From: Acidobacteriota bacterium
GTDB taxonomy: Bacteria; Acidobacteriota; Terriglobia; Terriglobales; Acidobacteriaceae
Assembly (NCBI GenBank): GCA_003225175.1
Contig: QIBA01000064.1
Location: 1 to 64,000 of the forward strand
DNA: 64,000 nt
Direction of reading: 5' to 3'
A model generated the notes under the pieces. The model was not told where the DNA came from, did not search any database, and was given only the letters and a program-made list of their open reading frames with translations. Positions within the stretch are counted from its first letter, which is position 1, and each line of letters opens with the position of its first letter. Below, in pieces: positions 1 through 64,000 of this stretch. Position numbers and translations under genes: made by a program.

Positions 1-747
1 TACCCGCACATTGCGGAAGCTCTCAAATGGCTGAAGCTAAGTTCAGCCGTGTTCGACGGCGAGGTGGTTGCGCTGGATGAATCGGGCAGGCCCAGCTTCC
101 AAGAATTGCAGAACGCCCGTCTCACCAAGCGCCCGATCGTCTATTTCATTTTTGACGTGCTGCATCTGAATGGCCGGGATCTCCTGGACCGGCCTCTGTC
201 TGCGCGGCGAGAGGAACTCGACAAACTGGCCTCACTCTTTTCTGATCCGCTGCGGCTGAATCTTGAGTTTCACGTTTCTCTTGCTGCTTTCACCGAGCAG
301 GTGCGCAAGCTGCGCCTGGAAGGAATTGTGGCGAAGCGTGCGGATTCGATCTACATTCCCGGAAAGGAATCGGATGCCTGGCGGAAGCACCGCTTCAATC
401 AGGAAGATGAGTTCGTCATAGGCGGCTACATCCCCGGCGGACAGAATTTCTCGGAGCTACTCATCGGCGAAGAGCGAGGGGAGGATCTTGTCTTCATCAA
501 GCGGCTTATTGCGGGGTTCGTGCCGCACACGCGCGCAGAGGTTTTTGAGGCGATCAAAGGATTACGAACGAAGAAGTGTCCTTTTTCGAATCTGCCCGAG
601 AACCGCAAGAGCCCGCATGCGCTGGCCGCCGAGAAGATGCGGGAATGCGTTTGGGTGAAACCCGAACGGAGATGCGAAGTGGAATTCGTGGAGCGGACAA
701 AGGGCGGCAGATTGCGCCATCCGGAGTTCAGGAGATTGGTAGACTAG
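1..747 (+). CDS. ligD: ATP-dependent DNA ligase, LigD type (5' partial)
   Basis: C-terminal part of an ATP-dependent DNA ligase of the bacterial end-joining (LigD) family, which seals double-strand breaks with Ku. The frame is open from base 1, so the gene starts upstream and the active-site lysine is not in the window. Visible ligase motifs are FDGEVVALD (motif III), EGIVAKR (motif IV, bases 319-339), WRKHRF, and a C-terminal OB-fold stretch with VKPERRCEVEF and GGRLRHPEFR. The protein ends right after the ligase domain, so any polymerase or nuclease domain must lie N-terminal. A Ku gene lies about 11 kb downstream on the same strand. The ligase assignment is strong; domain composition upstream is unknown. 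Confidence 0.93.
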   Translation, partial: YPHIAEALKWLKLSSAVFDGEVVALDESGRPSFQELQNARLTKRPIVYFIFDVLHLNGRDLLDRPLSARREELDKLASLFSDPLRLNLEFHVSLAAFTEQVRKLRLEGIVAKRADSIYIPGKESDAWRKHRFNQEDEFVIGGYIPGGQNFSELLIGEERGEDLVFIKRLIAGFVPHTRAEVFEAIKGLRTKKCPFSNLPENRKSPHALAAEKMRECVWVKPERRCEVEFVERTKGGRLRHPEFRRLVD

Positions 748-823
748 GACCGCAAAAGTCGGGGCCTGCGGTCACGAGTTTTGCGTGAGGTTTGGGACTC
801 AAGTTTTGCGGGATTTTGATTGG

Positions 824-850
824 AAAAGGCGCGTGGTTACGCGCCTTTTT
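824..850. terminator. Bidirectional intrinsic terminator
   Basis: Perfect 11-bp stem (AAAAGGCGCGT / ACGCGCCTTTT) with a GGTT loop, T-rich on one side and A-rich on the other. It sits between two converging genes (ligase stop at 747, BNR-protein stop at 862), so it can terminate both. Confidence 0.85.
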
Positions 851-861
851 GTTTCGCTTAG

Positions 862-2259
862 TTACTTCTGTGAAGATGCGGCTGAACGAGCGAAATAGAT
901 GTCGCGGCTAATCCGCACTAGCCCTGCGGTAGCCGGATCGCTTCGCGTCCAGATCACATTGAGGGTTCCGTCAGGATTGAACCAGCTTCCCATGAGATCC
1001 CCTGGCGCTTCACTCGTCGCTGATGCCACGGGATTCGTGGGATCGATCGAGGTTAACGCAGGCTTCGCGCCCGGAGTCCAGATGGCACCGTAGACAAACC
1101 AAGGCGAGGTATTGTTCGGGCGATAGTAGATGCCCACTCCGAGCCGTTTACCGTTTGGCGAAATGGAGAGCGAACCATAGCGATAGCGACCGTACATGGG
1201 CGTGATGTCGCTCACTGTCCAGGTGACTCCGTGGTTTGTCGAATGGTAGAGCTTCAGTATGTTGTTCACAGGATTGCAAACGGTGCCGTTGACCGGATCG
1301 GTGGAACATTGCAGCGTACCTGCATCGACATACAGCGCCCAAATCGAGCCGTCAGGCGCGACGTTCACTGTTGGCCAACTATTGCTGCTATCGAGTGCCT
1401 TGTAGTGATCGATCTGGTAACGGCTAAAGCTCTTGCCATCATCGGCTGAAACGTACGCATAGATATTGCCGGTCGCATCGGGCCCCGTGGTCAGATCGTT
1501 GGCTCCGCCATCGTTGTTGCAGACTGCATACACGTAGAGGGAATTAGGAATGTGATCGGCAGCGGGGCGGCACCAGCCGGAATCATTCAACGTGTATCCG
1601 AAACTGTCGAATGTCTCGGCTCCATCGTAAGACTTGTATACCGTATAACGGCCAGGTCCGAAGCCGCTACCCGTTCCCTGCCCCAGGGGATAGGTGACCT
1701 TGTCGCCTTCATTCCCGAAATAAAACACGTGTCCGATGCCGTGAGCTGTAACCCATGGACGATCATCGACCGGCTGGAACGAGGGAACGAGCGGTCGGGT
1801 TAAATCGAATCGAATGTTTCCCGGACCGGTTGCGGTCCATCGGGTGATGGTGTTATCCGTAACGTTCGTATCAACAAAATAGAGATGGTAATCATCGTCA
1901 AGGGCCATATCCCCTTCATCGCCGAATTCATGCTGTTCAAGCGATAGCGGAGTGAGTCCGGGCAGATCATGGAAGGTCAGACCACCGTCGGTAGAGACCC
2001 AATCCCAAGACATGCTACGCGTGTAGGTTGGAGCGTTGGGATCAGGTCCGAGGACCAGTTGCCAGTTTTCCTTATGGGCGGTAGCGAAAATGTTTCCGAA
2101 TTGGTCGACGTACACGGCAGGCTCATATCCTTTGCCAGGATATGGCGTGACCTGGATTGGCGGTCCGAATGCTGTTCCGGCGAAGGCTGTTGAGAAAACG
2201 CAGAGAAGAAGCAATGCCATCACAAGTGGCGCCGCGCCGCGCACTTTCACAAGATTCAT
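862..2259 (-). CDS. Secreted BNR/Asp-box repeat protein (sialidase-like propeller)
   Basis: Protein of 465 residues with a signal peptide (hydrophobic residues about 11-27, AFA cleavage-like site), so probably exported. Four Asp-box-like motifs are visible: STDGGLTF (89-96), SYDGAETF (210-217), SADDGKSF (271-278) and STNHGVTW (340-347). These mark the turns of a sialidase-type beta-propeller. Asp boxes alone do not prove glycosidase activity, and I do not see the arginine triad clearly, so substrate and reaction are unknown. A short AAAGGA lies upstream of the ATG. The gene faces the ligase and shares its terminator. Confidence 0.75.
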   Translation of the reverse strand: MNLVKVRGAAPLVMALLLLCVFSTAFAGTAFGPPIQVTPYPGKGYEPAVYVDQFGNIFATAHKENWQLVLGPDPNAPTYTRSMSWDWVSTDGGLTFHDLPGLTPLSLEQHEFGDEGDMALDDDYHLYFVDTNVTDNTITRWTATGPGNIRFDLTRPLVPSFQPVDDRPWVTAHGIGHVFYFGNEGDKVTYPLGQGTGSGFGPGRYTVYKSYDGAETFDSFGYTLNDSGWCRPAADHIPNSLYVYAVCNNDGGANDLTTGPDATGNIYAYVSADDGKSFSRYQIDHYKALDSSNSWPTVNVAPDGSIWALYVDAGTLQCSTDPVNGTVCNPVNNILKLYHSTNHGVTWTVSDITPMYGRYRYGSLSISPNGKRLGVGIYYRPNNTSPWFVYGAIWTPGAKPALTSIDPTNPVASATSEAPGDLMGSWFNPDGTLNVIWTRSDPATAGLVRISRDIYFARSAASSQK

Positions 2260-2404
2260 AGGGGACGATCCTTTCTGATGAGTGAGATCGGGCTGGAGAA
2301 GAACTGCTAGAGATAGAAAGCCCCGCGAGAAGATGCATTCAGGTAAGGCGAGGATGTCTGGCCGACATCGCGCGATCGTGGGACGTGTACAATGTGCGGA
2401 ATTT

Positions 2405-2623
2405 ATGGATACGAATGAGATTCTGAATGCATTGAAAGAGGAGCGCGAGCGGTTGAGTCGCGCGATTGGAGTTCTTGAGGGCGGTTCAAGAGGCGCTGTC
2501 GGGCGACCTGCGGCGGTAAGTGGCGCTCGACAAGGGCGGCGGCGAATGAGTCCCGAGGCGCGGGCACGGATTGCGGCGGCTCAGCGGAAGCGATGGGCAA
2601 AGGTGAAGGCAAAGAAGAAGTGA
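2405..2623 (+). CDS. Small Arg/Lys-rich protein, possible nucleic-acid binding
   Basis: 72 residues from the ATG at 2405. An earlier in-frame start exists, but the sequence before MDTNEI looks non-coding. The N-terminal half is helical (coiled-coil-like ILNALKEERERLSRAI), followed by a basic C-terminus with GRRRMSPEARARI and RWAKVKAKKK. Small proteins with this SPEAR/RWAK tail are common in acidobacteria and may bind nucleic acid; that role is inference. The end of this gene (2591-2610) is nearly duplicated at 2881-2900. Confidence 0.6.
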   Translation: MDTNEILNALKEERERLSRAIGVLEGGSRGAVGRPAAVSGARQGRRRMSPEARARIAAAQRKRWAKVKAKKK

Positions 2624-2629
2624 GGTCTC

Positions 2630-2896
2630 GTGAACTGGAAGGAGCGTTTGGGTGCATTCCTCCTAGGTCTCGTCGTTTTCTTAGGCGGACTGGAAGCGGT
2701 CAGGCGAAACGTCTCCTGGAGGGATGGCCGTGGGGACACTTTCTTTCCTTCCCATTTTTGCGCATACGGCGTCTTGATAATGGCGCTTTCGATCCTTCTT
2801 CCCAGCAGAAGCTTCTTCTATCGTCACATCTATCCGCGGATCAGCAAGAAAAGCATAATACGTAGCTACAGACAACTCCACGATGGGCGAAGGTGA
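2630..2896 (+). CDS. Small two-helix membrane protein, hypothetical
   Basis: 88-residue frame with a GTG start 6 bases after the preceding stop. Two hydrophobic segments (about residues 8-22 and 45-60) suggest an inner-membrane hairpin. I do not recognise a family. The last codons fall inside the near-duplicate of the preceding gene's end, so the C-terminus may be eroded or artificial. The tight spacing to the gene before supports co-transcription; otherwise support is thin. Confidence 0.35.
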   Translation: MNWKERLGAFLLGLVVFLGGLEAVRRNVSWRDGRGDTFFPSHFCAYGVLIMALSILLPSRSFFYRHIYPRISKKSIIRSYRQLHDGRR

Positions 2897-2900
2897 AGGC
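2881..2900 (+). repeat. Near-duplicate of 2591-2610
   Basis: CGATGGGCGAAGGTGAAGGC here matches 2591-2610 at 19 of 20 positions, at an offset of 290 bp. The first copy encodes RWAKVK in the small basic protein. The second may be the remnant of a duplicated gene end. Confidence 0.6.
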
Positions 2901-2960
2901 TGAATACGCTACGACGGTACATTTCGCGTCATTGAGAACAGGCCGTTCTTCGGCTGCGAG

Positions 2961-3281
2961 GTGGATGGCGAATTCATATCGCTCGGCAGAGCGCTTCTCA
3001 AGAATGCTACGGTTGATCACCTGACTGGTGAACTCAGGATGGAGGCCCCGCTCCCACAAGGGTCCGGCTCCAATGATCCGCGGAGGAACATTCTTTTATG
3101 CGATCTGCCGTCGCGGGCTTTAGAACGATTTTTGCCAGGCGCGGTTAGAAGTCTGAAACAGAGGATCGTTGAGAACGATTGGGACACCGACAAAAGCGTT
3201 GATGAGTCCATGCGCTTAGCTCGGATGATTCGAAAGCGAGTCGGGCAGAGCCGTGACAACCCAGGTCGGGTATCCAGGTAA
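2961..3281 (+). CDS. Possible gene or gene remnant, hypothetical
   Basis: 106-residue frame with a GTG start. The same frame is open back to a stop at 2901, and the upstream part (FRVIENRPFFGC) reads like normal protein, but there is no good start codon there. This suggests a 5'-truncated gene rather than an intact one. The C-terminal half is basic (SMRLARMIRKRVG). No family recognised. Confidence 0.2.
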   Translation: MDGEFISLGRALLKNATVDHLTGELRMEAPLPQGSGSNDPRRNILLCDLPSRALERFLPGAVRSLKQRIVENDWDTDKSVDESMRLARMIRKRVGQSRDNPGRVSR

Positions 3282-3726
3282 TCGACAGGTGACCCAGCCT
3301 TCCCTTTTTGGTTCTGGACTCGGATTCAGACAGTGAGGGTGCCCTACTCTCGCGCGGTGTTTGTCTAGTCCCACTGTCTGGGAGTCTGATACTAAAACCC
3401 GAAACAGGAAGAGGCGGGCACCGGCCCTTAATCATTCCGGAGAGCAAGCGCTGGATCGACGCGCGATGCTCGATGCGCGGGAACAAAGCAGGCAAGAGTT
3501 GCCACTGCCAAAAAGGATAAGAGATACCAAAGTGACAGCTGGGCATGGTCGGCGGAAGCCATAGAAGAAGGCACCCATCGAGTGCGCCTGGAAGCGGAAC
3601 AATACCATCCTGCTGAACTTAGTCAGCGTCTCCCAGAGACTCTGCATTTTTAATCCAATATAGCCACCCCTGCATTTTCCGGCACATCTCAGCCAGCAGC
3701 CAATCTGCTCTTTAGGAAGTGTGAAC
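3282..3726. other. Intergenic region, no gene supported
   Basis: About 445 bases without a convincing gene. It holds a short inverted repeat (CAGACAGTG at 3327-3335, CACTGTCTG at 3372-3380). The AGGAA at 3714-3718 serves the lactonase gene. Confidence 0.5.
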
Positions 3727-4914
3727 ATGAAGCGTGTGTTTACGCTGCTCGTCCTCTGTGCGTGCGTATTCTTAGGCGCATGCGGAAGTACTTCCAACAA
3801 CAATACGTCGTCCAGCAACAGCAATAGCCCAGCACCAGGCGGCAACGGAGGCAGCTCAGGATCCGGTTCGGGCGGGGGAGGCAGCAGCTCTGGCTCGGGA
3901 TCCGGATCGTCCGGCGGCACCACGGGGGGAGGCAGCAGCGCTACCGCAGCTATTGCTTATGTCGCCGGCTCAAATAACGACTTCGATGGTGTGCGCGTGG
4001 ACGGCAGTGGCAACGCGAGTTCCACTTCGGGATCCCCTTATGCGCTCGGCGGCCCTGTGCAAGACATGGCGATCAGCGGTGGTCTGCTGTATGTGGACTG
4101 GTCCGTGCCGAACACCGGTGGATATCAGTTATCGGCGTTCAAGGCCGACGGCAATGGTGCCCTGATCAGTCTCAGCTCGATGAAAGTGGACGGTCCGACG
4201 ATTGGCTTCGATCCTTCAGGAGCTAGTCTCTATGTTGGCGAAGGTCCCGGAATCGCCGAATATAAAGTGGATCGCAGCTCTGGAGCTTTGACCCCTTTGC
4301 CGGGCTCTCCGTTTTCAAATCCAGCGCCCGGAGGAATGGCGTTTCCAGTAGTCTCGCCCAATGGATCACATTTGTGCGCTCGCTTCAATGGGCCCAGGGC
4401 GGTTGAGGCCATCCATTGCTTCGTGCGTCATGCCGATGGATCGCTGGACTCATCGGGTAAAACCATTCCGATGTCCAGCCAGAGTGGGATCGGGTTTCCC
4501 TTCTTGGGCATCACCTCCGACAATACATATGTCGTGGCCAGCGATGGGAGTCAGGTGGAAATCAATCCGATTGCGAGCAACGATGCTACAGCCCCAAAGA
4601 GAGTGTCGTCTGGTGGGCAGAACACTATGGGCATCGCGATTAGCGGCCCATGGGTTGCCGTAGCAAACCACGATTCGAACACAGTATCGATATTTGCGGT
4701 GAACTCAGCGGGACAAATGACGCTGACGGAAACTCCAGTGAACACTGCAGGTCCGCCCAATCGTTTGGCATTCTCCCAAAATGGAATCTACCTCTTCGTC
4801 AGCAGTGACGCAGGCATGAGTGCCTTTCAATTCGATCCCACCACCGGCTCACTATCGCCGCTGAACGGAGGAAAATCCTTGCCCGGAAGTAGTAGGGCTG
4901 TGACGGCTCAGTGA
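3727..4914 (+). CDS. Lactonase-family beta-propeller lipoprotein
   Basis: 395 residues. The ATG at 3727 is preferred over the GTG at 3721 because AGGAA (3714-3718) is correctly spaced only for the ATG. It begins with a lipoprotein signal and lipobox (VFLGAC), then a Ser/Gly/Asn-rich linker of about 55 residues holding the domain away from the membrane, then repeated propeller blades with YVAG, YVGEG and SPNGSHL-type turns as in the 6-phosphogluconolactonase/YVTN group. Such acidobacterial lipoproteins have no proven substrate. A paralogue with the same architecture lies at 35546-36904. Confidence 0.8.
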   Translation: MKRVFTLLVLCACVFLGACGSTSNNNTSSSNSNSPAPGGNGGSSGSGSGGGGSSSGSGSGSSGGTTGGGSSATAAIAYVAGSNNDFDGVRVDGSGNASSTSGSPYALGGPVQDMAISGGLLYVDWSVPNTGGYQLSAFKADGNGALISLSSMKVDGPTIGFDPSGASLYVGEGPGIAEYKVDRSSGALTPLPGSPFSNPAPGGMAFPVVSPNGSHLCARFNGPRAVEAIHCFVRHADGSLDSSGKTIPMSSQSGIGFPFLGITSDNTYVVASDGSQVEINPIASNDATAPKRVSSGGQNTMGIAISGPWVAVANHDSNTVSIFAVNSAGQMTLTETPVNTAGPPNRLAFSQNGIYLFVSSDAGMSAFQFDPTTGSLSPLNGGKSLPGSSRAVTAQ

Positions 4915-5038
4915 CAAGCCGACTTTTCAGTACGTATATGGCAGGCTGCGGCGCATAACTACCGGGTTGCCGACCATCCACGAACTGCCAGAGTGTGCCG
5001 TCACAAGGGCGACCTTATGAGTACCTAAGTAGCTGGTG

Positions 5039-5056
5039 CGGTCCGTGAGTGGACCG
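5039..5056 (+). terminator. Short hairpin, possible weak terminator
   Basis: CGGTCC GTGAGT GGACCG forms a 6-bp stem, followed by TTCTGAATTT. It is 125 bases past the lactonase stop and just before the padR promoter. The T-run is poor. Confidence 0.3.
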
Positions 5057-5097
5057 TTCTGAATTTCCCTTCCATCCTTAAATTTTCAATTCACGTG

Positions 5098-5152
5098 TTG
5101 ACTGCTGGTGGTCGAGTGTCTACCATTCTGTCCAATTGATGGTCGAATGTCT
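5098..5152 (+). promoter_or_regulatory. padR promoter with tandem operator-like repeat
   Basis: TTGACT (5098-5103), a 17-bp spacer and TACCAT (5121-5126) fit a sigma-70 promoter. A 13-bp direct repeat overlaps it: TGGTCGAGTGTCT (5109-5121) and TGGTCGAATGTCT (5140-5152), 12 of 13 identical and 31 bp apart (about three helical turns). ACCAT (5122-5126) and ATGGT (5139-5143) add a small inverted repeat. The first copy covers the spacer up to the -10 element, and the second lies just downstream of the expected start site. This layout suits PadR autorepression; binding is inferred. Confidence 0.6.
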
Positions 5153-5155
5153 TCT

Positions 5156-5512
5156 ATGGCCAAAGAGACACCGGAACGCGCGAACCTCCTTCAAGGCACC
5201 CTTGACATGTTGATCTTGCGAACTCTTCTTTATGGTCCTGCTCACGGCCACCAGATCGGCAAGCATATTCAGCGCACTACGAATGATTTTCTCCAGATGC
5301 AGCACGGCTCGCTTTACCCCGCGCTGCACCGGCTGGAGCGAAGGGGATGGGTCGCTTCGAAATGGGAGATGGCTCCAGATCGGAATCGGGAATTCAAGTA
5401 CTACCGCCTTACGGATAAGGGAAGAAAACAGCTTGTCGTCGAAGAATCTCAATGGAAGCAGATGGCAGAAGCTGTGGCGCGGGTGATGTGGCCCACAGCT
5501 GAGGAGAGCTGA
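5156..5512 (+). CDS. PadR-family transcriptional regulator
   Basis: 118 residues from the ATG at 5156. The longer frame from 5108 would start inside the promoter, so it is rejected. The winged-helix PadR fold is clear: LLQGTLDMLILRTL, then GPAHGHQIG, the wing signature GSLYPALHRLERRGW, and YRLTDKGRKQL. PadR proteins of this type repress a neighbouring transporter gene until a ligand binds. The stop at 5510-5512 is followed after one base by the ADOP permease ATG, so the two are co-transcribed. The repeat over the promoter is the likely autoregulatory site. Confidence 0.9.
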   Translation: MAKETPERANLLQGTLDMLILRTLLYGPAHGHQIGKHIQRTTNDFLQMQHGSLYPALHRLERRGWVASKWEMAPDRNREFKYYRLTDKGRKQLVVEESQWKQMAEAVARVMWPTAEES

Positions 5513-5513
5513 G

Positions 5514-8117
5514 ATGAAATGGTGGCAGATCGGGAAACGCGATGCCGATTTGGAACGGGAACTGCAATCGGACCTTCAACTGGAAGAAGAAGAGCAGCGG
5601 GAACACGGCATTGCGCCAGAAGAGGCCCGCTATGCCGCCCTGCGCGCCTTCGGCAATCCCAGTGTGATTAGCGAGCAAACTCGCGAGGTCTGGAGTTGGG
5701 ACAGGCTCGAAACTGTTCTTCGCGATCTAAAAATCAGCATCCGCACGCTCGCGCGGCAGCCGGGATTTTCAGCGGTGGCGATGCTGGTGATCGCCGTTGG
5801 CATGGGGGCGACTATCTCGCTGTTCACCGTCGTCTGGTCGGTTCTCCTGAAACCTCTGCCGTTCGATCGCCCGGAGCAACTTGTTCGGCTGTACGAAAGT
5901 AGCAAGCGCTTCCCCTGGAACGGGCCCGCGCCGGGCATTTACCGCGAATGGAAACGCCAAAGCAAGTCATTCTCCAGCCTCGCGCTGTTTAAGGATTGGC
6001 CGCCGTACAATCTCTCCGACGGCGGCACGCTGCCCGAACAGGTTCGTGCAACCATCTGTTCCTGGGATCTTTTCAACACGCTCGGTGTCCAGCCCAGCAT
6101 CGGACGCTCCTTCACGGCGGAGGACGACCAGCCTTCCGCCAACAGCACAGTCATCCTCAGTTGGTCGCTTTGGAAACGCCGCTTCGGCGGTGACCCATCC
6201 GTGGTCGGCCGCAAAATCAATCTAGATGCCAAACCCTACACCGTCATCGGCGTGATGCCGCGTTGGTTCGCCTTTGCCGAACAGAAAGTGCAGATCTTTC
6301 TTCCCGTCTACCACGAGAAAAAACCCGAGGAGATGGCCGCGATCGACAACCACGGCTTCAGGGTGATCGGGAGGCTGAAGCCCGGCGTCACACGTGAGCA
6401 GGCGGCACAAGAAGTTTCGGCGATCGTGCGCCAGATCCACGACGCCGATCTCGACAACCCATTTGTCAGTAGCGGAGCAGCCATCCGTCCGCTCATCGAC
6501 TATCTGGTCGGCGACATTAGGCCCGCGTTGTACATGTTGCTGGCTGCCACCGGATGCATGCTGCTGATCGCGTGCCTCAACGTGGCCAACCTGCTGACCG
6601 CCCGCTCGGCGGCACGACGACGCGAAATTGCCATCCGGAGAGCGCTCGGTGGCGGTCGCTTCCGGCTAATTCGTGAGCAGCTCATCGAAACGTTCGTACT
6701 CTTTTCCGTCGGAGGAGCAGCCGGCCTCGCTCTTGCCTACGCGGCCCTCCGCTGGTTCATTATTACGCGGACCGACATGGTGCGCGTGGAGTCGATCCGC
6801 ATTGATGGCGTCGTGGTCGCAACCGTCGCGGGACTCGTGTTGATTTGCGCTCTGTTCGCCGGACTCATCCCAATGCTGGCAAGCCGTTCCGGGAACCTGG
6901 TCGCGGCGCTGCAAGAGTCGTCGCGGGGTTCCACCTCGGGCTCTTCGCGTACCGGTGTGCGCAAAGTACTCGTGGGCGCCGAAGTTGCGTTCACCGTTGT
7001 TCTGCTCGTCAGCGCCGGCTTGCTGCTCAAGAGCTACATGCGGCTGCGCTCAAATGACCTGGGCTGCGCGACCGACAATATCCTCACCATGCGTTTCACT
7101 CTTCCGAAAGTGCAGTACAGCAAGCCGGCGCAGCGGGTAGCATTCTTCGACGATCTGCTCGTGCGTGTGAGTGCACTGCCGGGAGTGGAGGCGGCCTCCC
7201 TCGTCCTCGCGGTTCCAGGCAAAGGATACTTCGGTGACGGCGGCGTGAGCATCGCCGAGCATCCGCCGTTGCCGCAGGGGCAGACGCAAGAAGCGATCGT
7301 CCGCTCGGCTGATCCCGGCTATTTCGCGTCGATAGGCATCCCGCTCCTCCGCGGGCGCACCTTCGGTTCCGATCAGCGTCTCGACGGCGCGAACGAAGTC
7401 ATCGTCAGCGCTGGGTTCGTGCGGAAGTATTTTCCAAATGAGGACCCGATCGGCAAGCACCTCATCACCCTGAGTCATCATAGCTACGAGGTAGTCGGCG
7501 TCGTGGGCGATACCCGATACGAACTGGCGGAGCCGCCGGAGCCGACGATGTATTTCCCGATCGACGCAGGCACAGAGACGGGCGCCGCCCTCGTCCTCCG
7601 CGCCGCACGCGATCCCGAGAGCCTCGCCCTTCCCATTCAGAAGGTCATCGAGCAGATGGATCGCGAACTCGCCGTCTCCGACGTGCTCACGATGAATCAG
7701 ATCATCAACAAATCATCGCTCGACGCAAATTTCGAAGCGACGTTGCTGGCTGCCTTGGCGGGCATATCGCTGTTGCTGGCTGCGGTGGGTCTGTTCGGCG
7801 TGCTCGCATACTTGGCGACGCAGCGACGCACGGAGATCGGTATCCGGCTGGCACTCGGGGCGCAACGAGAACACGTCCTGCATCTGATGCTCCTGGACGG
7901 GCTTCCTCCCGCCATTGGCGGGGCTGTAGCAGGCTCGCTCCTCGCCATCGCCGCCGCGCAACTGATCCGCTCCAGCTTGTATGCCACGAAGCCGCTCGAC
8001 CCTGCCGTGTTCGCCGGTGTCATCGGACTCCTGTTCACGGTTGCAACTACGGCGTGCCTGCTACCGGCGTGGCGCGCCTCGCGCGTACAACCAGCGACGG
8101 TTCTACGCAGCGAGTGA
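5514..8117 (+). CDS. ADOP-type ABC transporter permease (MacB/FtsX-like)
   Basis: 867 residues. A soluble N-terminal prefix (about 1-70, acidic, with GIAPEEARYAALRAFGN) comes before the first membrane helix at about 85-110, then a large periplasmic MacB-like core, an FtsX block of helices at about 335-460, a second periplasmic domain, and a final FtsX block at about 740-865 ending in PAWRASRVQPATVLRSE. The doubled FtsX layout plus prefix is the acidobacterial duplicated orphan permease type; these have no adjacent ATPase gene, as here. The substrate is unknown; relatives move macrolides or lipoproteins. The gene is coupled to padR by 1-base spacing. Confidence 0.9.
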   Translation: MKWWQIGKRDADLERELQSDLQLEEEEQREHGIAPEEARYAALRAFGNPSVISEQTREVWSWDRLETVLRDLKISIRTLARQPGFSAVAMLVIAVGMGATISLFTVVWSVLLKPLPFDRPEQLVRLYESSKRFPWNGPAPGIYREWKRQSKSFSSLALFKDWPPYNLSDGGTLPEQVRATICSWDLFNTLGVQPSIGRSFTAEDDQPSANSTVILSWSLWKRRFGGDPSVVGRKINLDAKPYTVIGVMPRWFAFAEQKVQIFLPVYHEKKPEEMAAIDNHGFRVIGRLKPGVTREQAAQEVSAIVRQIHDADLDNPFVSSGAAIRPLIDYLVGDIRPALYMLLAATGCMLLIACLNVANLLTARSAARRREIAIRRALGGGRFRLIREQLIETFVLFSVGGAAGLALAYAALRWFIITRTDMVRVESIRIDGVVVATVAGLVLICALFAGLIPMLASRSGNLVAALQESSRGSTSGSSRTGVRKVLVGAEVAFTVVLLVSAGLLLKSYMRLRSNDLGCATDNILTMRFTLPKVQYSKPAQRVAFFDDLLVRVSALPGVEAASLVLAVPGKGYFGDGGVSIAEHPPLPQGQTQEAIVRSADPGYFASIGIPLLRGRTFGSDQRLDGANEVIVSAGFVRKYFPNEDPIGKHLITLSHHSYEVVGVVGDTRYELAEPPEPTMYFPIDAGTETGAALVLRAARDPESLALPIQKVIEQMDRELAVSDVLTMNQIINKSSLDANFEATLLAALAGISLLLAAVGLFGVLAYLATQRRTEIGIRLALGAQREHVLHLMLLDGLPPAIGGAVAGSLLAIAAAQLIRSSLYATKPLDPAVFAGVIGLLFTVATTACLLPAWRASRVQPATVLRSE

Positions 8118-8563
8118 TGTCGCGGGACGTCGACAAGCAAACGGGACGGCATGACGTTGCGCTAGCGCTCGCCAGTCCTGAGAATTTCGTAAGTCGTTGG
8201 TGAGTGAGGGGCAACTCGGAACTTGCATCATAAAATTCCCATTTCTGAATAGCCGACTAACCGCCCACAATTTTCCAAAGCAGCGCGTTCCAACACTTCC
8301 AAAGCACCAACAAATCCGAGCATCCTGAGCGCAGGAGGGACCCGCGCGTTTCCGGGGACCCCGCCGAGCGCTGCGGTTGCGCTCGATGGGGCGGGCGCGG
8401 GGGACGCCGGAGTCGAAGGATCTTTTGTTTTGCTTTGCCCAATGCGCCAGGCACACAATCCCCACCCATGTTCAGCAGCCGCTACTTCGTCCAGCGCCAC
8501 AGCGAATCATCTGTTACTCGGTGCTATCCTCTTCCGTTCAGATTTCATCCAGCCGGAGCTGCC
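8118..8563. other. Intergenic region, no gene supported
   Basis: About 445 bases between the permease and the S9 peptidase. Frames exist on both strands but none has protein-like composition. The stretch at 8320-8425 is rich in GGGGACCC/GGGGCGGG, and the GTCGAAGGATC there is typical of acidobacterial intergenic filler. Confidence 0.5.
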
Positions 8564-11050
8564 ATGACTCGACACTCATCCTTTTTGCGCGACCTCTCTG
8601 TCCTGCTTAGCTGTCTTTGCGTTGCTGCCTTCGCTGCCGACGTTCCCCAGCGTACTCAACCCACGAGCTTCCATTACCAGAAGCCGCCGAAGGTTATTGC
8701 CGATGTACTCGAGTCGCCCGCGCCGCCTACGACCATCGTTAGCCCAACCCATGACCGCGTACTGGTTATCGACAGTCTTCGGCACCCGCCAGTCTCCGAT
8801 CTTGCCCAGCCCATGCTCCGCATTGGTGGACTGCGGATCAACCCTGCCACCAATGGACGTCACCATCCGGCGCATCATGTTGGTCTGCGCCTGGTCGACA
8901 TTGCCAGCGGCAAGCAAACCAAAATCGAGACGCCGTCGAATGCTTGGCTGAGCGTTCCGGAGTGGGCGCCTGATGGCAAGCACGTCGTCTTCACCAACAC
9001 GACGCAGAACGCGACAGAACTGTGGATCGCTGATGCCGCTACCGGAGCGGCTCACCGCTTTCCCAATTTGAAAATCAACTCGACGTATGGCACGCCAGTA
9101 CAGTGGAGCACCGGCAGCCGTTCCCTACTCGTCCAGCTCGTCCCGGCGCTGCGCGGCAATGCGCCCAAAGCCATTGCCGTTCCCACTGGCCCTAACTTGC
9201 AGGAGAGCTCCGGTAAACCTGGACCTGTGCGCACCTTCGAAGACCTGCTGCAGAGCCCGCACGATGAGGGGTTGTTCGACTACTACGTCACCTCGCAGCT
9301 CGCGACTGTAGATACCCAGACCGGCAAGGTTACGAATATCGGGACGCCGGCTATCTTCGACACCGTTGAGCCTTCCCCTGACGCAGAGCACATTTTGGTC
9401 GCTCGCGTCGTGCGTCCCTATAGCTACCTGCTGCCGGTGTTTGGATTTGCCAAGGAGGTTGAGGTATGGAGCAAAACGGGAACTCTTGAACACAAGATCG
9501 CCAGCCTGCCGACGGAAGAGCAGGTTCCCATCGAAGGCGTACTCACTGGCCCGCGCGATTGGACTTGGGTCGCAACCAAGCCGGCTACGCTGTTATGGGC
9601 CGAGGCGCTCGATGATGGCAATCCAAAGAAGAAGGCAGCGTTCCGCGATCGTGTGTTTATTCTGGCTGCGCCTTTCCATGGTGAGCCGGTTGAGCTGGTC
9701 AAGTTGCAATACCGTTACCAGGGCGGCGGATTTCGTTCCCGTCCGATCGTCTTCGGCGAGACGGGTGACTGGGCTTTCGTGCATGACTACGATCGCGACC
9801 GGCGCTGGATCCGCACCTTCGAAATCCATCTCGATCAGCCGGGACAGCAAGCGAAGCTGGTGTGGGAACGCTCGATTCGCGACCGCTATGGCGATCCCGG
9901 TAACCCTGTGCTGCGCATGCTGCCCAACGGACAGCGCGTGATTTTGCAGCACGACAATTACATATTCCTCGAAGGCGATGGAGCATCGCCGAAGGGCGAC
10001 TTCCCCTTCCTCGATCGCTTTGATCTGACCAGCCAGCAGTCAGCGCGGCTGTTCCGTGCTGCCGACAAGACCTACGAAAACTTCGTTGCAATACTCAGCG
10101 ACGATGGTTCGCGCTTCATTACCCGTTTTGAAACTCCCGACGATCCTCCGAACCTTTACATCCGCAGCCAACAGAATTCCGATCAGAAGATCGCGATGAC
10201 GCATTTTCCCGATCCAGCGCCTGGGCTTCGGGGAATCAGGAAACAACTGGTCACCTACAAGCGCGACGACGGCGTCCAGCTTTCCTTCGAGCTCTACCTG
10301 CCCGCCAGCTATAAGGAAGGCGAGCGGCTGCCGACCATTGTTTGGGCGTACCCGCTGGAATATTCCGACGCTGCCACCGCCAGCCAGGTCTCCGGTTCGC
10401 AATATCGGTTCGTAACGATTGGCGGAATCTCAGAGCTGTTCCTGGTCACGCAGGGATACGCCGTTCTTGATAACGCTACGATGCCTGTAGTCGGTGATCC
10501 GGAGACGATGAACGATACTTACGTCCAGCAAATCGTTGCCAGCGCAAAGGCGGCGATCCAGAAGGCGACCGAAATGGGAGTTACCGATCCCAAACGCGTG
10601 GGACTTGGCGGTCATAGCTACGGCGCCTTTATGACCGCGAATCTGCTCGCGCATTCAGACCTCTTCCGCGCCGGCGTGGCTCGCAGTGGCGCCTACAATC
10701 GCACGCTCACGCCCTTTGGGTTCCAGAGTGAGCGGCGCACTTTCTGGGAGGCGCCCGAGATGTACATGAAGGTTTCGCCATTCGCCTTCGCTGACAAGAT
10801 CAGGAATCCGATTCTGCTGATTCATGGTCAAGCCGACGATAATCCCGGCACATTCCCAATTCAGAGCGAGCGCATGTACCAGGCGCTAAAAGGCAACGGC
10901 GCAACCGTGCGCTACGTGACGCTGCCGTATGAAGCTCACGGCTATGTTGGCCTCGAGTCGGTCGAGCATGTCCAGTGGGAGATGCTGAACTGGTTTGACA
11001 AGTACGTCAAGAACGCGGCTGCGGAGACTGGCTCGACGAGCATAAACTAA
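8564..11050 (+). CDS. Secreted S9 serine peptidase, glutamyl-endopeptidase-like
   Basis: 828 residues from the ATG at 8564, chosen because a signal peptide (LSVLLSCLCVAAFAADV) starts there and GGAG precedes it; an upstream in-frame start would bury that signal. An N-terminal beta-propeller-like region (about 60-560) precedes an alpha/beta-hydrolase domain. Catalytic residues read as Ser685 (GGHSYGAF), Asp758 (HGQADDNPGT) and His792 (YEAHGY). The stretch RSGAYNRTLTPFGFQ and the sequence around the triad closely resemble the plant chloroplast glutamyl endopeptidase branch (S9D), from memory of that family. It probably degrades peptides outside the cytoplasm. Confidence 0.9.
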   Translation: MTRHSSFLRDLSVLLSCLCVAAFAADVPQRTQPTSFHYQKPPKVIADVLESPAPPTTIVSPTHDRVLVIDSLRHPPVSDLAQPMLRIGGLRINPATNGRHHPAHHVGLRLVDIASGKQTKIETPSNAWLSVPEWAPDGKHVVFTNTTQNATELWIADAATGAAHRFPNLKINSTYGTPVQWSTGSRSLLVQLVPALRGNAPKAIAVPTGPNLQESSGKPGPVRTFEDLLQSPHDEGLFDYYVTSQLATVDTQTGKVTNIGTPAIFDTVEPSPDAEHILVARVVRPYSYLLPVFGFAKEVEVWSKTGTLEHKIASLPTEEQVPIEGVLTGPRDWTWVATKPATLLWAEALDDGNPKKKAAFRDRVFILAAPFHGEPVELVKLQYRYQGGGFRSRPIVFGETGDWAFVHDYDRDRRWIRTFEIHLDQPGQQAKLVWERSIRDRYGDPGNPVLRMLPNGQRVILQHDNYIFLEGDGASPKGDFPFLDRFDLTSQQSARLFRAADKTYENFVAILSDDGSRFITRFETPDDPPNLYIRSQQNSDQKIAMTHFPDPAPGLRGIRKQLVTYKRDDGVQLSFELYLPASYKEGERLPTIVWAYPLEYSDAATASQVSGSQYRFVTIGGISELFLVTQGYAVLDNATMPVVGDPETMNDTYVQQIVASAKAAIQKATEMGVTDPKRVGLGGHSYGAFMTANLLAHSDLFRAGVARSGAYNRTLTPFGFQSERRTFWEAPEMYMKVSPFAFADKIRNPILLIHGQADDNPGTFPIQSERMYQALKGNGATVRYVTLPYEAHGYVGLESVEHVQWEMLNWFDKYVKNAAAETGSTSIN

Positions 11051-11082
11051 GTAGATTCTGTCCAAGTAGAAGTTGCAGGCAA

Positions 11083-11319
11083 ATGAAGATGCAGGTCCAG
11101 TGTTACTCAGGTCGCAAAGCGGACGAGAAGCCGGTCCGCTTCCAACTACGCGATCGCGAATATCTGGTCGAGGAAGTCGTCGATCAGTGGTACGGCCCTG
11201 AGCACCAGTTCTTCAAACTGCGAGCCGATGATGGCAACCTATACATTCTTCGTCATCAGACATCGGTTCCGAATGGGGAATGGGAGCTTGTCTCTTTTCG
11301 GCAAACCAGATCGGCCTGA
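11083..11319 (+). CDS. Small conserved hypothetical protein
   Basis: 78 residues, 33 bases after the S9 peptidase stop and possibly co-transcribed. Composition is that of a real soluble protein (CYSGRKADEKPVRFQL, then DQWYGPEHQFFKLRADDGNLYILRH), likely a small beta-barrel. The aromatic WYGP...FFKLRADDGNLYILRH stretch occurs in uncharacterised bacterial proteins. A second in-frame ATG at 11089 is equally possible. No function can be given. Confidence 0.7.
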   Translation: MKMQVQCYSGRKADEKPVRFQLRDREYLVEEVVDQWYGPEHQFFKLRADDGNLYILRHQTSVPNGEWELVSFRQTRSA

Positions 11320-11435
11320 GCCTGACCAAAGTCGGCGTACTGTGACTCAGGAAGCTGATATCGTACCGCTCCGCAATTACACTGCGCTCCGGCGCATGCT
11401 GAACACTGGAACATCAAACGAACAGGAGTGAAGAG

Positions 11436-11912
11436 ATGAGACGAAGCCGCCCAATTCTCGTCGTTCTTGCTGTCATCTTGTCAGCCGCTCAAGTCGGCCA
11501 CTCTCAAGCTGCAAAGTCGGCATCTTCGGAAGCGAACTTCAAGGCGCTCATGCAGCGTATCTGGGACGCATGGGGTTCAGGCGATCCGGCAAATGCGGCT
11601 CCCTTTTATGCCAAAGGAGCCGATTGCGTCTTCTTCGATGTGACGCCGGTGAAGTATGACGGCTGGGCGCAATACAACGAAGGCGTAAAGAAAGTGCTGG
11701 CTAATTTCCAATCTGCCAAGTTCAGAGTCAATGCTGATGCCCGTGTTCATCGCCTGGGCAACTATACTTGGGCAACCTCGACCATCGACACTGACCTGGT
11801 TCCAAAGAATGGATCGGAGCAAAAAGGCACGTGGCGTTGGACAGTTGTGTGGTCGCGAAGCGGAGAGAACTGGCTGATTATTCACGAGCATGTTTCAGCC
11901 CCTCTGCCATGA
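11436..11912 (+). CDS. Secreted SnoaL/NTF2-like protein (DUF4440 type)
   Basis: 158 residues with a signal peptide (LVVLAVILSAAQVGHSQA). The rest has the NTF2-like cone pattern: FKALMQRIWDAWGSGDPANAAPFY, then a WAQYNEGVKKVLANF helix, paired strands with YTWATSTIDTDL, and a C-terminal WRWTVVWSRSGENWLIIHEH strand. This pattern fits DUF4440/SnoaL-like proteins, which bind small molecules or act as ketosteroid-isomerase-like enzymes. AGGAGTGAAGAG directly precedes the ATG. Catalytic role unknown. Confidence 0.8.
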   Translation: MRRSRPILVVLAVILSAAQVGHSQAAKSASSEANFKALMQRIWDAWGSGDPANAAPFYAKGADCVFFDVTPVKYDGWAQYNEGVKKVLANFQSAKFRVNADARVHRLGNYTWATSTIDTDLVPKNGSEQKGTWRWTVVWSRSGENWLIIHEHVSAPLP

Positions 11913-12030
11913 AAATGAAGAAGCCGCAGGGCAAGCTGCTGTCTGAAGAAATGTAGAGCTTCAGTGGAACGACGCCATCCAGCAGCCCTGCAATTCCCCA
12001 TCCCTGCATCCCAAACAGAAGGAGATTGAC

Positions 12031-13026
12031 GTGTCTGCAGTTTGGAGTGGACATCTTCATTTCGGACTTGTGGTAATGCCCGTTCGTCTTTTGGTAGCGG
12101 CTCGGACTAAAACGACAAGGTTTCGGCGTCTTCATCGCAAGCCGGCAAAGCCGTTCTTACCAACTGCATCGTTTCCTTCATTCGCGAGCGAAGCGGACGA
12201 CGAAAGTTCCTACATGGATGACAGAGATGAACGCGCAAGCGACGGAAGTGACTATCGGCTCGCTTCTGGCGAGACCACTTCGCATGAATACGCCCCTGTT
12301 CGACAGGTCCTGCAATCCGAAGCGACTGGCGAGGAGATCCGGCCAGACGAACTGTTCAAGGGATATGAGTTCGCGCCGAACGAATTCGCCGCCATTGATC
12401 CGCAGGAGATTAAGGCAGCAGAGGTTGAGACCTCCGACACGATTGAACTCTTCCACTTCGTGAAGGGAAGAGACGTAGACCCGATCTACTTCGAGCGTTC
12501 GTATTACGTTGCTGCTGATCCCGGCGCCGAAAAGGTGTACGGCCTGCTGCTCGAAGCGATGCGCCGAGAGGAGTGCTTCGGAATTGCCCGAATTGGGATG
12601 CATCGCCGCGAACACATGCTGATCCTGCGGCCTGCGAAGGACTGTTTGGTTGCGCACACCATGTTCTATGCCAATGAAGTGCGACCCGCACCGCATCTGG
12701 CGCTGGAAAACAAGTTCAGCGAAAAAGAATTGTCGATGGCTGTTGCCCTGATGCAAGGTTATTCGGGAGCATTCGAGCCTGATCAGTTCAAAGATCTCTA
12801 TCAGGAACGCATACAAAAGATCATCGAAGCACAGTTGAGCCAAGTCGAGCCTGAGACACCCGCCCCGCTCCGAGAACCTGTGAGGAACATTCCAGACCTG
12901 ATGGAGAGGATTCGACTGAGTCTTGCTCAGATTGAATCTAAGGAGTCAAAAGCTAAGACTGCGAAGAAGCAAGCTCAGAACATCGCTGCTGTCGCCAAGA
13001 AAAAGCCACAAAGGGCGCGGGCCTAA
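12031..13026 (+). CDS. ku: Ku DNA end-binding protein
   Basis: 331 residues with a GTG start after AGGAG (12020-12024). Ku forms a ring on broken DNA ends and recruits LigD. The N-terminus VWSGHLHFGLVVMPVRL, the VDPIYFERSYYVAAD stretch and IARIGMHRREHMLILRP are hallmark Ku core sequences. Two departures: about 45 polar, Ser/Asp/Glu-rich residues (about 40-85) replace the short loop after the first strands, which in relatives often holds a CxxC pair; and the C-terminus is Lys/Ala-rich (AKTAKKQAQNIAAVAKKK), as in Ku proteins with basic DNA-binding tails. Its partner ligase lies at the left edge of the window. A hairpin terminator follows. Confidence 0.95.
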   Translation: MSAVWSGHLHFGLVVMPVRLLVAARTKTTRFRRLHRKPAKPFLPTASFPSFASEADDESSYMDDRDERASDGSDYRLASGETTSHEYAPVRQVLQSEATGEEIRPDELFKGYEFAPNEFAAIDPQEIKAAEVETSDTIELFHFVKGRDVDPIYFERSYYVAADPGAEKVYGLLLEAMRREECFGIARIGMHRREHMLILRPAKDCLVAHTMFYANEVRPAPHLALENKFSEKELSMAVALMQGYSGAFEPDQFKDLYQERIQKIIEAQLSQVEPETPAPLREPVRNIPDLMERIRLSLAQIESKESKAKTAKKQAQNIAAVAKKKPQRARA

Positions 13027-13047
13027 CCGAACCTCATAGCCAGCAGA

Positions 13048-13080
13048 GCTGCTCTCCAATTGATGAGAGCAGCGTCTCTT
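13048..13080 (+). terminator. Intrinsic terminator after ku
   Basis: GCTGCTCTC / GAGAGCAGC, a 9-bp perfect stem with an 8-base loop, followed by GTCTCTTT. It lies 22 bases past the ku stop. Confidence 0.7.
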
Positions 13081-13155
13081 TCCGAGCTCCCGATGAGGGA
13101 GAACATGTGCGGCAATCAGAGCATCTAACATATTAGTTCCCATGGAATAAACCCT

Positions 13156-13476
13156 ATGAAACGCCTGAGCCAGAATCTCAGATCATTCCTTCTGCTCGCC
13201 GTATTTGCGCTTCCCGTAGTAACTGCCGGATGTGCGGAGAATCGGGGATATGGATACCGGTATTACGATTCGGCCAACAACCGCTACTATGATCCTTATT
13301 ACAACGACTATCACTACTGGAATCCCGGCGAACAGGCTTACTACAACCGGTACTACGTCGACAATCACCGCCAGTATCGCGACTTGCAAAAACTAAACCG
13401 CGACCAACAGAAACAGTATTGGCACTGGCGGCACGAGCAAGCCGAGCATCGTGAGCACGAACACGGCCGGCACTAG
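13156..13476 (+). CDS. Tyr/His-rich lipoprotein, hypothetical
   Basis: 106 residues. A signal peptide (SFLLLAVFALPVV) ends in a lipobox-like TAGC, so the mature protein should be lipid-anchored. The mature part is extremely rich in Tyr, Asn, His, Gln and Arg (YGYRYYDSANNRYY, NDYHYWNPGEQAYYNRYY) with no Cys besides the anchor. The tail is His/Glu-rich (HEQAEHREHEHGRH), which could bind metal. Function unknown. An acceptable start follows a short AT-rich stretch (CTAACATATTAG). Confidence 0.75.
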   Translation: MKRLSQNLRSFLLLAVFALPVVTAGCAENRGYGYRYYDSANNRYYDPYYNDYHYWNPGEQAYYNRYYVDNHRQYRDLQKLNRDQQKQYWHWRHEQAEHREHEHGRH

Positions 13477-13819
13477 AGGATTTTCCAGCCGTTCGGATAA
13501 CCTTCTTCAGGTACTCGTGAGTAGAAGAAGAACGCGCGTTACCGTCCCTGTCCAGCGTTCACAACTCTGTCGGCGGGCGCTCGTGTTGCGACCTGACGTC
13601 GGTCGAAGATGATCTTGGCGAACACACTAAGCGCGACGCGCAAATGGGAGGGGCGAAGGCGAGCTTCACGCGAATCCCCGGCGTGGGATACGTCCGGTTC
13701 TGAACGCGAGAGTTCCGGAAGCGAACACGCGCTACCATCAAATGCTACCTAATCATCTTTATTTCCAACTCCATAGCAGCGGTCGGCGATTTGCCTGAAA
13801 TGTTCCAAGGAGAATTGCC
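13477..13819. other. Intergenic region
   Basis: 343 bases with no supported gene. AAGGAGAA just before 13820 is the ribosome-binding site of the next gene. A 47-codon frame from about 13609 lacks a ribosome site and conserved look. Confidence 0.5.
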
Positions 13820-16291
13820 ATGGTTCAGAGCGTCGCGAGCTTCTTCCGAGATCTGAAGTTGGCTGCGCGGTCGCTGAGCCGTGCCAAGGGTCTGACGCTC
13901 TCGGTGATTCTGACCCTGGCACTTGGAATCGGGGCTAACGCCGCAATGTTTACTCTGCTGCGCGGCGTACTGCTAAGACCCCTGGTTAACCGCGACGAAA
14001 GCCGCCTCATTTACATCCGGCAAAGCGTGGACGGAAAAAACGCCTGGTTCTCGGTTCCGGAAATCGATGACTTGACTTCGCGTGTGAAGACGCTGCACTC
14101 CTTCGGCGACTTCTCCACCATCGGATTTACTCTGGTCGGACTTGGAGAGCCACGCACAGTTCGGGCCGGCGTAGTTGGAGGCTCGTATTTTCAGGCGATG
14201 GGATTACGTCCGATTCTGGGCCGGCTGCTGGACACGAGCGACGATGGACCGAACGCCGCCGGCGCTGTCGTACTGACGCATCGTTTCTGGTCCACAACCC
14301 TGAATCGTGATTCTTCCGTAATCGGGAAAACCGTCCGGCTGAGCTCATTCATTGATTCGCGCAACGCTACGGTCGTCGGCGTTTTGGAGCCGTGTGTTCC
14401 TTATCCGCAGGACACCGAGATCATTGGCAACATCGTCACCAGCGCTCATCATCTTTCGGCGACGATGGTCACCGGGCGAATCCATCGCATGACTGAACTG
14501 TTTGGGCGCCTGAAACCGGGTGCCACTTTGGACGAAGCTCGCGCAGAGCTGGATTCCGTGTACAAGAGCATGAAGCGGGAGCATCCGGAAGCTTATCCAT
14601 CCAGGCGGGACTTTCAGATCAGCGCGACGCGATTGCGCGACCAGCTTACTTCCGGAGCACGGACCATATTGCTTGTGCTCATGGCCGCATCGGTGCTGGT
14701 CTTCATCATCGCCTGTTCGAATGTCGCGAATCTGATTCTGGCGCGCACTGTGCGCCGGGAAAATGAACTCGCCATGCGCGCAGCGCTCGGAGCCAGCACA
14801 CTCGACTTGCGCCGTCTTCTGTTGGCCGAGAGCCTGCTGCTGTGCGTCGCAGGCGCGACCCTGGGCATTTTCATAGCCAGGCCGCTCGTGGCTGTCCTTG
14901 CGCAATACGCATCCCGGTTCTCGGTTCGCGCGCTCGATCTCACCATTGATTCGAGCATGCTCTGGGTGGGTGCTGGACTGGCTGTTCTCGCCGCAACCCT
15001 GCTGGCATTCGTCCCGCGGCTGCCGTCGTCGCGGGTTCCCCAGGGACTCGGGCTGGCCGCCGGGAGCTTGCGAATTACGGGCACCACCAACAGCAGGCTG
15101 AAAGTTTTCGTTTTGGTACAAGTGGCAGCGTGCTTCGTACTCATGGCAGCATCCGCGGCGACGGTCAATACTCTGCTCTCGCTCGAGTCTGTCCGCGCCG
15201 CTTTTGAGACGCGCCACATTCTCGCCGTAAACGTGCCGGTGATCCGCGACGAAAAAACGACCGCTCAGGTAATGGACTATTACCGCGAAGCGATGCGGCA
15301 GATCCGCGACTTGCCGAGCGTTTTGAACGTTGCTCTCACCACGACTGTTCCATGGCGCGATCTCGGCGAATTCTCCCTGGAATTCCTGACCGACAACCAC
15401 CCTGCCGGTGCAGACCAGAAATATCCGCGCGCGAACCTGCGGACTGTCTCACCCGGATTCTTTGCGACACTCGGCCTACCGCTGATTGCAGGACGCGACT
15501 TCACCGATGTGGACCGCATCGACAGCGAGCCCGTCGCTATTGTGAGCCAGAGCGTGGCGGACCAGATGTTCCAAGATGGGAACGCGCTAAACCACTATGT
15601 AACGTGGACCGATCCCGGCCTGAAGTTCGCTCCCGGATTTACGCTGGCTTCGCGTCGCATCGTCGGCATTGTTCCGGATCTCGATAATGAAGATTTTGTT
15701 CCCCGCCCGATCATGTCGGTCTATCATCCGGCGGGTCAGGAGCAGGCATTTATGGCGGGACGTCTTCTGATCGAGGTGCGCTCTGATCCGTACGCTCTGG
15801 TTCAGCCGGTTACGCGTATCATCCACAATCTGTCCGCCGATCAACCCGTCGAACGCGCGCAGACTCTGGAAGACATCCGTACAGAGGTGCTCTCTCCGGA
15901 GCGGCTCAACGTCCTCATCTCCACCGTCTTCGCCGGCGTAGCACTGCTGATCGCCATTGTTGGTGTGGCTGGCGTGCTCGCATTCTCAGTCAGCGGCCGC
16001 ACAAGGGAATTTGGAATCCGTCTGGCAGTGGGCGCGGCGCCGCAGGATCTCCTTGTGCGCGTGATTACTGAAGGCGCCGTAATGGCCGCAGGCGGCCTTG
16101 CGCTCGGTCTGGCGGGAGGGTTCTGGCTAGCCAAGCTCGCCGGCTCCTTTATAGGCGGCGTCAAGTTGCCAGGAGCGCTGCCGCTAGTCGGGTCCGCGCT
16201 GGTGCTGCTGGTTGCCGCTGTAACGGCGTCGATGATTCCCGCGATGCGCGCAGCTCGCGTCGACGTGATCCAGGCGTTGCGTACTGAGTGA
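13820..16291 (+). CDS. ADOP-type ABC permease without prefix domain
   Basis: 823 residues, start supported by AAGGAGAA 7 bases upstream. Architecture is membrane helix (about 25-55), MacB-like periplasmic core, FtsX block (about 275-420), second periplasmic part (about 450-680) and last FtsX block (about 695-820), ending PAMRAARVDVIQALRTE. Unlike the permease at 5514-8117 it lacks the acidic N-terminal prefix and begins directly with FFRDLKLAARSLSRAKG. There is no PadR gene and no ATPase beside it. It probably exports a hydrophobic compound or acts mechanically like FtsX; the substrate is unknown. Confidence 0.9.
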   Translation: MVQSVASFFRDLKLAARSLSRAKGLTLSVILTLALGIGANAAMFTLLRGVLLRPLVNRDESRLIYIRQSVDGKNAWFSVPEIDDLTSRVKTLHSFGDFSTIGFTLVGLGEPRTVRAGVVGGSYFQAMGLRPILGRLLDTSDDGPNAAGAVVLTHRFWSTTLNRDSSVIGKTVRLSSFIDSRNATVVGVLEPCVPYPQDTEIIGNIVTSAHHLSATMVTGRIHRMTELFGRLKPGATLDEARAELDSVYKSMKREHPEAYPSRRDFQISATRLRDQLTSGARTILLVLMAASVLVFIIACSNVANLILARTVRRENELAMRAALGASTLDLRRLLLAESLLLCVAGATLGIFIARPLVAVLAQYASRFSVRALDLTIDSSMLWVGAGLAVLAATLLAFVPRLPSSRVPQGLGLAAGSLRITGTTNSRLKVFVLVQVAACFVLMAASAATVNTLLSLESVRAAFETRHILAVNVPVIRDEKTTAQVMDYYREAMRQIRDLPSVLNVALTTTVPWRDLGEFSLEFLTDNHPAGADQKYPRANLRTVSPGFFATLGLPLIAGRDFTDVDRIDSEPVAIVSQSVADQMFQDGNALNHYVTWTDPGLKFAPGFTLASRRIVGIVPDLDNEDFVPRPIMSVYHPAGQEQAFMAGRLLIEVRSDPYALVQPVTRIIHNLSADQPVERAQTLEDIRTEVLSPERLNVLISTVFAGVALLIAIVGVAGVLAFSVSGRTREFGIRLAVGAAPQDLLVRVITEGAVMAAGGLALGLAGGFWLAKLAGSFIGGVKLPGALPLVGSALVLLVAAVTASMIPAMRAARVDVIQALRTE

Positions 16292-16305
16292 GTCTCGGAA
16301 TTGCC

Positions 16306-16737
16306 CTATGCTGCGGCTTTAGCCAGCGCCGGCGCGACACCGAGTTGCCGCAGCATTCCGAGCACGTCGTAGCATCCGAAGTCATCAACGAGTTGTCCGT
16401 TTTTAATCCGGCTGATCACGACGCCCTGTACCGAGACGCGCTTCCCGGTCGGAGCTACTCCCATCAGTTCCCCACGATGCGTGCCTTCGCCTCTCCAACG
16501 GGTGACCACCGTATCAGTTTCCGCGATCTGCTCGTCAATCGTCAGTTTTAAATCGGGAAAGGCGTTTCGGTAAGTGCTGACAATTCCTCTGTAGCCCTCG
16601 CGGCCCCGCATGGCTCCCACCGTAGGCTCGAAGTAAGCGTATTCGAGAGAGATCAGTTGGTTGACGAGCTCCAAATCGCCTTGGTTAACGATTTCTACAA
16701 TGATCCGCCGCACAAGAGCTTTGTTCTGCTCCGACAT
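16306..16737 (-). CDS. SnoaL-like ester cyclase family protein
   Basis: 143 residues preceded by AAGGAGGAAAT, a very strong ribosome-binding site. No signal peptide, so cytoplasmic. The sequence follows the SnoaL/ester-cyclase pattern: ALVRRIIVEIVNQGDLELVNQLI, then REGYRGIVSTYRNAFPDLKLTIDEQIAE and a VTRWRGEGTHRGELMGVAPTG block with conserved Trp/Arg and His. Members catalyse polyketide ring closure or are uncharacterised small-molecule enzymes. It converges on the ADOP gene with only 14 bases between stops. Confidence 0.85.
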   Translation of the reverse strand: MSEQNKALVRRIIVEIVNQGDLELVNQLISLEYAYFEPTVGAMRGREGYRGIVSTYRNAFPDLKLTIDEQIAETDTVVTRWRGEGTHRGELMGVAPTGKRVSVQGVVISRIKNGQLVDDFGCYDVLGMLRQLGVAPALAKAAA

Positions 16738-17014
16738 ATTTCCTCCTTTTGCTGCATCGATCGCACTGGTCCCGCGCTATTGGGAAGGCGCCGGGATGCC
16801 TGAGGTCTCGGAGAGGGCTCACATTATGTGCTTCCCACGAAGGACGGTCAATGACAATGGATCTCGTCGCTCGCGCCGAATCGCACTTAGCGCAAAATCA
16901 ACAAATTGCAAGCAATGCAGACTCTTACGCCAACCGGTCTGAATGGATTGGCATCTATTGTTGTATCTGGCCGAATGTGTCCTTATGTGCAGTACCAGCA
17001 GTAAGCTTTACGTA

Positions 17015-17284
17015 ATGACGACTGCCGACCAATATGACAGTCCAGAGCAGCCGGTTTTCAGGGTTGGGGACACGATTCCTAAAAGCGGAATTTATCGTGT
17101 CTACCATTCTGCTCACCGGAAGCCCCACGAAGTCACACTTCTGAGTAAGGAAACCTTTCCTCCTTGCATGAAGTGCGGTCATTCCGTCTCTTTTGAGCTG
17201 GTAAAGGCAATTCCACGTCTCGAAGACAAAGATTTTCAGATCCGCCTTTACGCGATTCCGGATGAGGAGTCGGAAGCGGCATAA
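17015..17284 (+). CDS. Small zinc-ribbon-like protein, hypothetical
   Basis: 89 residues from the ATG at 17015. An upstream in-frame ATG at 16943 would add an unrelated Cys/Leu-rich leader and is rejected. The sequence PKSGIYRVYHSAHRKPHEVTL followed by FPPCMKCGHSVSFEL suggests a small beta fold with one CxxC pair that might bind metal, perhaps as a dimer. Proteins of this pattern are frequent in acidobacteria and lack a known role. Confidence 0.6.
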   Translation: MTTADQYDSPEQPVFRVGDTIPKSGIYRVYHSAHRKPHEVTLLSKETFPPCMKCGHSVSFELVKAIPRLEDKDFQIRLYAIPDEESEAA

Positions 17285-17317
17285 GACGGCTTCACTAGAA
17301 ACGACGAAAGGCCGCTA

Positions 17318-18121
17318 TCACTTTCCTTTAGCTTGGATCGACAATAGCTCGACTTCAAAGATGAGCGTGGAGTTGGGTCCGATGTCAGCGCCGGCGCCTC
17401 GTTCGCCGTATGCCAGATCCGCGGGAATAAAGAGTTGCCACTTTGATCCGACTGGCATCAATTGAAGCGCCTCCGTCCATCCTTTTATAACTCCATTCAC
17501 GGCAAAGGTTGCTGGTTGTCCGCGCTTATAGGAGCTGTCAAATTCAGTGCCATTGATCAGCGTGCCGCGGTAATTGCAGGCCACGGAGTCAGTGGCGGAT
17601 GGCTTGGGTCCAGTGCCCTCTTTTAGAACCTTGTATTGCAGGCCGCTCGGCAGCGTGACCACGCCTTCTTTGCTCTTGTTTGCAGCGAGGAATTCCTCTC
17701 CTTCTTTCTTATTGGCTAGCCCAAGCTGCTGCGCCTTCTCCTGCTGTTTGGCGCGCATGCCATTTTGCAGTGTCGTCAGGGTAGCCATGGCTTCGTCGTC
17801 GGAGAGCAGCGGCTTGTTCCCACTGAGGACATCTTTCAATCCTTTAGCGACAATGTCTGGTTCCACTTGCAGCGATTGTCTCTGAACACTCTTCGCCATA
17901 CTCATACCGATCGCATAGCTGATTTTGTCCTGCTGCGTGCTGAGAGCAACCGGCTTAGGCTTGGCTGGCGGAGCCGGAGTACGTTTCGCAGTAGCCCTCT
18001 TCGTCGTGGTCGCAGGAGCTGGTGGAGAATTCTTCGCAGCCGTTTGCTGTGGAAACACGTTACCGAGCAGCACAATCGGTAATATCGATGAGCTCACAAA
18101 TGTGGCAAGCGGATTTTGCAT
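17318..18121 (-). CDS. FKBP-type peptidyl-prolyl isomerase (Mip-like), exported
   Basis: 267 residues from the ATG at 18121; a TTG eight codons earlier is also in frame but less likely. A hydrophobic export signal (about 8-22) is followed by a Pro/Ala/Lys-rich linker, an FKBP N-terminal dimerisation domain (about 62-150: DKISYAIGMSMAKSVQ) and a C-terminal FKBP domain with VACNYRGTLINGTEFDSSY, GVIKGWTEALQLMPVGSKW and IPADLAYGERG, all characteristic. It catalyses proline isomerisation and aids folding of envelope proteins. It converges with the small zinc-ribbon gene. Confidence 0.93.
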   Translation of the reverse strand: MQNPLATFVSSSILPIVLLGNVFPQQTAAKNSPPAPATTTKRATAKRTPAPPAKPKPVALSTQQDKISYAIGMSMAKSVQRQSLQVEPDIVAKGLKDVLSGNKPLLSDDEAMATLTTLQNGMRAKQQEKAQQLGLANKKEGEEFLAANKSKEGVVTLPSGLQYKVLKEGTGPKPSATDSVACNYRGTLINGTEFDSSYKRGQPATFAVNGVIKGWTEALQLMPVGSKWQLFIPADLAYGERGAGADIGPNSTLIFEVELLSIQAKGK

Positions 18122-18275
18122 TTCTCTATCCTCGCACGAGAACAAGCGAATTTAGGGGATCACACTTTGAGGAAGCGCAAAGACTTTGTCGCTCACGACC
18201 GCAATGCCGAATAGCAAGGCTGCCATACCGCAAGGTTGAACTATGTATCATGTTGGCTTCGCAGGAGGTGCGCGC

Positions 18276-19451
18276 ATGGGACGCAAACGGATTTTATTTA
18301 CTCTGTTCCTGACCTTATTCTTTGCAACCGTAGTTGCCCCGCGAGTATTCGCAGCGCAGCGCGTTGTTGACCTCACCGCGCAGGACGGTACGAAGCTCAA
18401 AGCAACATACTTCGGCGCTGACAAGCCCGGACCCGGAGTTTTGCTCTTGCATCAGTGCAACCGCCAACGAAAGGTTTGGGACGGACTGGCGCAGCAGCTG
18501 GCGACTTCCGGAATCAATGTCCTTACGTTGGATTACCGCGGCTTTGGAGAAAGCGGCGGTGTGCGTTTCGACAAAGCCACACCGCAGCAAGTACAAGAGC
18601 TTCAAGCCAAATGGCCCAACGACATCGATCTTGCATTGCAATATCTGCAGTCGCAGCCGGGGGTGAAGCGAGACACGATCGGCGTGGGTGGCGCCAGCTG
18701 CGGCGTCAACAATTCGGTTCAAACAGCGCGACGGCACGCAGAGGTGAAGTCGCTCGTGCTGCTCTCCGGAAACACCGATCTCAACGGCCGCAACTTTCTC
18801 CGCAATGACCAAACAGTGCCGGTGTTTTTAGCCTATGCCGATGATGACGAGTTCAAGCCGAGCATCACAGCCATCCAGTGGATCTACAGCCTCACCGCTA
18901 ATCCCAATAAGAAACTGGTGAGTTATCCAACTGGGGGACATGGTGCTGACATCTTTCCAGTACATCCCGATCTGCCGAAGCAAATAGTGGATTGGTACGT
19001 AACCACATTGACCTCGACTGCAAGAAAGCCGCCGGCGCGGAAAGAAGCAGTGACAATGCCAGAGAACATCCGCGTTCTTGATGATATTGATCAGCCTAGC
19101 GGCGCCGCGAAAGTCGAGCAGCGGTTGTCGGAGGCGCGTAAGCAGGATCCCAATGCCATGCTGTTCGACGAGGCCACAGTCAATTTCATTGGCTATGAGC
19201 ACATGCAATCAGGTGATGTAAAGAGTGCAATCGAGATTTTTAACTTGAACGTGAAGGCATTTCCAAAATCTCCGAACGTTTACGACAGCCTCAGTGATGC
19301 ATATGTTGCTGACGGACAGAAGCAACCGGCACAAGAGAATGCAAAAAAAGCTCTGCAATTGTTAGCTTCAGACACTGTTGACGATCAGCAACGAAAGACC
19401 GCAATCAAGGACAGCGCGGAGCAGAAACTCAAGCAGCTTGGAGTGCGATGA
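18276..19451 (+). CDS. Secreted alpha/beta hydrolase with TPR-like tail
   Basis: 391 residues from the ATG at 18276, which has AGGAGG 7 bases upstream and begins a clear signal peptide (LFTLFLTLFFATVVAPRVFA). The first ATG at 18243 is poorer. The hydrolase part has an oxyanion-region LLLHQCNRQRKVWDGLA, a GFGESGG turn, nucleophile motif GVGGASCGVN, an Asp in YADDDEF and a His in PTGGHGADIF, resembling dienelactone-hydrolase-like enzymes. Residues about 275-391 look like TPR helices (GDVKSAIEIFNLNVKAFPKSPNVYDSLSD has the spacing). Substrate unknown. Its 3' end overlaps the broken gene on the other strand. Confidence 0.82.
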   Translation: MGRKRILFTLFLTLFFATVVAPRVFAAQRVVDLTAQDGTKLKATYFGADKPGPGVLLLHQCNRQRKVWDGLAQQLATSGINVLTLDYRGFGESGGVRFDKATPQQVQELQAKWPNDIDLALQYLQSQPGVKRDTIGVGGASCGVNNSVQTARRHAEVKSLVLLSGNTDLNGRNFLRNDQTVPVFLAYADDDEFKPSITAIQWIYSLTANPNKKLVSYPTGGHGADIFPVHPDLPKQIVDWYVTTLTSTARKPPARKEAVTMPENIRVLDDIDQPSGAAKVEQRLSEARKQDPNAMLFDEATVNFIGYEHMQSGDVKSAIEIFNLNVKAFPKSPNVYDSLSDAYVADGQKQPAQENAKKALQLLASDTVDDQQRKTAIKDSAEQKLKQLGVR

Positions 19452-19825
19452 GCAATTCCGTAACGGCGGGAGCTATGAAAAACAATTTCCATGAGATCAC
19501 TGCCATGACGATGTAGTTACACAGAAACAGAACCACAACCCGGCTTGGCTAAAGCAGAGTTCGTCTTCATCACTCGTGCCAGCTGCCAAAACAGGACAGC
19601 CTGAACCAACAGCGCGAGGGTGATAAAGAGGCCATAGCCGAAAAAGAAATCCCAGTAGCTTCGCATGGAGCCCATTACGTCAAAGCGGCGAGGTTTCATG
19701 GTTTCAATTACGGAAGCTTCCTCAGCTCCGTGCTTGGGCCCGGCAAGAACTCCGCCTATGGTATGCAGGATGCAGTGAATCAGGGTCAGAAGAGAAGCGA
19801 TTCGCAGAAACAGTGTCGGCTTCAT
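19429..19825 (-). pseudogene. Membrane protein gene with a frameshift
   Basis: The intact reading frame from the ATG at 19825 gives 102 residues (FLRIASLLTLIHCILHTIGG start, hydrophobic helix at about 58-85) and stops at 19517. Shifting by one base near 19540-19550 restores a protein-like continuation: SRVVVLFLCNYIVMAVISWK followed by LFFIAPAVTELLIALQAA, stopping at 19429. The combined length, 397 bases, is one more than a multiple of three, as a single-base change predicts. The joined protein would have four helices and resembles a family of about 130-150-residue membrane proteins (LIC_13387-like, from memory). It could be decay or a sequencing error. The restored end overlaps the opposite hydrolase gene by 23 bases. 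Confidence 0.75.
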
Positions 19826-19904
19826 AAAGGACCAGTCCTTAATGGGATCATCATCCCGGTCTTCACGGATGCTCAGCACTGCGAAGCTGGGCGAGGAACG
19901 AGCA

Positions 19905-20243
19905 CTATTCTGAAAATGTCATGATCGGCCTGACTTCAATCGAGCCGAAACGCGCCCCCGGAATCTTGGCTGCTATCTGCGTAGCCTGGTTGATGTCCTT
20001 TGCCTCAATCAGATAGAAGCCGCCTAACTGCTCTTTAGTTTCGGCGAATGGTCCATCAGTGTTCGCAGTTTTGCCGTTTCGCACGCGAACCGTCTTGGCC
20101 GTGTTCGTCGGCTGCAGAGCATTGCCACCTTTTATGTTCTTGCCGAACTCCTTGCCGAATGCCTGATACTCGTTGATTTCAGCCTTGTCATAGCCATGAC
20201 TGAAGCGCTTTTCGTTTTCATAAATCAGCAGCAGATATTGCAC
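19905..20243 (-). CDS. YCII-related (DGPF) domain protein
   Basis: 112 residues from the GTG at 20243, the expected family start (VQYLLLIYENEK) with GGAGG ten bases upstream; the longer frame is rejected. The signature TDGPFAETKEQLGGFYLIEA and closing GSIEVRPIM identify the YCII/DGPF fold, a small ferredoxin-like dimer often encoded next to ECF sigma factors. Its start lies inside the end of the sigma-like gene (26-base overlap), so the two are translationally coupled. Biochemical role unknown. Confidence 0.88.
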   Translation of the reverse strand: MQYLLLIYENEKRFSHGYDKAEINEYQAFGKEFGKNIKGGNALQPTNTAKTVRVRNGKTANTDGPFAETKEQLGGFYLIEAKDINQATQIAAKIPGARFGSIEVRPIMTFSE

Positions 20244-20796
20244 GGACTGGTTTCCTCCCATAAAGCATTTGAATTGAGCCATCAAGATCCCCGAGATGCT
20301 TCAGCGCCTGAGTTCGCGCTGCCATGATTCCCGACCGCGACCGGTTCAGCAGAACGGCACATTCATGGTCTGAATAGCCCTCCAGCAGTGACATGACGAA
20401 TACAAAGCGCTCCAGCGCATCGAGTCGAATGACTGCCGCAAGCGGACTGTCCGCAATGAAATTCCAGTCACCGTTTGTGGGCGGAGTGGAAGCTTGCAGT
20501 TCCGCTCCACCTGGAGAAAAGACGGTGCGGATCGCGTTCGTGATGATCGCCCGGCGGCTCCAGGCGTACGCCCAATCCTTGAATACTGGATTTCCCTTGA
20601 TGCAATCGTCCAGCCCTGCGACGAAGCATCGCTCTGCCAGCCCGGCCTCCGCGGTCAGAAGCAGCGATAGCGCGTACAATCCGCGCATATCATCTTTAAA
20701 TAGCCGACAAAAATCGGTCTCGGTTGTATAGGCGGCGACAGCTTCGGTCCAACCTCTGGTCCTATCTAAGTTATGCACTTCTCCCACCCATCCCAT
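20218..20796 (-). CDS. Divergent ECF sigma-like protein
   Basis: 192 residues from the ATG at 20796, with GAGGAAG upstream; earlier in-frame codons are rejected. The C-terminal part (about 145-175) reads as a sigma region 4 helix-turn-helix: ERFVFVMSLLEGYSDHECAV then LLNRSRSGIMAARTQAL. The N-terminal part aligns only loosely with region 2 (LYALSLLLTAEAGLAERCFV), lacks the usual acidic EDLVQE core-binding pattern, and has WSRRAIITNAI in place of the typical region 2.4. It may be a sigma factor with altered core binding or a sigma-derived regulator. It overlaps the YCII gene, the partner normally seen with ECF42-type sigma factors. Confidence 0.7.
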   Translation of the reverse strand: MGWVGEVHNLDRTRGWTEAVAAYTTETDFCRLFKDDMRGLYALSLLLTAEAGLAERCFVAGLDDCIKGNPVFKDWAYAWSRRAIITNAIRTVFSPGGAELQASTPPTNGDWNFIADSPLAAVIRLDALERFVFVMSLLEGYSDHECAVLLNRSRSGIMAARTQALKHLGDLDGSIQMLYGRKPVRAISAADL

Positions 20797-21214
20797 TTTC
20801 AGATCTTCCTCTCCCAAACTGCAGTCCGTTATCAGTACAACGTTCGGCACAGGGCAAAATCGACGTGGCGTTGAATGACGAAAGCAGCTTTTTTCTCGAC
20901 CCACGTTATATCGAACATATCGAACCTAACTTGGATTGTGATCCGGTCCAATAGATTCAGACTTAACTGAAGCTTGATTGCTCCTAAACGCATAACGCTC
21001 GCGGTTTCAGAAGCTTGACTGACAAGCTTGCTGGAAAAAAGTTGTAGGTAACCGAGTGCTGGGCGTTCTTGCCGAGGCTATGGGAGGCTCAGGCAGTTTC
21101 GTAAGGCTGGGCGGGGCGCCCGGGCGCGCCGTTTTAAGACTTTTGTGGTATTCAATGATTGAGTCCGAGCTTCGACGCTTAGACGTTGCAGCTACACACC
21201 CGGAGGAATGGAGC
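20797..21214. other. Intergenic region between divergent sigma-like and YCII genes
   Basis: 418 bases. Contains the 9-bp tandem repeat at 20908-20925 and the ribosome site GGAGGA (21202-21207) of the YCII gene at 21215. GC-rich GGGGCGCCCGGGCGCGCC lies near 21113. No gene supported. Confidence 0.5.
20908..20925. repeat. Perfect 9-bp tandem repeat
   Basis: ATATCGAAC repeated twice without a gap, about 112 bases upstream of the sigma-like gene. Possible regulator half-sites, since 9 bp is close to one helical turn. Confidence 0.5.
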
Positions 21215-21571
21215 TTGAAATTCGTTTGCCTTGTCTACGGTGAGGAGAAACATGTCGGGGCCATGACGGATGACGAGTGTATGGCTTACGATCAAGCGCT
21301 GCGAAACGCCGGTCGATGTCTCGCCTCGGAGGCGCTTCAGCCCGTCCGCACTGCCAAGACAGTGCGTGTTCGCCAGGGAAGGGTCTCGGTTATCGATGGT
21401 CCCTTCACGGAAACGAAGGAGTGTCTGGCGGGTTTCTACTTAATCGACGCCAAAGACATCGACGAAGCGATTCAGATCGCCTCAGAAATTCCGCCAGCGC
21501 ATGTCGGCAGCATCGAAATAAGGCCGATCAGAGAGCTGACGAGCACCACTGGGGAACGAAGGCAGTTGTAG
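21215..21571 (+). CDS. YCII-related (DGPF) domain protein, second copy
   Basis: 118 residues from a TTG at 21215. The family start KFVCLVYGEEK begins there and GGAGGA (21202-21207) is ideally placed, whereas the longer frame starting at 21056 adds unrelated sequence. DGPFTETKECLAGFYLIDA and GSIEIRPIREL match the YCII/DGPF signature. It is a paralogue of the protein at 19905-20243 and points away from it, with the sigma-like gene between. Probably soluble and cytoplasmic; activity unknown. Confidence 0.82.
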   Translation: MKFVCLVYGEEKHVGAMTDDECMAYDQALRNAGRCLASEALQPVRTAKTVRVRQGRVSVIDGPFTETKECLAGFYLIDAKDIDEAIQIASEIPPAHVGSIEIRPIRELTSTTGERRQL

Positions 21572-21581
21572 CGGAGCAGTC

Positions 21582-21743
21582 AAGGAGAACCGGCCGCCCC
21601 GGCCGTGGGTTTGTTTGGAACTGCTATGCAGCATTTCTATTCTCGAAAATCGTAGTCATGCCAGTATCGGAAACGTTGTCCTGAAGCCCCGGCAGCATGG
21701 AAGACCGAAGGAAACACACGGCCGGGGGCGGCCGGTTCTCCTT
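21582..21743. repeat. REPIN-like element, copy 1
   Basis: Two inverted arms, 21582-21607 and 21717-21743, complementary except for one base in a C-run, enclosing about 110 bases. Each arm contains GAACCGGCCGCCCC. Same core and same overall size as the element at 43067-43223. It lies between the second YCII gene and the PHP gene, a span with no supported gene. Confidence 0.8.
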
Positions 21744-21874
21744 TACTCTTCTACTCTTCGCGGTTGCGCCATGCGATTCTGCTGAGCTTACTCTTCGCGG
21801 TTGCGCAATGCGGTTCTGCTGAGCTCTTTCCTCCGTAGTGCCATTTGGCATCTCACGATTCGGGACGCTTCCGA

Positions 21875-23098
21875 ATGTCGAGACCTGGAGCAAAGACGAT
21901 TACGAATGCCGACATCGCAGAGCTGCTGGCGCAAGAGGCTCTGACGGCGAAGATGCCGGCGCAGAAGGCGTTGCGGCGGGCTTCGCGGCGGGCATTGTTC
22001 TGGGGCGAGGAGGCTGCTGATATTCATCAGCAGGGACGATCTCTCACCGAATTAACCGCTGTGGGTCCTTATATTGCACGTCTCATTTCGGGATGGATCG
22101 AGGAGTCGCCGGAGGTTCCAGAGGCGCCGGATATTCGTCGCGGATTTCTCACATTGACGGAAGCTCGGGCTATCTTGATCTCTAATCCGGGTTGGCTTCC
22201 GCAAAATCTTTCGGCTTCGACCGGCAATTCACCAAGGCGCAAAACCCCGAGCCGTGTTGGGAAATCGCTCGGAAACCCCCGTGGAGATACTACCGATGGC
22301 CTAATCAAAGGCGACCTGCAGATGCATACCACTTGGAGCGACGGCGAGGGGACCATCGCCGAGATGGCGGCTGCGGCTCTGGAGCGCGGATACGAATACA
22401 TCGCGATCACCGATCATTCCAAGGGACTGAAGATCGCCGGGGGCATCGATGAGGTGCAACTTCGGCGTCAGGAGGAGGAAATCGCCGAGGTCAACGAAGG
22501 GTTCCGGAGGAGCGGGCGCAAGTTCGTCGTGCTGCGGTCGATTGAATTGAACCTGAATCCGCGGGGCGAAGGCGATATGGAACAATCGTGCTTTCCCCAT
22601 TTGGATATAGTCCTGGGATGTTTTCACTCCTCGCTGCGCACGAAGGAAGATCGGACGGCGCGGTACATCGCTGCGCTGCGCAATCCGGCGATCCAGATCC
22701 TTGGTCATCCGCGTGGCCGGGTTTACAACTTTCGCCTTGGACTCACGGCCGAGTGGGAGGATGTCTTTGACGAAGCTGCGCGGCTGGACAAAGCGGTCGA
22801 GATCGACGGCTATCCTGACCGACAGGACCTCAACGTTGACCTGCTGCACATCGCGCGGAAAGCAGGCTGCCGCATTTCGCTGGGCACCGACTCTCATGGA
22901 CCAGGCCAGCTGGCATTTATGGAATACTCGGCCGCAGCTGCGCTACAGGCGGGAATCCCGCGGGATCGCATTTTGAACTTCATGGGCGTGGACGAGCTGC
23001 TTGGGTGGGTTCAACAGGTACGAGAGGGTATGTCCAGAAAAATGTTTTCACCACGGAGACACGGAGTCGCGCAGGAGCGTCAAGCGGGTTCCTGGTGA
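21875..23098 (+). CDS. PHP-domain phosphoesterase, PolX-like C-terminal half
   Basis: 407 residues from the ATG at 21875 (an upstream ATG at 21845 is possible). The N-terminus (about 10-75) is helical with a helix-hairpin-helix-like LTELTAVGPYIARLISGWI. The PHP domain (about 145-385) carries metal-binding motifs DLQMHTTWSDG, AITDHSKGLKI, ILGHPRGR and LGTDSHG. This matches the phosphoesterase half of bacterial PolX without the polymerase core, so 3'-exonuclease or phosphatase activity is expected rather than DNA synthesis. The last 18 or so residues are encoded by a dispersed CCACGGAGACACGGAG repeat that supplies the stop. Confidence 0.85.
   Translation: MSRPGAKTITNADIAELLAQEALTAKMPAQKALRRASRRALFWGEEAADIHQQGRSLTELTAVGPYIARLISGWIEESPEVPEAPDIRRGFLTLTEARAILISNPGWLPQNLSASTGNSPRRKTPSRVGKSLGNPRGDTTDGLIKGDLQMHTTWSDGEGTIAEMAAAALERGYEYIAITDHSKGLKIAGGIDEVQLRRQEEEIAEVNEGFRRSGRKFVVLRSIELNLNPRGEGDMEQSCFPHLDIVLGCFHSSLRTKEDRTARYIAALRNPAIQILGHPRGRVYNFRLGLTAEWEDVFDEAARLDKAVEIDGYPDRQDLNVDLLHIARKAGCRISLGTDSHGPGQLAFMEYSAAAALQAGIPRDRILNFMGVDELLGWVQQVREGMSRKMFSPRRHGVAQERQAGSW
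23048..23066. repeat. CACGGAGACACGGAG-type dispersed repeat
   Basis: TCACCACGGAGACACGGAG inside the 3' end of the PHP gene. Related copies lie at 40328-40358 and 50156-50298. Confidence 0.7.
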
Positions 23099-23185
23099 AA
23101 GAGCCTTACCGGCAGCAATCAAGCCCTGCGCATGGCGGAGGATTCTGCGGCCAACATCGGGCTCAGAATGACAGTTAAAGAGAAC

Positions 23186-23835
23186 CTACCGTGTGTCGGG
23201 ACGGCCTGCTATGCCGGAGCTTTCGGCAGCCGAGGCCATCGTTCTTGCGGAGATCGCCTGCAGCCGTTCCCTCATTGCTCTTGATTGCTGGGAGGAGAAG
23301 AGAAGCCGGCCACGTTCCAGGGCGCTTACTTCCTCCGCCTGCCAATAGCCGCGCATGATTCCCATACTGGAATGGGAATTCAGGCCCAGCAGCACGTGGC
23401 CGATCTCGTGGGCCATTACATGGGCTAACACAAGATCAGGCGGTACCCCCCAGTCATGGCGGAGCTCCTCAAGTCTGTCGTAGTAAACGTCTGTGTACTG
23501 TCCGATGCCGTCTCTTCCGAGAAACGCAGCGCCAAAGACATCGTCCTTAAGCCTCTGTGTTCCGGGCACAATTTGAACGATCGCATCCCCCATTTCGGGC
23601 AGACCGGTGCAATTCGTCCCAGGGCTGCCGGCGATTGAGCAGTTCACCCAGTTTGCGTGCAAGCCTGAAAGATGAAAGAGCCGCGACGCTTTCTGTTCTG
23701 CCTGAACCAGAACTGCACCTGGAACTCGCGCCTGGTTGTAAACGTAGATGTTTAGGGACTGCTCTCTGCCGGAATGAGCCCGACAGAGAGCGCCGTCAGT
23801 GGAACGAGAAATAAAAGATGGAATCGATTTGCCAC
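23186..23835 (-). pseudogene. Secreted HExxH metalloprotease gene with a 2-base frameshift
   Basis: The main frame (23186-23662 and open further upstream) encodes VLAHVMAHEIGHVLLGLNSH, a zincin HExxH motif with downstream GIMRGYW. Reading back, the frame continues through NIYVYNQARVPGAVLVQAEQ without a start. In another frame a GTG at 23835 opens a clean signal peptide (FHLLFLVPLTALSVGLIPA) that hits a stop at about 23754. Removing two bases at an AGAGAG run near 23760-23766 joins the two parts into one exported protein of about 215 residues. The total length (650) is two more than a multiple of three. It is either decayed, switched off by dinucleotide slippage, or a sequencing error. Confidence 0.75.
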
Positions 23836-24020
23836 AACAAGCACCTCGTCGGCGTGCTCAAGATCGATCCCGGCGGTGGGTACCTCAATGGCGGGGCAAT
23901 CACCGTCAACCTAAATTTGGGTAACGAGATAACTTGCTCAACGTCAAAAACTTGGAAGCTTCGGTCACTTGGCCGAATCCAATGGGACGGTGTTAGAGTC
24001 TGCTTCTTTGTGGGGTGACA

Positions 24021-24167
24021 ATGGCGGTAACCAGCGCGAACGAGTTGCCCACGTTCCGCTTTGGGACTTTCGAAGTGGATCTACGGGCGGGAGAGCTGCG
24101 CCGCAACGGCTCGCGCATCCGCCTGCAGGTAAACATGGAATCGGAAAATTCCCTGGTGTTCGGTTAA
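24021..24167 (+). pseudogene. Truncated winged-helix regulator fragment
   Basis: 48 codons from an ATG. The first 36 residues (FRFGTFEVDLRAGELRRNGS then RIRLQ) match the start of the CadC/OmpR-like DNA-binding domains that acidobacteria fuse to TPR or WD40-like repeats. Similarity stops abruptly at about 24128 and a stop follows at 24165. The rest of the gene is missing from the following sequence, so this is a 3' deletion remnant. Confidence 0.75.
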
Positions 24168-24247
24168 ATTTTGAGTCCTCGCGAGAACCTGAACGAACCT
24201 GTTCGCGCTCGTGGCCTACGCTGAAAATTCCTAAGCGCCCTCAGCAA

Positions 24248-24418
24248 TCATTCTTCCGAGAGCAGCTTGCTCAGAGTCTGCTTGTGCTTGGATTCTTTGC
24301 GCGACTCCTTAAGCGTCGGGATTCTCTGCACGGGCGGCGGCGAGCCGATCATTTCTCTTGCCATGGACTTCACCGCTTTCGTCGCGCTGAATTTCTTCTT
24401 CTTTTTCCGCGTTGCCAT
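24248..24418 (-). CDS. Small Lys-rich protein (56 residues)
   Basis: Short gene found by reading the minus strand. It starts MATRKKKKKFSATKAVKSMA, continues with IGSPPPVQRIPTLKESRK and ends KQTLSKLLSEE. Very basic N-terminus, helical middle, no signal or membrane segment. Proteins of this shape (poly-Lys start, closing TLxKLLSE) recur in acidobacteria as I remember them and may be nucleic-acid or ribosome associated; that is inference. The complementary strand looks non-coding. Confidence 0.65.
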   Translation of the reverse strand: MATRKKKKKFSATKAVKSMAREMIGSPPPVQRIPTLKESRKESKHKQTLSKLLSEE

Positions 24419-24490
24419 CGCTGCGCCGCCTGCCTACGGAACTCTGGCATTATGCAATAATCGCCTGTTGCCGGACGCACCGGAGGGCTT

Positions 24491-24766
24491 GTGGAAGAAC
24501 GCGAGATGTTCGATGAGAAGGACCAGAAGCGCTCCCACAATCTCACCTGCCCCCATTGCCGCCAGCCTGGGGATTACGAGCTCTCGTGGCTAGTACGCAC
24601 TAAAAAGCGCCAGCTTCCACCGCGTGCGGATGAGCGCGATCGCGCCAAGTTTGCGAAAGCGCGGTCGTACATGGTCCGCAAAGACGACATGGTCGCATGC
24701 AAGAACATGCGCTGCCGCAAGCGCTTCGAAGTCGCCGGCGTTCAATCTGTGGCGTTCTTGGAATAG
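24491..24766 (+). CDS. Small zinc-finger-like protein
   Basis: 91 residues with a GTG start 4 bases after GGAGG; an ATG five codons later lacks a ribosome site. Two cysteine pairs, CPHC (about 20-23) and CKNMRC (about 70-75), are spaced as a zinc ribbon, with a basic segment between (RADERDRAKFAKARSYMVRK). The closing FEVAGVQSVAFLE resembles the last strand of a ribbon domain. Likely a small nucleic-acid or protein binding zinc protein; no specific family recognised. Confidence 0.65.
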   Translation: MEEREMFDEKDQKRSHNLTCPHCRQPGDYELSWLVRTKKRQLPPRADERDRAKFAKARSYMVRKDDMVACKNMRCRKRFEVAGVQSVAFLE

Positions 24767-24865
24767 GAAATGTAAGCGTTTGCCATTCCGAACCTCCGCC
24801 GAGGAATGTCTACATTACTGTTTCCAATTTCGAGTAGCGTTCGGTACGCAGTTTTGGAGTCCGTA

Positions 24866-24893
24866 GGGATTCCTCCCTTCGGTCGGAATCACA
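24866..24893. repeat. GGATTCC/GGAATC hairpin repeat
   Basis: AGGGATTCCTCCCTTCGGTC followed by GGAATCACA forms a small hairpin. A related hairpin with the same flanks (GGGATTCCTC...TTCGGAATCACA) is at 44530-44566. Confidence 0.5.
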
Positions 24894-24942
24894 AACAGGC
24901 CAGCGTCTTCTCATTTATACTCACCAGTTTGCTCAAAAGGTT

Positions 24943-25713
24943 ATGAAGATTCTGGTCTGCATGAAGCAGGTACCGCAGAAGGACGCGCCTCTCAAGCTGA
25001 ATGAGAGCGGCACCTGGATCCGGGAAGACGTCTCTTATGAGGTCAATGAGCCTGATGCTTACGCCTTAGAGGAGGCGTTGCGTCAGAAAGAGAAGCACGG
25101 CGGTGAAGTGGTTGTGATCACCACCGGCCCGGCGCGCGCGCAGCAGGTTCTACGCGAAGCTCTCGCCAAAGGCGCTGATCGCGCGATTCATCTCGAGGGC
25201 AATGAGTTTGTCGGGCTGGACTCGTTTAATACCGCGAAGGCTATTGCAGCTTCGATCAAAGACGAAAAGTTCGACCTGATCTTTACTGGTTTGCAGTCGG
25301 ATGACTATGGTTACGCACAGACGGGAGTCCTGCTTGCCGAGATTCTGGGCTGGCCGCATGCAACGATTATTATGAGCATTGAGAAAAGCGACGGCGGCAT
25401 TCGTCTCAAACGCGAGCTCGAAGCTGGATTCTTTCAACATCTCGAGATGCCATTACCTGCGGTGCTCACGATTCAATCGGGCATCAATAAACTGCGGTAT
25501 GCGACGCTGATCGGCATCAAGCAGGCCAAAAACAAGCCGCTCCGTAAAGTGAGTCACGGAGAAATTCAGCAAGCGCTCGGCCCGAATCTGCAAAAAATCG
25601 AAAAGCTGTACATTCCGCAGAAGCAGAAGAAAACCGAGATGCTGGAGGGATCGGCCGCGGAAGTGGCCAGGAAATTAGTCGATAAACTCAAGAATGAGGT
25701 GCGCGTACTTTAA
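24943..25713 (+). CDS. etfB: Electron transfer flavoprotein beta subunit
   Basis: 256 residues. EtfB pairs with EtfA to accept electrons from flavoprotein dehydrogenases such as acyl-CoA dehydrogenases. The start MKILVCMKQVPQKDA, the central VNEPDAYALEEALRQKE, IFTGLQSDDYGYAQTGVLLAE (nucleotide-binding loop) and LPAVLTIQSGINKLRYATL are characteristic. The full family length is present. Two small membrane-protein genes lie between it and etfA, an unusual interruption; ETF-quinone oxidoreductase follows etfA. Confidence 0.96.
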   Translation: MKILVCMKQVPQKDAPLKLNESGTWIREDVSYEVNEPDAYALEEALRQKEKHGGEVVVITTGPARAQQVLREALAKGADRAIHLEGNEFVGLDSFNTAKAIAASIKDEKFDLIFTGLQSDDYGYAQTGVLLAEILGWPHATIIMSIEKSDGGIRLKRELEAGFFQHLEMPLPAVLTIQSGINKLRYATLIGIKQAKNKPLRKVSHGEIQQALGPNLQKIEKLYIPQKQKKTEMLEGSAAEVARKLVDKLKNEVRVL

Positions 25714-25774
25714 TCGCGGCCCGCGCCATCTGCATCGAACTGAATAGGATCGAGGTGATACTTCAGGAGGATGT

Positions 25775-26251
25775 ATGGCGATTCCGGAAAAGGGAAGTGA
25801 ACCAAATCGGGCAGAGCAGCACCATCACATGGGGCATAGCTTTGGGATGGACGTCCATCCTGAACGTTATCCCCGCGAGTCGTTGAGTCGCCTGGAAGAG
25901 GGCATTCTCGACGACGATCAGCTGCGCCATGCGCATGACCGTCTTGGCTATGTTGGACCGGATCTAGAGTCTCGCGTCGACGACGCGCGGAATCTGAGCC
26001 GGACTCTAATGGTGCTAGGCGGCTTTCTGTTGATTTACGCCTGGGTGCTTCTGGTGTGGGTTGGTTGGGATGTGCGCAGCGGAAGCGTGTTCTTCAGCGT
26101 GATGTGCGCTGTTTCGGGAACGATCGGCTTGGGACTAGTTCTGTGGGGCTACGTCGAACGCAGGCGCGTGCTGCGCTTGCGACTCAGAATCGGAGCAGAA
26201 GAACGGAATGAGAGGATTCGCAGATTCCAGGGAAGCCATCCAACCGCATAA
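25775..26251 (+). CDS. Two-helix membrane protein within the etf cluster
   Basis: 158 residues, AGGAGG just upstream. The N-terminal cytosolic part (about 1-75) is His-rich (QHHHMGHSFGMDVHPERYP), followed by two hydrophobic helices (about 78-98 and 104-126) and a basic tail with RRRVLRLRLRIGAEERNERI. I recognise no family. Position between etfB and etfA suggests co-expression with electron-transfer genes, but a direct role is not shown. Its end overlaps the next small frame by 44 bases. Confidence 0.7.
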   Translation: MAIPEKGSEPNRAEQHHHMGHSFGMDVHPERYPRESLSRLEEGILDDDQLRHAHDRLGYVGPDLESRVDDARNLSRTLMVLGGFLLIYAWVLLVWVGWDVRSGSVFFSVMCAVSGTIGLGLVLWGYVERRRVLRLRLRIGAEERNERIRRFQGSHPTA

Positions 26252-26459
26252 GGCGCGAATTCTTGTCATTGCGGGTGCGGTCTTCCTTGTGCATGCTGCC
26301 CTCCTGCTCGTCCTCTGGCCGCACCGCTGGCCAGCAAACTACAAATGGCTGCTCCTGCCGGACAGTCTCGGGGCATATGCATTGCTGGCTCTCGGTTTGC
26401 AGCATTTGAGTAAGAGTAAAACCAGGAGCGAACACGAAGGCCACAGAGGAGAACGATGA
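26208..26459 (+). CDS. Small membrane protein, hypothetical
   Basis: 83 residues with two hydrophobic segments (ILVIAGAVFLVHAALLLVLW and YALLALGLQHL). It starts within the previous gene, so translational coupling is likely; a later start around 26261 is possible. The last 12 residues come from a dispersed repeat (26426-26518), so the natural C-terminus is uncertain. No family recognised. Confidence 0.5.
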   Translation: MRGFADSREAIQPHKARILVIAGAVFLVHAALLLVLWPHRWPANYKWLLLPDSLGAYALLALGLQHLSKSKTRSEHEGHRGER

Positions 26460-26518
26460 GGTCACGAAGAAGCTTCTCCGTGACCGCGGGTTATCCTTCG
26501 TGACCTTCATGTTCGCTC
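26426..26518. repeat. Inverted-repeat element between etf genes
   Basis: Arms GAGCGAACACGAAGGCCAC (26426-26444) and GTGACCTTCATGTTCGCTC (26500-26518) are complementary at 17 of 19 positions. A related single arm (CCTTCATGTTCGTTCGCG) is near 54643. Confidence 0.7.
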
Positions 26519-26543
26519 TTCCGCTGTTTCGCAAAAGGAGTTC

Positions 26544-27533
26544 ATGGCAGACACACTTCTCGTCGTAGTCGAACAGCGTGAAGGCAAACTGAATCGCGTC
26601 TCGCTGGAGACCTTGACCGCGGCGCAAGCAATCGCAGCTGAAACCGGCTCGAAGCTGGAAGCGGCAGTTGTCGGCGGCAGCATTGATCCCATTGCTCAGG
26701 AAATCGCAAAAATAAAAGTAGCGAAGGTGTATGCGATCGAGTCTCCACAACTAGAACGCTATACGGCCGACGCTTATGTCGCAGCACTCAAGCAGTTCAT
26801 CACTTCGAAGCAGCCGAAGTTAGTACTCATGCCGCACACATACCAGGTGCGCGACTTCGCGCCTAAGCTCGCCGCAGCTCTGGGCCGCACGCTCATCAGC
26901 GACGCAATCGGTTATCGCAAAGACGGGACAAAGCTTGTCTTCACGCGCCAGATGTTTCAGGGCAAATTCGCGGCCGATGTCTCGTTCAGTTGCGATCCGC
27001 CACATTTCGCTACCTTCCAGGCCGGCTCATACCGCGGTGACAAGGTCGAGATCGGCGCAAACCCGGCTCCAGTCGAGAAAGTCGCAACCCAAGTTGATGG
27101 CGCAGCAATTCGAGTGAAGCCACTCGACATCTTCAAAGAAGCAAAGCAGGCGGTTGATCTGACTCAGGCCGAAATCATCGTGTCGGTTGGCCGAGGCATT
27201 AAAGAACAAAAGAACATTGAACTCGCGAAGGTTCTTGCCGATGCGCTCGGAGGAGAAATCGCAGCTTCGCGTCCAATCTGTGATTCCGGATGGCTGCCGA
27301 TGGACCGTCAGATCGGTTCCTCAGGGCAGACCGTCGCTCCGAAACTTTACCTCGCGTTGGGAATCAGCGGCGCAATACAACATATCGTTGGCATGAAAGG
27401 CGCCCGCAGTATCATTGCGATAAATAAAGATGCTGAGGCCCCAATCTTCGAAATTGCAGACTTCGGAGTGGTCGGCAATCTCTTCGACATCGTGCCCGCA
27501 CTCACCGAGGAAGTGAAGAAAGCAAAGGCGTAA
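26544..27533 (+). CDS. etfA: Electron transfer flavoprotein alpha subunit
   Basis: 329 residues, preceded by AAAGGAG. The N-terminal half is the ETF nucleotide-binding-like fold (TLLVVVEQREGKLNRVSLE); the C-terminal FAD domain shows SVGRGIKEQKNIEL, the conserved ASRPICDSGWLP, IGSSGQTVAPKLYLALGISG and AIQHIVGMKGA, where the FAD and the loop above it sit. It forms a heterodimer with EtfB and hands electrons to the quinone oxidoreductase encoded 14 bases downstream. Complete and of normal length. Confidence 0.96.
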   Translation: MADTLLVVVEQREGKLNRVSLETLTAAQAIAAETGSKLEAAVVGGSIDPIAQEIAKIKVAKVYAIESPQLERYTADAYVAALKQFITSKQPKLVLMPHTYQVRDFAPKLAAALGRTLISDAIGYRKDGTKLVFTRQMFQGKFAADVSFSCDPPHFATFQAGSYRGDKVEIGANPAPVEKVATQVDGAAIRVKPLDIFKEAKQAVDLTQAEIIVSVGRGIKEQKNIELAKVLADALGGEIAASRPICDSGWLPMDRQIGSSGQTVAPKLYLALGISGAIQHIVGMKGARSIIAINKDAEAPIFEIADFGVVGNLFDIVPALTEEVKKAKA

Positions 27534-27547
27534 AACCGCTTCCCAAA

Positions 27548-29260
<1,713 letters not shown>

Positions 29261-29283
29261 TCCGGCCTTACCGCCAATGGATC

Positions 29284-30732
29284 CTAAGTCTCTACATCTT
29301 TGATGTGTGTGGCGACGTACCACTGATTCCCAAAAGCGTCCTTCACTCCTCCGCTACGATCGCCATAAGGATGGTCGGTCGGCTCGGCGATTGATGTTGC
29401 TCCTGCAGCGAGGGCGCGGTGATATAGTGCGTCGCAATCTGGAACGTACAGATAGAACATGCCCGGCATCGGTTGATAGATTCCGTGCGCTTCCCCCATC
29501 TCCAGATGCGAGCTGCCAACCTTCATCTTCACGTGATGAATCACCCCATCTGGCGTGCCATAGCGGCCGAGTTCCTCAGCGCTGAAGGCGCGCTTCAAGA
29601 AATCAATCACGGGCAGCGCGCGTACCGGGTGTAGATAAGGTTGAACGTCGGGCGCTCCTTCCCACTTGTAGTTCTCACCTTTATACGTGGCGATGTACCA
29701 GAAATTCCCTGCCGGATCTTTCACACCTCCGGAACGTTCACCATACGGCTGATCTACCGGCTCCGCGATCGACGTGCCCCCGGCTTCGAGCGCTCGTTTG
29801 TAGGTCGCATCGCAGTCGGGAACATACATGTGGAAGGCCATCGGGCTCGACTCGCCGCGCCAGGATAGTCCGGGACCACCGCCACCCATCATCAGCATGG
29901 AATCGCCAATGCGGATCTCTGCATGGATTCCACCGGCAGGGCCGATGGCGCGGAATCGCTCTTCAGCTCCAAAGGCGCGCTTAACGAATTCGATCAGCGC
30001 GTCCGCATTCTGCGCGACCGGATAGGGCGTAACCGTTCGATACCCTTTTGGGACAGGGTCGACCTTCGGCTTCTTCGGTTGCTCGCTTTGCATGGCCCGG
30101 AAACGGCGATGCATCTCCTCGACCGACATGTGCTCTTTTATCGTCGAGACGCCCCACAGATATCCGAACGGGTCGCGCAGAGTGCCTTGCCGGTATCCGT
30201 AGAACTGATCTTGCACGGGACGAACAACAATTGCGCCTTCAGCGACCGCGTGCTCCACAAAAGCGTCCACATCGGGAACGCTCAACTCGATGCTGATCGG
30301 CGTATTGCCAAGCGTCTCCGCGCTGAAACGGCCGCCTTCCGGCCATTCTTCGCCCAGCATGATGGTCGAATCACCGATCGCGAGCTCCGCGTGCCCGATG
30401 CCGCCTTCGTTCTCAAAACGCATGATCTCCTTCGCACCGAAGGCTCTCTTGTAGAACTCGATTGCGAGACCGGCCTTCTTAAACCTCAATGCCGGTGCGG
30501 CATGTGTGCGAATTGCGGCTAGTGGTTCTGCTTTAGCTGCCATAGAAGTGCTCCTTTCCAAATTGGATCTGAGTCGTTCAACAAATTCCTCGCGTGGCAT
30601 ATCGCGCAACTCACCCGCGAGACGTACTAGCTGCGCGATTTGAGCATCCGCTCGTCCCGGCAAAGCATCCGCGCGAGACAACAATTTGCCGATTGCCTGA
30701 TCGAGCAGCTCGTAGCGCGAGAGCTTAGCCAT
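29284..30732 (-). CDS. Triple VOC (glyoxalase-like) domain protein with sigma-associated N-terminus
   Basis: 482 residues from the ATG at 30732, overlapping the sigma-factor stop by 8 bases. An N-terminal helical segment of about 60 residues (YELLDQAIGKLLSRADALPG, then LAGELRDMPREEFVERLRSN) looks like a sigma-interacting or adaptor helix. Three VOC units follow (about 78-205, 235-350 and 360-475), each with a PhnB-like AIEFYKRAFGA/LIEFVKRAFGA/VIDFLKRAFSA start and an end such as KDPAGNFWYIAT. Metal-ligand Glu/His are partly retained (GHAELAIGD, HAEIRIGD, HHVKMKVGS). VOC proteins include dioxygenases and resistance proteins; the substrate is unknown. Confidence 0.85.
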   Translation of the reverse strand: MAKLSRYELLDQAIGKLLSRADALPGRADAQIAQLVRLAGELRDMPREEFVERLRSNLERSTSMAAKAEPLAAIRTHAAPALRFKKAGLAIEFYKRAFGAKEIMRFENEGGIGHAELAIGDSTIMLGEEWPEGGRFSAETLGNTPISIELSVPDVDAFVEHAVAEGAIVVRPVQDQFYGYRQGTLRDPFGYLWGVSTIKEHMSVEEMHRRFRAMQSEQPKKPKVDPVPKGYRTVTPYPVAQNADALIEFVKRAFGAEERFRAIGPAGGIHAEIRIGDSMLMMGGGGPGLSWRGESSPMAFHMYVPDCDATYKRALEAGGTSIAEPVDQPYGERSGGVKDPAGNFWYIATYKGENYKWEGAPDVQPYLHPVRALPVIDFLKRAFSAEELGRYGTPDGVIHHVKMKVGSSHLEMGEAHGIYQPMPGMFYLYVPDCDALYHRALAAGATSIAEPTDHPYGDRSGGVKDAFGNQWYVATHIKDVET

Positions 30733-31261
30733 TGGCGCCCTCCACGCTGGCACGAAGCTTTTCCAGAGCGCGGAACTGAAGTTGCTTCACGGCTCCTTCA
30801 CTCCGCCGGAGTTCCTGCGCAATTTCCCGAATGCTCTTCTCCTCAACAAAGCGCAACACCACAACCCGGCGCTGGTCCTCGGGAAGACGCTTCACCAGTT
30901 GGAAAAGAGCGGCGCGCTGCTCAATCTCTTCCATGCGAATGTCTTTCGGATCGTCGCTAATGGGGTTCCCAGTCTCACGCGATGTTTTCCGCCAGCGATC
31001 GATCATGCGATGTGCCGCGATGCGAATCAGCCATGCAGCAAACGGAGCTCCACGCCACTCGAACTTTCTTAAGTTCTCCAGCGCGTGGTGAAAAACATCC
31101 GAAGTAATGTCTTCCGCCTCTTCCCGCGTGCCGACGCGCCGCGAAACATACGCATACACCTGATACACGTAGCGCTGATAGAGCTCCCCAAAGCGCGCAG
31201 GATCGCGCTTGGCCGCCTCGATCAGAAGCCGCTCGTCTGCGTCGTTCGTCAGGGCCTTCAA
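30725..31261 (-). CDS. ECF-type RNA polymerase sigma factor
   Basis: 178 residues from a TTG with GGAG upstream. Region 2 is canonical (FGELYQRYVYQVYAYVSRRV, EEAEDITSDVFHHALENL, FAAWLIRIAAHRMIDRWRK), then an acidic linker and region 4 (LPEDQRRVVVLRFVEEKSIR then EIAQELRRSEGAVKQLQFRA). It should direct RNA polymerase to a specific promoter set. There is no anti-sigma factor gene next to it; instead the triple-VOC gene starts inside its last codons, so that protein may regulate or serve as its output. Confidence 0.95.
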   Translation of the reverse strand: MKALTNDADERLLIEAAKRDPARFGELYQRYVYQVYAYVSRRVGTREEAEDITSDVFHHALENLRKFEWRGAPFAAWLIRIAAHRMIDRWRKTSRETGNPISDDPKDIRMEEIEQRAALFQLVKRLPEDQRRVVVLRFVEEKSIREIAQELRRSEGAVKQLQFRALEKLRASVEGANG

Positions 31262-31420
31262 CCGGCACTCCGCATGTCGCGCTCACAAAGATAAACGGAC
31301 GGGGAAGCAAAAAGGTTACGGGGTAAAAATTAGGGTACAGGGGACAGGGTAAGAGTCTACGGATACGAAGTTACCAGTCCACGAAGATGCCGGTAGTGCT
31401 TCGCCTATAATTTTGCGGCA

Positions 31421-33223
31421 ATGTCTAAATCTCGCAGGCAGTTCCTTGTCAATCTGGCTCTCGCCTATTTCGGAACATCGCTTTCATCTTCGAGTCATGC
31501 TCAGCAAACCACGGCGCCGCCTCCTGGAATGCCGCCAGCCTTTGGCACGGCGCCGCCCGTCGGACCAGAGGTGTCACCCACAACCTTCGCCGAAGCAGAG
31601 AAGTTGATGCAGGTGCAGTTCACAGCGGCGGAACGGGCACAAGCGGCTGGCAACTGGCGCAGCGCCATGGCACCACTCTATGAGCGTCGCACCGGTCCAC
31701 GCAAGATCGAACTGGAGTCAACTCTGGCACCATACTCCCGCTGGAATCCGGTATTGCCGGGCGAAGCACCCGCGCCTGCCCGCGACCAATTTGTCAGGAG
31801 CAACGCGGACCCGGGTTCATTACCATCACGAGACGAAGACATCGCCTTTGCTCCTCTCACTCATCTCGCGCGGTGGATCGAGCGTCGGCAATTGAGTTCC
31901 GAGCGGCTGACACAAATCTATCTTTCGCGGTTAAGGAAGTTCGATGCAAAAGTGAGATGCGTGATCACACTGACTCCCGAATTGGCACTTAAGCAAGCCA
32001 GACAGGCTGACCAGGAGATTGCCGCAGGTCAGTATCGAGGTCCGTTGCACGGAATTCCCTGGGGCGGCAAAGACCTGCTCGACACCGCAGGAATTCCTAC
32101 AACTTACGGCGCGGAACCATTCCGCAACCGTGTACCTAATGAAGATGCAGTGGTTGTAAAGAGATTGCATGAAGCGGGTGCAGTGCTGGTTGCTAAGCTC
32201 AGTCTTGGGGCGCTGGCGCTCAACGACATCTGGTTCGGTGGACAAACCATGAATCCGTGGCTCCTGGAAGAAGGATCGTCAGGCTCGAGTGCCGGTCCCG
32301 GCGCTGCGGTCGCTGCCGGACTCGTCGGCTTCGCGATTGGAAGCGAAACAGGAGGAAGTATCGTCTCCCCGAGCACACGCTGCGGAATTACCGGATTGCG
32401 CCCGACGTATGGCCGCGTGCCCCGCACCGGAGCAATGACGCTGTGCTGGTCGCTCGACAAGCTTGGGCCTATGACCCGCCGAGTGGAAGATGCGATGCTG
32501 GTTCTACATGCCATTTCGGGACCTGATCCCGGCGACCTCTCCAGCGTGCCCAGCAAACTCGATTTCGATGCGAATGCTTCGGCGAGCGGCCTGCGAGTGG
32601 GCTACTTTCCCGCCTGGATGAAGGAAAGTCCAGCTACGGATGTTGACCGATCTGCTCTCTCTGCGGTGAGCAAAGTTGGAATGGTTCCCGTCGAAGTGTC
32701 GCTGCCAGATTGGCCATACGATTCTCTAGACATAATCCTTTTCGCCGAAGCTGCTGCGGCCTTCGAAGACCTGAGCCTCAGCCGCAAGCTTGACGAACTC
32801 AAAGTGCAAGTACCGGACGCCTGGCCAAATACATTTCGCCAATCGCGATTCCTCTCCGCTGTGGACTTTGTGCAATGCGACCGTTTCCGCCGAAAAGTCG
32901 CGGTCGAGATGGCGCGCCTGTTCTCCAAGGTTGATCTGCTCCTGGTTCCATCCTTGCGAGACGAGATGCTCACCATCACCAACTTCACCGGCCATCCGTC
33001 GCTCACGCTTCGCGCCGGATTCTTTGAAGTTTCGCAAGCTCGCAGCGATTGGGCTCCCGATCCGGCGCATCCGCTGCCAAAATTTTCACCGCCGCGCCGT
33101 GTGCCTCATGGTGTGACCCTGATTGGGAAGTTATTTAATGAAGGCACGATAGCCCGTGCTGGACTCGCACTGGAACGTAGCCTCGCTGTGAGCGATGAAA
33201 GACCGCCGGGCTTCGGGGCCTGA
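31421..33223 (+). CDS. Exported amidase-signature protein
   Basis: 600 residues. The N-terminus KSRRQFLVNLALAYFG has an RR pair before a hydrophobic stretch, suggesting Tat or Sec export. After a long Pro-rich linker (to about 130) the amidase-signature domain shows Lys217 (IPWGGKDLLDTAG), the cis-Ser loop EEGSSGSSAGPG and nucleophile Ser313 (GSETGGSIVSPS), the Ser-cisSer-Lys triad of GatA-like amidases. The cis-Ser loop has GSSGSSAG where most relatives have GSSGGSA. Export and linker argue against a tRNA-amidotransferase role; a secreted amide hydrolase is likely, substrate unknown. Confidence 0.9.
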   Translation: MSKSRRQFLVNLALAYFGTSLSSSSHAQQTTAPPPGMPPAFGTAPPVGPEVSPTTFAEAEKLMQVQFTAAERAQAAGNWRSAMAPLYERRTGPRKIELESTLAPYSRWNPVLPGEAPAPARDQFVRSNADPGSLPSRDEDIAFAPLTHLARWIERRQLSSERLTQIYLSRLRKFDAKVRCVITLTPELALKQARQADQEIAAGQYRGPLHGIPWGGKDLLDTAGIPTTYGAEPFRNRVPNEDAVVVKRLHEAGAVLVAKLSLGALALNDIWFGGQTMNPWLLEEGSSGSSAGPGAAVAAGLVGFAIGSETGGSIVSPSTRCGITGLRPTYGRVPRTGAMTLCWSLDKLGPMTRRVEDAMLVLHAISGPDPGDLSSVPSKLDFDANASASGLRVGYFPAWMKESPATDVDRSALSAVSKVGMVPVEVSLPDWPYDSLDIILFAEAAAAFEDLSLSRKLDELKVQVPDAWPNTFRQSRFLSAVDFVQCDRFRRKVAVEMARLFSKVDLLLVPSLRDEMLTITNFTGHPSLTLRAGFFEVSQARSDWAPDPAHPLPKFSPPRRVPHGVTLIGKLFNEGTIARAGLALERSLAVSDERPPGFGA

Positions 33224-33366
33224 TCCAGGCTGTCGGTGCGAGATGCAGAATTCCGGGATGAAACGCGCTGCACCAAAGCGTGAAGTACAATCCGTAGTTC
33301 CTCTGTAAACTGTTTTTGAATTGGCACGCCAGGCTACTCTGGCCGGCGGTTCACCAGGAGAAGACG

Positions 33367-34023
33367 ATGTTGCGCATCAATGACGAAGCCCCCAATTTCA
33401 CCGCCGAAACTTCGCAGGGCACGATCAATTTCCACGAGTGGATCGACAACGGCTGGGCCATTTTGTTCTCGCACCCTAAGGACTTCACTCCGGTGTGCAC
33501 GACCGAGCTCGGCTATATGGCAGGCCTTCAGCCTGACTTCGAGAAGCGTAATTGCAAGATCATCGGACTGAGTGTGGATCCGGTAAGCAGCCACAACAAG
33601 TGGAAGCTGGACATCGAAGAGACCCAGGGCCACAAGGTGACATATCCGATGATCGGCGATCCGGAGCTGAAAGTAGCCAAACTCTACGACATGCTGCCCG
33701 CCGATGCCGGCAATACTTCAGAAGGCCGCACCCCTGCCATAAACGCTACCGTGCGAACCGTGTTCGTGATCGGTCCAGACAAGAAGATCAAACTGATGCT
33801 CAGCTACCCGATGAGCACTGGCCGCAATTTCGACGAAGTTCTGCGGGTGCTCGATTCCATCCAACTCACCACCAAACACCAGGTCTCAACTCCCGTGAAC
33901 TGGAAGCCCGGGGACGACGTGATTATCAGCGGCAGTGTTTCGGATGACGACGCTCGAAAGAGGTATCCCGGCGGCTGGCGGGCTCCAAGACCTTATCTTC
34001 GGATCGTTCCGCAGCCCAAGTAG
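33367..34023 (+). CDS. 1-Cys peroxiredoxin (Prx6-type)
   Basis: 218 residues from the ATG at 33367, with AGGAG just upstream; an earlier in-frame start is rejected. It reduces hydrogen and organic peroxides. The catalytic Cys44 sits in DFTPVCTTELGY; the domain FKIIGLSVDPVSSHNKW-like region (KIIGLSVDPVSSHNKWKLDI) and C-terminal NWKPGDDVIISGSVSDDDA with RYPGG mark the Prx6 branch of long C-terminal arms. Cytosolic. The stop codon TAG lies inside a 28-bp perfect palindrome that probably terminates transcription. Confidence 0.95.
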   Translation: MLRINDEAPNFTAETSQGTINFHEWIDNGWAILFSHPKDFTPVCTTELGYMAGLQPDFEKRNCKIIGLSVDPVSSHNKWKLDIEETQGHKVTYPMIGDPELKVAKLYDMLPADAGNTSEGRTPAINATVRTVFVIGPDKKIKLMLSYPMSTGRNFDEVLRVLDSIQLTTKHQVSTPVNWKPGDDVIISGSVSDDDARKRYPGGWRAPRPYLRIVPQPK

Positions 34024-34047
34024 AGACGCAGCATGCTGCGTCTCTAC
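34020..34047. repeat. 28-bp perfect palindrome at the peroxiredoxin stop
   Basis: Two 14-bp arms, GTAGAGACGCAGCA and TGCTGCGTCTCTAC, without a loop. It contains the peroxiredoxin stop codon and separates it from the converging M23 gene, so it can act as a terminator in both directions. A degenerate relative (AGACGCAGCACGCTGCG) is at 42443-42467. Confidence 0.85.
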
Positions 34048-34055
34048 CTGGCGGC

Positions 34056-35375
34056 CTAAGTAGTCGGCAGCTCGACGCGACGGGCAATGTGGTCCTTGAT
34101 CCAGTGCGCATCCCACCATTCCCTGGGATCGATCTGCACACCTTCGAGCTGCATGCTGAAGTGGATGTGGTCGCCTCCGGCCATACCCGTCATACCGCTC
34201 TTGCCCATCACCTGCCCGCGCTTCACCGTGTCGCCTTCGTGAACGTCGATCTCGCTCAGATGGCCATAGATCGTCTGCAGGCTGTAGCCGTGGTCGACGA
34301 CGATGCAGTTGCCGTAGATTCCGAGCGGTGCGGCCCAAACCACGCGTCCGTCATTCGATGCCTCCACCCCGACGTGCTGCGTGCTCGACAAGTCGTAGCC
34401 AAGATGCGTCTGCTGATCAATCTTCTTACCCTTGTGAATGTAATTGCGGACGTCGGCGAAGTTGGCTTCGACCTTTGTGTTTGGCTGTTGCAGAAAGGGT
34501 TGCGACCAGAGAAACGCAGGCTCTGTTTTTGTCTTTAGATTCGCCAGCGTTTCGTTGTTTGCCTTGCGCATCTCGCTGTTGATGCGCACGAAGCGCTCCA
34601 CCATGTCTCCGAAGCCGTTCGGATCGAGTTCGCTTACCACTTTCTCCATGAATTTGTCGTCGATCTGCAGGTCGCGGACGCGGTACTTTGGTTGTTCCCT
34701 CTTTGGGAAGTTGATCACCATCTGTCCATGCGCTTCGTCACCGCCCGGGCCAATGGCATACACCGCCGGCACGGTATTCAGAGGCATGTTCCATGCAAAT
34801 GCGAACAGAGAGAACTGGCCTGGCTTGCCGCCCGGCATTGGCCAGCCGCGAAAGCTCTCGTCACCGACGCGGACGCCTGAAGCTGTCGGTGAGCCTGAGA
34901 CGTTGTACGTCACCAAATCCGCCATGCCGAGGTAGAGGTAATGCTGGTCGGAATCGACGCTTACCTTCACCGGCTGCGTAACCACGACAACATCTCGTGC
35001 AGCTTCCACCGTCTGGCCCCGAAAGTCATTCGAGGTGGCCTCCACGATCAAACGAGCAGTGCCATCTTTGAGCTGTGGAGTGCCCTTTACTCCTGCGGTG
35101 AACTTGAGTGTGTGCTCCGGCGCGCCACGCAGCCAGCGAAAATGGCGAACGGGATGTTCCACCTCCGCCAGCTTGTAACGCTCGCCATTCTGCTCAATGT
35201 ATGCGGCAGCGCGACGGATCCCATGAGGATCGGCCAGGGTCACTGTCACAGGGGTTGCGTGGCCAATCGTCTTAAGCGAAGCCGGAAGCGTGACGACGGG
35301 CGCCGTTGAGAAAGTGAAAAGAAGGATGAACGCAAGAACAATGAGTGTAAGAAGAATTCCGAGAGCGGCTCGCAT
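34056..35375 (-). CDS. Membrane-anchored M23 (LytM) metallopeptidase
   Basis: 439 residues. One N-terminal hydrophobic helix (5-22) without a clear cleavage site anchors it, with a mid region of beta-rich and linker sequence to about 310. The C-terminal LytM domain has His324 and Asp328 (THLGYDL), His372 (YGHLSE) and His403/His405 (GDHIHFSM), the full zinc and catalytic set of active M23 endopeptidases that cut peptidoglycan cross-links. It therefore probably acts on the cell wall from the periplasmic face. It converges on the peroxiredoxin gene. Confidence 0.93.
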   Translation of the reverse strand: MRAALGILLTLIVLAFILLFTFSTAPVVTLPASLKTIGHATPVTVTLADPHGIRRAAAYIEQNGERYKLAEVEHPVRHFRWLRGAPEHTLKFTAGVKGTPQLKDGTARLIVEATSNDFRGQTVEAARDVVVVTQPVKVSVDSDQHYLYLGMADLVTYNVSGSPTASGVRVGDESFRGWPMPGGKPGQFSLFAFAWNMPLNTVPAVYAIGPGGDEAHGQMVINFPKREQPKYRVRDLQIDDKFMEKVVSELDPNGFGDMVERFVRINSEMRKANNETLANLKTKTEPAFLWSQPFLQQPNTKVEANFADVRNYIHKGKKIDQQTHLGYDLSSTQHVGVEASNDGRVVWAAPLGIYGNCIVVDHGYSLQTIYGHLSEIDVHEGDTVKRGQVMGKSGMTGMAGGDHIHFSMQLEGVQIDPREWWDAHWIKDHIARRVELPTT

Positions 35376-35545
35376 TGGGAAAATCCAGAATAGCAGGTGT
35401 CACCCTGCGAAATAGGAAGGGGTTCCCTAAGCGGAAACCCCGACTTTTTGCGGATTAAGTAATTTTCGTTGTCACCAAACTGGCCACCCGGCAGGTGAAC
35501 CTCTCGTCCAAGCTGCCAGAATCCATTTCATTCCGGGGTTGCACC

Positions 35546-36904
35546 ATGCTTCGAAAGACTTGCTCTGGCCTTTGGGCCATAACCGTTGCCCTTGCACTCG
35601 CAGCCTGTGGAGGAAGCTCCTCCTCGAATTCATCTACGTCAAGCAATAGTCCCTCGCCTTCCGCCTCTCAACCCGGAGGCAGCGGCAACTCTGGCGGGAG
35701 TGGCGGAACCGGAGGTTCAGGAACAGGATCCGGCGGCGGAAGTGGTAGTGCTAATTCGGGAACCACTCAGTACGTGTATGTCGCGAATCAGGAAACGTTC
35801 AATGTCTCTGGCTATAAGGTCAATGCCGACGGTACGCTTACGCCAGTACCCGGATCGCCGTATTCTGTGCCGGGCAGCGCTCCCCACATTTTCGATCCGA
35901 CTTATTTGGCGGTGGTCGGCAATTTTCTCTACGCCTCAGGCTCCGATTCCAGCAGCAGCAACGGTATTACCGGATTCAAGATCAATTCGGCTGATGGCAG
36001 CCTGACCAGGTTCAATGCCAGCCAGGGAGACGCAGGCGCGTATCAATTCTTGTCTGCGGACAGGCAGCGTGGAATCATCTACGCGTCGGGCGCCGGTCCA
36101 CAGGCCAAAGGCTCCTCGAATCTCATTGCGGGAATTTCGGCATTCAAGGTCAATAGCGACGGAACACTGACGCTAACCGGCGGCCAGGTCCAGCCGGTCA
36201 CAGCTACGCCGCCCGGCACAACTCCAGTAGCAGGTTCATTGGCAGTCGACACCCAGGGGCGCTTCCTATTTGACTTCTTCTTTAACAAGATTCATGTGTT
36301 CCCGCGGAATGCGGACGGCTCGCTTGGAATGGAGGTGTCAGGCTCACCCTTCACTGCAGGGACTCCATACACCTTCTCGTCGCCCGACGATGCAAACGCC
36401 TGTTTCCTGGATGATCAGGATCCCGTAATCGTTGCCGACAATGCAGGCAGGTTCGTGTACACCAGCTGTGATGCGAATGCCGAGGTCGACGTATTCTCTG
36501 TCGCGAATTCTGGACAACTTTCGTTAGTTGGAACCGTTCCCAATTCGGGGCCACAAAGCGAGCTTAGTTCGCTGGCGCTTTCGCACGATGGCTCAGTATT
36601 GTTTGGTACTCAGGAAGAGCGAAACCAGGTTCTTGCGTTCAGCATCGATCGCAACACCGGCATGCCTGCGTTGGCTTCGACGATCTCCGCGGGCACAAGG
36701 CCGAATAGCGCGGCCGTAGACGTTAGCAATCACTTCCTGTATGTGACCAACGGGTCATCGAACATCAGCAAGAACAACGACCACGAGGGATCGAGCAATA
36801 TGTCCGAGTACATGGTGACGCCGGCCGGAATGATGACACAACTCCCCGGCTCTCCGATCGCGACAGGCGCTGCGCCGAAGGCGGTGGTAGTGGCGTCGTT
36901 CTAG
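35546..36904 (+). CDS. Lactonase-family beta-propeller lipoprotein, second copy
   Basis: 452 residues from the ATG at 35546; a longer in-frame start at 35495 would hide the lipoprotein signal. Lipobox LAACGG, then a Ser/Gly-rich linker (about 60 residues) and a propeller with TQYVYVANQETFNVSGYKVN, GSPYSVPGS and YVTNGSSN-type blades of the 6-phosphogluconolactonase/YVTN group. It has the same architecture as the protein at 3727-4914, 31 kb away, so the two are paralogues. The gene converges on the rhodanese gene with 10 bases between stops. Substrate unproven. Confidence 0.82.
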   Translation: MLRKTCSGLWAITVALALAACGGSSSSNSSTSSNSPSPSASQPGGSGNSGGSGGTGGSGTGSGGGSGSANSGTTQYVYVANQETFNVSGYKVNADGTLTPVPGSPYSVPGSAPHIFDPTYLAVVGNFLYASGSDSSSSNGITGFKINSADGSLTRFNASQGDAGAYQFLSADRQRGIIYASGAGPQAKGSSNLIAGISAFKVNSDGTLTLTGGQVQPVTATPPGTTPVAGSLAVDTQGRFLFDFFFNKIHVFPRNADGSLGMEVSGSPFTAGTPYTFSSPDDANACFLDDQDPVIVADNAGRFVYTSCDANAEVDVFSVANSGQLSLVGTVPNSGPQSELSSLALSHDGSVLFGTQEERNQVLAFSIDRNTGMPALASTISAGTRPNSAAVDVSNHFLYVTNGSSNISKNNDHEGSSNMSEYMVTPAGMMTQLPGSPIATGAAPKAVVVASF

Positions 36905-36914
36905 AGCGGAGTTG

Positions 36915-38573
36915 TTATGTCACCAGCACCTTGATGTCGGGGAAGCCCATTAGCTTAAGGATGAAATAGTTGACTGCGGCTTCCCCCGGATCGTCGGAGA
37001 AACAGACCAGCTCTGCATATCTCGGAACCCCGGCCTTGGCCAGCACGTTCCAGATGTCCTTCGCCGCCTTTGGCGTCCCGTCGGCATTGAGCAGGTCGGT
37101 GTAGGCTACATGGACAACCTTCCCATCCTGGTTCTTCGCAGGGATCTCCTTACCTGAAGCGATATAGACCTTGGGATACGCTCCATGTGTGCTCTTCGGG
37201 TCGGTAATGACGATCTCTTTGCGGAAGTTCTCGGGATAGGAGGTCGGAGGAATCGATAAATCATGCGGTCCCTTCTTGGGAGCCACGACGGTCGCATCCT
37301 TCTTGAGCTTTTGCCCTTGCTTCGTCCATGTGTCCATGGAGTCCATGAATAGCGTTACTTTCGCCTGTCCGAGTTTTTCGAGCATGACGAACGCCAAGGC
37401 CGACTCTTTCGTTAGTCCCGACCCTGAGACTACAACCGCCTCATCCGAGGCATTTACACCAGCCGGACCCAGAATTTGGGCCAGCTTGGCAGGATTGGCA
37501 ACATTACTCTTGAAGACATCTCCAGCAATGTTGAGCGCAAAAGGTATGTGTCCCTCATTGAATGCCTCTGCAGGCCGGACATCCACTATGCTGACTGGCG
37601 CGCCCAGGAACCTCCGGATCATCTGGCCGCTCCAAAATTGCAGCCAGCCTGTTTCCCGCATCAGGTACGGCGCGTCGAACGTCCAGTATGGCAGTTGTCT
37701 TTGATCGGAGAGCCATCCCAGCTCCGATTCCGGATAGAGTTTCACTTTGGGATAGTCCGCCAGGAACTTGGCCGCAAAAAACGGCACGGTGGCGGCGACT
37801 CCGCCTCCGCAGTAGGTATAGATCTGCTGATCAGGCCTAACGCCCAGGTAAGCCAGCATCTTTTTTATCTCTTCAGGCGACTTGAAGGTCTTGTCAGGAT
37901 TGTAAAAATCTTCGCTCGGCGCCATGATCCCGTTGGGAATATGCCCAGCCCGGTCGAAAGGAGCGACTGCGCCGAAATGCCAGTTGGGATCTAGTCCCTC
38001 CACCAGAGCATTATGCGTCGTGTCGCCGGATGCGGTAAGAACCTCAGGTAGCCCGCCTCGCAGGTCGTCTTTCAATTTCGTGACTTTAAAGGAACCATTC
38101 TTCGGTCCGGGAGAAATGTCTTTGGTTACCGGCAAGCTTTGTTGCTGCCACTTGAACAGCCCGCCATCCAATATGAAAAGGTTCTTTTCGGGAATGCCGT
38201 GATAATCGAGATCGAAGAAGAGCCTGGTAGCCAGTTGATCGCCGCCTTTGTCGTATATCACTACTTTCTTTTCTCGGCCGATTCCCCAGGACTGAAAGTA
38301 CTGTTCCACCTTTGCATCCGATATTCCTCCAAATCCATAGGCGAACAGGTCGTAGATGTTGACGCCGACGGCGCCGGGAATATGTTGCTTCGCGTAGGTT
38401 TCAGGCGAGGCATCGAGTATTACCACATCGGAGTTGTTGAGATTTTTTGCAAGCCAGCCAACGTCGACAAGATTGCCTCTCACACCTTCTTCCGCGAGTG
38501 CTGGAATCGCCTGTGCCAGTAGCAGCAATCCCAGGAAAGTAAAAACCGCGCCGTGCTTGAAAAACCTCAACAT
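36915..38573 (-). CDS. Exported protein with four rhodanese-like domains
   Basis: 552 residues with a signal peptide (FTFLGLLLLAQAIPALA). Four rhodanese homology units are visible: about 36-148 (VVIYDKGGD, no Cys at the active loop), about 180-298 (IYTYCGGGVAA, Cys255), about 325-420 (DVRPAEAFNEGHIPFALNIA, VVVSGSG instead of Cys) and about 465-552 (ELVCFSDDPGEAAV, Cys524). Sulfurtransferases normally have two units, one catalytic. Cys255 is probably the persulfide carrier; the last unit may be a second site. It likely handles sulfane sulfur in the periplasm; donor and acceptor are unknown. Confidence 0.87.
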   Translation of the reverse strand: MLRFFKHGAVFTFLGLLLLAQAIPALAEEGVRGNLVDVGWLAKNLNNSDVVILDASPETYAKQHIPGAVGVNIYDLFAYGFGGISDAKVEQYFQSWGIGREKKVVIYDKGGDQLATRLFFDLDYHGIPEKNLFILDGGLFKWQQQSLPVTKDISPGPKNGSFKVTKLKDDLRGGLPEVLTASGDTTHNALVEGLDPNWHFGAVAPFDRAGHIPNGIMAPSEDFYNPDKTFKSPEEIKKMLAYLGVRPDQQIYTYCGGGVAATVPFFAAKFLADYPKVKLYPESELGWLSDQRQLPYWTFDAPYLMRETGWLQFWSGQMIRRFLGAPVSIVDVRPAEAFNEGHIPFALNIAGDVFKSNVANPAKLAQILGPAGVNASDEAVVVSGSGLTKESALAFVMLEKLGQAKVTLFMDSMDTWTKQGQKLKKDATVVAPKKGPHDLSIPPTSYPENFRKEIVITDPKSTHGAYPKVYIASGKEIPAKNQDGKVVHVAYTDLLNADGTPKAAKDIWNVLAKAGVPRYAELVCFSDDPGEAAVNYFILKLMGFPDIKVLVT

Positions 38574-39010
38574 GTCAGCCTCCTGTTGGCCAATCGTTTC
38601 CTGGCAGATCTTCCCGGTTATCCGACACTCGGAGCTTGCACTTCAAAGACGTTCCGGCGTCCCTGAAATTAGCAGGTAGTCATCTGCGAAAGGGGATCGA
38701 TGTAGATGTACGCGAACCGCACCCCGCCAGTTCCGATTTTTTTGCACTCATGGGGCTTGAGAGAAGGGATGCATTTAAACGAATCAGAGAAGGGCCGCCA
38801 CCCACCCGGGGGTTGTACGAAGAAGGCTTGGAAAACGCAGAAAGCGAAATAACCCCTGAAACCATCAGTCCGAAACAAAGACCCTGGGCTTATAAGGTTT
38901 TCGTGTTCTCCCACCAAACACCCGCGCGAGGGCGGGCAGCGGTCCCTTTCGTATCGATTCTTTCAGGTTCTACTTCACCCGATCACCCGATGGCCCCGAT
39001 CACGCGATTC
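38574..39010. other. Intergenic region with half repeat element
   Basis: 437 bases. The stretch 38972-39010 (ACTTCACCCGATCACCCGAT, then GGCCCCGATCACGCGATTC) is half of the ATCGGGTGATCGG-type element found whole at 40831-40986 and 60598-60741. Frames over 38636-38917 on both strands have no convincing protein look. Confidence 0.6.
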
Positions 39011-40288
39011 CTACGCGGCTCCCGATTTCTGAGGCTCGGGCTCTGCTACGAGTTTGCTTACGCGGACGCGTTCTATACGACGGTCGGTGGATTCGAGCAC
39101 GTCGAAGCGCAGGCGGTTGTGTTCGACGTATTCGCCCGGTTGCGGGATTCGGCCGGCGATTTCGCTTATCAGCCCGGCCACGGTTGTAGCCTCAACATCG
39201 CTCGGGCGGTAATCGAACAGCTCCTCGAGCATGTCGAGATCGGTTGCGCCCGGTAGGACATAGGAGCTCTCGCTCTCGCGCACGATCTGCGGACGGCGCT
39301 CGTGCTCGCTGCCGATGTCCCCAACGATCTCCTCGAGCATATCTTCCAGCGTGACCAGGCCGGCTACGCCGCCGTATTCATCGATCACGATTGCCATCTG
39401 GATCTTCTCGCGCTGCATTTCGCGCAGCAGCTCGCTCACCTTTTTCATTTCGGGAACGAAGGGCAGGGGACGCATGAGTTTCGCGACTATCTGGGTGCGG
39501 GCGTCTTCGTCGCGAATCTGCAGCAGGTCCTGGGCGAAGACTATGCCCTGGATGTGGTCGAGATCAGGGTCGTAGATAGGGATGCGCGAATGCGGCTTCT
39601 TCTGCAGCAATTCGGTGAGCTGCTCGATGGTCGTGCTGGCAGGGACGGCGAGCATGTCAGGGCGGGCAGTCATGATCTCGCGCACGATCTTGTCGCCGAA
39701 CTCGACTACCGATTGAATCAGCTCGCGGTCGCTCTCTTCGAGAATGCCCTCTTCTGTGCCCGCTTCCAGCAAGGCATCCACAGCCTCGGAGGGATGCTCC
39801 TGCTCCCCGGTTTCCTGCGGCTCTGCCAGCGATGCTACCGACATGCTGAAGCCTAGAAGGATCGTGAGCGGCAGCGCCAGCCAGATCAGCAGTTTCAGAA
39901 CAGGAATAAACTTTGCCAGCCAGTCTCCACGAGTGCGGATGAACAGCAAATATGGGATCAGGCGATTAAAGATAACGATGATCAGGACAATGGAAATCGC
40001 CGCCTGAGCGATCTCCCCCCACGTCCAGCGGCCTGCCATGAAAGTGGCGTAGCCGAGGATCAATGCAATCGCAGCGGTGAAGAGCTGGGAGAGCAGTTGC
40101 ATCGACAACGCCGCCCGCGCCGAGCTTACTCCCAGTTTCGTCTCAACCCGCAGCTCGTATGCCTCGATGTTTTCTTCAAATTCGCGCGAGAGAATCTTTC
40201 CCTTTTCGGCATAGAGGCGCTCCACGTAGGAAGCCAGCGCCAGCAGGGCGGAGAGGATCACGAGGGCGATGATGATGGCTACGAGCAT
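39011..40288 (-). CDS. CorC/HlyC-type CBS-domain membrane protein
   Basis: 425 residues. An N-terminal CNNM-type membrane domain (about 1-155) has one helix at 1-20, a conserved cytosolic loop and further helices at 65-90, 95-115 and 128-150. Then a CBS pair (about 205-330: IMTARPDMLAVPASTTIEQL, VIDEYGGVAGLVTLEDMLEE) and a C-terminal transporter-associated CorC_HlyC domain (ATTVAGLISEIAGRIPQPGE). This arrangement fits the magnesium/cobalt efflux family. It overlaps ybeY by 10 bases, giving the common phoH-ybeY-corC order. Confidence 0.9.
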   Translation of the reverse strand: MLVAIIIALVILSALLALASYVERLYAEKGKILSREFEENIEAYELRVETKLGVSSARAALSMQLLSQLFTAAIALILGYATFMAGRWTWGEIAQAAISIVLIIVIFNRLIPYLLFIRTRGDWLAKFIPVLKLLIWLALPLTILLGFSMSVASLAEPQETGEQEHPSEAVDALLEAGTEEGILEESDRELIQSVVEFGDKIVREIMTARPDMLAVPASTTIEQLTELLQKKPHSRIPIYDPDLDHIQGIVFAQDLLQIRDEDARTQIVAKLMRPLPFVPEMKKVSELLREMQREKIQMAIVIDEYGGVAGLVTLEDMLEEIVGDIGSEHERRPQIVRESESSYVLPGATDLDMLEELFDYRPSDVEATTVAGLISEIAGRIPQPGEYVEHNRLRFDVLESTDRRIERVRVSKLVAEPEPQKSGAA

Positions 40289-40803
40289 CGCACTCTCCTC
40301 AAGGTCGGGCGCACTTGTCCGGGGGATTTGAACACCGAGGGCACGGAGGACACAGAGGCTGGTGAATGATTGATTCTCTCGATCAGTCCTGTCGGCAATT
40401 TCAATTTGGCGCGCAGTTTTTGTTCCAGCGCGGCCATTTTACCCTTATCCGACTCATGATCGTAGCCTGCCAGATGGAGCAGACCATGGAGCAAAAGGAT
40501 CTTACATTCAGTTTCCAGCGAGTGCCCCAGCGCCTTCGCGTTGCTTCGGGCGATTTCCCTGGAAATCGCAATATCGCCGGCCAGCTTAAATTTCCTATTC
40601 TGGGCCGCTGGAAATGACAACACATCGGTCGGCTTATCTTTGCCGCGGAACTCCTGATTCAGGCGGCGCATCTCGGCGTCGGATGTGATGAGGACGTTCA
40701 CCTCTCCGGAAATTCCCACCGCTCGCTGGGCGGCGAGCAGGAAACGCTGCAGACCTGTGCCTTTGATTTGGGAGCTACTGCCGGGATGGTCTGGGTCGCG
40801 CAT
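40279..40803 (-). CDS. ybeY: Endoribonuclease YbeY
   Basis: 174 residues. YbeY is a zinc-dependent RNase for 16S rRNA maturation and ribosome quality control. The signature LLLHGLLHLAGYDHESDKGK provides the three zinc histidines (His106, His110, His116). LNQEFRGKDKPTDVLSFP and GDIAISREIA also match. About 15 residues near 147-160 (SPASVSSVPSVFKS) are encoded by a CACGGAGGACACAGAGG-type dispersed repeat, a recent-looking extension. The stop overlaps the corC start; phoH precedes it in the operon. Confidence 0.93.
   Translation of the reverse strand: MRDPDHPGSSSQIKGTGLQRFLLAAQRAVGISGEVNVLITSDAEMRRLNQEFRGKDKPTDVLSFPAAQNRKFKLAGDIAISREIARSNAKALGHSLETECKILLLHGLLHLAGYDHESDKGKMAALEQKLRAKLKLPTGLIERINHSPASVSSVPSVFKSPGQVRPTLRRVRCS
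40328..40358. repeat. CACGGAGGACACAGAGG dispersed repeat inside ybeY
   Basis: Reads AACACCGAGGGCACGGAGGA followed by CACAGAGGC. It lies in frame in the 3' end of ybeY. Relatives at 23048-23066 and 50156-50298. Confidence 0.7.
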
Positions 40804-40830
40804 GCGGGGATCGTTACAGAGAACGGGGCA

Positions 40831-40986
40831 GAATCGGGTGATCGGGCCATCGGATCATCGGATGAACTAAGAATCGAATTGGTAGCTGCATCGCTTGCGC
40901 CTTTTGGGCCACAAGAATCGCGAGATCACAAAATTTTGCCGAAATGCCATTGGTTCACTTCACCCGATGGCCCGATCACCCGATGG
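40831..40986. repeat. ATCGGGTGATCGG-type inverted repeat element, copy 1
   Basis: About 155 bp between phoH and ybeY. The left end reads GAATCGGGTGATCGGGCCAT, the right end CACCCGATGGCCCGATCACC, an inverted pair. The interior includes GAGATCACAAAATTTTG. Copy at 60598-60741 shares ends and part of the interior (AAATCACAAAATCTT); a half copy is at 38972-39010. Confidence 0.8.
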
Positions 40987-40988
40987 CT

Positions 40989-42020
40989 CTATTGCTCCAG
41001 CACTGGCGGGGTCGTCCGCTGCTCCACAAGCGGCTCCGTCGCGGTTGTCGATGACAACAATGATAGCTGTTGCTCCATGCGTTGTTTATGGTCGTCGTAG
41101 GCGCGGATGATGCGTTGCACCAGAACGTGGCGCACTACGTCGCCTTCGTCGAAGAAGTTGAACGATATGCCGTTGACGCCTTTGAGGACTTCGGCGGCTT
41201 CAATCAGTCCGCTGCGGCGTGCGTTGGGCAAATCGATCTGCGTGATGTCACCGGTAATTACCGCCTTGGCATTGAAGCCGAGACGGGTGACGAACATCTT
41301 CATCTGCTCCGAGGTCGTGTTCTGTGCCTCGTCGAGAATGATGAAGCTGTCGTTGAGCGTGCGTCCACGCATGAAGGCGATGGGAGCGATTTCGATGATG
41401 TTGCGCTCGAGATAGCGATCGATCTTCTCCTGGTCGAGCAGATCGTAGAGTGCGTCATATAGTGGTCGCAAATAGGGATCGACTTTTTCCTGCAAAGTGC
41501 CGGGCAGGAATCCGAGGCGTTCGCCGGCTTCCACTGCCGGACGCGCGAGGATAATGCGGCTCACCTGCTTGTTCACGAGTGCGGCAATGGCCATGGCGAC
41601 GGCAAGGTATGTTTTTCCCGTACCGGCTGGCCCGATGCCGAAGACCATGTCGTTCTTTTCGATGGCCTCGATATAACGGCGCTGATTCAGGCTCTTGGGC
41701 TGCACGACTCGTTTGCCGAAGGAGCGCTGCCGTCCGGCTTCGGCGAGCCCGCGCAGTGTCGCCGTAGGATCGGAGATCACGATCTTCAGCATCGATCCAA
41801 GATCGCCGTTGTAAAAGGTGTATCCGGACTTGCGCAAGTGCTCGTAGTCGGCGAAAACCTGCTCCACGCGGGCTAAGTCGCGGGCGGCGCCTTCGAGGAA
41901 AATGTGGTCGGAGCGAAGGTCGATGGAGACGTTCAATCCACCTTCGAGCAGATGAAGGTTTTCATCCCTGGTACCAAACAGGGCCTCCAGGTTCGGAGTG
42001 ATCTCAAGCTGCTTATTCAT
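40989..42020 (-). CDS. PhoH-like ATPase
   Basis: 343 residues. The PhoH core follows an N-terminal domain with a KH-like region (about 10-90, LRGLAEAGRQRSFGKRVVQP after it). Walker A is GPAGTGKT (130-137) and Walker B SFIILDEAQN (225-234); ITGDITQIDLP and GINGI-like GVNGISFNFFDEGDVVRH complete the motif set. PhoH proteins bind ATP and are linked to RNA metabolism; it heads the phoH-ybeY-corC operon. The C-terminal 25 residues are low complexity (SSTTATEPLVEQRTTPP). Confidence 0.93.
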   Translation of the reverse strand: MNKQLEITPNLEALFGTRDENLHLLEGGLNVSIDLRSDHIFLEGAARDLARVEQVFADYEHLRKSGYTFYNGDLGSMLKIVISDPTATLRGLAEAGRQRSFGKRVVQPKSLNQRRYIEAIEKNDMVFGIGPAGTGKTYLAVAMAIAALVNKQVSRIILARPAVEAGERLGFLPGTLQEKVDPYLRPLYDALYDLLDQEKIDRYLERNIIEIAPIAFMRGRTLNDSFIILDEAQNTTSEQMKMFVTRLGFNAKAVITGDITQIDLPNARRSGLIEAAEVLKGVNGISFNFFDEGDVVRHVLVQRIIRAYDDHKQRMEQQLSLLSSTTATEPLVEQRTTPPVLEQ

Positions 42021-42442
42021 CGATAACTTAGGGTTCGTCCTCCCAGAAGGGGAAATGCGCAGAACGGCACGCGTTCCGCGTTATCGCGATCACAGTTGTT
42101 GGCTGAGTCGAGCAGAGGAACTGCGGAATGTCGTCCACGTACGTGGAGCACATCCATCGGGCGTAGAGTATCCCCGGTTTGCCTCGAAGTCAATAAACGG
42201 AGTCTCAATTGTTCATTGTCCTTCTGGACGCTCCGTCGACCGCAAATTTCCGCTTTGTGAATGGTCGATTTCAAATATTTATTAGATGCTTTGGTGCCTT
42301 GAAACGGCACGGGGAATGGCGCCGGTGAACGCCTGAGCGCGTCCGCAGAGACGCTGAAGGGCAGTCCTGAAGGCACTACGTTTGCACTTATCCGCACTAT
42401 TTGGTTTTCATAAGGCATGCCAGAGACGGCAACAGCCTGATA

Positions 42443-42467
42443 AAGACGCAGCACGCTGCGCGCCTAC
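42443..42467. repeat. Degenerate AGACGCAGC palindrome
   Basis: AAGACGCAGCACGCTGCG is a decayed relative of the perfect palindrome at 34020-34047. Confidence 0.5.
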
Positions 42468-42500
42468 CAGGCGCCTAACGGCGCTTAAGCGGTGCTCTGG

Positions 42501-42592
42501 TGCCTTAAACTGTGCTCCCAAGTGCCTCGAATCCGCGTTCTAATGCCCCAAAACTGCGCATTCGCTGCCTCAAAATCGCTGTTCTTAAGCCT
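42501..42592. repeat. Degenerate 21-22-bp tandem repeat upstream of rpsT
   Basis: The motif TGCC(T/C)(T/C)(A/G)AA recurs at 42501, 42523, 42544 and 42566, and as AGCCTC at 42588, spacing 22, 21, 22 and 22. That is about two helical turns, ending 9 bases before the rpsT promoter. Confidence 0.6.
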
Positions 42593-42600
42593 CATTCGGT

Positions 42601-42630
42601 TTGACGGAACGATCCTAACGCGTGTTAAAA
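42601..42630 (+). promoter_or_regulatory. rpsT promoter
   Basis: TTGACG (42601-42606), 18-bp spacer, TTAAAA (42625-42630). About 70 bases before the rpsT ATG, leaving room for a leader. Confidence 0.65.
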
Positions 42631-42700
42631 TCAGGTGTTTACGCGCCAAATCCCACCCGATTTAGGCAATTTAAGCTCCCTTAAAGGAACAAAGTAAGGC

Positions 42701-42970
42701 ATGGCAAACCATTTTTCCGCGCTGAAACGCGCTCGTCAGACCGAAAAACGTACGCTCGTAAACCGCGCAAACAAGTCCCGACTGCGCACAGCGCTGCGCG
42801 GATTGCGCGAGGCAATCGCTAAAGGCGACGCCAAAGCTGCGCAATCGAGCTTCGGAGCGACGGTTTCGGTGATCGATAAGGCCGTCCAGAAGGGCACAAT
42901 TCACAAAAATACCGCGTCCAGGTACAAATCTCGGCTCAGCGCAAGGCTGAAAACCGTCGCGGCAAAGTAG
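42701..42970 (+). CDS. rpsT: 30S ribosomal protein S20
   Basis: 89 residues. S20 binds 16S rRNA in the small subunit. [20 protein letters not shown] is the standard start, with [38 protein letters not shown] and RLSARLK. Very basic, helical, normal length. Monocistronic: a promoter precedes it and a strong terminator follows. AAAGGAAC lies 12 bases before the ATG. Confidence 0.98.
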
Positions 42971-43013
42971 ATTAGCTGGCAAATAGACGTTGTTTTTGCG
43001 CCTCAGAAAGTGC

Positions 43014-43048
43014 AATGGCAGCCTCGTTAAGGCTGCCATTCTTGCTTT
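43014..43048 (+). terminator. Intrinsic terminator after rpsT
   Basis: 11-bp perfect stem AATGGCAGCCT / AGGCTGCCATT with loop CGTTA, followed by CTTGCTTT. It begins 43 bases past the stop. Confidence 0.85.
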
Positions 43049-43066
43049 AATCGTCTTTGATTAGGT

Positions 43067-43223
43067 GGTTCCGGCCGCCCTCGGCCGGTACACGGACAAC
43101 GATTCGACGCCTTCTAGCGGGACCAAAAGGAGTCTGATCGCGCAATTTTGATAACAAAAGAAGTATTCCAGGTACGCCACGCGGTTCTTTGACGTCTTGT
43201 ACCGGCCGAGGGCGGCCGGAACC
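43067..43223. repeat. REPIN-like element, copy 2
   Basis: Perfect 25-bp inverted arms (43067-43091, 43199-43223) around 107 bases; the arm contains CCGGCCGCCCTCGGCCGG. Same core and overall size as 21582-21743. Lies between rpsT and ada. Confidence 0.85.
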
Positions 43224-43246
43224 AACCTAAGCAGAACCTGAAAACC

Positions 43247-44326
43247 TCAGTTTTTTTCGGATTTTGCGCGCTCTCGGGCCAATAAATTCTCTTTTCGGTC
43301 TAGTCCCCAACGATATCCACCCATTCCGCCGTCGCTGCGGACTACGCGATGGCAGGGGATAAACACCGCAACATTGTTAGTCGCGCACGCTCTGGCGACC
43401 GCTCTGCGGCCCGATTCCCCGCCCAAATTCTTTGCAATTTGCGAGTAAGTGCGAGTCTCTCCCGCTGGAATTCGCTTGAGTTCTTCATAAACTCGTCTTT
43501 GGAAAGCAGTTGCGCGAACGTCAATCGGCAGCTCGGGGAGCTCAACTTCCCCTTCCAGACGGCGCAAAAGGTTGCTCATCCACTCGCGAAGTTCGCCGCC
43601 CGAGTGCACAAGTTCCGCTTTGGGATATTCGCCTTCGAGCTCCCGAACCAGTCGGGCAGGATCATTTCCCAGTTTGACACCGCAAATGCCCTTTTCCGTG
43701 ACTGCTAACAACGCTCTTCCGGCCGAATAAGGTGCGATTGCATAGCGAATTCGCATGCCGAATCCGCCTTTTACGTAGGCTGCAGGCGTCATTCCGAGCC
43801 TTTCATTGGAATGCTCGTAAACCCTGCTGCTGGAGTTGTATCCGGCTTCATAGATCGCGCTGGTCACATCCCGGCGGAATCGGAGCGCGGTTTTGAACAA
43901 AGAAAGCCGGCGCGCCTCGGCGTATTGCTTGATCGTGATCCCCGTACTGTGCTTGAAAGCGCGATCCAGGGTGCCGGGATTCATCTTCAACTCTGCGCCT
44001 AACTGCTTCATGGGCAGCGGCGAATCCACATTTTTCTCCACCGCGCGGCAGACGTTCCGGACCAACTCAAGCTTTCCGGAACTCCGTAATTCACGCGGTT
44101 TGCAGCGCAGGCACGCGCGGAATCCGGCGCGCTCGGCGCTTTCAGGATCAAAGAAGAACTGCACGTTTTCCGGTTTTGGGCGCCGCGATGGGCACGACGG
44201 ACGGCAATAGATGCTTGTTGTGCTCACTCCGTAGTACAAGGCGCCATCGAATTTGCGGTTGCGGGCGACTACGGCGTCCCAAAGTTCGGCTGGATTGCTG
44301 ATTTGCGTCACGGCTGCGGTGCTCAT
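43247..44326 (-). CDS. ada: Bifunctional Ada: methylphosphotriester sensor and O6-methylguanine transferase
   Basis: 359 residues covering all Ada domains. The zinc domain holds Cys41, Cys45, Cys72 and Cys75 (YCRPSC, CLRC). An AraC-type helix-turn-helix follows (about 88-185, with MTPAAYVKGG). The methyltransferase domain spans about 195-350 with acceptor Cys325 in FIPCHRVVR and GYRWGLDRKENLL. It repairs alkylated DNA and, after self-methylation of the N-terminal Cys, should activate its own gene. No alkA or alkB is seen next to it. Normal family length. Confidence 0.96.
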   Translation of the reverse strand: MSTAAVTQISNPAELWDAVVARNRKFDGALYYGVSTTSIYCRPSCPSRRPKPENVQFFFDPESAERAGFRACLRCKPRELRSSGKLELVRNVCRAVEKNVDSPLPMKQLGAELKMNPGTLDRAFKHSTGITIKQYAEARRLSLFKTALRFRRDVTSAIYEAGYNSSSRVYEHSNERLGMTPAAYVKGGFGMRIRYAIAPYSAGRALLAVTEKGICGVKLGNDPARLVRELEGEYPKAELVHSGGELREWMSNLLRRLEGEVELPELPIDVRATAFQRRVYEELKRIPAGETRTYSQIAKNLGGESGRRAVARACATNNVAVFIPCHRVVRSDGGMGGYRWGLDRKENLLARERAKSEKN

Positions 44327-44529
44327 GAAGGCACTTTATGTTAGCTCTATCGGATGTCGCTATCCGGATTTCGACGCTAAAGCCGTTTTTGCCGTCTTGT
44401 CATTCTGAAGCCGCGCAATTTGCGGCGAGCAATCCATGTCGTGCCTATGCGTTGCAGGTTCTCGAAGATTGAGGCTTTGGTGGAGAAGGCCGCAGTTGCG
44501 GCTTGCGCATACCGCATGGAACCCTGTCG

Positions 44530-44566
44530 GGATTCCTCGCGCAAGAAAGCGCGCTTCGGAATCACA
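44530..44566. repeat. GGATTCC/GGAATC hairpin repeat, second copy
   Basis: GGGATTCCTCGCGC and GCGCGCTTCGGAATC form a hairpin, with the flanks of the copy at 24866-24893. The surrounding 44395-44565 has a pseudo-coding frame but no gene support. Confidence 0.5.
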
Positions 44567-44581
44567 GACAATGGATAAAGG

Positions 44582-45586
44582 CTACTTAATCTCGTTCACC
44601 GGCAACTGAGTCCCAAAGTCCTGCCCATTCGGCGCCACTGCACGAGCTACGATCGACGTAAACGCCTGCTTGTACTCCGGATACTGCTGCGCCAAGGCCT
44701 TAATGAAAGCCATGTTTTGCTGGAAAGTCTTTACTTGGTCGGAGATGTCGGGCAAGGAGTACTTGTAAACCAAGTTCAAACCCTGCTTTTCGTCGGGCAC
44801 AACAAAGGCTTGGACGATGTTGTAAGTCTGGCCGTTCAGGGTTAAAGGCACCGGTTGCTGTGGATTCTGCGGAATATCCTTCGGGATCGATGCCTGCTGC
44901 TCCTCATAAAGCTTTTCCAGTTGCGGCGTACTCATGAAGTTGACGGGAGCGAGGAGGTCGCTAGCCGTCAAGTAATAGAAGAAAGACACATGTTGACTGC
45001 CTTGCTTTTTGTAGTCGCGGGCCTGAACCCAGTACCAAAGCCCGTCATGGGGGCCCACTTGGCGCGCTTTTGCATAGTATCCGGCCAGCTTCCACTGGCT
45101 GCCTTCCTGCTGCAGGATGTAGGTGATCGTGAATGGCTGCTTCGATCCAGTTACGTCCTGAATCGCAACTGAGTATTTTCCGGGCGGCAATCCGGGGATC
45201 ACAAATGACGATCGCTGCAGCGAATTGAAGGTTCCACAGTAGAATTCCGCGCGCTCGTAGGCTTGAGTGCCGGGCGCGTCCAGGACCCATTCGTTGCGAA
45301 TACTTGCGTGGCCGCCGGCGATCTTGTCTTTGTTCGCCTGAACAACGTTCGCAATTCCTTGAAAATTATTGGCGATTGCAGCGATCGAATTCTGCTGCAT
45401 TGCGCCGGCGTTACCCGCTGCGGCAGCGTTGAACAGCTGTTGCACTGCCGATTCAATACCTGCACGCGCACTGGCGTCCATATCCGACGCTGTAGAGCAG
45501 CTTTCTGCTGCTTGTGCCGAGGTTACAAATGCAGCTGAAACCGATAGAAAAAGCGCGCCAAGAAATCGTAGATAAATTCGAATCAT
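44582..45586 (-). CDS. Secreted protein of unknown function
   Basis: 334 residues from the ATG at 45586, chosen because a signal peptide (LRFLGALFLSVSAAFVTSAQ) starts there and GAGAGG precedes it; a longer frame starts at 45610. The mature N-terminus is helical (residues about 40-100, Ala/Gln-rich) and the rest mixes beta strands with FVIPGLPPGKYSVAIQDVTG and KQPFTITYILQQEGSQWKLA. Two Cys in the mature part (ESCSTA, FYCGTF) may pair. I do not recognise the family. It is divergent from the next gene. Confidence 0.7.
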   Translation of the reverse strand: MIRIYLRFLGALFLSVSAAFVTSAQAAESCSTASDMDASARAGIESAVQQLFNAAAAGNAGAMQQNSIAAIANNFQGIANVVQANKDKIAGGHASIRNEWVLDAPGTQAYERAEFYCGTFNSLQRSSFVIPGLPPGKYSVAIQDVTGSKQPFTITYILQQEGSQWKLAGYYAKARQVGPHDGLWYWVQARDYKKQGSQHVSFFYYLTASDLLAPVNFMSTPQLEKLYEEQQASIPKDIPQNPQQPVPLTLNGQTYNIVQAFVVPDEKQGLNLVYKYSLPDISDQVKTFQQNMAFIKALAQQYPEYKQAFTSIVARAVAPNGQDFGTQLPVNEIK

Positions 45587-45742
45587 GTTCCTCTCAAGAG
45601 CAAAAAACACCGCTGACGGCCAGCAGCTTCTTGGATTGGTAAGATGCGAAATCCTGCAACTCGGATAGTATTCGGCGTTCTCTCATACAAGTGGCTCGAT
45701 TTGCTGGTGAGCTACCTTGTCTTTGGAGTAGCATAAACCCGC

Positions 45743-46708
45743 GTGTCCAGAAGTGCTTCCATCACCGGTTTTGGCCTGTTGCTAGTCTCTACTACGATTC
45801 TCAGCAGCCAGCAGACGCAAAGTACTGCACCGCCGGCGGGGCAGCCAGCCCAGCCTTCCTCTTCCGTCTATGGCCGAATGCGCCGCGTTGGGCCTACGCA
45901 GGCGCAACGGCAAACAACGCAAGCTCAACAGTTCCCCAGTCCGGCACAGCAGTTTCCGCCTGATCAGGCTGCTCCAGCTTCGACCGGACAACGTCCGCCA
46001 ATGAGTTTTCCTCACGCGTCTGCGCCGCCAGACCAGGCAGCGCCGCCGGCTCAAACTGCTCCGGCACAGAAACCATCTGTGCCATCGCAGCAACCAGCGG
46101 TGCTGCAGAGTCCCACGCCACAGCCCCAGCAGCCTTCGGGAGCCGAACAACAGCCGCCGAATCCTCCGCGTGTCAGCCTTATGGGAGGACTGCTTACAGT
46201 AGCGGCTGAGAATTCGACGTTAGCTGACATCCTCAAGGCGATTGAAACGGTGACTCACGCGAGTTTGGAGGGCACGCAGCCGGATGCTGAGCGGGTTTTT
46301 GGGCAGTTTGGACCTGGAGCTCCGCGGCAGGTCTTGAGTTCGATTCTGAGCGGCTCCCACTATGATTTCATCCTGGTGGGCGCGGTTGATGATCCGGGCA
46401 GCGTGGAGCGCATTATGCTCAGCCCACATGGGACTGCTCCCGTCGTTCGCGGCGGCCCAAACCAAGTTATGGCGCGCCAGAATCCCACAGCTAGCCAGGA
46501 CGAAGAGGACAACGACGTCGCCGGCCAGTCAGAGATCCAGCAACAACCACCGCCACCACCGCCAGCTCCTTCGGAGCAGGTCCAGTCTCCTTCCGGACAA
46601 CAACAGCCGCAGGTAAAGACTCCGGAACAATTGCTGCAGGAACTCCAGCGTCTCCGGCAACAGCAGCAGCAACAACAGCAGCAAGCACCCGGAACTGTTC
46701 CGCGGTAG
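45743..46708 (+). CDS. Exported Pro/Gln-rich protein with a secretin/STN-like core
   Basis: 321 residues with a GTG start. A signal-like hydrophobic stretch (ITGFGLLLVSTTI) is followed by a long Gln/Pro/Ala-rich linker (about 25-140). A folded part (about 142-230) resembles the short STN/secretin N-terminal fold: SLMGGLLTVAAENSTLADIL, then KAIETVTHASLEG and QVLSSILSGSHYDFILVG. The C-terminus is Gln/Pro low complexity ending in a run of Gln. Such cores occur in secretion or TonB-linked proteins; no partner genes sit nearby, so its role is open. Confidence 0.6.
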   Translation: MSRSASITGFGLLLVSTTILSSQQTQSTAPPAGQPAQPSSSVYGRMRRVGPTQAQRQTTQAQQFPSPAQQFPPDQAAPASTGQRPPMSFPHASAPPDQAAPPAQTAPAQKPSVPSQQPAVLQSPTPQPQQPSGAEQQPPNPPRVSLMGGLLTVAAENSTLADILKAIETVTHASLEGTQPDAERVFGQFGPGAPRQVLSSILSGSHYDFILVGAVDDPGSVERIMLSPHGTAPVVRGGPNQVMARQNPTASQDEEDNDVAGQSEIQQQPPPPPPAPSEQVQSPSGQQQPQVKTPEQLLQELQRLRQQQQQQQQQAPGTVPR

Positions 46709-46739
46709 GCCTCTCTTACAAGTGCTAAGTTCATGCCGT

Positions 46740-46767
46740 AAAAAGAAAAAGCCCCGCGGGGGAGGCT
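46740..46767 (-). terminator. Intrinsic terminator for the small membrane protein gene
   Basis: On the minus strand AAGCCTCCCCCGCGGGGCTT folds into a GC-rich hairpin and is followed by TTTCTTTTT. It ends transcription of the gene at 46805-47005. Confidence 0.6.
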
Positions 46768-46804
46768 TGATCTTTGGGGAGGTAACGTCGTTTGTAAGGA
46801 ACTT

Positions 46805-47005
46805 TTAGCTGGCAGCGTTGGCCGGAAATTCAATCACAGTGGCTGAAGCTTTGGCAGGCTTGCGGTTCATCGCCCGCAGAATCGCACTAACGGCCACATA
46901 CCCTGAATAGACGCCCAGAAACATTGCAGAAACAATCGTGGCAAAAACGATGGTGCTGAGAATAATGTCATTCACCGTGGCCGAACTCACCAATTGAGGA
47001 TTCAC
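46805..47005 (-). CDS. Small single-helix membrane protein
   Basis: 66 residues with a GTG start. One strong hydrophobic helix (about 13-43: ILSTIVFATIVSAMFLGVYS) and a short basic tail with RAMNRKPAKASATVIEFPAN. A good terminator follows, which supports a real gene. No family recognised; small proteins like this often attach to larger membrane complexes. Confidence 0.6.
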   Translation of the reverse strand: MNPQLVSSATVNDIILSTIVFATIVSAMFLGVYSGYVAVSAILRAMNRKPAKASATVIEFPANAAS

Positions 47006-47336
47006 TATCTGACCGCCTTTGGATGTCGATGCGCAGAAACCAGTTGTTCAACTCTGGCTGATCGGCACATTCTGCTACTGAACTAGGAAAATGCATCCGT
47101 CTCCGTAGTTCATGTACCCAGAGTGCGTGCCCACAACTTTTACTGTTATGCGCCAAGTAATTGAATCCAACCAGATTACGCAGGTAATGCCATAACACGA
47201 TCCTCACCAACAGCGACCGACAGCGAGAAGGCAACTCTAACCCGCGTTGACGCTGCTAGATGTTGACAACTAAGATACGGATGTAAAGTTGCGCCCATCG
47301 CTCAACGAAGTCTTCTGTAGGTCTGCACTTTTTTAA
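47006..47336. other. Divergent intergenic region before uvrA
   Basis: 331 bases. A possible uvrA promoter: TTGACA (47263-47268) and TAAAGT (47284-47289), spacer only 15. I could not make out an SOS box. No gene supported. Confidence 0.4.
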
Positions 47337-50195
47337 ATGGCAATTACCTCGATCCGGGTCCGCGGGGCTCGGCAGCACAACCTGAAAAACATTAACGTCG
47401 AGATCCCACGCAATACCCTGACTGTAATTACAGGGCTTAGCGGCTCGGGCAAGTCGTCGCTGGCGTTCGACACCATCTACGCTGAGGGCCAACGGCGATA
47501 TGTCGAAACGCTATCGGCATACGCGCGCCAGTTCCTCGATCAGATGGAGCGGCCAGAGGTTGACGCCATCGATGGACTCAGCCCATCCATCGCTATTGAG
47601 CAGAAGACTACGACCCGTAATCCGCGCTCGACAGTAGGCACAATCACTGAGATTTATGACTATTTGCGCCTGCTTTATTCTTCGGTTGGCGTACCGCATT
47701 GCCCGAAATGCGGACGCGAAATCAGCCGGCAATCGGCAGAACAGATTGTGCAGCAGGTGATGTCGCTCAAACCGGAAGAGCGCGTCATGTTACTCGCTCC
47801 GATCGTGCGTGGTCGGAAAGGCGAGTTCAAAAAGGAATTGGAGAAGCTGGCGCAGCAAGGCTACACGCGCGCGCGAATCGACGGAGAGCTACGCAGTCTT
47901 GATGGCGGCGAAGATGGACTTGACGAGATCAAGCTCGATAAGCGCAAGAACCATACCATTGAGGTTGTAGTCGATCGGCTACTAGTAAAGGCTGGAATCG
48001 AGAAGCGGCTGGAGAATTCAGTCGCAACCGCCATGAAGCTCGCCGATGGACTTGTGATTCTGGCGGTTGTCGACGGCGAAGAACGCTTGTACTCCGCCAA
48101 AATGGCTTGTCCCGAGTGCGGAATCAGCGTGCCCGCGCTAGAACCACGATCGTTCTCTTTCAACAGCATTTATGGTGCGTGTCCGGAGTGCCACGGGCTT
48201 GGCAGCAAATACGATTTCGATCCTGCGAAGCTAATCGTCGATTGGTCAAAGCCTCTGCTTGAAGGCGCACTAGGACCAGGCTCCGGCTCGACCTATCTGC
48301 AACGGCTAATTGAAATCGCCGCACAGGTCTACAAACTGGATTTAAGCATTCCGTTTGAGAAGCTGCCCGCGGAGCAGCAGAATCTGCTTCTGTATGGGCC
48401 TCCGGAGCGTGAAGCTGCGCGCAGTGGATTCCATGGGATTCTGGCATTCCTGAAGCAGAACCTGGAGGAGTCATCATCGGAAAGCTATCGCGAGTGGCTG
48501 CTGGAGTACATGTCTGCCACAACCTGTCCGGTGTGTCAGGGCAAACGCCTGCGTCAGGAGAGCCTTGCAGTGCGCGTGAATGGCATCGGCATCGCTGATT
48601 TCACGGGAATGCCGGTATCGCATGCTCTACAAGCATCGCAAAAAATCAAACTCGACCAACGCGGACAGATTGTAGCGGGACGCGTGTTGCGGGAGATCGC
48701 TGAGCGCTTGCAATTCCTGAATGCAGTTGGACTGGGATACATCTCGCTCGATCGCTCCGCGGCAACGCTATCAGGTGGAGAAGGCCAGCGCATACGTCTC
48801 GCCACTCAGATCGGCTCGAAGCTGCGCGGGGTGCTCTATGTGCTCGACGAGCCGTCGATTGGACTACATCATCGCGATAATAACCGGTTGATTGCTGCGC
48901 TGGAATCACTGCGCGACCTCGGCAATACGGTACTCGTGGTTGAACACGATGAAGAAACGATTCGTCGCGCCGACTACGTAATTGATCTTGGTCCCGGTGC
49001 CGGACGCCATGGCGGAGAACTGGTCGCACAAGGCACTCCCGAGGAGATAGAGCGCGCACCCGAATCATTAACCGGCAAATACATCTCCGGCGAAGTGAAC
49101 ATAGGTGCTCGCTTCGAACCTCGTCAGACAAATGGCAAGGCCATTACGGTTTTGGGAGCGCGCGAGAACAACCTCAAGAGCCTCGACGTGAGTTTTCCCC
49201 TCGGAGTAATGACCGTGGTCACTGGTGTGAGCGGCTCCGGGAAGTCCACGTTGGTGAATGACATTCTGTATCGCGCGCTGGCGAAGACCCTTTACCACTC
49301 ACGCGAAGAGCCCGGAGCCCATAAGGGTGTTGCGGGAATGGAGAGCATCGATAAGGTCATCCGCATCGACCAGACACCAATTGGGCGAACTCCACGATCG
49401 AATCCCGCTACGTACACCGGAGTGTTTACTCAAATTCGCGATCTCTACTCGATGCTACCGGAATCGCGCGAGCGCGGATACAAAGCGGGGCGCTTCTCGT
49501 TCAACGTGAGCGGCGGACGTTGCGAGGCCTGCCAGGGAGAAGGCCAGCGCCGCATTGAAATGAATTTCCTGCCGGACGTGTATGTCCTATGCGAGGTCTG
49601 TGGTGGGAAGCGCTACAACCACGAGACTCTTCAAGTCCGCTACAAAGGACAGTCAATAGCCGATCTTCTGGAAACATCGATAGCCGATGCCCTGCCGATT
49701 CTTGAAGACATTCCGCAAGTTCGCCAGAAGCTCCAAACGCTCGTTGATGTGGGACTTGGCTACATTCAACTCGGACAGTCCGCGGTAACGCTTTCAGGCG
49801 GCGAAGCTCAGCGCATAAAGCTGGCGCGGGAGTTGAGCAAACGCCAAACTGGACGCACTCTGTATCTGCTCGACGAGCCTACGACAGGCCTGCACTTCGA
49901 AGATGTAAAGAAACTGCTGGATGTGTTGCATCGGCTCACTGATCTGGGCAACACGATCATCATCATCGAGCACAACCTGGATGTAATCCGGAACGCCGAT
50001 TGGATCATCGACTTGGGTCCGGAGGGCGGAGAAGACGGTGGAAGACTGGTCGCTCAAGGTCCTCCGCAGCAGATAACACGCGTGAAAAAGTCATATACCG
50101 GAATCGCGTTGGCAGAGTACATGGCCCATGCGAAGTGGGCGGCCTACGGAGGTTCTTCACCACGGAGAGACAGACGCGCGGAGAACAGCACTTGA
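47337..50195 (+). CDS. uvrA: Excinuclease ABC subunit A
   Basis: 952 residues, full length. UvrA recognises bulky DNA damage with UvrB. It has two ABC ATPase halves: Walker A GLSGSGKS (33-40) and GVSGSGKS (about 629), signatures [19 protein letters not shown] and [20 protein letters not shown], and [13 protein letters not shown] and [14 protein letters not shown] Walker B regions. Zinc-finger pairs CPKC...CPEC and [14 protein letters not shown]...[10 protein letters not shown] are present. The last 10 or so residues ([13 protein letters not shown]) come from a CACCACGGAGA-type dispersed repeat that supplies the stop. Confidence 0.98.
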
Positions 50196-50298
50196 GGTGA
50201 ATCTTTCTGTTTCCGTAACGGCAAATGAAACCCAATTCCATGCCCGAACCCGCTCTCCTCTGGTTTTCTCCTGCCTCTGTGTCTCCGTGGTTCAAAGG
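50156..50298. repeat. CACCACGGAGA-type repeat, inverted pair
   Basis: TTCACCACGGAGAGACAGAC (from 50156) and its opposite CCTCTGTGTCTCCGTGGTTC (50273-50292). The left arm lies within the uvrA stop region. Family also at 23048 and 40328. Confidence 0.75.
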
Positions 50299-50330
50299 TT
50301 TGCTATCGTGTAGATTCAACTCAGCTCATT

Positions 50331-51149
50331 GTGCCGTTGACTCCCGATCCTTCAGTCGATCCGTCAGAGAATCCGCCGACAGAAGTTGCGCTCTCTGAAT
50401 CGGTCGAGCCTCCTCGCACTGACGAAAATCCGCCGTGGGGAATACTGGCAGTCTTACTGATCGCAATATTCAATTTCCTAGCCTTCAATCTGATCGCTGT
50501 GACTTTCTTTGTTGCGATTCACGCGATCCCGAGATTCAGGGGATTATCGCTGGAAGCATTCACACAATCTCCTCTTGCCCTAGTACCGCAGATGGTGAGT
50601 TATGTCTTGGCCGTTTTCTTTATGGTGCTAGTGGTGCAAAAGGGCACTCCTGAGTCTTTTTGGTCCGCTGTAAAGTGGAATTGGCCAAGCCGAATCGCGT
50701 TTCTGATTCTCGCCGGAGTTGGCTTGCTCGGGGTTGCTCAGCTGTGTTCGGCGCTTTTGCCTATCCCTAAGTCGCTTCCGATCGACAGGTTTTTTCGCTC
50801 CACTCATGCAGCGTGGGTTCTGGCGGTCTTTGGGATTTTCGTCGGGCCCTTCTACGAAGAGTTGCTGTTTCGCGGCTTCTTATTCCCTGCTCTTCGACGA
50901 TATTTGCCCCTTGTCGCTTCGGTCGTAATCGATGGGCTGCTGTTCGCGCTTTATCACGGGCCACAACTTGCATGGTCATGGGCACCGATGCTGCTGATCT
51001 TCGTGGTCGGCTCTGTACTCACGATTGTGCGCGCCCGCACTGGATCGCTAGGTTCTGCATTTCTGGTTCACAGTACCTACAATGCATTCGACTTCGTGCT
51101 GATCTTCGTCGCTACCGATGGATTCCGGCATATGGATAAGCTAAGGTAA
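50331..51149 (+). CDS. CPBP-family intramembrane metalloprotease
   Basis: 272 residues with a GTG start. About 35 polar N-terminal residues (rich in Pro, Glu and Ser) precede several membrane helices. The CPBP (Abi) motifs are FYEELLFRGFLFPALRRYLP (the EExxxR block) and ALYHGPQ with the downstream HSTYNAFDF, the residues that coordinate metal and catalyse intramembrane cleavage. Members process prenylated proteins or act in immunity; the role here is unknown. Confidence 0.85.
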   Translation: MPLTPDPSVDPSENPPTEVALSESVEPPRTDENPPWGILAVLLIAIFNFLAFNLIAVTFFVAIHAIPRFRGLSLEAFTQSPLALVPQMVSYVLAVFFMVLVVQKGTPESFWSAVKWNWPSRIAFLILAGVGLLGVAQLCSALLPIPKSLPIDRFFRSTHAAWVLAVFGIFVGPFYEELLFRGFLFPALRRYLPLVASVVIDGLLFALYHGPQLAWSWAPMLLIFVVGSVLTIVRARTGSLGSAFLVHSTYNAFDFVLIFVATDGFRHMDKLR

Positions 51150-51150
51150 A

Positions 51151-51276
51151 GCAGCATTCGGCACTCAGCATTCAGCCTTTCACACTTTTTCTGTGACAAT
51201 ACTTGCTTCTGACCTCATGATCGGAAAACTCTGCTCCTGCCCGGCAGTTGAGCGGCTGAATGCTGAGTGCTGAGTG
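51151..51276. repeat. CAGCATTCAGC-type inverted repeat before pyrE
   Basis: CAGCATTCGGCACTCAGCAT (from 51151) and GCTGAATGCTGAGTGCTGAG (from about 51256) are opposite-strand versions of one motif. They flank the short gap before pyrE. Confidence 0.65.
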
Positions 51277-51290
51277 CTAATGTATCTTGC

Positions 51291-51920
51291 ATGCCCAACT
51301 CACGCGAACTTCTGCTGAACATGCTCGCGCGCAAGTCGTTTCAGCTTGGAGAATTCAAGCTTTCTTCAGGTGGAACAAGCGACTATTACATCGATTGCCG
51401 CACTACGACACTGGATGCGGAGGGAATGCGCCTCACTGGCCGCGTTTTTTATGACGTGATTCAGGCCAAAAAATGGAGGCCGCGCGCTGTTGGTGGCATG
51501 ACTCTCGGCGCCGATCCTATTGTTGCCGGCGTAGCACTCCTCACAGCGCAAATTGTACAAACCCGGGCGCCAGCCCGGCCGAAACCGGTGGATGTCTCGG
51601 AGTTCCTCATTCATGGCTTCCTCGTTCGCAAGCAGGAGAAAGCGCACGGAACCGCACAACGCATAGAAGGCTTTCACGAAAAGGGCTCTCGCGTGGTGAT
51701 CGTGGACGACGTGTGTACAACCGGCTCTTCAACGATTCAGGCCATCGAAGCTGCGCGCGAGTTCGGATTCAATGTCGTCGGAGTGGCGTGTCTTGTTGAA
51801 CGCGAAGAAGCCGGCGGACGTCCGGCAGTAGAAAAGGCCGCAGCGGGAGTTGAGTTTGTCTCTATTTTCAAGGCGATAGACGTGCGAACCGCGCACATTG
51901 CGCAAAAGGCCACAGCCTGA
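51291..51920 (+). CDS. pyrE: Orotate phosphoribosyltransferase
   Basis: 209 residues from the ATG at 51291; a longer in-frame start at 51267 lies in the repeat and is rejected. PyrE joins orotate and PRPP to make OMP in pyrimidine synthesis. PRPP motif VVIVDDVCTTGSST and the flexible-loop FLVRKQEKAHGTAQRIEG are clear, with LSSGGTSDYYIDCRTTT near the start. A Pro/Ala-rich insertion (TRAPARPKPVDVSEFL) sits before the loop compared with typical family members. It precedes mtnA closely. Confidence 0.95.
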   Translation: MPNSRELLLNMLARKSFQLGEFKLSSGGTSDYYIDCRTTTLDAEGMRLTGRVFYDVIQAKKWRPRAVGGMTLGADPIVAGVALLTAQIVQTRAPARPKPVDVSEFLIHGFLVRKQEKAHGTAQRIEGFHEKGSRVVIVDDVCTTGSSTIQAIEAAREFGFNVVGVACLVEREEAGGRPAVEKAAAGVEFVSIFKAIDVRTAHIAQKATA

Positions 51921-51947
51921 AAGCCGAAACCCTTTAGAATCTGAGGC

Positions 51948-53012
51948 ATGGTTAAAACCCTCGAGTGGACCGACGCCGGCGTGCGTTTCATCGACCAAAC
52001 GCGCCTGCCTACTGAAGAGATCTACGTTACCTGTCGCACTCACGCCGAGGTTGCTACTGCGATCCGCGACATGATCGTCCGTGGTGCGCCCGCGATCGGA
52101 GTAGCCGCAGCGATGGGTGTTGCGCTCGGCATGCGCAATTCGAAAGCCCAAAGCCACAACGCGCTGCGGTCTGAGTTGGAGCAGATTTGCAAGACGCTGG
52201 CCGCAACTCGCCCGACCGCGGTGAATCTCTTTTGGGGAATTGAACGGATGCGGGACCGCTTCGAGGAGCTTGCCTCCGCTTCAATTGATGAAGTCAAGCG
52301 CGCACTCATTCAGGAAGCGCAGGAGATGCACGCGGAAGACATTGCGGCGTGCCGAGCCATGGGGCGCAATGGCGCGGTGCTCATGCCGGCTTCGGGCGGT
52401 GTGCTTACGCATTGCAATGCGGGCGCACTCGCTACTTGCGGATATGGAACCGCGCTGGGAGTGATTCGCGCCGCCGTGGAAGCGGGTAAAAAGATCCATG
52501 TCTTCGCGGACGAGACGCGTCCTTTTCTTCAAGGGTCCCGCCTGACCGCGTGGGAACTTACCAAAGACGGAATCCCTACTACGGTAATTTCCGACAACAC
52601 GGCAGGTGCCATGATGAAGCAAGGGAAGATCGACGCAGTTGTCGTCGGCGCCGATCGCATCGCCGCAAACGGAGATGTAGCAAACAAGATCGGAACTTAT
52701 ACCGTCGCTGTGCTGGCGAAGGAACACGGAATCCCATTCTATGTCGCTGCGCCATGGTCCACTATTGATCTGGCAACTCCAGATGGAGATCACATTCCAA
52801 TCGAGGAGCGCTCTGCACGCGAGGTAACGCATCTGGCTGGAAAACAGCTCACTCCAGACGGAATTCGCGTAGAGAACCCCGCGTTCGATGTAACGCCGCG
52901 CCGTTATGTCACAGCCATCATCACGGAACGAGGCATCGCAAGGGCGCCTTATGGAGAGTCCCTTCTGGCGTTGGGCCGCGAAGCCGAGCTGCAGGCTACA
53001 TTGAGTCATTGA
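51948..53012 (+). CDS. mtnA: S-methyl-5-thioribose-1-phosphate isomerase
   Basis: 354 residues. MtnA isomerises methylthioribose-1-phosphate in methionine salvage. [39 protein letters not shown] (catalytic Cys) and [19 protein letters not shown] (catalytic Asp) are diagnostic, and the length is standard. It follows pyrE by 27 bases and may share a transcript. No other salvage genes are present in this window. Confidence 0.96.
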
Positions 53013-53073
53013 GCATTCGTGCGCCAACTTGCTGTAGCACAAAGGCATCTTGACTTAGGGAGGAGCGAACACG

Positions 53074-53499
53074 ATGCCGATCTCTACGAAGCTCACGGAA
53101 CTTGCGACCAAACCCCTACCGAAGGTGATCAGCCCGGTAACGCATGCCGCTATCGACTGGAGTACTGCTGGTGCCTTTGCCATTGCCGGCACGCTGCTTT
53201 GGAAAAAGAACAAGCGTGCAGCCCTGGCTTCTTATCTGTGCGGCAACTTAATCGGAAGTCTTATTTTTCTTACTGACTGTCCAGGTGGGGTGTGGAAGAA
53301 GATCAGCTTCGAGACTCACGGCAATATTGATCCCGGAGTCTCTGCCCTGGTAGCTTCCATGCCGAATCTGCTCGGGTTCTCCGAAGAGCGCGAATCAAAA
53401 CTCTTTCAGAGTATCGGAATTGGGCTTGCTGCAGTCAGAAGCCTTACGCGATTCGACGAGGGCTCCAGCAACGAGGAAACACGTCGTCGAGCAGCGTAG
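53074..53499 (+). CDS. Small membrane-associated protein, hypothetical
   Basis: 141 residues; GGGAGGAG upstream supports the ATG. Two moderately hydrophobic segments (THAAIDWSTAGAFAIAGTLL, AALASYLCGNLIGSLIFLT) suggest membrane attachment. The C-terminal part is soluble, with ESKLFQSIGIGLAAVRSLT. Function unknown, family not recognised. A hairpin terminator follows at 53521. Confidence 0.65.
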   Translation: MPISTKLTELATKPLPKVISPVTHAAIDWSTAGAFAIAGTLLWKKNKRAALASYLCGNLIGSLIFLTDCPGGVWKKISFETHGNIDPGVSALVASMPNLLGFSEERESKLFQSIGIGLAAVRSLTRFDEGSSNEETRRRAA

Positions 53500-53520
53500 A
53501 TTTTAGCGAAAATGCTTTTT

Positions 53521-53553
53521 CAAACCCGGTCGCCTCTGGCCGGGTTTGTCGTT
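53521..53553 (+). terminator. Intrinsic terminator
   Basis: CAAACCCGG / CCGGGTTTG 9-bp stem with a 10-base loop, followed by TCGTTT, 22 bases past the preceding stop. Confidence 0.75.
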
Positions 53554-53687
53554 TATACACATGGAACATTTGCCGCCATCTCTACGTATCCATGATCGAG
53601 GGAAAGTCTTCTCGCGTGCACCGCGGCGTATTATGTGAGCCGGCTCGAATCCCGCACCAAACTGGAGCATCTAGATCTACAAAGGCT

Positions 53688-54563
53688 ATGGGAAACAATC
53701 TCAAGACGCTGGCATTGCTAACGGGCATGACACTGCTGCTGATGTTTGCCGGAGACGCGATCGGCAGATACCTGGGCACGCAGCATGGAATGGCGATAGG
53801 GCTGGCTGTTGCTGCTCTTGGTAATTTCATCAGCTATTTCTTTTCCGACAAGATTGCTCTTGCGATGTACGGGGCGCAGCCTGTAACGCGTGAAGATCTT
53901 CCTCGCGTGTACAACGTGGTCGAAAGAATGACTCAGCGAGTCGGCCTGCCCATGCCCAAGATTTACGTGATCCCGAATGAGTCGCCAAATGCTTTCGCTA
54001 CGGGTCGCAATCCGTCGCATGCTTCAGTTGCCGTGACCAAAGGCATTCTCACTTTGCTCGACGATGAGGAGCTCGAAGGCGTTCTAGCCCATGAACTGGG
54101 ACACGTTCGCAATCGGGACATTCTCATCAGCTCAGTAGCGGCGACTCTCGCAGGAGGCATCACTTTCCTGGCTCGTTCGGCGATGTGGGCCGGCATGTTC
54201 GGAGGTTACGGAGATCGCGATAACCGCGAACGCGGCGGTGGTGGATTTACCGCATTGTTGATGATCATTCTGGCGCCGATAGCAGCTTTACTGATTCAAA
54301 TGGCAGTGTCACGTTCCCGTGAATACGAAGCCGACCATACCGGAGCCCAAACAACCGGCAATCCGTATGCCTTGGCCCGTGCCCTACAGAAGCTAGACGC
54401 CTATTCCAAGAGAATGCCCATGGTGGCATCGCCTTCAACCGCACACTTGTTCATTGTGGCACCGATGATCGGCGGAGACACTTTGGCGAGCCTGTTCTCA
54501 ACGCATCCCCCGATTCCCAAGCGAATCGAGCGGCTGACCGGTCGTCCAGCTGACATGTTGTGA
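53688..54563 (+). CDS. htpX: HtpX-like membrane zinc protease
   Basis: 291 residues from the ATG at 53688; an earlier in-frame start at 53592 overlaps the terminator region and is rejected. HtpX degrades misfolded membrane proteins. Two N-terminal helices (about 7-25, 35-55), then HELGH (135-139) in GVLAHELGHVRNRDILISS, two more helices (about 150-170, 185-205), and the third zinc ligand in SREYEADHTGA. FSTHPPIPKRIERL is the typical end. Probable stress-linked quality control. Confidence 0.94.
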   Translation: MGNNLKTLALLTGMTLLLMFAGDAIGRYLGTQHGMAIGLAVAALGNFISYFFSDKIALAMYGAQPVTREDLPRVYNVVERMTQRVGLPMPKIYVIPNESPNAFATGRNPSHASVAVTKGILTLLDDEELEGVLAHELGHVRNRDILISSVAATLAGGITFLARSAMWAGMFGGYGDRDNRERGGGGFTALLMIILAPIAALLIQMAVSRSREYEADHTGAQTTGNPYALARALQKLDAYSKRMPMVASPSTAHLFIVAPMIGGDTLASLFSTHPPIPKRIERLTGRPADML

Positions 54564-54788
54564 GGGACCTACCGCCAAGACAGACTGACCACAAAAGCAT
54601 AAGAAGGAAGTTAAAGACTCAGGCGATCGCAGCGTTTTGCCCTTCATGTTCGTTCGCGTCCTTCGCGGTTCGCTTTTGTCGCTTTTCTCCTGCAAAGTCG
54701 GTTCGCGCAACCGTTCACTCACCATAGAGTTACTAACGGCTGCGAGGGCCTTCAGAAATCACAATCGGAGCGGTTACAATCACGCGAG

Positions 54789-55757
54789 ATGCCTCGGCTG
54801 CTAGAAAACGACGTAACTTCCCTTCACGAGCGTGCCCGGCGTCTTGAGGCGGCTATTCGGTCGGTGATCCGTGGCAGTGATGAGGTAGTTCGACTCGGCT
54901 TAGTCGCGGTTTTTGCTCGAGGACATCTCCTGATTGAAGGCGTTCCTGGCGTCGGCAAGACTACTTTGGGGCAGACGCTTGCCCGTTCTCTCGATTGCAC
55001 ATTCCAGCGCGTCCAGTTCACCAGCGACATGCTTCCCAGCGACCTGCTTGGGACATCTGTTTACTCAGCCGCCGAAGAGCGCTTCGACTTCAAACCGGGC
55101 CCCGTGTTCACCAACGTCCTCCTGGCAGACGAGATCAACCGCACCACGCCGAAAACCCAGTCTGCGCTGCTCGAAGTGATGAATGAAGGCCAGGTCACTG
55201 TCGAGGGGCAGGCGCGTGAGGTACCGCAACCCTTCCTGGTAATTGCCACGCAGAATCCGGTTGAGCATCACGGAACTTATCCTTTACCGGAGTCGCAGAT
55301 GGATCGATTCCTGATGCGGGTGCAAATGATGTACCCCGCTGCGGAAAGCGAGCGTGAGATCTTGCGTGCGCAAGCGGGAGCAGCGCGTCTGAACGAAGTC
55401 AGCCCCGTGCTCACTGGCGACGACGTTATTGAAATGCAGGAGCAGGTAAAGAAAGTTCGTGTCGATGAATCGCTGGTGAACTACACGTTGGAGATCGTGA
55501 ATAAGACGCGCCAATCGGAGCAGCTTTCGTTAGGCGTTTCTCCTCGCGGGTCACTCATGCTCTACCGCGCTGCCCAAGCTATGGCCTTCATCGAGGGACG
55601 AAAGTTCACCACTCCTGACGATTTCAAGCGATTGGCCGTTCCCGTCTTTGCACACCGCGTAGTTGTAAACGCGCGCTATAGCTCCACACTTAAGGCATCA
55701 GAGCAAGCAGAACGTATCGTCAGCGACATTGTCGACAACGTGTCGGTGCCTTCGTGA
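54789..55757 (+). CDS. MoxR-family AAA+ ATPase
   Basis: 322 residues. Walker A GVPGVGKTT (51-59), Walker B VLLADEINRT (110-119), sensor IATQNPVEHHGTYPLPESQM and a C-terminal lid with SLGVSPRGSLMLYRAAQAMA. MoxR ATPases act as chaperones that activate partner enzymes or assemble metal centres, often with DUF58/VWA genes. Here the follower is instead a small DUF4149-like membrane protein starting one base after the stop. Confidence 0.94.
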   Translation: MPRLLENDVTSLHERARRLEAAIRSVIRGSDEVVRLGLVAVFARGHLLIEGVPGVGKTTLGQTLARSLDCTFQRVQFTSDMLPSDLLGTSVYSAAEERFDFKPGPVFTNVLLADEINRTTPKTQSALLEVMNEGQVTVEGQAREVPQPFLVIATQNPVEHHGTYPLPESQMDRFLMRVQMMYPAAESEREILRAQAGAARLNEVSPVLTGDDVIEMQEQVKKVRVDESLVNYTLEIVNKTRQSEQLSLGVSPRGSLMLYRAAQAMAFIEGRKFTTPDDFKRLAVPVFAHRVVVNARYSSTLKASEQAERIVSDIVDNVSVPS

Positions 55758-55758
55758 A

Positions 55759-56226
55759 ATGCAGTTCCTCGCGCGCTTCCTTCTCATTTTTTCGCTCGTA
55801 GTCTGGATTGGCGGCATCATCTTCTTTTCGTTCGTTGTAGCTCCAACAGTGTTTCGGGTTTTGCCCGCGCAAGAAGTCGCAGGCGCGATTGTAGGCAGCT
55901 CGTTGGGAGCCCTTCACCGAATCGGTCTCACTTGCGGAGTCGTCTTTCTGGGCGCCACATTCCTGGGGAGATTTAGCCAGGCGCGAGTCTTACGTGCACT
56001 TGTCGTGGTTATGCTGCTCTGTACCTCTTTCTCACAGTTCAGAATTACGCGGGAACTGGAGCAGGTCCGTGCTGCTGTTGGGGGTTCGATTCAGGCGCTT
56101 CCTCCCAAAGACGCGGGACGGGCGGCGTTCGACCGGCTGCACCAAATCTCTGTCATTCTCGAAGGAGTCGTGCTTCTGGCTGGAATCGGCGCTGTTGCGC
56201 TCCTCTCGCGCGAACCACGCCACTAA
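55759..56226 (+). CDS. DUF4149-like membrane protein
   Basis: 155 residues from the ATG at 55759, one base after the moxR stop. Four hydrophobic segments (about 3-27, 45-70, 75-95, 130-150). The start FLARFLLIFSLVVWIGGIIF followed by VVAPTVFRVLP matches the DUF4149 pattern. An inner-membrane protein of unknown role, probably co-transcribed with moxR. Confidence 0.85.
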   Translation: MQFLARFLLIFSLVVWIGGIIFFSFVVAPTVFRVLPAQEVAGAIVGSSLGALHRIGLTCGVVFLGATFLGRFSQARVLRALVVVMLLCTSFSQFRITRELEQVRAAVGGSIQALPPKDAGRAAFDRLHQISVILEGVVLLAGIGAVALLSREPRH

Positions 56227-56321
56227 CGGTTGCTTCGCAAACTACTCGACAATCATGGTGCTCTGGTGGTGTTCTAGTTGCATCCTGAGCTGCTGGATGC
56301 GTCATCCTATTCGGGACTTCA

Positions 56322-58640
56322 TTGCGAATAAATAATTCAATTCGTCTCCTCCGTCGCTTGCGATTCGCAATCGGAACTGCTGCGATTTTATGTTTTGCAT
56401 GGACTTGCTTCTGCGCTGCACAAACAGCGACTCGCCAGATTCAAGGCTCAGTTCAAGACAGTTCTCATGCGGCGATCAGTGATGCCAGGGTCACGTTGAA
56501 GCAAGGATCGTGGGAGTCGTCCACACTCACGGGAAGCGACGGTTCGTTCGCATTCAATACCAAAAGCGGTAGCGAGCTGGAAATATCCATAGCCGCGAAT
56601 GGGTTCACCACAACACGCAGAACCATTCCCGAAGGTACTCGAGACGAGGATCTCGTCATAGTCCTTCAGCCCGAAACGGTCAGCACGAAAATTGAGGTTA
56701 CTGCCTCGCGCACAACGTTATCAGTGGATGAAGCTCCGCAAAGCGTGCAGGTTCTGAATACGACCGAGATCCACACTAGCGGCGCTCTTGAAGTAGACGA
56801 CGTCTTGCGCCAGGTTGCTGGATTCGATCAGTTCCGCCGCAGCAGCAGTCGGACCTCGAATCCGACCACACAAGGCGTGTCGATGCGGGGGATGGGATCG
56901 AGTGGTGCGAGTCGCGCTCTGGTACTCCTCGATGGCGTGCCAATCGCCGATCCGTTTGGCGGCTGGGTGAACTGGAGTCAGATACCTCGCGAGTCGCTCG
57001 AGAGCGCCGAGATCGCAAAAGGCGGCGCTTCTGATCTATACGGCGGACAAGCCCTTAGTGGCGTTGCTCAACTGCTGACGAAAACGCCGGAAGGAACTGA
57101 TGCAAGCCTTGATCTCTCTTACGGCAATGAACGAACGCCAAACGCATCCGGTTATCTCGGACACAGCTTCGGAAAATGGCTTGCCTCTGGCGCGGCGGAA
57201 TACTTTCGTACGGATGGATACATTCCGGTCGAGTTCTCGCAACGAGGTGCTGTCGATAACAATGCCAATTCACTTCATCGCAATGGCCAACTGGAAGTTC
57301 AGCGAGAGTTTTCACAGCGATCCCGCTTCTTCCTGAGCGGCCTTGGCTACGACGACTCGCGCCATAACGGAACGATCATCGAAGTAAATCGCACGCGGGC
57401 GTGGCAGGCAGTGACCGGACTTGACCTCGAGGGCTCCTCCGATTCGCTGTTGCAAATCCGCGGATACGGCGGAACCGAAACGTATCACCAAACGTTCGCC
57501 TCCGTTGCTGCCGACCGCAATAGCGAGACGCTGGCACGGGTGCAGCAAGTGCCCTCACGGCAGTTCGGTTTGAGTGCCCAGTACACGCGGGCGCTTGGCT
57601 GGAACACGCTGTTGGGCGGTGTGGAGTTTGCGCGTATCACGGGAGAAAGTGACGACGAAATCTTCACGCTGGGAAGACCTTCGAGCGTCGTGAATGCTGG
57701 CGGAATCATCCGTAACACCGGCGTTTTCGCCGAAGACATAGCGCGCATCACCGGACGCTGGCTGGTAACGGGAGTTATCCGCTTCGACGACTGGCAGACC
57801 GTGAACGGATTCAGCCGAACTGTCGCGCTACCCTCGGGCGCTACAGCGCCAACACAATTTGCCGATCGGTCAGAAACCGCGTGGAATCCGAAGCTCGCAA
57901 CTACTTTCCGGGTAAACGACCGCGTTGCTCTGAAGGGATCGGCCTATCGATCATTCCGATCTCCCACACTCAACGAGCTGTACCGTTCGTTCCGATTAGG
58001 GAATACGCTTACAACCGCTAATCCGTTTCTGCGCTCGGAACGTTTGACGGGATGGGAGCTTGGTCCAGCCGAGAAGCTGTTCAAGGGCAAGCTGAATCTG
58101 CGCCAGGGATTTTTCTGGGCAACCGTACATCGGCCAATCGCGAATGTCACTCTGAGCACAACACCGGCACTCGTTACTCGTCAGCGGCAAAACCTTGGCA
58201 GTACCCGCGCGCGCGGAGTTGAGGCGCAAGCTGATTGGGGGATCATGAAGTGGATCGATGTTTCGGCGCAATATCAGTTCGTGGATGCAGTCGTGACCGC
58301 CTTCCCTGTCGATCCGTCGCTTATTGGACTGCAGGTTCCTGAAGTGCCGCGTCACGAATTCACCTTCCAGGCGCGTTACAGTAATCCCAGGCTTCTGACA
58401 GTGGCGTTCCAGGGCCGCAATAACAGTTCGGTCTTCGACGACGATCGCAATACGTTGGCGCTGGATCGCTATTTCAAAATCGATGTTTTCATCTCCCGGC
58501 GGCTGAACTCTTACGCTGATATCTACGCCGCAGCGGAAAATCTTCTGAACGATCACTACATGGTCGCGCGCACGAACGTGATTACGCTCGCTTCACCATT
58601 GGTTGCCAGAGCTGGACTGCAATTGCATCTGCGCCGCTAG
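56322..58640 (+). CDS. TonB-dependent outer-membrane receptor
   Basis: 772 residues with a TTG start. Signal peptide to about 33 (AILCFAWTCFCAAQ), a carboxypeptidase-like beta domain (38-116: IQGSVQDSSHAAISDARVTL), a plug (about 125-235: LDGVPIADPFGGWVNWSQIP) and a beta-barrel to the end with a terminal aromatic strand (VARAGLQLHLRR). VTASRTTLSVDE precedes the plug. It imports an unknown ligand, probably a siderophore or other nutrient; no ABC genes lie beside it. Confidence 0.9.
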   Translation: MRINNSIRLLRRLRFAIGTAAILCFAWTCFCAAQTATRQIQGSVQDSSHAAISDARVTLKQGSWESSTLTGSDGSFAFNTKSGSELEISIAANGFTTTRRTIPEGTRDEDLVIVLQPETVSTKIEVTASRTTLSVDEAPQSVQVLNTTEIHTSGALEVDDVLRQVAGFDQFRRSSSRTSNPTTQGVSMRGMGSSGASRALVLLDGVPIADPFGGWVNWSQIPRESLESAEIAKGGASDLYGGQALSGVAQLLTKTPEGTDASLDLSYGNERTPNASGYLGHSFGKWLASGAAEYFRTDGYIPVEFSQRGAVDNNANSLHRNGQLEVQREFSQRSRFFLSGLGYDDSRHNGTIIEVNRTRAWQAVTGLDLEGSSDSLLQIRGYGGTETYHQTFASVAADRNSETLARVQQVPSRQFGLSAQYTRALGWNTLLGGVEFARITGESDDEIFTLGRPSSVVNAGGIIRNTGVFAEDIARITGRWLVTGVIRFDDWQTVNGFSRTVALPSGATAPTQFADRSETAWNPKLATTFRVNDRVALKGSAYRSFRSPTLNELYRSFRLGNTLTTANPFLRSERLTGWELGPAEKLFKGKLNLRQGFFWATVHRPIANVTLSTTPALVTRQRQNLGSTRARGVEAQADWGIMKWIDVSAQYQFVDAVVTAFPVDPSLIGLQVPEVPRHEFTFQARYSNPRLLTVAFQGRNNSSVFDDDRNTLALDRYFKIDVFISRRLNSYADIYAAAENLLNDHYMVARTNVITLASPLVARAGLQLHLRR

Positions 58641-58715
58641 AGGGTGAACGCGTTGCACTGCTAAGATAGAAAATTCCGTTCCCGCTGATTTTTGGCGCTG
58701 TAGGATTCCGCATTC

Positions 58716-59798
58716 ATGAAGACTGGCATTATCGGCCTGCCTCAGGTGGGCAAGACATCGCTGTTCAAAATCTTGACCAAAGCGCAGGTTGCCGAGCGTG
58801 GACATAATCCGCGTGAAGCTCACCTTGGCATTGCGAAAGTTCCCGACGAACGTCTAGACAAGCTTTCCGCTCTTTACAATCCCAAAAAGCTGATCCATGC
58901 GAGTGTCGAGTATTCCGACGTAGCTGCTATCGGACAGGAGGCGCTGAAGGAGTCGGCGTATGCCAACAATCTGCGAGCAGTCGACGCACTGATTCATGTG
59001 CTGCGCGCATTTGACGAGCCTTCTATCCCGCACGTCGCCGAGATAGATCCCCTGCGCGACGCTAGAAATGTCGATTTCGATTTGGTCGTCAACGATCTTG
59101 GGCAGATCGAGAAGCGCTTGGAGCGTTTAGAAAAAGATCTCAAGAAGATGAAATCGGCAGAGCTTGAGCGCGAATTCGATTTGCTCAAGCGTGCCAAGAT
59201 CCATGTCGAATCGGAACGTCCATTGCGTGAGATGGAGATGTCCGCCGAGGACAAGAAGCGGATTCGCGGATTCATGTTTCTGAGCCAAAAACCGATCCTG
59301 TACGTACTCAACGTGAACGAGAGCACGACGCTCGGTCAGGATCTGGAGAAGGCGCCGGCAAAGTACAAATTGACCGAGTATGGTTCGCGGCCAAATGCCG
59401 GGATGACTGCGATCTGCGGCAAAGTTGAAGCGGAACTAGCTGAGATGCCTGACGAAGAGGCTGGCGAATTCCTCGCCAGCTACGGACTGACCGAGAGTGG
59501 ATTGGTGCGCCTGATTCGTAAAAGTTATGAGTTGCTTGGCCTGATTTCGTTCTTTACCGTCGGCGAAGATGAGTGCCGCGCTTGGACAATTGAGCGAGGA
59601 TCACGCGCGCAGGCCGCAGCCGGAGCGATCCATTCCGACCTTGAGAAACACTTTATCCGCGCGGAAACCATCCACTGGGATCAGCTCCTCGACGCGGGCT
59701 CAGAGTCCAATGCGCGCTCTCGCGGTACATTGCGGCTCGAAGGCAAAGACTATATCGTCCAGGACGGCGATGTGATGCACATTCGGCACAGCGCGTGA
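58716..59798 (+). CDS. ychF: YchF/Ola1-type GTP/ATP-binding protein
   Basis: 360 residues. G1 is GLPQVGKT (7-14), and NVNES (199-203) occupies the G4 position where this family has NxxE instead of NKxD. A coiled region (about 128-170) and a C-terminal TGS domain (RGTLRLEGKDYIVQDGDVMH) complete the layout. YchF hydrolyses ATP and touches the ribosome. The N-terminal P-loop region departs from the common GLPNVGKSTLFNALT form and lacks the usual YPFCTI switch sequence, so this is a divergent branch. Confidence 0.88.
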   Translation: MKTGIIGLPQVGKTSLFKILTKAQVAERGHNPREAHLGIAKVPDERLDKLSALYNPKKLIHASVEYSDVAAIGQEALKESAYANNLRAVDALIHVLRAFDEPSIPHVAEIDPLRDARNVDFDLVVNDLGQIEKRLERLEKDLKKMKSAELEREFDLLKRAKIHVESERPLREMEMSAEDKKRIRGFMFLSQKPILYVLNVNESTTLGQDLEKAPAKYKLTEYGSRPNAGMTAICGKVEAELAEMPDEEAGEFLASYGLTESGLVRLIRKSYELLGLISFFTVGEDECRAWTIERGSRAQAAAGAIHSDLEKHFIRAETIHWDQLLDAGSESNARSRGTLRLEGKDYIVQDGDVMHIRHSA

Positions 59799-59867
59799 AC
59801 GTCAAAATAATTCATCTGCCATTAGCGCCAACAACCCGCCGGCGGTGGCGGGATCCACGTTAACAGC

Positions 59868-60608
59868 GTGATAATGTCCCCTCTCGCGCTCACGATCATC
59901 CTCGGGCTGACGGCGGCTCTTGCCGATGGAGTCGGTGGGCTCATTATCATTCAGCGCCACTGGGAGCGGCGCTATTTGCGCTACTTCATGGCTGTGGGCT
60001 CAGGATTCATGCTTGCTACTGCTCTCGTCGAGATGTTTCCTGAGAGCCTTCGCCTGGCGCCCCTGCACGCGCCCCTGTTCATCATGCTCGGGTACTTTGT
60101 CGTTCATTTCTTCGAGCACACGCTGACTCTGCACTTTCATTTCGGCGAAGAGACACACGAAGGTGAATTTCTACACTCGCACAAGAGCTATTCAGTGCTA
60201 TTTGGGCTGGTCGTCCACACCTTCTTCGACGGCATCGCCATCGCATCCGGTTTCCTGATTTCGAACTGGCTCGGATGGTTGATCTTCCTCGCCGTCTTCC
60301 TGCATAAAATCCCCGAAGGATTCACTGTTGGTTCAGTGATGCTCGCGAGCGGTCGCTCGCGCCGCATGGCGTTCATTTCGTCAGTGATTCTGGGAGCTTC
60401 AACTCTTCTCGGCGTGCTCACCATGCGGGTGCTATCACCGATGTTGCACGTGGGACTCCCGCTGTCCACGGGCGTCACACTGTATGTTGCGGCCTCGGAT
60501 CTCATTCCCGAAGTGAACAAGGAACCGGGGATGAGGGTTGCGCTGCTGGTGTTTGTCGGAGTGGCGGTGTTGTTGGTGCTGGATTACTGGTTCAGAGGAA
60601 TCGGGTGA
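59868..60608 (+). CDS. ZIP-family metal transporter
   Basis: 246 residues; GTG at 59868 or ATG at 59874. Eight hydrophobic segments. ZIP transporters import zinc, iron or manganese. Metal-binding helices carry HTFFDGIAIASGF and FLHKIPEGFT; a His-rich loop lies between (HFHFGEETHEGEFLHSHK). The stop is formed by the first bases of an ATCGGGTGATCGG repeat, so the last two codons come from the repeat. Confidence 0.9.
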   Translation: MIMSPLALTIILGLTAALADGVGGLIIIQRHWERRYLRYFMAVGSGFMLATALVEMFPESLRLAPLHAPLFIMLGYFVVHFFEHTLTLHFHFGEETHEGEFLHSHKSYSVLFGLVVHTFFDGIAIASGFLISNWLGWLIFLAVFLHKIPEGFTVGSVMLASGRSRRMAFISSVILGASTLLGVLTMRVLSPMLHVGLPLSTGVTLYVAASDLIPEVNKEPGMRVALLVFVGVAVLLVLDYWFRGIG

Positions 60609-60741
60609 TCGGCCGATCGGATCATCGGGTGAAGTAAGAATCGGGTGATTTCGTAAGTTCAATCAGCGGATCACGAAATCGGCAAATCACAAAATCTTCA
60701 GAACCATCAAAGTGTTTCACTTCACCCGATGACCCGATCGG
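60598..60741. repeat. ATCGGGTGATCGG-type element, copy 2
   Basis: Left end GAATCGGGTGATCGGCCGAT, right end TTCACCCGATGACCCGATCG, inverted. Interior AAATCACAAAATCTT is shared with the copy at 40831-40986. It lies between convergent genes and provides the ZIP stop codon. Confidence 0.8.
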
Positions 60742-60742
60742 T

Positions 60743-61927
60743 CTATTCCACTTCGTTCTTCGCTTTATACCCGTCGCGCGCAATGACTTCGTATTTGAGT
60801 TTCTTGCGATGTTGATCCTGAACAATCAACGGCTGACCTGTCTGCGGATCTATCAACTGGACCTTCACCTTGCGCCAACTGCCGTCCTGCTTGTTGTTGG
60901 ATGGGCGGTACGAGAGTACGTACTGATTGCGGTTATCAGCCGCGATGTCGGCAAAATCTTCAGGGAATTCGGCAGTGAATCGCGGGAAGTACGCGCGACC
61001 ACCGGTCAGCTTGGCAAAGGTTCTCAGCTGGTTATCTGCTTGCAGAAAGTCCAGATTGGCCAGCGGACCCATGTATCCGCGCGACTCCAGCCACAGCCTA
61101 AAGGCCTGGCCCGTGCCAACGCAGAAGATGGTGACGTTCTTCGTGCCTTGCAGCTTCTTTAGCACCTTGTCATAATTCAGTTTGCTGAATGTATCGATTC
61201 CATTGCAGATGAGGACGATGTACTTCTGCCCCTCAACCGTCTCCAATCGATCGACCGTGTCATAAATGGCATCGAAGAGGTTGGTTTCGCTGAATCCTGG
61301 AATTCGTAGCTGGTTCAAGGCGCCCATGACCTGGTTTTTGTCCTGCGTAAAATCAACCAGCATGTGCATTTGCATGTCGTATGAGACAACGGCGATCCAG
61401 TCTTCCTTCTTGAGCTGCCCAGTGAAAGAGTAGGCCGCATTCAGCGCGTCGTACATGAAGCCATAGCTGTTTGAGGCGAACTCAATCAGCATTACGGCGG
61501 TGATTGGCTTGTCGTTCTGCTGGGCGAAGGTGTCGATCTTCTGAGGAACACCGTCTTCCAAAACCTTGAAGTTCTCCTGCCGAAGTCCCGGAATGAACTG
61601 CCCGTTGTTAGTGACTACATTGACTGGCAGATTTACCAGCGGCACGTCAACTTTGAGAGAAAACGTGCCGATTTCTTCCGGATTCTTCACCTTCGGAGCC
61701 CGCTCTACTGGCTTTTCTTCCTCTGGCTTCTTCTTAGGGACGGCAATTGGGCCGATATCACCAGACGGTCCCCCTGCTTCTGGGGGCGCCTGCGTCTGCG
61801 GATTCTGCGAAGTTTTTTGTGTGTTTTGCGCCGGACTGGGGAATGTTGCAAATGCGATGGCGAACAGGCTCACAATCACCATCTTGCAGAGCGGTGCAAG
61901 CCCCGCCTTAGTACCGCTAAGGGACAT
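60743..61927 (-). CDS. Exported VWFA-domain protein, acidobacterial type
   Basis: 394 residues with a signal-like segment (MVIVSLFAIAFATF) and a Pro/Lys-rich linker. The VWA domain (about 130-330) begins at ITAVMLIEFASNSYG: the usual metal-site DxSxS is altered to EFASNS, so metal binding may be weaker. The pattern FKVLEDGVPQKIDTFAQQND before it and YVLSYRPSNNKQDGSWRKVK after it belongs to the VWFA-related acidobacterial family (TIGR03436-like). Probably a surface or periplasmic scaffolding protein. Divergent from the S55 peptidase gene. Confidence 0.85.
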   Translation of the reverse strand: MSLSGTKAGLAPLCKMVIVSLFAIAFATFPSPAQNTQKTSQNPQTQAPPEAGGPSGDIGPIAVPKKKPEEEKPVERAPKVKNPEEIGTFSLKVDVPLVNLPVNVVTNNGQFIPGLRQENFKVLEDGVPQKIDTFAQQNDKPITAVMLIEFASNSYGFMYDALNAAYSFTGQLKKEDWIAVVSYDMQMHMLVDFTQDKNQVMGALNQLRIPGFSETNLFDAIYDTVDRLETVEGQKYIVLICNGIDTFSKLNYDKVLKKLQGTKNVTIFCVGTGQAFRLWLESRGYMGPLANLDFLQADNQLRTFAKLTGGRAYFPRFTAEFPEDFADIAADNRNQYVLSYRPSNNKQDGSWRKVKVQLIDPQTGQPLIVQDQHRKKLKYEVIARDGYKAKNEVE

Positions 61928-62097
61928 TTCCTATGCCTTCCTACTGACTCTTTGCCTATTGCAAGGCTGAGTCTCTGTATTAGTATAGATGCCGAACTAC
62001 TCGGAAACCATCGTGGATTCGGCGTGTTTAAGCCCTTATGGGCCTAACTGTCCCCGCCATTTCCATCCCCCGTTGCCGAATTGTTCCTAGGTTACGT

Positions 62098-63906
62098 ATG
62101 AAGAGTATTTTCGCCTTCCTCGGACGGATCTCCCCGTTAATTTTTGTGTGCGTTGCAGCGGTTGCGCAGTCAGCAACTCCGGTTGCACAGCCTCGTGTAG
62201 CTCCTGAGATCCTCAAAGTCGGCGAGATTCACCGGGGCATGCGCGGTGTCGCGTACACCGTCTTCGAGGGAGTGAAGCCCGAGCCTATGGAGGTTGAAGT
62301 CCTCGGCATCCTTCCCAACCTCAACGGTCCTAAGAGTGATTTGATACTCGCGCGTCTGCATGGCGAGAAGGTTGAATACACGGGCGTAGTCGCCGGCATG
62401 AGCGGCAGCCCGGTGTACATCGACGGCAAGTTAGTCGGCGCCATCTCGTATCGCATCGGGCAATTTTCGAAGGAGCCGATCTGCGGCATCACGCCGATCG
62501 AGGAGATGCTCGAGATCGATGCTTTAGATCGCACGCAGCCCGAGCCAATAAGCGCGCGAACGCAAGCGCCAAAGACCCTCGGCAAGACGTCGGTAGGCGA
62601 CGTTCCACCCGACAATGATCTGAGAAACTTCGTCTCGCTGATGCAGCCCATCGACGCTCCCTTCGTCTTCAGCGGCTTCACCGAAGAGAGCATTCGCCGG
62701 TTCTCATCACAATTCGCGCAAGCCGGACTCGTTCCCGTGATGGGAGTAGGGTCGGCAACGAACGAGCATCAGCCTGAGCCCATCGAGCCCGGATCAGCCG
62801 TGAGCGCGGTGCTGGTAAGCGGCGATCTCGACATCGCGGCCACCTGCACGGTCACCTACATCGATCCACAGCGCCTGCTCGCCTGCGGACATCCGCTGAC
62901 CCAGTACGGCATGGTCGACATGCCGATGACCAAAGCCAGCGTGGTCGCAACCCTGGCTTCTCCGTACTACGCGTATAAGATCGTCAACACCGCCGACGAG
63001 ATCGGCACTTTCGTGCAGGACCGCCACAGCGGAATCCTGGGACGCTTCGGCGAAGCCTCCAAGATGATTCCCGTAACGGTAACCATTCACGGCGGCAGCA
63101 AGCCGAAACAGATGAACTTTTCGGTGCTGAACAATGCCAAACTCACGCCGCTCATCATGATGACTGCTGTTTATCAGGCTCTGCAGTCGCAGAATCAGTA
63201 CGGCGACCAAGTCACGTACCGCATGAACGGCGACATCGCCGTCAACGGATTCCCCTCCGTGCACATGCACAACATGTTCAGTTCCAACGATGCCGCCCCG
63301 AGTTCCGTACTCGCCGCCCTTAATCTCGGCGACCACTTCGGACGCATCTTCGAGAACCCCTACACGACGCCCGGAATTGAAGGCGTAAATCTTAACTTCG
63401 ATGTAACTCCAGAACGCCGCGCAGCTCACGTTGAGACGGCGCGCACCGACGTCACCGAGGCGCGTCCGGGCGACGAGATCACGATCGAAGCGGTTCTTCG
63501 TCCATATCGCGGCGACCCAATCGTGCGTCAGATTCCGGTAAAGATCCCGACCTCTGTACCCAAAGGCCAGCTCCGCATCCTGGTCAGCGACAGCGAGACT
63601 CTCGACCGCAGCCGCAAGCTGCCCACAACCTTCGGCCGCACGCTGCAACTCGGATCCACCATCGATCTGCTGAACAAAGAGCACGCCAATAACAACTTGT
63701 ACGTTTCGCTGCTGGAAGCCAATCCCGAAGCCATGGTCGAGGACAAAGTGATGCCAACCCTGCCGCTTTCGGTCATGAACGTCATGCAAGGCATGCGCGG
63801 CGCTCAGGACATGTACGTCAGCGGCGAGTCCGCGGTCGACGAGACCTCCACGCCCATGGACTATGTAGTCTCAGGCGCGCAGGTGCTCACCCTGCAAATC
63901 AAGTAA
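62098..63906 (+). CDS. SpoIVB-type (S55) serine peptidase
   Basis: 602 residues from the ATG at 62098; a longer frame from 62038 lacks a signal. Signal peptide (LGRISPLIFVCVAAVAQSAT). The S55 core has the catalytic-serine loop GVVAGMSGSPVYIDGKLVGA (Ser102/Ser104 region) and a following GICGITPIEEM-like KEPICGITPIEEMLEI. In Firmicutes SpoIVB signals sporulation; acidobacteria do not sporulate by that route, so this is an extracytoplasmic protease with a different job. Long C-terminal part (about 250-600) of unknown fold. Confidence 0.88.
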   Translation: MKSIFAFLGRISPLIFVCVAAVAQSATPVAQPRVAPEILKVGEIHRGMRGVAYTVFEGVKPEPMEVEVLGILPNLNGPKSDLILARLHGEKVEYTGVVAGMSGSPVYIDGKLVGAISYRIGQFSKEPICGITPIEEMLEIDALDRTQPEPISARTQAPKTLGKTSVGDVPPDNDLRNFVSLMQPIDAPFVFSGFTEESIRRFSSQFAQAGLVPVMGVGSATNEHQPEPIEPGSAVSAVLVSGDLDIAATCTVTYIDPQRLLACGHPLTQYGMVDMPMTKASVVATLASPYYAYKIVNTADEIGTFVQDRHSGILGRFGEASKMIPVTVTIHGGSKPKQMNFSVLNNAKLTPLIMMTAVYQALQSQNQYGDQVTYRMNGDIAVNGFPSVHMHNMFSSNDAAPSSVLAALNLGDHFGRIFENPYTTPGIEGVNLNFDVTPERRAAHVETARTDVTEARPGDEITIEAVLRPYRGDPIVRQIPVKIPTSVPKGQLRILVSDSETLDRSRKLPTTFGRTLQLGSTIDLLNKEHANNNLYVSLLEANPEAMVEDKVMPTLPLSVMNVMQGMRGAQDMYVSGESAVDETSTPMDYVVSGAQVLTLQIK

Positions 63907-63915
63907 TCTGGAGAC

Positions 63916-64000
63916 ATGGCAAGAGGTTTCGATAGCAAGTCAGTAGAAGAGCAGCAAGCCGAAGCAAGGCGCGAGCCAGCACACAATCAAAGGCTTACCC
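63916..64000 (+). CDS. Start of a gene running off the right edge
   Basis: 28 codons from an ATG 10 bases after the S55 stop, with GGAG just before it. MARGFDSKSVEEQQAEARRE is polar and helical; no family is recognisable from so little. It may form an operon with the peptidase. Confidence 0.5.
   Translation, partial: MARGFDSKSVEEQQAEARREPAHNQRLT

Follow-up and report, generated by a model that had tools for sequence, protein, structure and literature searches.

In a soil acidobacterium, the gene for an ECF sigma factor runs by 8 nt into a gene for a protein in which a small N-terminal helical head precedes three VOC domains. Judged by sequence comparison, sigma and head are a conserved unit, beyond what chance would produce, because the pair, its overlap and an upstream site recur in many genera. 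The reading that we favor, with a confidence somewhat above even, makes the VOC protein itself the anti-sigma factor: soluble, gated by a ligand and encoded in an operon that regulates itself. If this is true, a sigma-gating VOC protein would link the binding of a chemical directly to transcription. The pair is found repeatedly across the Acidobacteriota, a group described as difficult to grow in culture and well supplied with ECF sigmas (PMC3174227). Since a predicted promoter accompanies the pair, sensor, regulator and readout could be movable together into a laboratory strain. A full-text literature search, whose reach did not include the published ECF classification, returned no paper in which the title or the start of the abstract describes the sigma/head-VOC pair, and it is possible that this sigma clade already carries an ECF group number or a context note.

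The sigma/VOC operon

The window, that is, the whole stretch of DNA that was analyzed, is 64,000 nucleotides long. Its sigma gene occupies 30725-31261 of the minus strand and encodes 178 aa from a TTG start at 31261, with a GGAG upstream that is, by eye, a possible ribosome-binding site. The product is an ECF sigma factor with sigma2 and sigma4 and without sigma3: Sigma70_r2 (PF04542, E 3.3e-17) and Sigma70_r4_2 (PF08281, E 1e-14) both score above their cut-offs, and a region-3 family is absent among its Pfam matches. The nearest solved chain is BldN (6dxo_A, E 1.4e-23), ten orders of magnitude ahead of the runner-up (E 1.4e-13). The BldN family model of NCBIfam, TIGR02952, is likewise the best for this sigma, yet the match stays below the cut-off (122.5 vs 206.45 bits).

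The VOC gene follows on the same strand (29284-30732, 482 aa, ATG at 30732). The stretch shared by the sigma stop and the VOC start (ATGGCTAA, 30725-30732, minus strand) is 8 nt long, exactly as the original prediction had it. The genes to the left are of electron-transfer-flavoprotein type and convergent, and the one to the right is amidase-like and divergent (ORF reading, with names given by eye), so the operon seems to consist of two genes, sigma and VOC. No separate anti-sigma gene was seen on reading the neighboring ORFs. The earlier statement that no anti-sigma gene is present nevertheless probably misses the point, since the best candidate for an anti-sigma domain is the N-terminal head of the VOC protein.

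A parallel drawn at the outset with a sigma/YCII pair elsewhere in the window is loose, as the protein encoded at 20218-20904 has just a sub-threshold match to Sigma70_r4_2 (24.0 bits, cut-off 25.7). There, within 19905-20904 of the minus strand, a YCII-domain gene overlaps this 228-aa ORF, which may be a degenerate or very divergent sigma.

Architecture of the VOC protein

The tail of the 482-aa protein belongs to the VOC superfamily, whose modules are of beta-alpha-beta-beta-beta type. PF00903 (Glyoxalase/VOC) covers three stretches of the protein (E 1.2e-30), and an AlphaFold2 model of the full length, built on a 56-row alignment of the window protein with 55 other VOC-type frames, has a mean pLDDT of 90 and three confident VOC folds. 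These lie at residues ~77-203 (30124-30504), ~229-356 (29665-30048) and ~357-482 (29287-29664), all on the minus strand, and confirm the three VOC domains in one chain that had been read from the sequence. By sequence, the nearest solved chains are TioX (3itw_A, E 3.1e-9, matched in the first domain) and then Rv0577 (E 1.5e-5); a Foldseek search with the VOC model ranked glyoxalase I first and TioX at positions 7 and 9. VOC proteins are known as enzymes and as drug-binding resistance proteins, and the enzymes carry metal ligands at the strand ends, the last of which is usually a glutamate. When the alignment was read by eye, this glutamate did not show where each of the three domains closes with G-x-x-W, which would favor binding over catalysis in the VOC tail.

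The head comprises residues 1-64 (30541-30732, minus strand) and is a candidate anti-sigma domain with three predicted helices and no match to a Pfam family. In the full-length model the helices span residues 6-19, 33-44 and 48-63 (block pLDDT 62-82) and are followed by a low-confidence stretch at residues 61-70. Modeled alone, the head forms three similar helices with low confidence (pLDDT 62, pTM 0.30). Its conserved residues include F50, L54 and L58. The helical N-terminus of about 60 residues that had been proposed for this protein is thus borne out at the level of prediction.

Linkage of sigma and head across genomes

The first sweep covered 61 genomes (the bacterium's own and those of 60 relatives) and contigs of named genomes. 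Of the first 47 loci, 13 carry the head (11 once duplicate contigs are counted a single time) and each of these has the sigma upstream, and none of the 34 loci without the head has this sigma in its flanks. Tail relatives such as L042 and L043 have neither the head nor this sigma nearby. In all, 84 distinct head proteins were collected, and 82 of them have a sigma gene upstream on the same strand. The overlap is exactly 8 nt in 67 of the 84, as in the window, and 4 nt in three; in 11 others the sigma lies 7-167 nt upstream, being in two pieces at L082 and L118, and in one (L101) it is frameshifted. A few of these gap sizes depend on the choice of start. The two head proteins that lack a sigma are L070, at a contig edge, and L048, from genome G011, a protein whose head is missing its first half as well.

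Counts by genome give the same picture. In the class, a profile search found the head in 74 of 399 genomes and the sigma (E<=1e-40) also in 74; both are present in 70, vs 13.7 expected (Fisher 8e-68, with genomes treated as independent though they are related). The search for the pair in other genomes that had been suggested as a check therefore came out in favor of the coupling, both by protein (82 of 84) and by genome (70 of 399). The four genomes with sigma only are G140, G324, G338 and G312. In the first three the sigma is overlapped by a VOC gene whose head is shortened, and the profile recognizes the helix-3 part of this head in G140 (21.6 bits) and G324 (13.0 bits) and not in G338; in G312, 67 bases separate the sigma from the end of its contig. 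The four with head only are G011, G096, G199 and G361. In G096 just the end of a sigma, with the 8-nt overlap kept, precedes the contig edge, while G199 and G361 have a disrupted sigma reading frame. G011 (L048/L184) retains the VOC protein at 62% identity but has lost the front half of its head, and no sigma is present in the flanks examined; this genome looks like a natural loss of the sigma/head pair. A scan of 396 genomes of the phylum found the head in eight, six of them outside the class, and the sigma lies directly upstream in all six of these.

VOC genes unlinked to sigma genes, which the original prediction named as evidence that would count against it, do occur among head-less VOC proteins and, in G011, as one protein with a damaged head; they do not occur among the intact head proteins. 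Sigma and head distances correlate at 0.68 over 72 of the 84 pairs, a value expected from co-inheritance alone. A natural sigma-head fusion was sought in the ORFs and none was found, the apparent case at L101 being the frameshifted sigma. Two loci (L036:1498-2661 and L038:57-1319) show a second association of VOC with ECF: a single-domain VOC gene that lacks the head stands directly before, rather than after, the gene for another ECF sigma, which is weakly similar (47-49 bits).

The head on two kinds of effector

The head is found on two kinds of protein. By a local profile, 46 of the 84 head proteins have two VOC domains, 25 have three, four have four, one has one and eight have none. Two proteins of the two-VOC type (L137:1498-2949 and L018:1153-2493) have, by eye, one more VOC-like stretch of different relationship at their C-terminus. 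One of the eight VOC-less cases is a frame of 85 codons (L093), and the other seven (of 84) form a TonB type, in which one hydrophobic segment and then a glycine-rich stretch come after the head. TonB_C stands at the end of all four TonB-type proteins scanned in Pfam; two more look alike by eye, and the one at L118 is cut short. A 19-residue window with a mean hydropathy of at least 1.6 is present in all seven TonB-type proteins and in none of the 77 VOC-type proteins, so the latter carry no membrane anchor of the RsbN type by this measure. Six TonB-type operons have sigmas that group as a single clade (support 0.978) in a midpoint-rooted tree of the same 72 pairs, from which the seventh sigma was omitted as broken. 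The genome of the window itself has a second sigma-head operon, of the TonB type, on contig C66 (L146:7555-9235, plus strand; L097/L141).

Membrane anti-sigma factors usually combine a head in the cytosol, a single membrane segment and a domain in the periplasm. By this analogy, the TonB type points to the head as the sigma-binding part. The coupling of the VOC protein to the sigma is strongly supported by the near-exclusive co-occurrence, the kept overlap, the presence of the head when the sigma adjoins and the occurrence of the same head on a second effector.

A promoter-like site upstream of sigma

A site of the form CGTAACCTT-N15-GTTTA begins 59 nt upstream of the sigma start (31292-31320, minus strand; in full, CGTAACCTTTTTGCTTCCCCGTCCGTTTA) and is a putative autoregulatory promoter. 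It resembles the BldN promoter consensus, CGTAAC-N16-CGTTGA. Word pairs of the CGTAAC...GTT kind are the most enriched in the upstream regions. The pattern CGTAAC-N15-18-NGTT, which was drawn from the same loci on which it was tested, occurs upstream of sigma in 49 of the 79 loci (out of 84) that entered the test. Markov controls gave a mean of 0.135 and a maximum of 1, the reverse strand gave 0, and 250-nt slices inside ORFs gave 0 of 84. The -35-like half, CGTAAC[CT]TT, is found alone in 59 of the 79.

In the 64 kb, the site at 31292-31320 is the only match to CGTAAC-N15-18-NGTT. In the genome, CGTAACYTN14-17GTTTA matches this site alone, vs three matches for the reversed control, so the rarity of the site proves nothing by itself. 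Over three genome-wide scans with different patterns the matches compare with the reversed ones as 1 vs 3, 3 vs 3 and 4 vs 2, the forward form being not commoner in two of the three. The form that admits the site of the sister operon (CGTAACCTTT, at C66:23520) has four matches: both sigma operons, one near a P450-like gene and one on a foreign-looking contig. As the pattern matches in both sigma operons, each sigma probably drives its own operon, with room left for a broader sigma regulon. Contig C136 (L149) contains lysine-rich, repetitive ORFs and has, by eye, the look of a eukaryotic contaminant.

Relation of the head to known anti-sigma domains

The BldN partner RsbN defines the class III anti-sigma domains, which are described as placing two of their three helices, the first and second, on sigma4 and the third on sigma2 (PMC7406223, PMC8103513). 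Comparison of the head with known families was made on an alignment of 76 of the 84 distinct proteins; L048 (truncated), L123, L124 and L126 (inserts in the head), L128 (a stop or unclear codon) and L057, L101 and L107 (other start codons or near-copies) were left out. Searched against Pfam, ten families match one of the 76 heads each, the best at E 0.0099. Matches in NCBIfam are marginal, with an anti-sigma model hit by two of the 76 (best E 0.014). The head profile matched no RsbN chain among solved structures. With the low-confidence head model, Foldseek returned one match, of no use at E 9.3, and VIA-align returned four chains, none with Z 2. Profile searches of the PDB with the head gave chance-like matches, such as one to Vpu, which fell from E 0.0055 with an 11-row alignment to 1.1 with the 76-row alignment.

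Plasmids were searched by tblastn with both proteins. The sigma gave 18 records, all below 60% identity, of which eight regions were inspected and a Nonomuraea sigma was compared with BldN; the VOC protein gave 78 records, 15 of them listed. The annotated partners of the plasmid sigma matches differ (e.g., RsdA, Lsr2 and hypothetical proteins). The Nonomuraea sigma is a BldN (6dxo_A, E 1.1e-55), and the gene that starts 59 nt downstream of it, with a hydrophobic segment recognized by eye, served as the comparison target. This gene is RsbN by position only, since a search of the solved structures with it, taken as far as E 10, retrieved no RsbN chain. The head profile placed its product first of 87 comparison proteins, with a score of 11.0 bits, the next being at 6.3; the match is weak and mostly to one helix. 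In a shuffle control, one shuffle in 2000 equaled or exceeded the real score (real sequence 13.1 bits over 70 residues; that shuffle 18.3). With hhalign, the head and the Nonomuraea gene align over 18 columns at helix 3, with a probability of 51% in local and 7% in global mode. The similarity thus spans ~20 residues at 9-13 bits, which lets the head be called RsbN-like, short of a proven member of the RsbN family.

How the VOC protein might act

As a soluble anti-sigma factor, the VOC protein would work as follows. Its three-helix head would bind the co-translated sigma and keep it from RNA polymerase, in the manner of RsbN (class III). The VOC domains would be the sensor for a small molecule; by analogy with VOC proteins that sequester drugs, this ligand may be a toxicant of aromatic or peptide-like nature. 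Ligand binding would change the protein and release the sigma, which would then transcribe its own operon from the CGTAACCTTT...GTTTA promoter and yield more sigma and more VOC protein. The extra VOC protein would soak up the ligand and then recapture the sigma.

An alternative that we regard as unlikely is that the VOC protein is simply the output: the sigma, itself controlled by its expression or otherwise, would turn on its own operon and thereby supply a VOC detoxifier, much as ECF41 sigmas drive one adjacent enzyme gene, and the head would be a docking or assembly domain. For ECF41, a neighboring enzyme gene is described as the only detected target in two organisms, with no obvious anti-sigma gene reported in that source (PMC3426412). 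The promoter patterns in the window's own genome, which match the sigma operons and little else, fit such an arrangement, as does the resemblance of the tail to TioX, which captures thiocoraline (PMC4052310). So does G011, where the VOC protein is retained without the sigma and with a damaged head, so that the VOC part has its own role there. However, this reading leaves unexplained why a small head should be nearly confined to the neighborhood of this sigma and be shared by two unrelated effectors; it is also compatible with the anti-sigma reading, should one protein serve as sensor and as effector.

The linkage and the overlap would suit an activator as well as an inhibitor, and the sign of regulation is not given by any of the results. 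The head might then be a sigma activator or chaperone, with the VOC ligand turning the sigma on by promoting binding. We consider this quite improbable, as the position of the head right after the sigma, together with the one hydrophobic segment in the sister type, is the usual anti-sigma layout (PMC8103513), and the RsbN-type similarity of the head, weak as it is, speaks against an activator. Inhibition rather than activation is what we infer. That the two genes are plain operon neighbors, linked by co-transfer, with the head an unrelated feature of the VOC family, is very hard to credit: the patchy spread (74 of 399 genomes) would befit a transferred cassette, but VOC relatives without this sigma also lack the head, the TonB_C type bears the same head behind a related sigma, and the overlap length is kept in 67 of 84.

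The anti-sigma reading can be extended to both effectors, although here we are tentative and would stop short of an even chance. One RsbN-like head may have been plugged either onto tandem VOC domains, as a cytoplasmic chemical sensor, or onto a membrane helix with TonB, facing the periplasm; together they would make a new modular class of sigma control in the Acidobacteriota, in which the VOC protein is brake, sensor and ligand sponge at once.

Comparison with known systems

Four known systems bear on these proposals. The ECF41 sigmas with their COE genes are similar in having a promoter in their own neighborhood, a very narrow regulon and, as described, no classical anti-sigma gene (PMC3426412). 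However, ECF41 sigmas have a large C-terminal extension, whereas the sigma of the window is a bare sigma2-sigma4 protein of 178 aa that ends after region 4. TioX and the VOC proteins of bleomycin-resistance type are similar to the tail, TioX being its nearest solved VOC chain by sequence (E 3.1e-9). Unlike the three-VOC protein of the window, TioX is a single VOC domain in a chain of 137 residues, and we know of no sigma link for it.

Among soluble anti-sigma factors found, ChrR, which pairs with RpoE in Rhodobacter sphaeroides, appears to be the nearest functional parallel. It is described as having an N-terminal sigma-binding ZAS head and a C-terminal cupin-like sensor (PMC8999054), and thus shares with the VOC protein the order of an N-terminal head and a C-terminal sensor-type domain on a soluble protein. 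The ChrR head binds zinc and its sensor is a cupin, whereas the head of the window has a VOC tail. The zinc anti-sigma (ZAS) motif is made of zinc ligands of the HxxxCxxC type, and the head of the window protein has no Cys and no His.

BldN and RsbN of Streptomyces share more features with the pair. BldN is the nearest solved sigma, the head has three predicted helices and is encoded at an N-terminus just after the sigma, and its helix 3 shows the weak similarity (LP..F+.RL+..L) to the gene beside a Nonomuraea BldN. The head profile matches no RsbN in the solved-structure set. RsbN is membrane-anchored (PMC8103513), whereas the head of the window carries soluble VOC domains and that of the sister type carries TonB_C. 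If the relation to RsbN holds, class III anti-sigma domains would also occur on soluble proteins, and also outside the actinobacteria.
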